Part shown: positions 1-30,975 of the stretch, piece by piece | Layout: each line of letters opens with the position of its first letter | Numbering within the stretch: the first letter of the stretch is position 1 | Virus record (IMG/VR): IMGVR_UViG_3300032086_000890 | Span: 1-30,975 of that record | DNA from: a virus | Strand: one strand, 5' to 3' | DNA: 30,975 nucleotides | Made by a program: the position numbers and the translations under genes | The notes under the pieces: model-generated | Told to the model about the DNA's origin: nothing | Seen by the model: only the letters and a program-made list of their open reading frames with translations | Database searches by the model: none

Positions 1-91
1 AGGCTCAAGAGCCTACGGGCGAAACCTCTGATGCAGTAGCAGCAGAGCCATCCGGGGAAGATCCCCCCGAAACGGAAGAAGAGAAGCAGAA
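1..91 (+). repeat. 91-bp terminal direct repeat, left copy
   Basis: Bases 1-91 are identical to bases 30885-30975. The repeat lies inside the scaffold gene and preserves its reading frame. That is what an assembler leaves at the ends of a circular or circularly permuted molecule. P22-like phages package by headful, which produces circularly permuted DNA. Confidence 0.97.
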
Positions 92-761
92 GAAACGCAA
101 CTCCTTCCAAGAACGGATCAACCAAAAAACCAGACAGGTCAAAGAGGCAGAAATCAGGGCCAAGGAAGCCGAAGAGCGGGCGACACTGCTTGAGCAACAA
201 CTCAACCAGAACTTGCCGCAGCTTGACAGGTTCCCCCAGCTTGAGGACTACGACTACGACCAGAACGCTTACCAGCAGGCGGTTGTCGCATACAACGCAC
301 AACTCAACCAGCGCACTGTTCAACAGGCACTGAGTCAGCAGGAAAAATTCCAGGTCGAGCAACTCCGAAAGCAAGCCAACAACGCAGCCGTTGACGCGTT
401 CAAAGAGCGCAGCGCGGCGTTTGCATCTGAAGTCCCAGACTTCATGCAGAAGGTTGGCAACCCTCAGTTTGTCCAAGGTCAGGCAATGCAGCAGGCCATT
501 ATCTTGAGTGATAACGGTCCCGCACTCGCATACCACCTAGCATCCAATCCGCAAAAGGCAGCGGCCATAAATAACATGGCTCCTGGCCTCGCAATGATGG
601 AACTGGGTCGGTTGAGCGCACAGCTCGCCAAGCCTTCGCCTGTCGCTACCACTAACGCCCCCGCACCAGCGAAACCCGTCAGGCCATCAGGAAAGGTCGA
701 GAAAGACCCGGACAAGATGACGCCAGACGAGTACGCGAAGTTTCGGGGTTATCGAAAATAA
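3..761 (+). CDS. Capsid scaffold-like protein, C-terminal part
   Basis: Continuation of the gene starting at 30821. The region is helical and rich in Gln, Lys, Glu and Ala: charged coiled-coil stretches up to about base 210, then Gln/Asn-rich helices. The last 40 residues hold a Pro/Ala-rich linker followed by a Lys-rich end (KVEKDPDKMTPDEYAKFRG). P22 gp8 also ends in a basic helix-turn-helix that binds coat protein during procapsid assembly. An internal TTG at 213 could look like a start, but the frame is open without a stop to the ATG across the map join. The coat gene follows 12 bases after the stop. Scaffold is inferred from gene order and character. Confidence 0.75.
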   Translation, partial: AQEPTGETSDAVAAEPSGEDPPETEEEKQKKRNSFQERINQKTRQVKEAEIRAKEAEERATLLEQQLNQNLPQLDRFPQLEDYDYDQNAYQQAVVAYNAQLNQRTVQQALSQQEKFQVEQLRKQANNAAVDAFKERSAAFASEVPDFMQKVGNPQFVQGQAMQQAIILSDNGPALAYHLASNPQKAAAINNMAPGLAMMELGRLSAQLAKPSPVATTNAPAPAKPVRPSGKVEKDPDKMTPDEYAKFRGYRK

Positions 762-773
762 TAGAGGCTTAAA

Positions 774-1961
774 ATGGCTAACTCTTTTCTCACACCCAGT
801 GTGATCACCAAAGAAGCCCTCGCTATTCTTCATCAGAAATTGAATTTCGTGGGCAACATCAACACACAGTACGACGACCAGTACGCCAAGACTGGCGCAA
901 AGATTGGTAACGACCTCAAGATTCGCTTGCCGAATGAGTTCACCGTTCGATCTGGCGCTTCGCTGTCAACCCAAGACATTACAGAATCATCTGTAACGAT
1001 GACCGTAGACACTCAGAAGGGCGTGGACTTCACGTTCAGCTCTGAAGAGTTAACGATGCACATTGACGAGTTCAAGGCACGATACCTTGAGCCTGCAATG
1101 TCTGTACTGGCTGCGAACATCGAAAGCGATGCCCTGTCAATGTACAAGGACGTTTACAACTTCTACAGCGGCGTAGGCTCGGCTAACAGCTTTGCCAACA
1201 TCACCCAAGCGCAGAAGCTCCTCACGGACAACCTCGCGCCCTACGGTGAGCGTTCGTACCTGCACAACCCGCAGTCTGTTGTAGACATGCTGGCTGACAC
1301 TAAGGGTCTGTTCCAAGACTCTGCTGAGATCAGCAAGCAGTACAAAGACGGACAGCTTGGTCGTATCGCTGGCTTCGAGCACTATGAAAACACGCTCATG
1401 CCTGTTCACACGACTGGTACGGCTGCTGCAACAACTGGCTACTTGGTCAACGGCGCATCACAGACTGGCTCAAGCCTGACTGTCGATGGCGGCTCAACGA
1501 CGTTCTTGAAGGGTGACATCATCACCATCGCTGGCGTCAACCGAGTACACCCTGAGACTAAGTCAGACACTGGCGTACTTCAGCAATTCGTAGTAACGGC
1601 TGACTCTGGCACATCTGCTACTTCTCTCAGCATCTCACCTGCACTCACTGCCTCTGGCGGCGCACAAAACGTAAGCGGATCTCCCGCTGACAACGCTGCA
1701 ATCAGCAAGGTTGGTGGCGGCGCTTCTGAAGACTGGCAGGAAACGCTGGCATTCAGCAAGAACGCTTTTGCTTTCGCAACGGCTGACTTGGTATTGCCGC
1801 AGGGCGTTGACTTCGCAGCACGAGAAGTGATGGACGGAATCTCAATGCGAGTAATCCGTGACTACACCATCTCGGACGACAAGTACCCCTGTCGTATCGA
1901 CGTGCTGTACGGCTACAAGGCAATCCGACCTCAGTTGGCTGCCCGAGTAGGCATTAACTAA
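774..1961 (+). CDS. Major capsid (coat) protein, P22 gp5-like
   Basis: A 395-residue protein that builds the icosahedral shell. Its N-terminal half has the P22 coat pattern: a leading helix, then a long segment on strand-promoting residues with VDFTFSSEELTMHIDEFK. The middle (residues about 210-310) is a Gly/Ser/Thr-rich inserted domain containing GDIITIAGVNRVHP, which matches the GDKISFAGV-type segment of the P22 coat protein. The C-terminus (IDVLYGYKAIRPQLAARVG) resembles the P22 end where a short Tyr-Gly segment precedes RPE. Length is close to P22 gp5 (430). AGAGG precedes the ATG. It follows the scaffold gene and is followed by a hairpin terminator. Confidence 0.9.
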   Translation: MANSFLTPSVITKEALAILHQKLNFVGNINTQYDDQYAKTGAKIGNDLKIRLPNEFTVRSGASLSTQDITESSVTMTVDTQKGVDFTFSSEELTMHIDEFKARYLEPAMSVLAANIESDALSMYKDVYNFYSGVGSANSFANITQAQKLLTDNLAPYGERSYLHNPQSVVDMLADTKGLFQDSAEISKQYKDGQLGRIAGFEHYENTLMPVHTTGTAAATTGYLVNGASQTGSSLTVDGGSTTFLKGDIITIAGVNRVHPETKSDTGVLQQFVVTADSGTSATSLSISPALTASGGAQNVSGSPADNAAISKVGGGASEDWQETLAFSKNAFAFATADLVLPQGVDFAAREVMDGISMRVIRDYTISDDKYPCRIDVLYGYKAIRPQLAARVGIN

Positions 1962-1966
1962 AACAC

Positions 1967-1992
1967 GGGGGCCACGCGCCCCCTTTCTTTTT
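1967..1992 (+). terminator. Rho-independent terminator after the coat gene
   Basis: GGGGGC (1967-1972), a five-base loop and GCCCCC (1978-1983) form a perfect six-base GC stem, followed by TTTCTTTTT. It lies five bases after the coat stop and just before the gp4-like gene. A partial terminator here would raise coat message relative to the tail genes downstream. Confidence 0.85.
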
Positions 1993-2001
1993 GGAGTCGC
2001 A

Positions 2002-2400
2002 ATGGCTACATCGCAGAACATTATTGATCAGGCGACCTCTCTCCTCCGAGTTCGCACGTCAGGCGTTACCTTTTCTACTGATGACGCCAACAAAAACAGT
2101 GACGCGTTCGTTGCACTCCAAAACCTAATTTCTGAGTGGGGCGAGGACGGTGTTTGCAACATCCCCGCCCCCTCTGCCGTTACCGACACGCTTGATATTC
2201 CCGCAGGCACTCAAAGGGCGCTTGCTTATAACTTAGCGGTAGAAATATCGAGCGAGTTCGGTATCGACCCGTCTGCGGTCGTGTTCAAGATCGCGGAAGA
2301 CACAAAAGACCGGCTAGAGGCCGACATCTCCATCGACATCAGCGTGGATATGTCCGACCTGGCTTTCACTTACAAATACAACATCATTGACGACCTATGA
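2002..2400 (+). CDS. Head-completion / tail accessory protein, P22 gp4-like
   Basis: A 132-residue, mostly helical protein. The N-terminal pattern (IDQATSLLRVRTSG, then ALQNLISEWGEDGV) matches the P22 gp4 type, where an N-terminal helix is followed by LxxMxxEWxxDG. gp4 binds below the portal ring and starts tail assembly by closing the filled head. GGAG sits seven bases before the ATG. The stop overlaps the next start (ATGA), coupling it to the gp10-like gene, the same order as gp4-gp10 in P22. It is shorter than P22 gp4 (166 residues), lacking the C-terminal extension. Confidence 0.78.
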   Translation: MATSQNIIDQATSLLRVRTSGVTFSTDDANKNSDAFVALQNLISEWGEDGVCNIPAPSAVTDTLDIPAGTQRALAYNLAVEISSEFGIDPSAVVFKIAEDTKDRLEADISIDISVDMSDLAFTYKYNIIDDL

Positions 2401-3824
2401 GTAGAGCCAACGTCAAGCTGGAGAGCAGCTACGACTCTACTCGGCTGGATGCCAACCGGCAGCAGACTGTAAACCTGTACCCGCACACGCTGCGCGGCTA
2501 CCGGCAAATTCCCGGTTACGTCACCTTTGCTGACTTCCTGAGCACCGGAGAGGCGCTGACAGACTCTTTGGCGTCGACCATTACAGACGTTGACGGTAAC
2601 GACATAGAGGCCTCAATCACGCCAGGAGGCGCTGACAGGGGCATCATCGCAGAGGGGCCGAATCAGCTTCTTTACCAGGTGACGGGTTCGTCGCTTTACT
2701 CGGTTGATACAGGCGGCAACGCGCTGTTTCTGGGCAACATATCGAACGACCCCAACCCGGTGGTGATGGCGACCGACTCAACGCAGTTGATCATCTGCAC
2801 CGGAGGCAACCCATCGGCCTACGTATACACCGTAGCGGGCGGCTTGCAGGAAATTACAGACGCCGACCTAGACACCACCAAGTCGGTGGCGTTTCTTGAT
2901 TCGCGCTTCATCTACGACCAGCCAAACGGCTACTTTGTTGCGTCTGCGTTGAACGACGGGACCGACATCAACTCCCTCGACTTCGCGCAGGCTGAGGCGC
3001 TGCCAGACGACATCAGGCGCGTTTTCTCGCTCAACCAATTGCTTTACCTGTTCGGGGAAAAGACCACTGAGGTGTGGTTTACGAGCGGCACAGGGCGTCC
3101 TCCATTAGACCGTCAGGCGGTGCTGCAACACGGCATCTGCGGTACTTACGCGGTCGACGCGATAGACGGGGCCATCTACTTCATTGACGGCAACCGTCGT
3201 CCAGGTGTGATTGTCGGGAGTCAGTTTTCTCCGCTGTACGTTCCAGCGATTGGCGAGGCCTGGGCCAACTTCGGCGTGGATGACTTCACGACCGCAAGGG
3301 TGTCCTGCTACTCGCTGCACCAAGAAAACTTTGTCGACTTTATTTTCCCCGATCAGGGCGTGATCTGGACACACCATGTTGTCTCTGGCTCGTGGTTTGA
3401 GAAGGACTTTGTGACGACCAACGTCGTGCAGGCCTTCAATCTGGTACTTGCAGCACATGCAAGTAACAAGAAGATTTACCGGCTGGATTACTCAAACTTC
3501 CAGCAGGACGGGTCGAACATGACCCGCAGGAAAGACCTGCCGCTCATCTCGTCTGAGGTGTTTGGGGTAGGCGGTGCAGAGATGGTCATTGACCAGATCA
3601 AGCTGCACGTTGAGACAAGCACAGCGACAGACGTGACGGTCAAGGTCAGTAAAGACCTGATCAGCTTCACAACGATCAACACCGTCTCGGTGAACGGAAA
3701 CAAGACAATTGACATCAACGCGCTCGGCAAGTGCCGGGAGATCATCGTTCGCGTTGAGACAACCACCGACGCCAAGGTGGACATTATTAACGCGGCGATA
3801 GACGCCCAAGTTCTGAGAGGCTAA
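2397..3824 (+). CDS. Packaged-DNA stabilisation protein / tail hub, P22 gp10-like
   Basis: At 475 residues it is almost the length of P22 gp10 (472). gp10 forms the hub between gp4 and the distal tail and keeps packaged DNA in. Features seen: a start of the type NxYPxxLRGYRQIPG, a beta-propeller-like run of short Gly-rich strands, LFGEKTTEVWFTSG (compare the FGSSTIEYFSLTG region of gp10) and QHGICGTYAVDAIDGAIYFI (compare QKGIAGTYCKT). The C-terminal 100 residues form an alternating beta domain. The start overlaps the previous stop by four bases. Confidence 0.85.
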   Translation: MSRANVKLESSYDSTRLDANRQQTVNLYPHTLRGYRQIPGYVTFADFLSTGEALTDSLASTITDVDGNDIEASITPGGADRGIIAEGPNQLLYQVTGSSLYSVDTGGNALFLGNISNDPNPVVMATDSTQLIICTGGNPSAYVYTVAGGLQEITDADLDTTKSVAFLDSRFIYDQPNGYFVASALNDGTDINSLDFAQAEALPDDIRRVFSLNQLLYLFGEKTTEVWFTSGTGRPPLDRQAVLQHGICGTYAVDAIDGAIYFIDGNRRPGVIVGSQFSPLYVPAIGEAWANFGVDDFTTARVSCYSLHQENFVDFIFPDQGVIWTHHVVSGSWFEKDFVTTNVVQAFNLVLAAHASNKKIYRLDYSNFQQDGSNMTRRKDLPLISSEVFGVGGAEMVIDQIKLHVETSTATDVTVKVSKDLISFTTINTVSVNGNKTIDINALGKCREIIVRVETTTDAKVDIINAAIDAQVLRG

Positions 3825-3826
3825 GT

Positions 3827-6499
3827 ATGGGACAGCTCACACAAACAACTGCACAAGTTCAGGTCATTCTGGACGACGCTGATGCTGCAAACGTCGGCAA
3901 GACCTCGCTGACAGACAGCACAGACACTACAGCGGTTGCGGTACGAAAGAGCGGCTTCTACTCGCTCGGTGCGTCTAGCTCAAACGCGCCCTCAACGGAC
4001 AGGGCGATACTCATATCAGCGGTACGCGACACGACTGCGACTGGAGAAATCCGGTACGGGCAGGTGGCGATTACCGAGTCAAACGGAATGTGGTGGAACC
4101 GGGATGACGGAGGCGTACTGGGAACCTGGTACGAAGCTGTTTCAACTGCCGGTACTCAAACACTAACGAACAAGACCTTAACGTCCCCGGTTCTGACCAC
4201 ACCTCAAATCAACGACACCTCTGCTGACCACCAGTATGTATTCGCAGTCAGCGAGCTGGCCGCAGACAGGACGGTGACCCTGCCTCTGCTTACAGGCAAC
4301 GACACCTTTGTCTTCGAGGCGCATACTCAAACACTGACCAACAAGACGCTGACTTCTCCGGTATTCAACACGGGCGTGAGCGGTACGGCGGTGCTCGATG
4401 ACGACACCTTTGCAACAGCCTCGTCAACAACCCTGGCAACCTCTGAGTCTATCAAGGCATACGTCGACGCCACTGTAACGGGAGAAGACCTCGACTTTGC
4501 TGGCGATACTGGGACCGGCGCGGTCGACCTCGACAGCCAGACCTTCACGATTGCAGGTACGGCGAACGAAATCGAGACTGCGGCATCTAGTCAAACACTG
4601 ACCATCGGCTTGCCAGATTCGGTCACGATCACCACCGCGCTCTCTGTCGACACCATCAACGAGAAGACTGCTGCGGCTGGCGTAACAGTCGACTCTCTGC
4701 TGATCAAGGATGGGGGCATCACGGCTGCTGGAACGTCAACCTTTGCCGGTCATACCATCTCTGATCTTGGGACGGTGACAACTGCAGACATCGACGGCGG
4801 CTCTATCGACGGGACCACCATTGGCGCAGCAAGCGCAGCGGCTGGCACGTTTACGACAGGCCAGTTTGACACGTCTTTGAATGTGGACGGGACGGTGACT
4901 GCTGATGGTTTGACTGTTGACAGTGGATCTACGAATACACAACTAACTTTGGCTAGATCCACTACGCACTCTGGAATATCTTTTTCTACACAAATTTCTG
5001 ATTTTGGGGGCGGCGGCGCAGACCTTATTTTTGATGGTTCTGGAAATAGCACAGGGTTTGGATTTAGACCAACAAATAGCAGCGGAACTTTGCAAACTGG
5101 TTTAGTTATTTCGCCAGACGGCAACGTCGGCATCAACACGGCATCTCCTGACAGGGCTATCAAGATTGAAAAAGACAACGCTTACGTTTGGATAGCTGAC
5201 GCTGCTGGAGGCAATGTAGGCTTTATTGGTGGTAGTGGCTCAAACGATGGATTGATGCGCTTGTACGAAGGTACAGGACACACTGCAAAAGTAGAGATAC
5301 ACAGTAATGCTGATAGCTACTTCAACGGCGGCTCCGTCGGCATCGGCACGGATAGTCCTGTAGCAGTATTAGATGTAGTAGGCGGGTCTGGAGATGACAG
5401 CTTTATTAATTCTTCTTCTGACACTGTTGTTTCTATAAACGACATTGTTGGGGGTCTGAACGCTTATTCAAGAGACGTTAGCGTTTTTAGTTCAGGAGGT
5501 GTTGGCGGGGTTTATATAAAAGCTGAGACTGCGTTTAACACAAGCAATACGCCTACCTATATGGCGTTTCACACTCATCCCGAATCTAATAATGATGGTT
5601 CTATTTTTGGTAACGCAACAGAACGCATGCGCATCGATTCCTCTGGCAACTTGCTGGTGGGGAAGACTGACACAACAGGCAATGTCGCAGGTGTTGACCT
5701 ACGTGCTACGGGCTTGATTGTTGGTACTGTGTCTGGCGGAACAGTAGGCTATTTCAACAGAACAACATCAGACGGGACTATTCTTGACTTCCGCAAAGAT
5801 AACGTCGCAGTCGGCAGTATTGGTACTGCCTCAAGTCGCATCTATATAGGCACAGACGACACAGGTCTAAGATTTACTAACGATGAGATTACGCCGTTTA
5901 ATCCAAGTGTATCCGCTGATAGAAACGGTACTGTTGACTTAGGTGGTTCATCAACACGCTTCAAAGACCTCTACCTGTCAGGCGATGTTTTTGTAAATAA
6001 AACTACAAAGACTGCGACTGGCACTGGAATCGTCTTAGATGGTAATGGCTTTGCTTATTTTGTTAGGGACGGTGCAGTTCAACTTCTGTTAGGAAATGAC
6101 GATACTGGTGGCACTTCTCAGGAGTCAATAAGGTTTGTTAGAAATACCTCAGATGTTGGTTCAATAGATACAACGAACACCGCAACATCTTACAACACGT
6201 CATCAGACTACCGCCTCAAAGAAAACGTAGTCGCCATGTCAGGCGCTACAGAACGCCTCAAGCAACTCAAGCCTTCAAGGTTTAACTTCATTGCAGACCC
6301 CGACAAAACTGTTGATGGCTTCTTGGCACACGAGGTTCAAGACATTGTGCCAGAGGCAATCACTGGGACTAAGGACGCAGTAGACGCTGAAGGCAACCCA
6401 GAGTATCAGGGCATAGACCAAAGCAAACTTGTACCGCTTCTTGTGGCAACAATACAAGAACTTGAAGCACGAATTGCAGCACTAGAAGGAGCTAACTAA
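3827..6499 (+). CDS. Tail fibre with S74 self-cleaving chaperone domain
   Basis: An 890-residue elongated receptor-binding fibre. The N-terminal 100 residues probably attach to the tail. Two copies of TQTLTNKTLTSPV (residues about 110 and 167) and two VGINTASP/VGIGTDSP motifs are typical fibre shaft elements. The C-terminus is an intramolecular chaperone (peptidase S74): SDYRLKENV with Ser793-Asp794, where these domains cut themselves off after trimerisation, then DGFLAHEVQDIVPEA and a terminal coiled coil (ATIQELEARIAALEG). The gene starts two bases after the gp10-like stop. Roughly 4925-6290 is visibly richer in A and T than its neighbours, suggesting exchange of the receptor-binding part. 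No P22 tailspike-type endorhamnosidase is present. Confidence 0.9.
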   Translation: MGQLTQTTAQVQVILDDADAANVGKTSLTDSTDTTAVAVRKSGFYSLGASSSNAPSTDRAILISAVRDTTATGEIRYGQVAITESNGMWWNRDDGGVLGTWYEAVSTAGTQTLTNKTLTSPVLTTPQINDTSADHQYVFAVSELAADRTVTLPLLTGNDTFVFEAHTQTLTNKTLTSPVFNTGVSGTAVLDDDTFATASSTTLATSESIKAYVDATVTGEDLDFAGDTGTGAVDLDSQTFTIAGTANEIETAASSQTLTIGLPDSVTITTALSVDTINEKTAAAGVTVDSLLIKDGGITAAGTSTFAGHTISDLGTVTTADIDGGSIDGTTIGAASAAAGTFTTGQFDTSLNVDGTVTADGLTVDSGSTNTQLTLARSTTHSGISFSTQISDFGGGGADLIFDGSGNSTGFGFRPTNSSGTLQTGLVISPDGNVGINTASPDRAIKIEKDNAYVWIADAAGGNVGFIGGSGSNDGLMRLYEGTGHTAKVEIHSNADSYFNGGSVGIGTDSPVAVLDVVGGSGDDSFINSSSDTVVSINDIVGGLNAYSRDVSVFSSGGVGGVYIKAETAFNTSNTPTYMAFHTHPESNNDGSIFGNATERMRIDSSGNLLVGKTDTTGNVAGVDLRATGLIVGTVSGGTVGYFNRTTSDGTILDFRKDNVAVGSIGTASSRIYIGTDDTGLRFTNDEITPFNPSVSADRNGTVDLGGSSTRFKDLYLSGDVFVNKTTKTATGTGIVLDGNGFAYFVRDGAVQLLLGNDDTGGTSQESIRFVRNTSDVGSIDTTNTATSYNTSSDYRLKENVVAMSGATERLKQLKPSRFNFIADPDKTVDGFLAHEVQDIVPEAITGTKDAVDAEGNPEYQGIDQSKLVPLLVATIQELEARIAALEGAN

Positions 6500-6822
6500 T
6501 GGCAACCACATGGACAATCTCAACGCTTGAACGCGAGCTATCTGACGGTGGTGTCATCGTAGCGCACTGGAGAGCAACCGATTCTGAAACCGTAGGCGAA
6601 GGCGATGACGCTGTAACCTATAGCGCATCAAGCTACGGCACTTGCGGTTTCACTTATGACGCATCAAGCCCCGACTTCACGCCTTATGACGACATCACTG
6701 AGGCTCAGGCGCTTGGATGGTGCTGGGCTGATGGTGTGGACAAAGACGCTATCGAGGCATCGCTTGCCGCAAACATCAACGACCAGAAGAACCCAACGCA
6801 GGCTAATGGAGTGCCTTGGTAA
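6499..6822 (+). CDS. Small phage protein following the fibre (DUF7936-like)
   Basis: A 107-residue protein starting MATTWTISTLERELSDGG, with a beta-rich first half (VIVAHWRATDSE, AVTYSASSYGTCGFTYD) and an acidic end naming ANINDQKNP. I recall similar short proteins beside fibre genes in marine phages, grouped as DUF7936 from memory. The ATG overlaps the fibre stop by one base, so the two are translationally linked. A role as a fibre-associated or assembly protein is inference from position only. Confidence 0.7.
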   Translation: MATTWTISTLERELSDGGVIVAHWRATDSETVGEGDDAVTYSASSYGTCGFTYDASSPDFTPYDDITEAQALGWCWADGVDKDAIEASLAANINDQKNPTQANGVPW

Positions 6823-6983
6823 TGGAAATCGTATGGGAAGTATTTAACTGGTTGACAGCTACAGTAACTCTTGCATCAGTAGTTAGCGCAATGACGCCTA
6901 CGGACAAGGACGACAAGATTGTAGCCAAGATGAAGCAGTTTGTTGACCTACTTGCGGTTAACATCGGACACGCTAAGAAGTAA
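6822..6983 (+). CDS. 53-residue membrane-anchored protein
   Basis: MEIVWEVFNWLTATVTLASVV is a single hydrophobic segment (residues about 4-23), followed by a short Lys/Asp-rich cytoplasmic-type stretch (TPTDKDDKIVAKMKQF) and a second weakly hydrophobic helix. The ATG overlaps the previous stop (TAATG) and the next gene begins two bases after its own stop. Very small one- or two-span proteins in a row after structural genes are common in lysis clusters, so a holin or antiholin part is possible, but nothing in the sequence proves it. Confidence 0.7.
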   Translation: MEIVWEVFNWLTATVTLASVVSAMTPTDKDDKIVAKMKQFVDLLAVNIGHAKK

Positions 6984-6985
6984 TC

Positions 6986-7159
6986 ATGCAAGAGGAAGCC
7001 AAAACAATAGTGGACGGAGTTGCTGTATCAGGGGGGATTGCGACATTGGCAGGATGGCTCCCGGACCTCACGGCACTGCTCACGATTGTGTGGCTGAGTT
7101 TAAGGATATGGGAGTCTGACACCGTTCAAGGATGGGTGGACAAAGATGGCTCCGATTGA
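6986..7159 (+). CDS. 57-residue holin-like protein
   Basis: The protein has a short polar start (MQEEAKTIVDG), two closely spaced hydrophobic stretches (VAVSGGIATLAGW and LTALLTIVWLSLRIW) and a polar tail ESDTVQGWVDKDGSD. That arrangement, including the end of the type IWESxTVQ, is common among small phage holins. Holins form membrane lesions that time lysis. Its last 14 bases overlap the start of the 133-residue protein. A second holin-like gene lies next to the endolysin near 24.1 kb, so which one triggers lysis is unclear. Confidence 0.6.
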   Translation: MQEEAKTIVDGVAVSGGIATLAGWLPDLTALLTIVWLSLRIWESDTVQGWVDKDGSD

Positions 7160-7547
7160 TGAAAACACCCACCTTGAGATAAGTCTAAAAGCTGTCGTAT
7201 CTATCGTGTTTGCCGTGTTCACCCTGACCACAGCTTTCGTCACTCTGGATGGGAGGATTACTTCCCTGGAGCATACCCAGGCGATGCAGGACATGCTTAT
7301 CAAAGAGAATCAATCCTTCACTCGGGACTGGCCTCTCGGACTCAGGGGCGCCCTGCCTACGGACCAAACACAGGACGCCAACATAGCTGCACTCAGAGAA
7401 AAAACTGAGGAGTTTAAAGAGGTTCGGGTTGATCTGAGAAGGATACAGTTAGAGATGACTCAGCTCGGCGCTCAGACTGCGACACAAGAAGAAAAGATAG
7501 AGACACTGTTCGATATCTGGAATCAATCAATAGCAAACGAAAAATGA
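7146..7547 (+). CDS. Membrane-anchored coiled-coil protein, possible inner-membrane spanin
   Basis: A 133-residue protein with one N-terminal membrane segment (about residues 13-34, SLKAVVSIVFAVFTLTTAFV). It is followed by a long charged, heptad-like helix (REKTEEFKEVRVDLRRIQLE, then TQEEKIETLFDIW). An N-terminal anchor plus periplasmic coiled coil is the architecture of Rz-type i-spanins, which fuse the two membranes at the end of lysis. No o-spanin lipobox partner was found in an overlapping frame, so this is a suggestion. It overlaps the holin-like gene upstream and has ATGA coupling to the gene downstream. Confidence 0.6.
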   Translation: MAPIDENTHLEISLKAVVSIVFAVFTLTTAFVTLDGRITSLEHTQAMQDMLIKENQSFTRDWPLGLRGALPTDQTQDANIAALREKTEEFKEVRVDLRRIQLEMTQLGAQTATQEEKIETLFDIWNQSIANEK

Positions 7548-7921
7548 CAACCAGAAGAATCAGAGACCCCAACGTCATCACAATGCCGGTCGACGTTGAG
7601 CCTCTGCGCCAGGTAGTCATAGACCACCACAAACTGATCAAACCCTTCTACTCCAAGCAAACCGCAGCCTACACAACAACGGGCAGCGCAGGCTTTGAGG
7701 TGGTCGACGTTGACTCATCCTCCAGCATCACTGTCAGCCTTCACCAGAGCCCCTCTGACGGGCAGCAGGTGACGGTCAAGCGAATGGGCAGCGGTGCGGT
7801 GACAGTCGACACAGCGGGCTCTGAGACGATAGACGGGGCCGCTTCTAAATCCATTGCATCTCAATACGACGTCCTTCGGTGCATCTTCCTCGATGCCGCA
7901 GGAGAGTGGGTCGTCATTTGA
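7544..7921 (+). CDS. Small beta-rich phage protein, unknown
   Basis: A 125-residue protein. After a polar 35-residue start it reads as short strands with Thr, Ser and Val alternation (SSSSITVSLHQSPSDGQQVT, then GAVTVDTAGSETIDGA). The pattern resembles the small beta domains of fibre or decoration proteins, such as those in which a TVTL/TIDG motif recurs. The ATG overlaps the preceding stop by four bases, and the following gene starts inside its stop (TTGA). Function unknown; a virion or adsorption accessory is possible. Confidence 0.7.
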   Translation: MTTRRIRDPNVITMPVDVEPLRQVVIDHHKLIKPFYSKQTAAYTTTGSAGFEVVDVDSSSSITVSLHQSPSDGQQVTVKRMGSGAVTVDTAGSETIDGAASKSIASQYDVLRCIFLDAAGEWVVI

Positions 7922-8361
7922 GGGTAGTCGACAGCAGGGCGCAAACACTGCCCTTGACTGACGTGCTACTGGTTGTCGCTGAAAACATAGGCCTGGGTGG
8001 TGACCCGGACACGGTGCTAGCCGCTGGCGTTGACGTGATCAACGAGGCCGACGATATGTTTCAGATTGGCAACACGCTGTTCATTTACAACCTAGTGAAC
8101 GGCAGGGCAAACGGCCAAGTCTTTAACGCAGACACCGGACAAAACTTTATTCGGAACTGCGTCACGTACTTTCACTGGCTGCAACACAAGCAAGTAAAAG
8201 AATTTGAGGCGACTGCGGATCAGAGCATCAGCAGGTGTCTCCGCATTTTTGCGAGGCTCCTAAAGGGGAGCGACTCAACACTGGAAACCTTTGAATTACC
8301 GGACAAGAGCCTCATGAAGCTGAACATTGGACAACAACCCATAAGGAAATGTCGTGCCTAG
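7918..8361 (+). CDS. Hypothetical protein between fibre and ejection genes
   Basis: 147 residues from a TTG at 7918, which overlaps the previous stop (TTGA) and has GGAGAG eleven bases upstream. The frame is open further 5', but that part lies in the previous gene and looks basic and unnatural, so I prefer 7918. Residues about 12-60 mix small hydrophobic strands and acidic turns (VLAAGVDVINEADDMFQIGN). The C-terminal half is helical with Cys and Arg (CLRIFARLLKGSD). No family recognised. Its end overlaps the next gene by eight bases, so it is probably expressed with the ejection proteins. Confidence 0.65.
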   Translation: MRVVDSRAQTLPLTDVLLVVAENIGLGGDPDTVLAAGVDVINEADDMFQIGNTLFIYNLVNGRANGQVFNADTGQNFIRNCVTYFHWLQHKQVKEFEATADQSISRCLRIFARLLKGSDSTLETFELPDKSLMKLNIGQQPIRKCRA

Positions 8362-10696
8362 CCTGTTAGACAAAATTCAACAATTGTCGATTCAGGGCGC
8401 AGCTTCCTTCGATGTTTTCGGGACTTGGCTAAACCGTTCAGCAATCAGCAACTTCTCAATAGACCCATTTCTTGTGTATCAATTTGGTGGCGGGGAGGAC
8501 GAGGTCAATGCGAGCGTTGAAGAACTACTTGGCCTTGAAGCTGGATCAATAAACTCGGAAAACTTGGGTGAATATCTAGGCGCTCTTAATAATCAATATC
8601 CTGGGCAGCTCACTGGCTTAATAGCAGATCTAACAGGAGCGTCGAGGTTACAAGTAGGTGTCGCCTTGTACGACTGGGCTCTCGGGCAAGCCTCTCAGCA
8701 CCTCGGGTTAGACGAAACACCAACCTACGGCTCGCCTAATTATCAGGCTGTCGTGGATGAGGCGGTAGCAATCCTAAACGGCCAGATAACGCCCGCAGGA
8801 CAAGAGTGGCTGAACAACAACCAGCCGCAAGGCCCAAGTCAGAAAGAAATCACATCGGGCGGCGATGCGGTCTTTGGCAAGGACGGGAGGCTCATATCAA
8901 TTACCTACGAGGGTGTGCGGTATGTCCCCGACCCGCAGACTGGTCAGCTCTTGCCTGACTACAGAGACGAGCCAGACGACATTAGGTACGGCGGCGAAAC
9001 AACTCTTGAAGTAGACATCACCAACCTGCCAGCAGGCGGGACAGACGACACAACAACCGGAACGACTATGGAAGAATTCAGCCTCATAAGAATCGGCAAT
9101 ATCGTGTATCGAGCGTACCCAGTTCCTGGGTCAAACGCGCCCAGGCTAGAACCAGCGCAGCCTGGAGACGTCGACATCGCTGGCGGTACTTACGACAACC
9201 CAAATACGACCTTTGAAAGTTGGGACGACTTCATCTACGGCGGCATTTTAGACACTGACGCTAGGCCAGGTGACAGCACTCAGGGCCAGACGTCTGACGA
9301 GGGCAATCTGCTAGATCAAGCGATTAACTTTATTTCAACGCTTCTCGGTGGCGGCGGGGGCTCTGTTTCTCAAGAGCAAGCCCAGGTGCTAACCAACGTC
9401 CTTGAAGACTTAGTTGAGATTGGCGACATCAGCGCTACGACAGGCGATCAGACAACTGACGTTGACGTTACAACTGGCGACCAAACTCAGACTCAAGCCA
9501 CTGATGTTGATGTGACTACCGGTGACCAGTCTCAAACCACCGACGTTGATGCGAGTTCAGACGTTGATGTCACCACTGGAGACGTTACAGCCGAGGGTGG
9601 CGCTGGCGGTACTGCCACAGCAACCGGTGGCGCAGGCGGCTCGGTCGGGGATGTGTTGACGGACGTTATTACTGACATAGTTTTTGGCGACACCGCAGGC
9701 GGCTCGGTCGGTGATGTTGCGGCAAGTGTAGGTGATGTCGCGGCGAGTGTTGGAGATGTTACCGGCGGCTCAGTCGGCGACGTGACCGGAGGCTCAGTCG
9801 GTGACGTTACTGGAGGAAGCGCGGTCATTGAGTCTGGCGCAGCGCAAGGAGGCCAGGGCGGTGCGGGAGGTGCTGGTGGCGCAGGCGGCTCGGTTGGAGA
9901 TCTATCTACCGGAGACGTATCGGTTACCACTGACTTTGGCAATATGTTCGAGGACATCGGCAACTTCTTCGGCGATGCCTTCGAGAGCGCCTTTGACTTC
10001 GTTGGCGACATTTTCGGTGGTCAAAACGCTACAGAACTTGCAACAGTCTTAGCAGATCAGGCAGCAAGAAATTATGCGGCTGACAAGTATGGAGAGGCAG
10101 CAGCGGCAGAGCTGGACTTCCAGAAAGACATCTACGGAAACACTCTCAACTTATATCGACCATTTTATGAAGCAGGTACAGAGGGCGCAGTATTTGATGA
10201 TGAGACTGGCCAGCTACTAGAAACTGGAACACTGCTGCCAGAGTATCTTACCGCTGCCAAGGCAGACGTTGATTACACCGGGATTGGACTTGACCCGTTT
10301 GATGATGAAGATCCCGGCTTGCGATTTTTGCAAGACGAGGCACGTCGGGCAATCGAGAACAGCGCGGCTGCGCGAGGTCGGCTCAACACTGGCGGCACGT
10401 TGACTGACCTGCAAGATCGAGCGGCAGGCATTGCATCCGCAAGAGCTGGTGAGATTGCAAACATCAACGCGCAGCTAGGCGCTGAAGCTAGAGCCAGAGA
10501 TGCCTACGACTTTGACAAACTCTCGCAGCTAACTTCTGGCGCATTCGGAGCAGCGCAAGGTATGAGCGGAGTGAATCAAAACTTTGCAGATGCCTATGGC
10601 GGGATACTGGGTGACTTAGGCGCATTCAATGCGGCAGAGGGAGCCAGTCAAGCCAACTACTATCGCAACCTATTTCAAGACTTGTTCGGGGTTTAA
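8354..10696 (+). CDS. Putative ejection (DNA-transfer) protein with Gly-rich repeat region
   Basis: 780 residues from GTG at 8354, with AAGGAA five bases before it. Three parts are visible. An N-terminal region of about 340 residues is acidic. A low-complexity middle (about residues 360-545) is built of DVTTGDQ and GGSVGDV units. The C-terminal 230 residues are helical and Ala/Gly-rich with YRPFYEAG, LRFLQDEARRAIENSAAARG, LNTGGTL and FADAYGG. The last part matches, from memory, a common podophage internal protein (YxPYxxAG, then RSxAARGxLxSG). In P22 the corresponding products (gp7, gp20, gp16) are ejected to build a DNA conduit. It is first of three consecutive large genes at the usual ejection position. 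Confidence 0.7.
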   Translation: MPSLLDKIQQLSIQGAASFDVFGTWLNRSAISNFSIDPFLVYQFGGGEDEVNASVEELLGLEAGSINSENLGEYLGALNNQYPGQLTGLIADLTGASRLQVGVALYDWALGQASQHLGLDETPTYGSPNYQAVVDEAVAILNGQITPAGQEWLNNNQPQGPSQKEITSGGDAVFGKDGRLISITYEGVRYVPDPQTGQLLPDYRDEPDDIRYGGETTLEVDITNLPAGGTDDTTTGTTMEEFSLIRIGNIVYRAYPVPGSNAPRLEPAQPGDVDIAGGTYDNPNTTFESWDDFIYGGILDTDARPGDSTQGQTSDEGNLLDQAINFISTLLGGGGGSVSQEQAQVLTNVLEDLVEIGDISATTGDQTTDVDVTTGDQTQTQATDVDVTTGDQSQTTDVDASSDVDVTTGDVTAEGGAGGTATATGGAGGSVGDVLTDVITDIVFGDTAGGSVGDVAASVGDVAASVGDVTGGSVGDVTGGSVGDVTGGSAVIESGAAQGGQGGAGGAGGAGGSVGDLSTGDVSVTTDFGNMFEDIGNFFGDAFESAFDFVGDIFGGQNATELATVLADQAARNYAADKYGEAAAAELDFQKDIYGNTLNLYRPFYEAGTEGAVFDDETGQLLETGTLLPEYLTAAKADVDYTGIGLDPFDDEDPGLRFLQDEARRAIENSAAARGRLNTGGTLTDLQDRAAGIASARAGEIANINAQLGAEARARDAYDFDKLSQLTSGAFGAAQGMSGVNQNFADAYGGILGDLGAFNAAEGASQANYYRNLFQDLFGV

Positions 10697-10698
10697 TC

Positions 10699-11760
10699 AT
10701 GCCAAGCATTCAAGATTATTTAGCGTTAAGAAATGCGCCAAAAGATGTATACGACTACACGCCGAGGCAGCGCCAGCAGATGGAGCAAGCGCGTCAAAGA
10801 AACGTGTTGGCTGAGATGTTGAGCAATCAGAATCAGCAAATACTAAACCGCAGGAACCAACTCGCTAACACTAAGACAGCGATGGAGATGGCTAACTTTG
10901 GTAACGAGAAGTTTGATAAACCAATTCAACTGCAAGATGGTTCTTATGGTCAGCCGGTCTATGACAGGGAGGGCAAGTTTGTTCGGTTCCAAAAAATGCC
11001 TGGATACAACCCGAGATCCAAGGACAAGAAATTCGGTGACCCAATACTTTTACAAGACGGGACATACGCCCAGCCAGAATTAGACGCGAGCGGTCGAGTT
11101 GTTGGTATGAATAAGGTTGTTGGGTACAACCCCATGGGAACGGCAAAACCAGACTATGAGCTGGCGACATACCTAAGCGATGCAGAGCAGTTGGAGTTCA
11201 CTAACCCGCAAACATCGCCTGCAAGAATGCGTCAACTGACAACAAAGGCTGAAGTCGCTAAGAGACGAGCTGGAGCAGAACCAACTTTTGCAGAAAAAGA
11301 ACAGATCAAAGCTGACGTTAAGCGAGCGGGAGAGTTGTCATCTGGGGCCGGATTGAGAGGAACATCTTTAACCGAAGCCAAACGGTTCTTGGGCGCGTTC
11401 AAGGGCAACAAAGAAGACTATGAGTCCTTCGGTTTGAGTGGTCCAGCAAACAGCGGTCAAACTCAATCGCTCTTAGAAATGGCCCCAGGAAAATTTACCG
11501 CCCAGAGCAAATTCAATGAGCAGCTTGATGCGTTTGCAGAGCAGGCTGCAAGGCAGTTGTTGAAAGCCGCAGGCGAGGTAAGGCCTACGGATGCCGACGT
11601 TGCTGGCGCGAAAAAAGCGCTGTTTGGTGTTGGCAAAGACGAGTCAACAAACATAAGGCTGCTAGAAAACTACATCACTCAGCAGGAACAGCTCGAAGCA
11701 GAGGCGCAACGTCTTTCTAAAAACGATGGCTCTAGGTTCACTATTGAAGAGATAGATTAA
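10699..11760 (+). CDS. Putative internal virion / ejection protein with tandem repeat
   Basis: 353 residues, starting two bases after the previous stop. The N-terminus is a Gln/Arg-rich helix (PRQRQQMEQARQRNVLAEML). Residues about 75-150 hold two copies of a 38-residue unit of the form DxPIxLQDGxYxQPxxDxxGxxV...GYNP. The C-terminal half is helical and charged. Position as the second of three ejection-type genes corresponds to P22 gene 20, but the sequence itself gives no diagnostic motif. Stop and next ATG are directly adjacent (TAAATG). Confidence 0.65.
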   Translation: MPSIQDYLALRNAPKDVYDYTPRQRQQMEQARQRNVLAEMLSNQNQQILNRRNQLANTKTAMEMANFGNEKFDKPIQLQDGSYGQPVYDREGKFVRFQKMPGYNPRSKDKKFGDPILLQDGTYAQPELDASGRVVGMNKVVGYNPMGTAKPDYELATYLSDAEQLEFTNPQTSPARMRQLTTKAEVAKRRAGAEPTFAEKEQIKADVKRAGELSSGAGLRGTSLTEAKRFLGAFKGNKEDYESFGLSGPANSGQTQSLLEMAPGKFTAQSKFNEQLDAFAEQAARQLLKAAGEVRPTDADVAGAKKALFGVGKDESTNIRLLENYITQQEQLEAEAQRLSKNDGSRFTIEEID

Positions 11761-13776
11761 ATGCCAAATTATCGAATTACTGATCAAAAAACTGGCAAGA
11801 AATACAAGATAACTGGTGACCGACCGCCTACTCAGGAAGAGGCAGAAAGACTAATTGCCTCTTTGACGTCGTCTTCACAACCCAAGCAAGAGCAGCCAGA
11901 GTTTTTTGAGGTTCCAGACTTTGACGCGCCACAAGGTAAGACTGCACAGCCGGTACAGAAAGAAGACCGGACGATGGGTGATCGTTTAACGGGAGCAGGA
12001 GAAGCCGCCCTCACGACGGTCACAGGAGCCCTTGCAGGCGCTCCAGCAATGATCGCAGGCACAGTTGAGGGCATCGGGAAATCGATAGCAGAAGGCAAAT
12101 TCGGGACGCCACAAGGCGCACGAGAAGCACAAGAAACGGCGATGCGACGAGCTGGACAAGTAACCTATCAGCCTAGAACAGAGGCCGGTCAGGAATACGT
12201 CGAAACCATTGGTCAAGTAGCAGAGGCGTTGCCCGTCGTACCACTTCTGGCAGCAGAGTCAGCCGCGATTCGCAGCGGCATTCAAGGTGCAAAGACGGCA
12301 GCACCAGTGATGACCAACATAGCTAGGGCGCAGATTAAAAACCTAGTATCAAGAGAGCGGCCAGAGGTTCAAGTATTCACGCCAGAGGGCACGCTCACGC
12401 CAGACGCAATGCGTGTCATATCGCAATCGGAGATTGAAAACCAAGTCAAAGGCTTGTTAAGCCCAGAAGAGGCAGAGCGTTACAACCTGTTCAAGTCACG
12501 CGGTATTGAGCCGACACGAGCCGACATTACTCGCAGCGTTTCAGATCAGCGCGAGTTGCGAGAGGCATTGAAAGAGGAGGGGCCAGTTGTAGACGCAGTT
12601 GCAGAGCAAGAAAGAGGTATGCGACGAGTCATTGAAAATGAGGCTGATCGTCTTGATGAAAATGTCGGTGAATCCGCTTTGACTAGAGACGTCATTGGCT
12701 CAAGGATATTTGAGTCGATTGATGACTTTACTAGTAAGTCAGACAATGCCGTAAACGCCGCTTATGATGCTGCTAGGGTGCAAGGCAGAGCTGACGGTCG
12801 AGTCGTCATTGCTGGCGATTTAGCGCAAACAGTGATTTCTCAGAAGAAGTCTGATGCCTCTCTCGGAGGGTTAGTTTCAAGAGCCGAAAACATTTTAGAA
12901 GAGCAAGGGATCATCAGAGAAAACGATCAAGGAAAGATGGTCATCACCAACAAACGACTGACTGTGGACGAGGCAGAGGAAATTAGGCAGCTTTTAAACG
13001 CTGAATACAGAGCCGCAAAAGTTGGGCCAGAGGGCGGTCAGCAAAGAGCCTTTATAAATTCTCTGAAGAACAAGATAGATAGCGATGTAGAGAGAGCCGT
13101 GGGCTCTGACATTTTCGCTGATGCTCGAAGAGAAAAAGCCAAGTTCGAAAACGTGATTGGTCGAGATCGGAGAGATAAACGCGACACTGCGAGAAGAGAG
13201 CTACTTCGCAACATCATTGAGAACAAGATTCCCGAAGACAAAATTGTCGACAGACTTTTGTCGGCAGACAAGGCCAGCTTCAAACAAGTTAAAGACTTCT
13301 TGTTATCTGAAAACGGCGGCGAACAAGGAACTAGGGCGTTCAACAATTTGAAGTCGTTTATGCTTAGAGACTTGCTTGATAAATCTCTCAACAAAGGGAC
13401 GCTAATAGGAGGAGAGCCTGAATTTAACGCTGCGAAGCTCGGTAACGCGATTGCGAAACTTAAACAGAGGGGAATCTACAGCGAGTTATTTACTCCTGAA
13501 GAACAAAAGCTAATAAGCGATGTGATAAAAATTGGTCAAATTAGAACGCCAGATAATCTTGTCCGATCTGGCAGGGGGCCATCTAGCTTCGCGGTAACGG
13601 CACTGATGAGATCTCCACTCATCACAAAGTTTCCTCTCCTGGGTGACTATATCAAAGATGTTGCAGACTCGTATGCTGCCAGAAGAAGGGACACCAGATT
13701 GCTCAACCCCGTCAGTGGACTTGAGCCCGCCGTTCAGCGAGCTGCTTCTCGTCAGCAAGGGCAAGCAACTCCTTAA
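11761..13776 (+). CDS. Putative ejection protein (third of the set)
   Basis: 671 residues. The start MPNYRITDQKTGKKYKITGD with a following PTQEEAERLIAS is a short beta/helix module that I recall at the N-terminus of many large phage virion proteins. A hydrophobic Ala/Gly/Val stretch (about residues 82-108) and another (155-190) could insert into membrane. The remaining 450 residues are long charged helices. Such mixes are typical of P22 gp16-type ejection proteins, which enter the periplasm or inner membrane during infection. It is the last rightward gene before the convergent integrase block. Its last 65 bases are antisense to a small minus-strand ORF. Confidence 0.65.
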   Translation: MPNYRITDQKTGKKYKITGDRPPTQEEAERLIASLTSSSQPKQEQPEFFEVPDFDAPQGKTAQPVQKEDRTMGDRLTGAGEAALTTVTGALAGAPAMIAGTVEGIGKSIAEGKFGTPQGAREAQETAMRRAGQVTYQPRTEAGQEYVETIGQVAEALPVVPLLAAESAAIRSGIQGAKTAAPVMTNIARAQIKNLVSRERPEVQVFTPEGTLTPDAMRVISQSEIENQVKGLLSPEEAERYNLFKSRGIEPTRADITRSVSDQRELREALKEEGPVVDAVAEQERGMRRVIENEADRLDENVGESALTRDVIGSRIFESIDDFTSKSDNAVNAAYDAARVQGRADGRVVIAGDLAQTVISQKKSDASLGGLVSRAENILEEQGIIRENDQGKMVITNKRLTVDEAEEIRQLLNAEYRAAKVGPEGGQQRAFINSLKNKIDSDVERAVGSDIFADARREKAKFENVIGRDRRDKRDTARRELLRNIIENKIPEDKIVDRLLSADKASFKQVKDFLLSENGGEQGTRAFNNLKSFMLRDLLDKSLNKGTLIGGEPEFNAAKLGNAIAKLKQRGIYSELFTPEEQKLISDVIKIGQIRTPDNLVRSGRGPSSFAVTALMRSPLITKFPLLGDYIKDVADSYAARRRDTRLLNPVSGLEPAVQRAASRQQGQATP

Positions 13777-13900
13777 CACGCTCGCTATCTCTCGCATTGA
13801 GCGCATCTCTGACCTCTACCTTCCACGGGTCTTCAAGCTCGTGATCGCGTAAGACGAACACGGGGTCGCGCTTCAACCATGCCAAAAACCTGCGGAGCAT
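13712..13900 (-). CDS. Small antisense/convergent ORF next to attP repeats
   Basis: 62 residues, MLRRFLAWLKRDPVFVLRDH at the start and ELLALADEKQLAERRAQVH at the end. The content is that of a real soluble protein: two amphipathic charged helices with a Pro-Trp turn (ELEDPWKVEVRDAL). The last 65 bases lie opposite the end of the 671-residue virion gene. No clear ribosome site precedes the ATG; the bases before it are the 25-bp direct repeat. Function unknown. A role in recombination control is only suggested by position. Confidence 0.4.
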   Translation of the reverse strand: MLRRFLAWLKRDPVFVLRDHELEDPWKVEVRDALNARDSERVKELLALADEKQLAERRAQVH

Positions 13901-13923
13901 CTAGTACCCATTTAGTACCCATT
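13899..13923. repeat. Direct repeat, copy 1 (two TAGTACCCATT units)
   Basis: TAGTACCCATT at 13902-13912 and again at 13913-13923, preceded by ATC. It overlaps the start codon of the small minus-strand ORF. Confidence 0.9.
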
Positions 13924-14101
13924 GGGCATATCGGTATACCCCGCTATGACATGCCAAAACAAGCGTGTTCAATGAAATCAAGCACTTGCAAAAACCGGCA
14001 GGTGTCACAGCGTGGCGTGGCGGTAGGTGAATTATTCCTGTGTAATTATGTGGCAGGTTCGTAAGCAGTTGATCTTGTTAAACTTATTGCTCTTTCAAAA
14101 A

Positions 14102-14126
14102 ATCTAGTGCCCATTTAGTACCCATT
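14102..14126. repeat. Direct repeat, copy 2
   Basis: TAGTGCCCATT at 14105-14115 and TAGTACCCATT at 14116-14126, preceded by ATC. One mismatch to copy 1 over 25 bases. It runs into the integrase stop codon. Confidence 0.9.
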
Positions 14127-15141
14127 ACTCGATTTTCATCAGCATTTCGGCCTGCTTTATATTCTCGTCGTTGTCGATCCAGCGGGCGTAGGTTGAGAAA
14201 AACATCTGGGTGCTGTGACCAAGAATTCTGGCACAGTATCCCGGCTTCATGCCAGCAGACAGCATCATCGACGCGGTGGTGTGGCGCACGTTGTACGGGC
14301 TTCGGTAGCGTATCCCCAAATTCTTTCTTGCCTGGTTGAACGACCTCGATAACTCCTGCGGCGTAGTGAAGTGGTCGCCATTCGAGTTCAGTACGATGTG
14401 GCGGTTTCTGATGCCCCTGACGACGTTTTTAAGCTCGGCCTTGATCCTTTCATGGACAGGGACTGAGCGCTCTACAGACGTCTTTGTGGGCCTCAGTTCG
14501 CCCGCTACGTAGGCCTTGGTTACCTTGAACTCACCGTCCCGGTAGTCGTCCCACGTAAGAGCGATGACCTCGCTGGGTCGCATGCCAGTGAAGAAGCGGA
14601 TGGTGTAGAACAAGCGCCGCGATCCGGTCAGCTCCTCAAGCAATCTGTCGCGCTCCTCGGCGGTGAACGGGTCAATGTCCACCCGGCCCTTCTTGACCTC
14701 CCTTGCGAGCATTTTTGCGGGGTTGTCTGTTCGCCACCCCGACTTGATCGCAATCTCCAGCGTGGCTGATATCTGGGCGAGTATGCCCTTGATGTAGCCT
14801 GGTTTGAGGTTGAGGTTGGTCAGCGGCATGAGGTCAGCGTATTTGATCTCAGCGACCGGCCACCTGAAGAACTGAACCGCGTATCTGTTCAACAGAAACT
14901 TGGCGTTCTTCCGGTACTGCGGAGACATCCTAGCGGTGTTGAGTCGCTGCTGTGCAAGCTCACCAAAGGTAGGCGGTGACGTTTCGTCTTCACCTTGCTC
15001 AATGATCGCCTTTCTTATTCGAGAAGCTCTTGCGATCCCCTCTCTTGTGTAAGGGATGTCCAGCGACCTGCCAACACGTTTTCCCCTTGCGTACCATCTG
15101 ATAAAGCACTTGCCGTTCCTCTCGGTGACGCCTGTTGCCAT
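14125..15141 (-). CDS. int: Tyrosine-recombinase integrase
   Basis: 338 residues. Integrates and excises the phage at attP/attB. The N-terminal 55 residues are an arm-binding type domain (GKCFIRWYARGKRVGRSLDI). A core-binding helical domain spans about 56-150. The catalytic domain shows Arg188 (TGMRPSE), Lys220 (PTKTSVERSVPV), Arg286 in SPYNVRHTTAS, His309 (ILGHST) and the nucleophile Tyr318 (FSTYARW). The usual first His of box II is Tyr283, a variation seen in related phage integrases. GGAGGAG lies nine bases before the ATG. The first 127 bases overlap the excisionase gene. It is the last gene of the leftward operon and its stop lies in an arm-type repeat. Confidence 0.95.
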   Translation of the reverse strand: MATGVTERNGKCFIRWYARGKRVGRSLDIPYTREGIARASRIRKAIIEQGEDETSPPTFGELAQQRLNTARMSPQYRKNAKFLLNRYAVQFFRWPVAEIKYADLMPLTNLNLKPGYIKGILAQISATLEIAIKSGWRTDNPAKMLAREVKKGRVDIDPFTAEERDRLLEELTGSRRLFYTIRFFTGMRPSEVIALTWDDYRDGEFKVTKAYVAGELRPTKTSVERSVPVHERIKAELKNVVRGIRNRHIVLNSNGDHFTTPQELSRSFNQARKNLGIRYRSPYNVRHTTASMMLSAGMKPGYCARILGHSTQMFFSTYARWIDNDENIKQAEMLMKIE

Positions 15142-15287
15142 CGCTGTATCTCCTCCAGGTCATACACAATAGCCCCGGCTGGGTCTACGATGTAGTGACG
15201 ACCTTCCCTCCAGTGACGCTCTCGTCTGTGTTTGATCTGACCGTCTGTGTAGCCAGTGGCTTCGATGAGCCCCTTCTTAGTCAGCAT
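15015..15287 (-). CDS. xis: Excisionase (Xis)-like DNA-binding protein
   Basis: 90 residues. The first 55 form a winged-helix module: LTKKGLIEATGYTDGQIKHR, then HWREGRHYIVDPAGAIVYDL and EEIQRWQQA. This follows the pattern of putative excisionases (DUF1233 type), which bend attachment-site DNA and steer integrase toward excision. GGAGG precedes the ATG by about six bases. The last 42 codons overlap the start of int in another frame, and the C-terminal 35 residues look unstructured. Position immediately upstream of int fits. Confidence 0.75.
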   Translation of the reverse strand: MLTKKGLIEATGYTDGQIKHRRERHWREGRHYIVDPAGAIVYDLEEIQRWQQASPRGTASALSDGTQGENVLAGRWTSLTQERGSQELLE

Positions 15288-15564
15288 TAGCCCTCCACGG
15301 TATTGATAGCCAGTAGGCGGCTAACCCAGCCCGCCTGTACTTGTTGACTGTTCTGTTGTTGCGACTACGCACGACCTCCAGCAGCCCGTCAGCAGCCATT
15401 CGCTTGACCACGCCTTGGGCGACTGAGTGATTGACCTTGAGAACTCTAGAGGCATCGCTGATCGTGAAGAGTTCTTCGACGACTTTACTGTCCATCAGGC
15501 GCTGCTTCAGCTCCTCATTGGCCTTGTAGTCTTTGTCATCCTGTCGATCAAAAGGGGATGTCAT
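15277..15564 (-). CDS. Small winged-helix DNA-binding protein
   Basis: About 95 residues from the ATG at 15564 (a second ATG at 15567 is adjacent). The frame is open further upstream to 15714, but that part lies inside the preceding gene and reads as Ser/Thr/Met-rich junk, so it is excluded. Residues about 25-75 form helix-turn-helix plus wing: ELFTISDASRVLKVNHSVAQ, GVVKRMAADGLLEVVRSRN. It may regulate the leftward operon or act with Xis. It overlaps both neighbours (17 and 11 bases). Confidence 0.65.
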   Translation of the reverse strand: MTSPFDRQDDKDYKANEELKQRLMDSKVVEELFTISDASRVLKVNHSVAQGVVKRMAADGLLEVVRSRNNRTVNKYRRAGLAAYWLSIPWRANAD

Positions 15565-15811
15565 CATCGAAGTCATCCGTCTTAGGTGAACTAGCAGGCG
15601 ATCTTTGGCTTTCAGCAGGCTTCCAGTCGTCGACTTGGGCGTACCATTTGCCGCCCTTGCTTTCTTTGATCTGGACGTTGACCCAGTCATCTGAGCGACC
15701 ATCGAGCCAGTCAATTAGTTCCCTGCGTTTGATCGACACGTTCGCCTTAATAAAGTCTGGCGCGTTGTCGCTTGGCTTCTTGGCTATTAAGCCATCTACA
15801 AAGTCGGTCAT
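15548..15811 (-). CDS. Small protein with SSB-type C-terminal tip (DDDIPF)
   Basis: 87 residues. The body has mixed strands and helices (FIKANVSIKRRELIDWLDGR, DDWVNVQIKESKGGKWYAQV), then a Pro/Ser linker and an end of FDDDIPF. E. coli SSB ends in the same DDDIPF, the peptide that recruits RecQ, RecO, PriA, exonuclease I and other repair proteins. The body is too short for a full OB fold of about 110 residues and I do not recognise it as SSB. AGGAG stands seven bases before the ATG, which overlaps the preceding stop (ATGA). It lies directly after the putative annealing protein, so a shared role in recombination or replication is likely. Confidence 0.75.
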   Translation of the reverse strand: MTDFVDGLIAKKPSDNAPDFIKANVSIKRRELIDWLDGRSDDWVNVQIKESKGGKWYAQVDDWKPAESQRSPASSPKTDDFDDDIPF

Positions 15812-16476
15812 GCTGCTTCTCCTGCACCGTGGTGCGCTTCTCTAAAATCTTTTGACTTAATGACGTCTCGCTCAATTGTTGTGAAGCAGCCGCCCTTTGA
15901 TGGCGCTTTCCACAACCCAGCCTTTGCGTTGTCGTCTAACTCAAACCAAGCCTCAGCAGCGGCAGACAGATCTTCATTCGCGATGCCTGCCTTGATTGCA
16001 ACGATTGACTCAGAGTGCTCGTCGCACAGCGCTTGATACTCAGCTTGATTGTTCTGCTCAATGACTTTGAGAGCCTCAGGCTTGCCGTTGCTGGCGTTGT
16101 CGACCTCAAACGAGCTGGCGAACTCGCCGCCGTGGATACCGCAGGCTGCTAGTGCGCGGCCAATGGCTGACGTCTCGCAGTTTTCTAAAGCAGAGTTTGA
16201 GTTGACGCCGCGATCTTGCCGATACTCTTCGGCGTGACCGTTGGCGATGACCTCCCAGTTGCCATCTTTTAGGATGCAGATCTCAGCCTTCATCAGCACA
16301 AAACGCTCATTGCACTCAACGATGCTGGTTAAGATCTGACAGTTTTCCCCGTAAGCATCGCGTAGCATCTCAACTCGCGTGGCTACCTGGGTGTATTGCT
16401 TGCCCTTGAAGTTCATCTTGTCAGACGAATCAAGGCTCTTAGTGCGCTCAATCGCGTACAGTAGTGGCGTTTTCAT
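15808..16476 (-). CDS. Putative single-strand annealing recombinase (Erf/Rad52-like)
   Basis: 222 residues. The first 125 residues have the layout of phage annealing proteins: FKGKQYTQVATRVEMLRDAY, strands carrying VLMKAEICILKDGNWEVIAN, GHAEEYRQDRG, then the segment NSALENCETSAIGRALAACG, which I recall from Erf/Rad52-type phage proteins. These coat single strands and anneal homologous DNA. The C-terminal 90 residues are acidic and helical, often a partner-binding region. GGAGGAG precedes the ATG. Placed in the leftward operon next to the DDDIPF protein, as lambda bet and P22 erf are. No exonuclease partner was seen in this operon. Confidence 0.6.
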   Translation of the reverse strand: MKTPLLYAIERTKSLDSSDKMNFKGKQYTQVATRVEMLRDAYGENCQILTSIVECNERFVLMKAEICILKDGNWEVIANGHAEEYRQDRGVNSNSALENCETSAIGRALAACGIHGGEFASSFEVDNASNGKPEALKVIEQNNQAEYQALCDEHSESIVAIKAGIANEDLSAAAEAWFELDDNAKAGLWKAPSKGGCFTTIERDVIKSKDFREAHHGAGEAA

Positions 16477-16524
16477 AAATCTCCTCCAGTTCTGAAAACA
16501 GGTAAAACTTCCCTCGAAACAAGA

Positions 16525-16743
16525 TCACTTGCCTTGCTCCAAGACATAGGCTGCGACTCGGGTCTTCTCCCCGAATCGGTTGCGAACGTCGCGCATGATC
16601 GTCTTGATGAAGTGACCTTCTTGGCGCAGCTCGCAAATACGAGCGGGTAGTCGCAAGATCCCATACTCGTTAGTGGCTACTAACTGATTTAAAAACTTCC
16701 CATCTTGGAGATGGCTAAGAACGCGGTTTTTTTGATTGCTCAT
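16525..16743 (-). CDS. Small helix-turn-helix protein
   Basis: 72 residues from the ATG at 16743, chosen because AGGAG lies seven bases upstream; an upstream ATG at 16782 lies within the preceding gene. The sequence MSNQKNRVLSHLQDGKFL, then ILRLPARICELRQEGHFIKT matches the short phage helix-turn-helix family in which xxRVLxHLxxG is followed by RLxARIxELRxxG. Such proteins probably bind DNA, but targets are unknown. The 48 bases down to the annealing gene carry its ribosome site. Confidence 0.72.
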   Translation of the reverse strand: MSNQKNRVLSHLQDGKFLNQLVATNEYGILRLPARICELRQEGHFIKTIMRDVRNRFGEKTRVAAYVLEQGK

Positions 16744-16940
16744 GCTGCTTCTCCTTTGATTACTGAAGATGCGCGGTCGCACATCTTGTCGACGCCTTCT
16801 TCATATCCATCGAAGTAGGCCTTGTTGATTAGGGATTCCAGCTCTCGCCTCGTTTCGGCGTGAACGTCTTCGATGCGGTCGTAATGGCGGCGCATGATGT
16901 CGGCGACGTCGTCCTTCAAATACTTGATTGAATCTTTCAT
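16740..16940 (-). CDS. Small charged helical protein, unknown
   Basis: 66 residues from the ATG at 16940, which overlaps the previous stop (ATGA); the open frame further upstream lies inside the preceding gene. Highly charged helix (IMRRHYDRIEDVHAETRREL) and an Asp/Gly/Tyr-rich turn. No known family. Its end overlaps the next start by four bases, so it is co-translated within the leftward operon. Confidence 0.65.
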   Translation of the reverse strand: MKDSIKYLKDDVADIMRRHYDRIEDVHAETRRELESLINKAYFDGYEEGVDKMCDRASSVIKGEAA

Positions 16941-17188
16941 AAGCCGTTGTCCTCCGCTTCGAGAGCAAGGTTTTCGTCGAAGTTGTTTTGAATCCGCTGG
17001 AAGGCAGATATGAGCGGCTCGTGAGCGTTTGCTTTTCTGAGATAGAAAAGAACGTCGGCGATCATTTCGCTGTGAAGGTCGCCTTCTTGCAGGGCTTCCT
17101 CGATGGTTATCTTGAAAACGAGGGGGATGGATTCGCCGTACCACGAATCCCAGTCGGCGTCGTAACGGGTGTAATCGGATGCTTGCAT
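16937..17188 (-). CDS. First gene of the leftward operon, unknown
   Basis: 83 residues from the ATG at 17188, selected because GGAG is six bases before it; two upstream starts in frame fall within the operator/promoter region. Acidic, with YDADWDSWYGESIPLVFKIT followed by helices (EEALQEGDLHSEMIADVLFY). It is the first product expected from the leftward promoter, the position of lambda N, but it is acidic and shows no Arg-rich RNA-binding helix, so an N function is not supported. Confidence 0.65.
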   Translation of the reverse strand: MQASDYTRYDADWDSWYGESIPLVFKITIEEALQEGDLHSEMIADVLFYLRKANAHEPLISAFQRIQNNFDENLALEAEDNGL

Positions 17189-17198
17189 GGTCAACTCC

Positions 17199-17270
17199 AT
17201 TCCAGAATATTGGAATATCGTATTACAGCAAACTGGAATATACAAGTCAAAAATACAATTATTTGCGAAT
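17199..17270. promoter_or_regulatory. Left operator cluster (three repressor/Cro sites)
   Basis: Three related sites: ATTCCAgaatatTGGAAT (17199-17216, perfect six-base arms), ATTACAgcaaacTGGAAT (17222-17239) and a looser one ending TGCGAAT (17252-17270). The pattern ATTmCA-N6-TGsAAT is shared with sites on the other side of the repressor gene. Spacing and flanking of a leftward promoter match a lambda-type O_L. Confidence 0.75.
17222..17250 (-). promoter_or_regulatory. Leftward early promoter (P_L-like)
   Basis: On the minus strand, TTGACT (17250-17245) is separated by 17 bases from TGTAAT (17227-17222). The second operator covers the -10 box and spacer, so repressor binding would shut it off. 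It drives the leftward operon through int. Confidence 0.75.
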
Positions 17271-17286
17271 CGCTAAATAAATTTTT

Positions 17287-17916
17287 TTAGAGCTGGATCT
17301 TTGCTGACTTGCACACGCCAACAATTTCCATTGGCGGCTCCATGAGGATGGGTCGATAGTCAGGGTTCAGTGGGTTTAGGTAATAGTTGCCACCATCAAC
17401 CACATATTTTTTGACGGTTGAGGAGCCGTTTAAACGTGCCACTACGATGTCTCCGGATTGTGGCTCTACATTTGGGTCAACGATCACGATAGCCCCGTCT
17501 GGTATAGATCTGGGGTTGTTCGCGTCCTGCATTGAGTTGCCAGAAACCCTCAAAGCGAAGGAATTTTTACTGACTCTTTCGGTTGTTTCAATCCAAACGT
17601 CAGCCTGTCCTGGCTGAAAATTATCCATTATTTCCCTCCATCCACCTGCTTGAGTATCAGAGATGAGGGGAACTTTTACAACCTTGTCAGCGGTACGAGT
17701 AGCGTCATTTTGGAAATTATCTGATCCAGATATAAGCCAGTCTAGGGAAACGCCCAAACTTTTGGCGATGAGCGCGAGCCTGTTTGCTGACGGCATAGCA
17801 GTGCCCAGCTCATACTGGCTGATCGCAGAAACAGTGGAGTCAGAAGCGTCTGCCAAATCTTTCTGCTTCCAGCTCAACTGCTTTCGTCTAGCGCGGATAC
17901 GCGTACCCATGTCCAT
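17287..17916 (-). CDS. Prophage repressor with XRE DNA-binding and S24 self-cleavage domains
   Basis: 209 residues. Residues 5-62 are an XRE helix-turn-helix (KQKDLADASDSTVSAISQYE). Residues 80-209 are a LexA/CI-type S24 domain. The self-cleavage bond is probably Ala90-Gly91 (DTQAGGW). The catalytic Ser is Ser128 (SGNSMQD) and the Lys is Lys169 (STVKKYV). Such repressors hold the prophage silent and are inactivated through RecA after DNA damage, so SOS induction is expected. The gene lies between the left and right operator groups. The ATG at 17916 has no ribosome site; a TATAGT box stands only six bases before it, so the message may be leaderless like lambda cI from PRM. ATG at 17910 is an alternative. 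Confidence 0.92.
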   Translation of the reverse strand: MDMGTRIRARRKQLSWKQKDLADASDSTVSAISQYELGTAMPSANRLALIAKSLGVSLDWLISGSDNFQNDATRTADKVVKVPLISDTQAGGWREIMDNFQPGQADVWIETTERVSKNSFALRVSGNSMQDANNPRSIPDGAIVIVDPNVEPQSGDIVVARLNGSSTVKKYVVDGGNYYLNPLNPDYRPILMEPPMEIVGVCKSAKIQL

Positions 17917-17926
17917 GAATCAACTA

Positions 17927-17940
17927 TACAGGTATCTGTA
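17927..17940. promoter_or_regulatory. Inverted repeat at the repressor promoter
   Basis: TACAG-GTAT-CTGTA, perfect five-base arms, eleven bases before the repressor ATG and overlapping its probable -10 region (TATAGT on the minus strand). It differs from the other operators, so it may serve autoregulation or another regulator. Confidence 0.35.
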
Positions 17941-17972
17941 AAAGTGGCTACAGGGTCAGGTTGTGAAATAAA

Positions 17973-18031
17973 ATTACAATAAACTGGAATAAAGGTTTGT
18001 TTTGGTCTATAAATTACAATAATATGCGAAT
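17973..18031. promoter_or_regulatory. Right operator pair
   Basis: ATTACAataaacTGGAAT (17973-17990) and ATTACAataataTGCGAAT (18013-18031). The first differs from a left operator by only two bases over 19. The second ends in the same TGCGAAT as the third left site. They bracket the rightward promoter upstream of the cro-like gene. Confidence 0.75.
17997..18025 (+). promoter_or_regulatory. Rightward early promoter (P_R-like)
   Basis: TTGTTT (17997-18002), 17-base spacer, TAATAT (18020-18025). The downstream operator covers the -10 box. It would express cro and the replication genes. A GAGGAGG ribosome site for cro follows at 18051-18057. Confidence 0.6.
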
Positions 18032-18064
18032 TTTATAGCAATCTGAAAATGAGGAGGACAGAGG

Positions 18065-18217
18065 GTGACCGTTGATGAACTGCTAGAAATATTCGGAACA
18101 CGGAAGGAAATAGCAAGGATTTTAGGCCTACACGTTTCCGCGGTGTATCAGTGGGGAAACAAGGTTCCACCTCTTAGGGTTTATCAAATCAAAGAAATAC
18201 TGAGGAAGCAGGCGTGA
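18065..18217 (+). CDS. cro: Cro-like repressor
   Basis: 50 residues from GTG, eight bases after GAGGAGG. The sequence is a compact helix-turn-helix protein: DELLEIFGTRKEIARILGLH, then SAVYQWGNKVPPLRVYQIKE. The pattern FGTxxxIAxxLGxxxxAVxQW...VPxxxAYxxE is that of P22 Cro. It is divergent from the repressor and first in the rightward operon, downstream of the right operators. Cro blocks repressor synthesis and early promoters to favour lytic growth. It is short compared with P22 Cro (61). Its stop overlaps the next GTG (GTGA). Confidence 0.85.
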   Translation: MTVDELLEIFGTRKEIARILGLHVSAVYQWGNKVPPLRVYQIKEILRKQA

Positions 18218-18972
18218 GCGGCTGGATAAGGCTAGACAGGGCCATCCTCGACAATCCCATCTGGTCATCCAAGTTTGAGCCCTTCACCAAGGGGCAGGCA
18301 TGGATCGACATTTTGCTGAACGCAAACTACAAGCCCAACTTCTTTTTTGTGCGTGGGATCAAGATCTCACTCGAACGTGGGCAGCTCGGCTGGTCGCAGC
18401 TCACGATGGCAGGGCGCTGGGGGTGGTCACCAAAAAAGGTAAAACGGTTCCTAAAAGTGCTCGAAGAGGAACAGATGGTGACCCTGCAAACGACCCAACA
18501 GACTACGGTCATAACTATCTGTAATTACAGCAAATATCAGGATTTAGATTCTGAGGCGACCCAACAAACGACCCAACAGAAGCCGAACAGACGACCCAAC
18601 AGCGGCCGAACAGACGACCCAACAGACGACCTACAACTAAACAATATAACAAGTAAACAAGGTAACAAGAGGAGGGGCTTTACAGCCCCCACGCTCGCCG
18701 AAGTGAATTCTTATCTGTCTGAAAAGGGTTGCAGGGACCAGAAGATCGGCGCGGCGTTTCACAACTACTTCGAGTCGGTCGGGTGGATGCGTGGCAACAC
18801 CAAGATGCGTGACTGGAAGGCAGCGGCAAGGAACTGGTACGCCAAAGAGCAGGACATGCGGGGCGCTCGCTCGGAGAACGTGGTTGAGATTGATCCTAGG
18901 AAGGCTAGGGCGAAGGAGGCAATTAGCGCAGAACTGAGAGAACTGATGGGGGGAATCGGCGATGTTGATTGA
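18214..18972 (+). CDS. Replication initiator / replisome organiser (lambda O-like)
   Basis: 252 residues from GTG overlapping the cro stop. The N-terminal 105 residues form a winged-helix replication domain: GWIRLDRAILDNPIW, KGQAWIDILLNANYK, GQLGWSQLTMAGRWGWSPKK. The middle (about 90-140) is Gln/Thr/Pro/Asp-rich because the DNA there consists of iterons. The C-terminal part (APTLAEVNSYLSEKG, HNYFESVGWMRGN, MRDWKAAARNW) resembles the DnaT-like end found in many phage initiators. Like lambda O it probably binds iterons in its own gene and loads the host helicase. No separate lambda P-type loader was recognised. Confidence 0.8.
   Translation: MSGWIRLDRAILDNPIWSSKFEPFTKGQAWIDILLNANYKPNFFFVRGIKISLERGQLGWSQLTMAGRWGWSPKKVKRFLKVLEEEQMVTLQTTQQTTVITICNYSKYQDLDSEATQQTTQQKPNRRPNSGRTDDPTDDLQLNNITSKQGNKRRGFTAPTLAEVNSYLSEKGCRDQKIGAAFHNYFESVGWMRGNTKMRDWKAAARNWYAKEQDMRGARSENVVEIDPRKARAKEAISAELRELMGGIGDVD
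18491..18660 (+). repeat. Iteron array and AT-rich block: probable replication origin
   Basis: The decamer CGACCCAACA occurs five times without mismatch: 18491-18500, 18557-18566, 18569-18578, 18592-18601, 18615-18624. The last three are exactly 23 bases apart and share CCGAACAGA between them. A degenerate sixth copy starts near 18628. An A/T-rich segment of about 35 bases follows (18630-18665). Iterons inside the initiator gene followed by an AT-rich unwinding region is the lambda ori arrangement. Confidence 0.75.
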
Positions 18973-19270
18973 CAAGTACGTTGCAGACCGGATTGCAGAC
19001 AACGCAGAGCGGATGCTGGAACACCAAGTCCTCGGCTGGATGGCAGGCCCAATGAACAACACCAAGAGCCCGTTCCCGCTCCAGCCATTGATCGACAAGG
19101 TCAAGAAGGTTGCGATCAAGGAAGACATGCGCTGCGAGATGCCCGACCCAGAGAGCGGCGGCATCACCATCAAGCTGAACGAGCTGTCGAAGACCGGCGC
19201 TTACGGGACGCTGAACCGCAAGCTCGCGCAGTTGATCGCTGAATACAACACCCAGAGGAATGTCGCGTGA
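18962..19270 (+). CDS. Hypothetical early protein after the initiator
   Basis: 102 residues, overlapping the initiator end by eleven bases. Helical N-terminus (DKYVADRIADNAERMLEHQV), a Pro-rich centre (SPFPLQPLIDKVKKV) and a basic helical end. No family recognised. The position corresponds to lambda P, but it is much shorter and has no ATPase or helicase-loader motif. The next gene's GTG overlaps its stop by four bases. Confidence 0.65.
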   Translation: MLIDKYVADRIADNAERMLEHQVLGWMAGPMNNTKSPFPLQPLIDKVKKVAIKEDMRCEMPDPESGGITIKLNELSKTGAYGTLNRKLAQLIAEYNTQRNVA

Positions 19271-19719
19271 CGGTCTACGCTAGAAAAGACAAGGCGGCGA
19301 TGTTTACCCACATCACCAAGTTCTTCGACCGGTTTGAGGACGGGAAGCTGGACCTAGTCCGAAAGGAAGACCGCCGCACCCCCGGCCAGCAGAGCCTGCT
19401 ACACATCCTGATCAGAGAGATTGCGATCTACGTGGGTGTGGGTGAGCTGGAGATGAAAGAGAACATCTTGAAGCGCAACAGCGAGGGCGTGTTCCCGTAC
19501 TGGCCGCATTCAATCGAGGAGACCCTCAAGAAGCGATACAAGGCGAAGGCACACAAGACCGGCTACGTGATTCCCGGCTTGGTCCCAAAGCCCGAGAGCA
19601 AGCTGACGAAGAAGGAGGAAATCGAACTGATCGACAGGCTTTACATGCTCGGCGCGGAGTGGGGCGTTGAGTTTTCGGACATCGCACAACAGACAGCGGC
19701 ACGTCGTGGAGCAGCCTAG
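19267..19719 (+). CDS. Early protein with faint NinB-like pattern
   Basis: 150 residues from GTG (GTGA overlap). A strand pair with DGKLDLVRKEDRRTPGQQSL is followed by helices LLHILIREIAIYVGVGELEM. This faintly recalls NinB/Orf, in which strands carrying a basic segment and RTxxQN precede LHAMLxxIA. NinB binds single-stranded DNA and helps recombination. The C-terminal half is Lys-rich and different, so the identification is weak. It lies directly before the methyltransferase. Confidence 0.5.
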   Translation: MTVYARKDKAAMFTHITKFFDRFEDGKLDLVRKEDRRTPGQQSLLHILIREIAIYVGVGELEMKENILKRNSEGVFPYWPHSIEETLKKRYKAKAHKTGYVIPGLVPKPESKLTKKEEIELIDRLYMLGAEWGVEFSDIAQQTAARRGAA

Positions 19720-20633
19720 TGAAAGTGCTGGACCTGTTCAGCGGTATCGGCGGGTTTTCTCTGGGATTGGAAGCGGCAGGGATGCAGACCGCAGCCTTTT
19801 GCGAGTTTGACGATAGGGCGAGGCAAGTGCTCAGAAAGAACTGGCCGACAACGCCGATTTTTGAGGATGTAAGAACGCTGAACAAGGAGTTGTTAGATGA
19901 GCAAGGCGTCAATGACATCAGACTTATTTGCGGGGGATACCCATGCCAGCCTTTCAGCTTCGCTGGTGAACGGCGTGGCGCAGAAGACGACCGTCACCTC
20001 TGGCCTGAAATGTTTAGGCTTGTCCAAGAGCTCAGGCCCGCTTGGGTCATTGGAGAGAATGTTGCTGGGCACATCACGATGGGCCTCGACCAAGTGCTCG
20101 CTGACTTGGAAGCCGCTAACTACTCCACAAGGTCGTTTGTTATTCCAGCTTGTGCCGTTGACGCTCCACATAGACGAGACCGAGTCTGGACTGTTGCACA
20201 CACCAACGGCGAAAGCCAATCAGATGGCCCCGTCAATGAACAGCGGGTGGTGGCGAACTCCCAACGCAGATCAAGGCGGCACACCAAAGGCGTTGTTGGA
20301 GGGAAAGACGAAAAGACCGAGCGGTCACAAAATCCAGATACGACTGCAAGATCAAGTCAAGATGTGGCCCACTCCACGGGCGAGCGAACACAAAGGGGTA
20401 GGTCCAATAGGCAGCAAGAGTCATTCGCACATGCTCGACAAGGGCTACCTTTGCGCTGTAGCGCAACAACAAGACGGAGTCAGTGGCTCGTTGAACCCTC
20501 CGTGGGTCGAGTGGCTGATGGGGTTCCCAATCGGACACACAGACTTAAGCAGCTCGGAAACGCAGTAGTGCCACAGGTCGTGCAGGTGATAGGCGAAATG
20601 ATCATGCAGGTAGAACGTGAGCAAGCTGCGTAA
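19719..20633 (+). CDS. DNA (cytosine-5) methyltransferase
   Basis: 304 residues from GTG overlapping the preceding stop. Transfers methyl from S-adenosylmethionine to cytosine C5. Motifs seen in order: I LDLFSGIGGFSLGLE (4-18), IV GGYPCQPFSFAG with catalytic Cys76, VI ENVAG (113-117), VIII HRRDRVWTVAH (151-161), then a variable target-recognition region (about 160-262) and IX-X RVADGVPNRTHRLKQLGNAV near the end. It probably protects phage DNA from host restriction. The recognition region is hydrophilic and low in complexity, and the same bases encode another protein in the +1 frame. Confidence 0.93.
   Translation: MKVLDLFSGIGGFSLGLEAAGMQTAAFCEFDDRARQVLRKNWPTTPIFEDVRTLNKELLDEQGVNDIRLICGGYPCQPFSFAGERRGAEDDRHLWPEMFRLVQELRPAWVIGENVAGHITMGLDQVLADLEAANYSTRSFVIPACAVDAPHRRDRVWTVAHTNGESQSDGPVNEQRVVANSQRRSRRHTKGVVGGKDEKTERSQNPDTTARSSQDVAHSTGERTQRGRSNRQQESFAHARQGLPLRCSATTRRSQWLVEPSVGRVADGVPNRTHRLKQLGNAVVPQVVQVIGEMIMQVEREQAA
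19897..20568 (+). CDS. Overprinted protein inside the methyltransferase gene
   Basis: 223 residues in the +1 frame, wholly inside the methyltransferase. It is not a random shadow. It contains ordered segments that I recall from independent phage proteins near dcm genes: SGPLGSLERMLLGTS, STKCSLTWKPLTTPQGRLLF, ETESGLLHTPTAKAN, WPTPRASEHKG, and SLNPPWVEWLMGFPIGHTDL at the C-terminus. The frame is open for 672 bases. ATG at 19897 is used here; ATG at 19912 (MTSDLFAGD) is as likely. It covers motif IV through IX of the enzyme. Function unknown; a partner or specificity factor for the methyltransferase is inference. Confidence 0.65.
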   Translation: MSKASMTSDLFAGDTHASLSASLVNGVAQKTTVTSGLKCLGLSKSSGPLGSLERMLLGTSRWASTKCSLTWKPLTTPQGRLLFQLVPLTLHIDETESGLLHTPTAKANQMAPSMNSGWWRTPNADQGGTPKALLEGKTKRPSGHKIQIRLQDQVKMWPTPRASEHKGVGPIGSKSHSHMLDKGYLCAVAQQQDGVSGSLNPPWVEWLMGFPIGHTDLSSSETQ

Positions 20634-20910
20634 ATCGGCGAAGGGCAAGCCATGCTGCCTGCAAATTTTCCCCTACTGTCAGGAGAACCGGGAGACGGTG
20701 GTGCTTTGCCACCTCAACAGCCCAGCGAAGGGTATGGGTATCAAGTCGCCAGACTTTTTCGCGGTCTACGGATGCAGTATCTGTCACGACATCATTGACG
20801 GAAGAGCCAAGACCCTGATCGACAAAAACGAAATCTTGATGTGTCAGATGCGGGGCCTATTTCGCACCTGGGAGATCATGATCGATGAGGGATTGATCAA
20901 GGTTGCGTAA
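20617..20910 (+). CDS. DUF1364 putative nuclease (YbcO-like)
   Basis: 97 residues from GTG, overlapping the methyltransferase by 17 bases. The start SKLRKSAKGKPCCLQI, then ETVVLCHLNSPAKGMGIKSP and the cluster YGCSICHDIIDGR match the DUF1364 family (YbcO of prophage DLP12), in which lambda-like nin regions keep a small zinc-dependent, HNH-like putative nuclease. Candidate metal ligands are Cys13, Cys21, His32, Cys53, Cys56 and His57. Position among recombination genes of the early operon agrees. Confidence 0.8.
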   Translation: MSKLRKSAKGKPCCLQIFPYCQENRETVVLCHLNSPAKGMGIKSPDFFAVYGCSICHDIIDGRAKTLIDKNEILMCQMRGLFRTWEIMIDEGLIKVA

Positions 20911-21286
20911 ATCAGAAGTAGAGGAGTTGCTCGCGCAGCACCTAAAGGAGAAAAAAATAGAGTTTGAGCGGGAGAAGCGAATCATCCCGCAGCGAAAGTT
21001 TAAGTGGGACTTTGTGATCGATGAGCTGGCTATTGAGGTTCAAGGAGGGATTTGGAAGGGCAGCAGAGGCGGTCACACAAGCGGGAAGGGCTACCAGCGG
21101 GACTGCGAGAAAATGCAGTTGCTGGTGCTGGAGGGTTACACGCCTGTCTTCTTCACCTCAGATGACGTGAGGAAAGGCAGGGCCATCAAGTGGATAACGG
21201 AGTATCTACATGGGCGAAGTGACACCTCACCAGAAGTGGGCGCGGGATGCCAAGAAGGGTCTGAAGATCCTGCTGGACTTGGCTGA
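20903..21286 (+). CDS. PD-(D/E)xK-type endonuclease
   Basis: 127 residues from TTG at 20903, kept because the family N-terminus (RKSEVEELLAQHLKEKK) begins here. The core has FKWDFVIDELAIEVQGG (Asp36, Glu45, Gln47), GGHTSGKGYQRDCEKM and LEGYTPVFFTSDDV, the pattern of Vsr/DUF559-like small nucleases. Such phage enzymes may process recombination intermediates in place of a RusA resolvase. The last 25 residues lie in a region shared with the next gene and are low in structure. It overlaps the preceding stop by eight bases. Confidence 0.72.
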   Translation: MRKSEVEELLAQHLKEKKIEFEREKRIIPQRKFKWDFVIDELAIEVQGGIWKGSRGGHTSGKGYQRDCEKMQLLVLEGYTPVFFTSDDVRKGRAIKWITEYLHGRSDTSPEVGAGCQEGSEDPAGLG

Positions 21287-21464
21287 CAAAAATCAACTCG
21301 CAGGCTTTGTTTGCGCGTTTGAGCAGATAGACGGAGACGGGTATGTCTTGGGCACACTCGCAGCCGGTGAATTGGATGACGTCAGCGGTCTCGCTGGTCA
21401 CCTTTTCTCCGAGGCCGTTCGACTCAGCATTCTTGAAATGGCGGTGGACCATGAAGCTGAGTGA
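21210..21464 (+). CDS. Small hypothetical early protein
   Basis: 84 residues. GGAG stands seven bases before the ATG. The first 77 bases overlap the nuclease gene and the last 14 overlap the phosphoesterase. Helical N-terminus (HQKWARDAKKGLKILLDLAD), then LAGFVCAFEQIDGDGYVLGT and an acidic helical end. No family recognised; the composition looks like a real protein rather than a shadow. Confidence 0.6.
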   Translation: MGEVTPHQKWARDAKKGLKILLDLADKNQLAGFVCAFEQIDGDGYVLGTLAAGELDDVSGLAGHLFSEAVRLSILEMAVDHEAE

Positions 21465-22614
21465 TTTTGCGACGACGCCCACACAGAAACTTGTGGCTGA
21501 AAAAGCCGACGAAGGCAAAGCGCGACAAGACATTGCTGACGAGTTAGACATTAGCCTACGGTCCGTTCAACGCACCTTGCAACGCATCAAGCGCAACGCC
21601 AGCCGCAAAGGTTGGGACGAGGATGCCGACCTAACTCACCCGGTTGGCGCTAACCAAGTTCTCAAGGGCGCTTCCACGCTTTACGACGAAGAAGGCAAGG
21701 TCAGGCTCCAATGGGTTAAGAGCCAGCCCGAGGTTGAGGACAAGATTGAGGTCTTTGCTCAAGTTGTTGAAGAACTGACCACTGGCTTGAAACCCTTACC
21801 GGTCGTCAAGCCGCCAAAGCACAACGACCTTGATTTACTAACGCTCTACACGTTTACCGACTACCACCTTGGGGCGCTCGCGCAGGCAAAAGAAACCGGC
21901 GCAGACTGGGACGTCAAGATTGCCGAGAAAACGTTGTGGACAGCTTTGACTCAGATGATGGAGTCAAGCCCGTCATCTCAAACTGCGATCTTCAACCTGC
22001 AAGGCGACTGGCAGCACTTTGATTCTCTTGAGGCGGTAACACCGACCAGCGGTCACTTGCTAGACGCTGACACGCGCCTGGAGAAGCTGGTAGAGCTGTC
22101 AATCAAGCTGGCAATGTCATCAGTCAATCAACTGCTGAAAAAACACCTGAAGGTCAAGGTGATCATCTGCGAGGGTAATCACGACATCACCTCCAGTGTG
22201 TTCCTACGCAAGACACTTAAGACCGTGTTCGCCAATAACGACAGGGTTGAGGTCGACGACACCTCATTCCCGTACTACGCGCACAAACATGGCGACATCA
22301 TGCTGGGCTTTCACCACGGCCACAAAAAGAAAAACAAAGATCTCCCAGCGTTGTTCGCATCAGAACCTCGCTATCGAGAGATGTGGGGCGCGAGCAAATA
22401 CACCTACATCCACACCGGTCACTACCACCACGCAGAGCAAGATATGGCAGAGGCGGGTGGGGCCATCGTGGAGCGGCATCCGACTCTCGCCGCGAGGGAC
22501 GCATACGCGGCTCGTGGAGGGTGGGTTAGCTGGAGAGCGGCCAGGGCAATTACTTACCACAACAAAAGGGGCGAGGTGCAGAGAGTCACCGTAGTCCCCG
22601 AGGAGGAGGTATGA
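21451..22614 (+). CDS. Calcineurin-like metallophosphoesterase with N-terminal HTH
   Basis: 387 residues from the ATG at 21451. An in-frame ATG at 21343 would add 36 residues that lie inside the preceding gene and look unnatural. Residues 10-50 are a helix-turn-helix (EGKARQDIADELDISLRSVQ). The C-terminal 260 residues carry the metallophosphoesterase motifs: TDYH (Asp137, His139), NLQGDW (Asp186), EGNHD (Asn243, His244), HHGH (288-291) and HTGHYHH (His324, His326). Substrate unknown; relatives act on phosphodiesters, including nucleic acid ends. The HTH fusion suggests action at DNA. Confidence 0.85.
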   Translation: MKLSDFATTPTQKLVAEKADEGKARQDIADELDISLRSVQRTLQRIKRNASRKGWDEDADLTHPVGANQVLKGASTLYDEEGKVRLQWVKSQPEVEDKIEVFAQVVEELTTGLKPLPVVKPPKHNDLDLLTLYTFTDYHLGALAQAKETGADWDVKIAEKTLWTALTQMMESSPSSQTAIFNLQGDWQHFDSLEAVTPTSGHLLDADTRLEKLVELSIKLAMSSVNQLLKKHLKVKVIICEGNHDITSSVFLRKTLKTVFANNDRVEVDDTSFPYYAHKHGDIMLGFHHGHKKKNKDLPALFASEPRYREMWGASKYTYIHTGHYHHAEQDMAEAGGAIVERHPTLAARDAYAARGGWVSWRAARAITYHNKRGEVQRVTVVPEEEV

Positions 22615-22889
22615 GTCAGTTTGAGAGGCAAGTGGGCGGCGACCATTACAGGAATCTCCGCATCGGTCCAACGCAATACATACTCGCCAATAATCTGGGT
22701 TGGTGCGAGGCGAACGCGATCAAGTACCTCAGTCGCTGGAAAACTGCGAAGAAAACCCCAGACATTGACGCGCTGCGAAAGGCGATCCACTACATCGAGA
22801 TTTTGATAGAACGGGAAACCCAACCGAAGGAGATAAGCAATGAGCAGATCCAGTGCCACATTGATCGAGCCCTTGATGATGGTGAGTGA
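22611..22889 (+). CDS. DUF3310 protein
   Basis: 92 residues. GGDHYRN, then PTQYILANNLGWCEANAIKY, LSRWKTAKK and DIDALRKAIHYIEILIE match DUF3310 (sometimes labelled nucleotide-kinase-like SaV), common in early operons of tailed phages. The role is not established. The ATG overlaps the previous stop (ATGA) behind a GAGGAGGAGG ribosome site. The tail overlaps the next gene by 50 bases. Confidence 0.85.
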   Translation: MSQFERQVGGDHYRNLRIGPTQYILANNLGWCEANAIKYLSRWKTAKKTPDIDALRKAIHYIEILIERETQPKEISNEQIQCHIDRALDDGE

Positions 22890-23289
22890 TGACCTACGCA
22901 AGAAAGCAGACGAGATGCTCGAACAGTGGGCAAGAGAATACGCCACAGAAAGGGCGGGTGATTTCTCGTCGGTTAATTTGCTTGACGGTGACTTCGCTTT
23001 GGCTATTGGTGGCCGTACCCGTTCATTGAAGAACCGCATCGCCGCAAAGGAAACTAGGCGCTCGCCAACTACTCGCATCCCAGAGTTCAAGGCAACCCTG
23101 ATGGACGAGATCATGTTCGCTATCAAGAAGGTCCACTCTGATTACTTTCACGCGCTGAAAGAATACTACCTACGAGGAACCATCAAGGCAGTCGCCAAAG
23201 AACTGAACTGGTCAGAGACCAAAGCAAAGCAGGTTAAGTCTGCCGCCTTCGACATGGTGGTGCTCATGCTCGAGGAGAGGGGCTTCTAA
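22840..23289 (+). CDS. Possible Q-like late antiterminator
   Basis: 149 residues; AAGGAG seven bases before the ATG at 22840 fixes this start although 50 bases overlap the DUF3310 gene. The C-terminal 60 residues (HSDYFHALKEYYLRG, TIKAVAKELNWSETKAKQVK) form a helix-turn-helix like the sigma-region-4-like end of lambdoid late regulators. It is the last gene of the rightward early operon, directly before a long leader, a terminator and the lysis genes, exactly where Q lies in lambda-like phages. The function is inferred mainly from this position. Confidence 0.5.
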   Translation: MSRSSATLIEPLMMVSDDLRKKADEMLEQWAREYATERAGDFSSVNLLDGDFALAIGGRTRSLKNRIAAKETRRSPTTRIPEFKATLMDEIMFAIKKVHSDYFHALKEYYLRGTIKAVAKELNWSETKAKQVKSAAFDMVVLMLEERGF

Positions 23290-23458
23290 GTCATACTCAA
23301 ACATCGATTTTAAACGCTCAAAAGTACCCGTTTTGGCTACTTACTGAGGTTTAACCTACCCCCCCCTGTACCTACCCAAAGGGTCTACCCCTTTTCCTCA
23401 AAAGAGCAGCGTTTTAATGCTCTAGTAATTTGAGCAAGTTCCGACCTGCTGATAGACC

Positions 23459-23482
23459 CTTTACCTTTACCTTTACCTTTAC
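23459..23482 (+). repeat. Four tandem CTTTAC hexamers
   Basis: Perfect (CTTTAC)4 in the late control region, pyrimidine-rich on the plus strand. Role unknown. Confidence 0.9.
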
Positions 23483-23587
23483 CAGAACCAACACCAAGAC
23501 CACTACCTATCCATAATCTGCGGGAAGGCCCGCCGGATAAGGGATTGAGCGCTTTGGTTTGGCAGGAGTAAGCGGGATATCACGCAA

Positions 23588-23613
23588 TTACCCCCAGCAG
23601 GTAATCTGCGACA
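23588..23613 (+). repeat. 26-base direct repeat, copy 1
   Basis: Starts TTACCCCC and ends TGCGACA. It matches 23665-23690 at 21 of 26 positions with the start points 77 bases apart. Candidate regulator-binding sites flanking the possible late promoter. Confidence 0.6.
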
Positions 23614-23619
23614 GAAAAA

Positions 23620-23648
23620 GTGACACTAAAACGGGCGAGGGTTTTAAC
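23620..23648 (+). promoter_or_regulatory. Candidate late promoter (P_R'-like)
   Basis: GTGACA (23620-23625), 17-base spacer, TTTAAC (23643-23648). It lies between the two 26-base repeats and about 100 bases before the terminator, the distance expected for a constitutive late promoter whose transcripts stop at tR' until the antiterminator acts. The boxes are only moderate matches. Confidence 0.35.
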
Positions 23649-23664
23649 GTCGCACATTACGCGT

Positions 23665-23690
23665 TTACCCCCCGTAAGTAATTGGCGACA
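23665..23690 (+). repeat. 26-base direct repeat, copy 2
   Basis: Starts TTACCCCC and ends GGCGACA. Partner of 23588-23613. Confidence 0.6.
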
Positions 23691-23754
23691 AATAATGCTT
23701 GAAAGGTCGCCCAGAATTTGGTAGTTTCTCCCACAATGCCACAACTATATCTCA

Positions 23755-23776
23755 AGCGCCTGCGGGCGCTTTTTTT
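23755..23776 (+). terminator. Strong terminator directly before the endolysin (tR'-like)
   Basis: AGCGCC (23755-23760), loop TGCG, GGCGCT (23765-23770), then six T. The next three bases are the endolysin ATG. In lambda the late transcript stops at such a site unless Q is present. Confidence 0.92.
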
Positions 23777-24145
23777 ATGCCTTGGAAAAACTTCTCTAAA
23801 GATGAATTCGCTTGTAAGTGCGGTTGCGGTCGCAATGAGATCAGCGATGAGATCATTGACGTCTGTCAGGCTATTCGTGACGAGGTTGGGTATTCGCTCA
23901 CTGTTTCAAGCGGTTTTCGGTGCGCTAACCACCCTGTTGAACGCTCAAAGAGCAAGCCGGGTACTGGTACGCACTGCCGAGGCGTGGCGGCAGACCTTGC
24001 TGTATCGCATCGACAGGCTCGAGAGGTGGCTGCGGTGGCGCTTGATATGGATATCGGCGGCGTGGGAATCCACCAGAAAGGTTCGGGCAGATTTGTTCAC
24101 ATCGATGTCGATCCCGACCGTCGATCACTTATCTGGACCTATTAA
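23777..24145 (+). CDS. Endolysin, M15-family cell-wall peptidase
   Basis: 122 residues. Cuts the peptide part of peptidoglycan at lysis. MPWKNFSKDEFACKCGCG is the usual N-terminus of M15A-type phage peptidases. Zinc ligands are expected at His66 (GTHCRG), Asp73 (AADLAV) and His108 (GRFVHID), with SSGFRCANHP before them. The frame is open upstream to TTG 23699, but ATG 23777 fits the family start. No ribosome site precedes it because the terminator hairpin and T-run lie there; initiation must be unusual or weak. The stop overlaps the holin ATG by one base. Confidence 0.87.
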   Translation: MPWKNFSKDEFACKCGCGRNEISDEIIDVCQAIRDEVGYSLTVSSGFRCANHPVERSKSKPGTGTHCRGVAADLAVSHRQAREVAAVALDMDIGGVGIHQKGSGRFVHIDVDPDRRSLIWTY

Positions 24146-24459
24146 TGCTCGGCGCTCTCTTCAAAGTCGCTGGGCCGCTTGTAAGCGGTTTTTTAGAAAA
24201 TAGACAAAAGGTTTCTGCGGCAAAAGCAGAGCTAAAAGTACAACGGCTGACCAACGGTATACCGGGATACTCGGACGAGTTCCTGATCATCATTTGGTCG
24301 GCCCCATTTATCCTTAGTTTCATCCCAGGGCTGCAAGAGTATGCGGCGATGGGCTTCGATTACCTTGAAAAACTCCCCGAGTGGTACGTGGGCGGCTTCA
24401 TCACCGTTACGTTTGCCGTTTTTGGAGTAGATAAGCTGTTTGCTTATAAGAAGAGCTAA
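24145..24459 (+). CDS. Holin-like membrane protein next to the endolysin
   Basis: 104 residues. A first amphipathic segment (ALFKVAGPLVSGFLENRQK) is followed by a charged linker and two clear membrane spans: FLIIIWSAPFILSFIPGL and WYVGGFITVTFAVFGVDKLF. The layout with SAPFILSFIPGLQxYxxxGF and PEWY recalls a common phage holin-type family whose members lie beside endolysins (GTA 3-TM holin-like). Translational overlap with the endolysin (TAATG) supports a lysis pair. A hairpin terminator follows. Confidence 0.75.
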   Translation: MLGALFKVAGPLVSGFLENRQKVSAAKAELKVQRLTNGIPGYSDEFLIIIWSAPFILSFIPGLQEYAAMGFDYLEKLPEWYVGGFITVTFAVFGVDKLFAYKKS

Positions 24460-24543
24460 AAAAGAGGCGTAACCCCTCCTTCACGTTCCTCGCGTCTCTT
24501 TCCCCCTTTTACGGGGGTTTTATCACCACCACTGGACCTAATT
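24460..24543 (+). terminator. Terminator region after the lysis pair
   Basis: CCCCC (24502-24506), six-base loop and GGGGG (24513-24517), then TTTTA. A looser A-rich/T-rich pairing (AAAGAGGCG with CGCGTCTCTTT, 24463-24500) precedes it. It separates the lysis genes from the packaging genes, so late transcription must read through. Confidence 0.75.
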
Positions 24544-24879
24544 ATGCGAAGAGTTTTAGTCAACCCGAGAAGGCGTGACTATGAGCCCCAGCGTTTCACG
24601 CAGGCAATTGAGTCAGACATCCCATACGTTGTGGACTTCAGCCTTTCTGCGTCTGATCGCGGCACGACAGTTAGTTCGGTGGCAGCAACAAGCAAAGGAC
24701 CACGCGGTTTAACAATCACCACCCCCTCAGTGAGCAGTGGGGTGGCAACCTTCTACGTTTCGTCGGAATTCAGCGGCCAAGGGCTTGCAAAGGTCAAGGC
24801 CACCTACGCTGACGGCAAAACGGAGACCCAATATCTGGAGATCATTGTTCAAGATCCAGAGTATCGATCAACCCAATAA
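24544..24879 (+). CDS. Small Ig-like beta protein, unknown
   Basis: 111 residues. After a basic start (RRVLVNPRRRDYEPQRFTQA) the rest reads as an Ig-like beta sandwich: PYVVDFSLSASDRGTTVSSV, ATSKGPRGLTIT, GVATFYVSSEFSG, GLAKVKATYADG. I recall similar proteins near packaging genes in other phages, of unknown role; a decoration or adsorption protein is possible. It begins a new transcription segment after the terminator and has only a weak ribosome site. Confidence 0.68.
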   Translation: MRRVLVNPRRRDYEPQRFTQAIESDIPYVVDFSLSASDRGTTVSSVAATSKGPRGLTITTPSVSSGVATFYVSSEFSGQGLAKVKATYADGKTETQYLEIIVQDPEYRSTQ

Positions 24880-24889
24880 GGAGAGGGAG

Positions 24890-25108
24890 ATGAGTGAGGA
24901 AAACCAAGGGCTGACAGTTGAAGAACTGGTCGCGGCGTATGACTTTTGTCAGAGCCAACGCAATCAAGCACAAACAGAAAATACGATCATCGCTGGCAGG
25001 CTTGCTGGCGCAATGAACAAGGTCAATGAACTAACGCGAGAGGTCGAGCAACTCAAAGCAAAACTCGACGGTGAAGACGATGGGAACGACAGCAGCGAAC
25101 AAGAATAG
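24890..25108 (+). CDS. Small coiled-coil protein before terminase
   Basis: 72 residues; AAGGAG lies before the ATG at 24890, ten bases after the previous stop. An acidic start, a Gln-rich helix (DFCQSQRNQAQTENTIIAGR) and a heptad stretch (MNKVNELTREVEQLKAKL) predict a coiled coil, with an acidic tail. Function unknown. Its last 29 bases overlap the putative small terminase. Confidence 0.7.
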   Translation: MSEENQGLTVEELVAAYDFCQSQRNQAQTENTIIAGRLAGAMNKVNELTREVEQLKAKLDGEDDGNDSSEQE

Positions 25109-25361
25109 AGCGATTCGCCAAGAGGCGCTCCGAGAGCAGCTATCCAACCAGAAGCATGTTGAGCATGTTGTTGAAATGCTTGAAGAAATCAAAGATCTGC
25201 AACGCGACCTCGATGCTAATGACCTTGCGAGATACAAGGTAGCAATCGACACCAAGCTGAAGCTGATCGGCAAGTACCTGCCAGACCTCAAGTCGGTAGA
25301 GCACACCGGCGACGAAGATGCCCCAATCGCAATCGCAGCCTACGAAATCACCTGGGAATAG
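25080..25361 (+). CDS. Putative terminase small subunit
   Basis: 93 residues from ATG 25080 (a GTG three codons earlier is an alternative). The helical sequence NKNRAIRQEALREQL, KHVEHVVEMLEEIKDLQRDL, KLKLIGKYLPDLKSVEHTG resembles short proteins that stand before large terminase genes and are taken to be small subunits. Those recognise phage DNA to start packaging. It overlaps the large subunit by 44 bases. It is smaller than P22 gp3 (162) and lacks an obvious N-terminal HTH, so the call rests on position and the LxxKxLPDxKxxEhTG segment. Confidence 0.6.
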   Translation: MGTTAANKNRAIRQEALREQLSNQKHVEHVVEMLEEIKDLQRDLDANDLARYKVAIDTKLKLIGKYLPDLKSVEHTGDEDAPIAIAAYEITWE

Positions 25362-26598
25362 CATATCGCTACCTAAGGCCTTCAAGGAGCTGCTGCCGCC
25401 ATCGAGATACAAGATCTACTGGGGCGGTCGCGGTTCGGGTAAGTCTTGGGCGTTTGCTACGGCGTTACTGCTTCTCGGGGCAGGGACAAAGCCTAAACGC
25501 ATTCTGTGTGCTAGGGAGATCCAGAGATCGATCAGAGACTCTGTTCACTCTCTACTGGTAGACAGAATCAAGGCGCTTGGCCTGCACAACTTCTATCAGA
25601 TACAGCAGAACGAGATCAGAGGGCGCAACGGCACTCAGATCATCTTTGCTGGCCTTTGGCAGAACGTCGACAACATCAAGTCGATTGAGGCCATTGACTA
25701 CGTGTGGATTGAAGAGGCCAACGTGGTTTCAGAGAACTCTTGGCGAACGCTGATCCCGTCGATTAGGAAGGAGGGCAGCGAGATATGGGCATCATTCAAC
25801 CCAGCGCTCAAGAGCGACCCGGTCTTTCAGAGGTTTGTTATGAACGAGCCCCCGAATAGCGTCGTCAAGAAAGTGAGCTGGCGTGACAACCCTTGGGTGA
25901 CCCGAGAGTTGAAAGACGAGATGGAGCACCTTAAGGAATACGATTACGAGGAATATCTCCACGTTTACGAGGGCGAGCTGAAGCAGTTCGCTGACGGTGC
26001 GATCTACGCCAAGCAGCTCAAGAAGGCCAGAGACGAGGGAAGGATTGACTGGCTGCCGGTTGAGTCTGCGCCTGTTCACACCTTCTGGGACTTGGGCAGG
26101 AACGACACGACTGCGATCTGGTTCATGCAGCACATCGGACATGCGTACCGGTTCATCGACTACTACGAGCACCGGCTGGTTGACCTGGACCACTACGCCA
26201 ACATCCTGCGGGACAAAGACTACGTGTACGGCACTCACTACCTGCCGCACGACGCAGAGCACAAGGTGCTGGGGTCAAACAACAGATCGCGCCGCGAGAT
26301 CTTAGAAGGCTTAGGGGTAACGCCAAGCGTTACTATTCCTCGGATCGACTCGGTAGAGAACGGCATCGCAATGGTGCGCGACGTTTTCAGCAAGTGCTTC
26401 TTCCACGCAGAGAACTGCGAGATAGGCCTCAACGCCCTCGCAAACTATCAGTATGTGTGGGACGAGCGCTACGACACTTTCAGACAGTCTCCCCTACATA
26501 ACTGGGCATCGAACGGCTCCGACGCGTTTCGGATGTTCGCCCAAGGTTATGAGGAAGAGATCGAATCAATTGACTTGGACTTCAGCTCAGAATGGTAA
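25318..26598 (+). CDS. terL: Terminase large subunit (packaging ATPase and nuclease)
   Basis: 426 residues. Drives DNA into the procapsid and cuts it. ATPase: Walker A GGRGSGKS (36-43), Walker B IDYVWIEEA (126-134) with the catalytic Glu among Glu132/Glu133, then a SFNP coupling motif (159-162). Nuclease (RNase H-like): Asp258 in FWDLGRNDTTAIW, Asp312 in LPHDAEH, Asp402 in NGSDAFR. The pattern is Terminase_3/PBSX-like rather than that of P22 gp2, suggesting the packaging gene has a different origin from the P22-like head set. Its end overlaps the portal start by seven bases. Confidence 0.95.
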   Translation: MPQSQSQPTKSPGNSISLPKAFKELLPPSRYKIYWGGRGSGKSWAFATALLLLGAGTKPKRILCAREIQRSIRDSVHSLLVDRIKALGLHNFYQIQQNEIRGRNGTQIIFAGLWQNVDNIKSIEAIDYVWIEEANVVSENSWRTLIPSIRKEGSEIWASFNPALKSDPVFQRFVMNEPPNSVVKKVSWRDNPWVTRELKDEMEHLKEYDYEEYLHVYEGELKQFADGAIYAKQLKKARDEGRIDWLPVESAPVHTFWDLGRNDTTAIWFMQHIGHAYRFIDYYEHRLVDLDHYANILRDKDYVYGTHYLPHDAEHKVLGSNNRSRREILEGLGVTPSVTIPRIDSVENGIAMVRDVFSKCFFHAENCEIGLNALANYQYVWDERYDTFRQSPLHNWASNGSDAFRMFAQGYEEEIESIDLDFSSEW

Positions 26599-28586
26599 AC
26601 AAATCTAAAAAACAAAGGCAGGCGATTATCGACGAGGCGCTTGATCGCTTCGACATCGCCGCTGATGCGTGGGAAGACGTGTACCAGGCTGCGCTTGACG
26701 ACGTTGCCTTTGTCGACGAAGAAGACGGCCAATGGGATTCGTCCGCGAAGATGGCCCGCGTCAATCGCCCCTGTTTGACCTTTGACAAGGTATCGAGCGC
26801 GGTTGACCAAGTAGTCGGCCAGCAGTTGCAAATGCTCCCAGGCGTCAAGGTAAGAGGCGCAGAAGAGGGCGACAGCGACACCGCTGAGATCTTTGAGGGA
26901 CTGATCAGGCAGATCGAGCAGCGAGGCAACCGGGCGTACAAGACAGCGTTCAAGTTCGCAGTCAAGGGCGGCTGGGGCTGCTGGATGATCGACCACGATT
27001 ACATCGACGACACCTCGATGGACCAAGAGGTCATCATCAGGGAGATCAAGAACCCCTTCTCGGTGCTGATTGACCCCATCATCCAAGTGCAAGACCTTAA
27101 GGACGCCCGCTTTGGGTTTATGTTCGAGGACATGGAACGGGACGAGTTCGAGCGCCTGTATCCAAAAGCCAAGTCTGGTCTAGGCGATGACTTCTCCAGC
27201 ACTGGCAACCTGCGCTCGTGGGTTGGCGAGGACAGCATCCGAGTCGCTGACTACTACCGCATCGTCCCCGAAGAGAGACGCCTTGTTCAACTGTCAACCG
27301 GCGAGGTGGTCGACTATGAAGACATCGAGCCCATCATTGACGAACTCAACTTCAAGGGCATCACAGTCGGGCGAGAGCGAGTCGTCGAAGGCAGGAAGCT
27401 GGAGCGGTACAAGATCACCGGACTGGAAGTCCTCGAAGAGTACGAGTGCGTCGGCAGATACATCCCGCTTATTCCACTGTTCGGGAAGACGACGAACATC
27501 GACGGATCGTTCTACTCAAGGGGTATTGTCCGTAAGGCCAAGGACGCCCAGAGGATGTACAACTACTCGCGGAGCACCCAGATTGAGGTGACCGCGCTGC
27601 AACCCAAGCAGCCTCTGATGGCAACCCCTGCAATGATCAAGGGCCACGAGGAGCGTTATCGCAACCTGATGACGTCCAACGACCCTGTCTTGCTGTTTAA
27701 CTTCGACAACGGCCAGAAGCCATTCAGGGAGCAGCCTGCCACGCCATCGCCTGCACTGCTGACTGAGTCGCAGATCGCATCGGACGACATCAAGGCAACG
27801 ACCGGCATCTACGACGCAAGCCTGGGCGCAAGGTCAAACGAAACCTCTGGCCGCGCCATTCGAGAGCGCCAGCTACAGGGCAACATCGCCAACTTCGAGT
27901 TCATTGACGAGCTGGTCTCAAGCATTACCTACACCGGCGAGATCATGATCGACATGATCCCCAAGATTTACGACACAGAGCGACAGATTCGCATCCTCGG
28001 GCCTGACGACGCTGAAGAGGTCAAACAGGTCAACAAGCCAGTGATGGACCTCCAGACCGGCGAGACGGTCATCATCAACGACCTCAATCGCGGTCACTAC
28101 GACATCAAGGTCACCACCGGCCCCAGCTTCTCAACACGGCGCACAGAGACAGCAGAGCAGCTAGGCACGTTGTTCGGGCAGAACCCGCAGATGGCGCAGC
28201 TCGGCGCTGACATTTACTTCAAGGCGCTTGATCTTGTCGGCGCAGATGAGCTGGTCGACAGAGTCAGAAAGCAGGGCATCAAGGCCGGGATCATTGAGCC
28301 TAATGACGACGAGAAGCAGCAGATCACGCAGGCCCAGCAGATGGAGCAGCAGATGAAGCAGCAGGCCATGCAGATGGAAATGGCCATGAAGCAGGCCGAG
28401 ATCGCCAACGAGCAAGCCGCTGCCAAAGAGAAAGAAAGCAAGACCATGCTGAACACCATCAAGGCGCAGGTTGAGCAGATGGAGCTGGCTCAGGCACAGC
28501 AGGACATGCAAGCCCAGCAGATCGCGCAGCAGAGGCTCCGTCAAACACTAGGACTGGCAAATGCCCAAAGACCCACGCTTATCTAG
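26592..28586 (+). CDS. Portal protein, P22 gp1-like
   Basis: 664 residues; forms the twelve-subunit ring at one vertex through which DNA passes. Typical P22-type segments: WDSSAKMARVNRPCLTFDKV, VDQVVGQQLQMLPGVKV, GGWGCWMIDHDYIDD, NPFSVLIDPII, LMTSNDPVLLFNF and GARSNETSGRAIRERQLQG. The last 95 residues are a Gln/Met/Ala-rich helix (MKQQAMQMEMAMKQAEIANE), corresponding to the C-terminal barrel that extends into the head in P22. Slightly shorter than gp1 (725). It overlaps terminase and the following basic protein. Confidence 0.92.
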   Translation: MVNKSKKQRQAIIDEALDRFDIAADAWEDVYQAALDDVAFVDEEDGQWDSSAKMARVNRPCLTFDKVSSAVDQVVGQQLQMLPGVKVRGAEEGDSDTAEIFEGLIRQIEQRGNRAYKTAFKFAVKGGWGCWMIDHDYIDDTSMDQEVIIREIKNPFSVLIDPIIQVQDLKDARFGFMFEDMERDEFERLYPKAKSGLGDDFSSTGNLRSWVGEDSIRVADYYRIVPEERRLVQLSTGEVVDYEDIEPIIDELNFKGITVGRERVVEGRKLERYKITGLEVLEEYECVGRYIPLIPLFGKTTNIDGSFYSRGIVRKAKDAQRMYNYSRSTQIEVTALQPKQPLMATPAMIKGHEERYRNLMTSNDPVLLFNFDNGQKPFREQPATPSPALLTESQIASDDIKATTGIYDASLGARSNETSGRAIRERQLQGNIANFEFIDELVSSITYTGEIMIDMIPKIYDTERQIRILGPDDAEEVKQVNKPVMDLQTGETVIINDLNRGHYDIKVTTGPSFSTRRTETAEQLGTLFGQNPQMAQLGADIYFKALDLVGADELVDRVRKQGIKAGIIEPNDDEKQQITQAQQMEQQMKQQAMQMEMAMKQAEIANEQAAAKEKESKTMLNTIKAQVEQMELAQAQQDMQAQQIAQQRLRQTLGLANAQRPTLI

Positions 28587-28842
28587 GATCGGCGCATCAC
28601 GCTTCAACCAAGCCGTGAGGACGCCTGGTCACAAGACAAAGTCTCACGCCGTAGTCGCCAAGGATGGCAATAAGACGAAGCTGATCAGATTTGGTCAGCA
28701 AGGCGTGAAAGGAAGCCCAAAGCGAAAGGGCGAGAGCGAGGCAAGCCGGAAACGCCGTGAGGCATGGAAGAAAAGACACGCAGCCTCTATCAGACGAGGT
28801 CGCATGAGCGCGGGTTGGTGGGCTAATAAGGTGAAATGGTGA
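28561..28842 (+). CDS. Basic protein after portal (93 aa)
   Basis: 93 residues, strongly basic: THKTKSH-like segment GHKTKSHAVVAKDGN, LIRFGQQGVKGSP, ESEASRKRREAWKKRHAA and MSAGWWANKVKW at the end. I recall near-identical patterns (HKTKSHVVLAKEG, MSAAYWADKVKW) as a conserved small protein in T7-like and marine phages, where its role is unknown. Nucleic-acid binding is likely from charge. It overlaps the portal by 26 bases and the next GTG by four. Confidence 0.8.
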   Translation: MPKDPRLSRIGASRFNQAVRTPGHKTKSHAVVAKDGNKTKLIRFGQQGVKGSPKRKGESEASRKRREAWKKRHAASIRRGRMSAGWWANKVKW

Positions 28843-28994
28843 GAAGAAAAGGTCTGTGGGACAACATCCACGCAAAAAGAAAGCGCATCAAGGCTGGTTC
28901 TGGCGAAAAAATGCGGAAGCCAGGAAGCAAGGGCGCACCAACCGCCAAGGCTTTGAAAAAGTCTGCGAAGAAAACCCGCTCAAAAAGGAAGTGA
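28839..28994 (+). CDS. Lys/Arg-rich small protein (51 aa)
   Basis: 51 residues from GTG overlapping the previous stop (GTGA): MRRKGLWDNIHAKRKRIKAG, then a Lys-rich end (LKKSAKKTRSKRK). About two fifths of residues are Lys or Arg. It is one of three consecutive basic proteins. A DNA-condensing or head-interior role is plausible, not shown. Confidence 0.75.
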   Translation: MRRKGLWDNIHAKRKRIKAGSGEKMRKPGSKGAPTAKALKKSAKKTRSKRK

Positions 28995-28997
28995 ACC

Positions 28998-29114
28998 ATG
29001 CCAATGGTCAACGGTAAGAAGTACCCCTACACCAAGAAGGGGAAGGCGGCGGCTAAGAGAGCGGCCAGTAACAACAAAAGAAAAACAAAGCGAAGAGGAA
29101 GCTACGACAAGTGA
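28998..29114 (+). CDS. Lys-rich micro-protein (38 aa)
   Basis: 38 residues: MPMVNGKKYPYTKKGKAAAK and a Lys/Arg-rich remainder. The opening MPxVxGKKYxYTxKGKxAA is, from memory, a widespread micro-protein of marine podophages. It begins three bases after the previous stop and ends in a GTGA overlap with the following gene. Function unknown. Confidence 0.75.
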   Translation: MPMVNGKKYPYTKKGKAAAKRAASNNKRKTKRRGSYDK

Positions 29115-29410
29115 ACAACCAAATAGCACAGATGTTGATGGGACGCGCTCCCGCTCAACGACCCCAGGCTAACCCTGTCGGCGCTGCCGTACCGCAGAAG
29201 ATGGCAGCACCTAAGCCACGCATGGGAATGCAGCCTCAGATGGGCGGTATGCCCCGTATGCCGCAGATGGGCGCAATGCAGCCCCCTCAGCCAACGGCAC
29301 AGCCAGGACAAGCCCAGCCTGTTCGCGGTAGAGATGGCCGCATGTACCGCATCGTGGTTGATCCCAATACGGGACTACAGACCTTTACACCTCACAGCGG
29401 CGGAATGTAA
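29111..29410 (+). CDS. Pro/Gln/Met-rich low-complexity protein
   Basis: 99 residues from GTG (GTGA overlap). A Met/Gln/Pro/Gly-rich middle (PRMGMQPQMGGMPRMPQMG) carries no fold, then the C-terminal third (GRDGRMYRIVVDPNTGLQTF) looks like a short beta hairpin module. It is probably a virion-associated or assembly protein; function unknown. Confidence 0.65.
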   Translation: MNNQIAQMLMGRAPAQRPQANPVGAAVPQKMAAPKPRMGMQPQMGGMPRMPQMGAMQPPQPTAQPGQAQPVRGRDGRMYRIVVDPNTGLQTFTPHSGGM

Positions 29411-29415
29411 AACCC

Positions 29416-30708
29416 ATGCCTGCATCACCGCGCTACATCCAAAGCGTTTTAGGTTCGCCTGAAGCCTCAAACACAATTGCCAGGGTGCTTGAGCCTGCGG
29501 CAACGATGGCAACGGCAACGGCGGCAGAGCCAGTCTCTGGAATCGCCGCACTGCTCACTGGAGACGCCGACACGGTCGGCAGGGTGCAAGATCGACTCAC
29601 CTACAACCCGAGGTCAAAGGCAGGACAGGAAGGCCTCAAGGCGCTCTCTGACGCGTTCACAAGACTCTCCGAGGAGCTGGGTGTCGACCAGGCTGTGGCG
29701 TATTTTGAGGACACTGTCATACCCTCCCTACAGCAAAAATTCGGAGACGAGGTCGGCAGCGCAATCGGCGCAAGCATAGTGGGCGCGATAGCTGTAGTCC
29801 CCGGCAGAAAAGCCTCAAAGTTGGGCAGCGGAGACATGGACCTGTCAAATCTTGACGAGATGCCAAGCATCCGCGAGCAGCAGGCAATGGAAAGATACGA
29901 GCCGAAGAAGGGGCGTCCTGCCAACCTAGACCCGCTGCTTACAAAAGAAGCGGCGAGCAGGCTGACGGAGTACGCGAAGCGCGGCGAGCAATCCGGTGGC
30001 CGGGGGTGGTACAACCTTGAGCCGCTGAAGCGGGAGTTTGAGAACGTGCTCGGGCCAGAGCAGGGCGCGGCTGACTTTGACCGCTACGTTGACTTTGTTG
30101 CGGCTACAAGCCCCAGGTCACGGGTTGACTCAAACATTCGTAGGGCTTCATACCTCAGAAACCTTGAGCAGCAGGGTAAGCAGTTCGCCGGTCTGGAAAA
30201 CACAGACCTCCCTCAAGGCTACGGGCACTTGGCTCACAAAACCCAAGACTACATGCTGCAAGACTTGAAAGATGGCGGCTCGTTCGAGGCGCTCAACAGG
30301 CCGAAGGTCTCCAGCTTTGCTGAGAACTTGAAGGGCAACTTCAAGCCTATGACCATCGACACTCACAACTTTTCTGCGGTTGTAGGCGACCCCAAGTTCA
30401 AGCAATCGCCATCGAAGACACAGTACAAATACCTAGAAGAGTTCCAGTCGGAGATTGCCGACAAGATGAATATGTCTCCCGCTCAATTCCAGGCGTCTGT
30501 ATGGATGGGGGCAGACACTGGCGTGGCAGACGCAAGGCCATTCTTAGAAGTTTTTGACGACGTGGTCGCAAGGACCGCAGAGCGCAACAAGGTCAGCAAG
30601 AAGCAGGCCTTGGAGGAGTTTATTAAGGGCAACGCCCCATTGTTCGGCTTGGCCGGTGTTTTAACCACTGGCTCGGTGATCGTTCCAAGAGAAGAACAAG
30701 AAACCTAA
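29416..30708 (+). CDS. Putative virion protein with conserved C-terminal domain
   Basis: 430 residues. The N-terminal 160 residues are Ala/Thr-rich with a hydrophobic stretch (IGASIVGAIAVVPG). Residues about 190-390 form one compact domain: SGGRGWYNLEPLKREFENVL, DFVAATSPRSRVDSNIRRAS, KGNFKPMTIDTHNFSAVVGD, FQASVWMGADTG. I have seen this type of domain (WY...ATSPRxxVxxNIRRA...DTHN) in other phage proteins with no assigned function; the helical repeats and TIDTHN slightly recall DNA glycosylase-like helical folds, a guess. It sits between the basic proteins and the scaffold, so packaging into the head is plausible. Confidence 0.62.
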   Translation: MPASPRYIQSVLGSPEASNTIARVLEPAATMATATAAEPVSGIAALLTGDADTVGRVQDRLTYNPRSKAGQEGLKALSDAFTRLSEELGVDQAVAYFEDTVIPSLQQKFGDEVGSAIGASIVGAIAVVPGRKASKLGSGDMDLSNLDEMPSIREQQAMERYEPKKGRPANLDPLLTKEAASRLTEYAKRGEQSGGRGWYNLEPLKREFENVLGPEQGAADFDRYVDFVAATSPRSRVDSNIRRASYLRNLEQQGKQFAGLENTDLPQGYGHLAHKTQDYMLQDLKDGGSFEALNRPKVSSFAENLKGNFKPMTIDTHNFSAVVGDPKFKQSPSKTQYKYLEEFQSEIADKMNMSPAQFQASVWMGADTGVADARPFLEVFDDVVARTAERNKVSKKQALEEFIKGNAPLFGLAGVLTTGSVIVPREEQET

Positions 30709-30717
30709 TTTCGGTTT

Positions 30718-30759
30718 AACAGTGCCGACTCACTGTTACTAGGGCATACCCACAGCCCT
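30718..30759 (+). other. Two stem-loops before the scaffold terminator
   Basis: AACAGTG-CCGACT-CACTGTT (30718-30737, perfect seven-base stem) and AGGGC...GCCCT (30741-30759). Neither has a T-run. They directly precede a third hairpin with a T-run, making a row of three RNA stems in the 112-base gap before the scaffold gene. Confidence 0.75.
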
Positions 30760-30764
30760 GTAAG

Positions 30765-30786
30765 AACCGCCTCCGGGCGGTTTTTT
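30765..30786 (+). terminator. Terminator upstream of the scaffold gene
   Basis: AACCGCC (30765-30771), loop TCCG, GGCGGTT (30776-30782), then TTTT. Strong Rho-independent form. It separates the portal block from scaffold and coat, so either a promoter lies in 30787-30820 or antiterminated transcription continues. Confidence 0.88.
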
Positions 30787-30820
30787 CGTTTGTGGGGTCA
30801 AATCCGTGGAGACGAAACTC

Positions 30821-30975
30821 ATGACTGATGCAGCAATAGCTGAAGACACTAGCGTGTCGACCGAAGTAGAGCCAGCGGTTGAAGAGGCTCAAGAGCCTAC
30901 GGGCGAAACCTCTGATGCAGTAGCAGCAGAGCCATCCGGGGAAGATCCCCCCGAAACGGAAGAAGAGAAGCAGAA
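30821..30975 (+). CDS. Capsid scaffold-like protein, N-terminal part (continues at base 3)
   Basis: This is the 5' part of a 274-residue protein that crosses the arbitrary map ends and finishes at 761. ATG at 30821 follows GGAG about ten bases upstream and comes just after a strong terminator, so it opens a new segment of the late operon. The first 50 residues are very acidic and rich in Glu, Ala, Thr and Pro, as is usual for the disordered N-termini of scaffolding proteins. It lies between the portal block and the coat gene, where P22 gene 8 (scaffold) sits. The role is inferred from position and composition; I see no diagnostic motif. Confidence 0.75.
   Translation, partial: MTDAAIAEDTSVSTEVEPAVEEAQEPTGETSDAVAAEPSGEDPPETEEEKQ
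30885..30975 (+). repeat. 91-bp terminal direct repeat, right copy
   Basis: Identical to bases 1-91. Joining the copies gives a single uninterrupted frame from the ATG at 30821 to the stop at 761, which supports circular closure rather than a repeat between two unrelated loci. Confidence 0.97.

Follow-up and report, generated by a model that had tools for sequence, protein, structure and literature searches.

A virus locus likely to encode a two-polypeptide cytosine-5 DNA methyltransferase in overlapping reading frames

In a stretch of 30,975 nucleotides of virus DNA (IMG/VR record IMGVR_UViG_3300032086_000890; the whole stretch is referred to here as the window), an open reading frame (ORF) lies wholly within a gene for a C-5 cytosine DNA methyltransferase, in its +1 frame. 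We think it highly probable, from comparisons of sequence, that the two genes, overlapping in different frames, specify one enzyme made of two polypeptides. The outer gene (alpha; 19719..20633, + strand, GTG start, 304 aa) encodes the catalytic chain, with motifs I–VIII and X. The nested gene (beta; 19897..20568, + strand, ATG start, 223 aa) is best read as encoding the missing half of the methyltransferase, a chain comprising the target-recognition (TRD) region and motif IX, which is predicted to choose the DNA sequence to be methylated.

Several kinds of evidence lead to the two-subunit reading: the modules are complementary, alpha being without exactly the TRD and motif IX and beta carrying both; beta is homologous to the in-frame TRD and motif IX of single-chain relatives; selection acts in both frames, with steps in rate at the beta start and stop; Shine–Dalgarno sequences are enriched at beta starts; alpha is kept stop-free through the TRD; in split relatives (the loci L223 and L399, and Firecracker gp6/gp5) motif X follows motif IX in the beta frame; and the AlphaFold model of alpha combines a confident large domain and ordered motif X helices with low confidence for residues 167–271. 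The neighbouring genes encode a DnaD-like helicase loader, a protein with a weak match to NinB/Orf, a YbcO/HNH nuclease and a member of a phage exonuclease family and, to judge from these matches, the surroundings of alpha and beta are a phage replication/recombination block.

The catalytic chain and the nested chain

Alpha matches PF00145 (Pfam, 6.9e-46, residues 1–210), TIGR00675 (NCBIfam dcm, 1.2e-34, residues 3–197) and phrog_363 (1e-83), and its motif residues are invariant among 85 relatives. The catalytic PCQ, ENV and RxR are all present within motifs I–VIII, the Pro-Cys-Gln of motif IV (19941..19949, + strand), which includes the catalytic Cys76, being invariant in 85 sequences. Motif VIII (HRRDR; 20169..20183, + strand) is the last shared motif of the catalytic core ahead of the frame handover, and the alignment of the core to canonical enzymes stops just past it. 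Motif X (LGNAVVPQ; 20553..20576, + strand) is present at the C-terminus of alpha, where it overlaps the end of beta; helices are predicted there, with a pLDDT of 87–97 for the block. Against canonical m5C enzymes, motifs I–VIII align at 2e-36 and motif X at 7e-4 (hhalign, with a very small sequence set), and in profile comparison the gap between these two aligned blocks is exactly the TRD and motif IX. Neither module was found in the alpha chain by profile comparison or AlphaFold, and both were found in the +1 chain.

The alpha model matches HhaI (Foldseek, 2e-16, about 169 columns). Its confident domain spans residues 1–166, and pLDDT is below 50 over nearly all of residues 167–267, so that residues 167–271 are predicted to be a disordered spacer. 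The original prediction had taken residues 160–262 or thereabouts of the enzyme frame for a TRD constrained by the other protein. Instead, across the TRD region (20190..20484, + strand) it is the alpha frame that appears to be the passenger, a disordered spacer, and the beta frame that appears to encode the TRD, on the evidence of alpha pLDDT, substitutions at the beta wobble position and the match of a TRD profile to single-chain relatives. The overlap with beta also spans alpha motifs IV–VIII.

What, then, does the nested frame encode? No convincing match to beta was found in Pfam, NCBIfam or PADLOC families, and a sequence comparison with the PDB gave one chance match at most, no solved structure being convincingly matched. 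Modelled by itself with AlphaFold, beta was poorly predicted (pLDDT 58, pTM 0.24), and the model had no fold match in the PDB (Foldseek). The clearest family match is to phrog_1008, annotated 'DNA methyltransferase', which covers residues 9–219 at 1.4e-31 and is also obtained with all 104 of 104 beta relatives. The sole local match of beta to canonical m5C enzymes lays its C-terminal GSLNPPWVEWLMGFPIGH (20485..20538, + strand) on the motif IX RRLTPKECQKLQGFPDWF, at an E-value of 0.086 that is weak when taken alone (hhalign, with a very small sequence set). A TRD profile built from beta, with mycobacteriophage records left out, matches the single-chain proteins DillTech15 gp66 (7e-11) and Shauna1 gp67 (3e-7) at their in-frame TRD and motif IX, though these E-values were computed on very small sequence sets and the TRD match rests partly on repeated LLPTPxAxDG-like segments. 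Residues 245–451 of the Shauna1 protein are matched by phrog_1008 at 5.8e-67, and the whole protein also matches the alpha family, phrog_363. The +1 protein, which had been set beside the enzyme as a partner of unknown role, thus appears to be part of the enzyme itself, its TRD and motif IX.

How might such a locus work? We suppose that on one mRNA ribosomes would initiate at alpha and, independently, at the internal Shine–Dalgarno sequence of beta. Alpha would form the large domain, with AdoMet binding, the catalytic PCQ loop and motifs I–VIII; it would then read the TRD-coding DNA out of the TRD frame, as a flexible, disordered stretch of about 100 residues, before reaching motif X. Beta would begin with a weakly structured leader laid over motifs IV–VIII and continue into the TRD and motif IX, giving the DNA-reading small domain. 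Alpha and beta would assemble as one enzyme methylating phage DNA (we infer the complex, the translation, the methylation and the target site alike). The suggestion that two proteins from this locus act together in DNA modification is therefore likely to be right, and the modification would probably serve as protection from host restriction.

Selection on both frames and the alternative readings

The +1 frame had been described as open from 19897 to 20568 inside the methyltransferase, with ordered motifs that were not noise; the ORF and every one of the quoted motifs were found, and comparison among relatives confirmed the ORF as a real, selected gene. When the alpha codons of the window were permuted synonymously, the +1 frame contained a mean of 5.6 stops across the overlap, and zero stops were found in 0.035% of permutations. 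Among 79 viral loci retrieved solely with the 59 N-terminal residues of alpha, which precede the overlap (to avoid selection by beta), +1 was stop-free across the alpha-defined overlap span in 73, and +2 nearly always had several stops.

The phase of substitution shifts along the gene. Relatives were compared in 56 pairs that share no row, although the pairs are not tree-independent paths. Upstream of beta, the rates of difference at alpha codon positions 1/2/3 were 0.19/0.12/0.50; from the beta start to motif VIII they were 0.20/0.12/0.31, across the TRD region 0.55/0.38/0.35, near motif IX 0.33/0.17/0.22 and downstream of beta 0.30/0.23/0.61. Position 1 exceeded position 3 in the TRD in 55 of the 56 pairs, and position 3 exceeded position 1 before beta, again in 55 of 56. 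Because alpha position 1 is beta position 3, these regional rates indicate that alpha is the governing frame on both flanks, that the two frames share control of the middle and that beta takes over in the TRD. Synonymous change in alpha falls from 0.48 to 0.34 at the beta start (adjacent 8-codon bins) and rises again from 0.27 to 0.60 at the beta stop. Alpha, for its part, has no stops across the TRD against 447.6 expected from beta-synonymous shuffles of 129 loci, a result conditional on the requirement that alpha reach past beta (few loci were dropped).

Read directly from the sequence, a Shine–Dalgarno AAGGAG (19884..19889, + strand) stands 7 nt before the beta ATG. In relatives, a Shine–Dalgarno match of at least 5 nt was present at 69 of 136 beta starts, compared with 3–15 of 136 at eight control offsets, the beta start being taken in each locus as the first start codon beyond a fixed distance, independently of any Shine–Dalgarno sequence. 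In a few loci, the beta N-terminus is shortened, or there are stops in the N-terminal part of beta. The view that two proteins arise from one locus, the +1 protein being conserved and selected, thus gains support from sequence comparison: homologues of the +1 protein occur outside in-register methyltransferase loci, and the +1 frame shows both stop depletion and purifying selection across relatives.

Could a programmed ribosomal frameshift instead fuse alpha motifs I–VIII to the TRD and motif IX of the beta frame, the fusion being the active enzyme and the internal start incidental? The modules do lie in consecutive frames, always +1 among classified non-single layouts, and single-chain relatives exist, with actinophages mixing split and single forms. 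Nevertheless, we consider a frameshift unlikely, because synonymous constraint on alpha sets in where beta itself starts, some 95 codons ahead of the handover, because that start has an enriched Shine–Dalgarno sequence, and because alpha is maintained open through the TRD; moreover, a single-shift fusion in the nested layout would be without motif X, yet motif X of alpha is conserved. It is more improbable still that beta is an independent accessory protein, such as an anti-restriction factor, which merely overlaps the methyltransferase. Such a protein might well have no known fold or Pfam family, and a long N-terminal leader without counterpart in canonical enzymes, as beta does, but an independent protein of unknown role is disfavoured by the complementarity of the modules (beta has exactly those missing from alpha) and by the single-chain homologues, in which, as in the split relatives, the beta module is part of the methyltransferase chain; and beta was never seen on its own in the loci that it was used to retrieve, 80 viral and 80 bacterial. 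That the +1 ORF is no gene but a shadow cast by codon bias and by the conserved sequence of the methyltransferase is scarcely credible, for although conservation of alpha over motifs IV–VIII alone makes a +1 reading appear conserved, and a +1 ORF like the N-terminal part of beta is open in a canonical streptococcal enzyme too, the idea is rejected on the stop depletion, which goes beyond synonymous shuffles, and on the switch of substitution phase, the TRD changing on the beta wobble position and being far better conserved in beta than in alpha (identity 0.93 vs 0.69 with one relative, L004, and 0.69 vs 0.31 with another, L006).

Layouts among relatives

Relatives of beta, the proposed second subunit, were found in 66 phage records (E 1e-5), in at least 589 IMG/VR viral stretches and in 276 bacterial contig stretches, from many phyla, and beta was in frame +1 of a methyltransferase in 80 of the 80 best viral loci and 80 of the 80 best bacterial loci. 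With layout defined by the frames in which motifs IX and X lie relative to the core, 268 loci were nested (IX in +1, X in 0), 17 were split (both in +1) and 52 were single-chain (both in 0), these counts being made with simple patterns that left some loci unclassified and including some loci redundant between scans; motif IX was in +2 in none of the classified loci. The single-chain phage enzymes carry the TRD and motif IX in frame. In Corndogvirus Firecracker, a split form, gp6 has motifs I–VIII and gp5, in frame +1, has the TRD, IX and X. L223 (JAETPP010000032.1, a Bacillota MAG) and L399 are also natural splits, with many alpha stops past motif VIII and a beta frame that holds the TRD and runs on through IX into X.

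In a quick tree of the core, the nested, split and single layouts grouped separately from almost every canonical enzyme (SH-aLRT 99), the exception being two long-branched rows, labelled canonical, which fall among these layouts. Single and split forms were intermixed in one actinophage group (99), two split forms sat within the nested group, and the starred branches require the split label to change five times or more. On balance, we lean towards the view that these loci belong to a methyltransferase family of phages and bacteria that is both large and old, with catalytic core and specificity domain written in two overlapping frames, the halves evolving at different codon positions, and with lineages that switch among nested, split and single-chain layouts. 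If this is true, the family would be a natural test bed for the origin and persistence of overlapping genes, for which it is unusually clean material: two known modules overlap at length on the same strand, relatives number in the hundreds, and changes of layout can be seen among them. There is also a practical side. Where two ORFs overlap, gene callers and annotators often retain just one, and many phage methyltransferases have therefore probably entered the records lacking the recognition half, or with that half listed as a 'hypothetical protein'; in such cases, attempts to predict specificity, or to clone alpha by itself, would fail.

A different arrangement occurs in Streptococcus phage P0091_40 (L288:1301-1720) and in the locus L293, which have an open +1 ORF over motifs IV–VIII, with canonical IX and X in frame 0. 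The P0091 ORF is annotated (phrog_16143), and the end of the streptococcal +1 ORF (SLSDILEEQVEDKYFLSLKQ) resembles the start of canonical TRDs (e.g. LRDILEPEVPEKYTLTDN in L254); these ORFs may, from their sequences, represent a second kind of dual-frame methyltransferase. In Shauna1 (L289), the TRD-like segments SLPTPRASRG... and LMPTPRATDG... are found in +1 just before similar segments in frame 0, as if the TRD frame had shifted within the gene. The core motifs of Mycobacterium phages Llama (gp74/gp75, L284) and GigiOuiOui (gp65/gp66, L287) are divided between frames before motif VIII in an indel-like manner, each pair being annotated as two DNA methylases; a broken gene, a sequencing error and a further layout are all candidates. 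Lastly, a Roseovarius MAG (OX638333.1) has five equal-score loci on one chromosome (L180–L184); they lie some 46–49 kb apart, or twice some 43 kb around the ends of the record, a pattern that resembles prophages arrayed in tandem or an artefact of assembly.

Comparison with known enzymes

As far as the distribution of motifs indicates, M.EcoHK31I is the closest precedent for the locus in the window, which resembles it yet differs in a defining feature, the placement of the TRD. There too, the gene for the small polypeptide lies inside that for the large one, in a different frame. The window locus is like M.EcoHK31I in having motifs I–VIII and X in the large chain and IX in the small one, and unlike it in that the TRD appears to be in the nested small chain, the alpha frame there being predicted to be disordered. 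In M.EcoHK31I (YGGCCR), a two-polypeptide m5C methyltransferase with I–VIII and X in its large chain and IX in its small chain, the predicted TRD was placed in the large polypeptide (Lee et al. 1995, as described in PMC3404938).

The small subunit of M.AquI (CYCGRG), a two-subunit m5C methyltransferase, carries motif X, and the two subunits share the variable region (PMC3404938). The likeness here is that catalytic motifs and the distal TRD and motif IX are on separate chains; the window locus differs in having motif X in alpha and a beta that is nested in its entirety. A small chain holding both IX and X, a feature of M.AquI, is confined to relatives such as L223 and L399, and it is these split forms, with Firecracker gp6/gp5, that resemble M.AquI. 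Division near this boundary is known to be tolerated by m5C enzymes, the examples being M.AquI, M.EcoHK31I and the fragment complementation of M.SssI (PMC3404938).

A literature search, lying mostly outside subscription journals, found no description of the nested TRD family, its module split or dual-frame selection, and all that it yielded on m5C methyltransferases with overlapping or nested genes was mentions of M.EcoHK31I and M.AquI. Annotated phage homologues of the +1 frame do exist, as had been suggested: phrog_1008 and the ORF pairs of Paenibacillus larvae phages (e.g. TADHANA_54/55) represent the same beta family and, as both overlapping ORFs are annotated in the latter as DNA-cytosine methyltransferase, the ORF pair itself has already been seen. 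These records hold annotation names only. Among single-chain enzymes, Cheoctovirus Shauna1 gp67 and DillTech15 gp66 have a homologous core, TRD and motif IX, and Gordonia Neville gp75 a homologous core and motif IX; they differ from the window locus in that their modules lie in one frame, on one chain.
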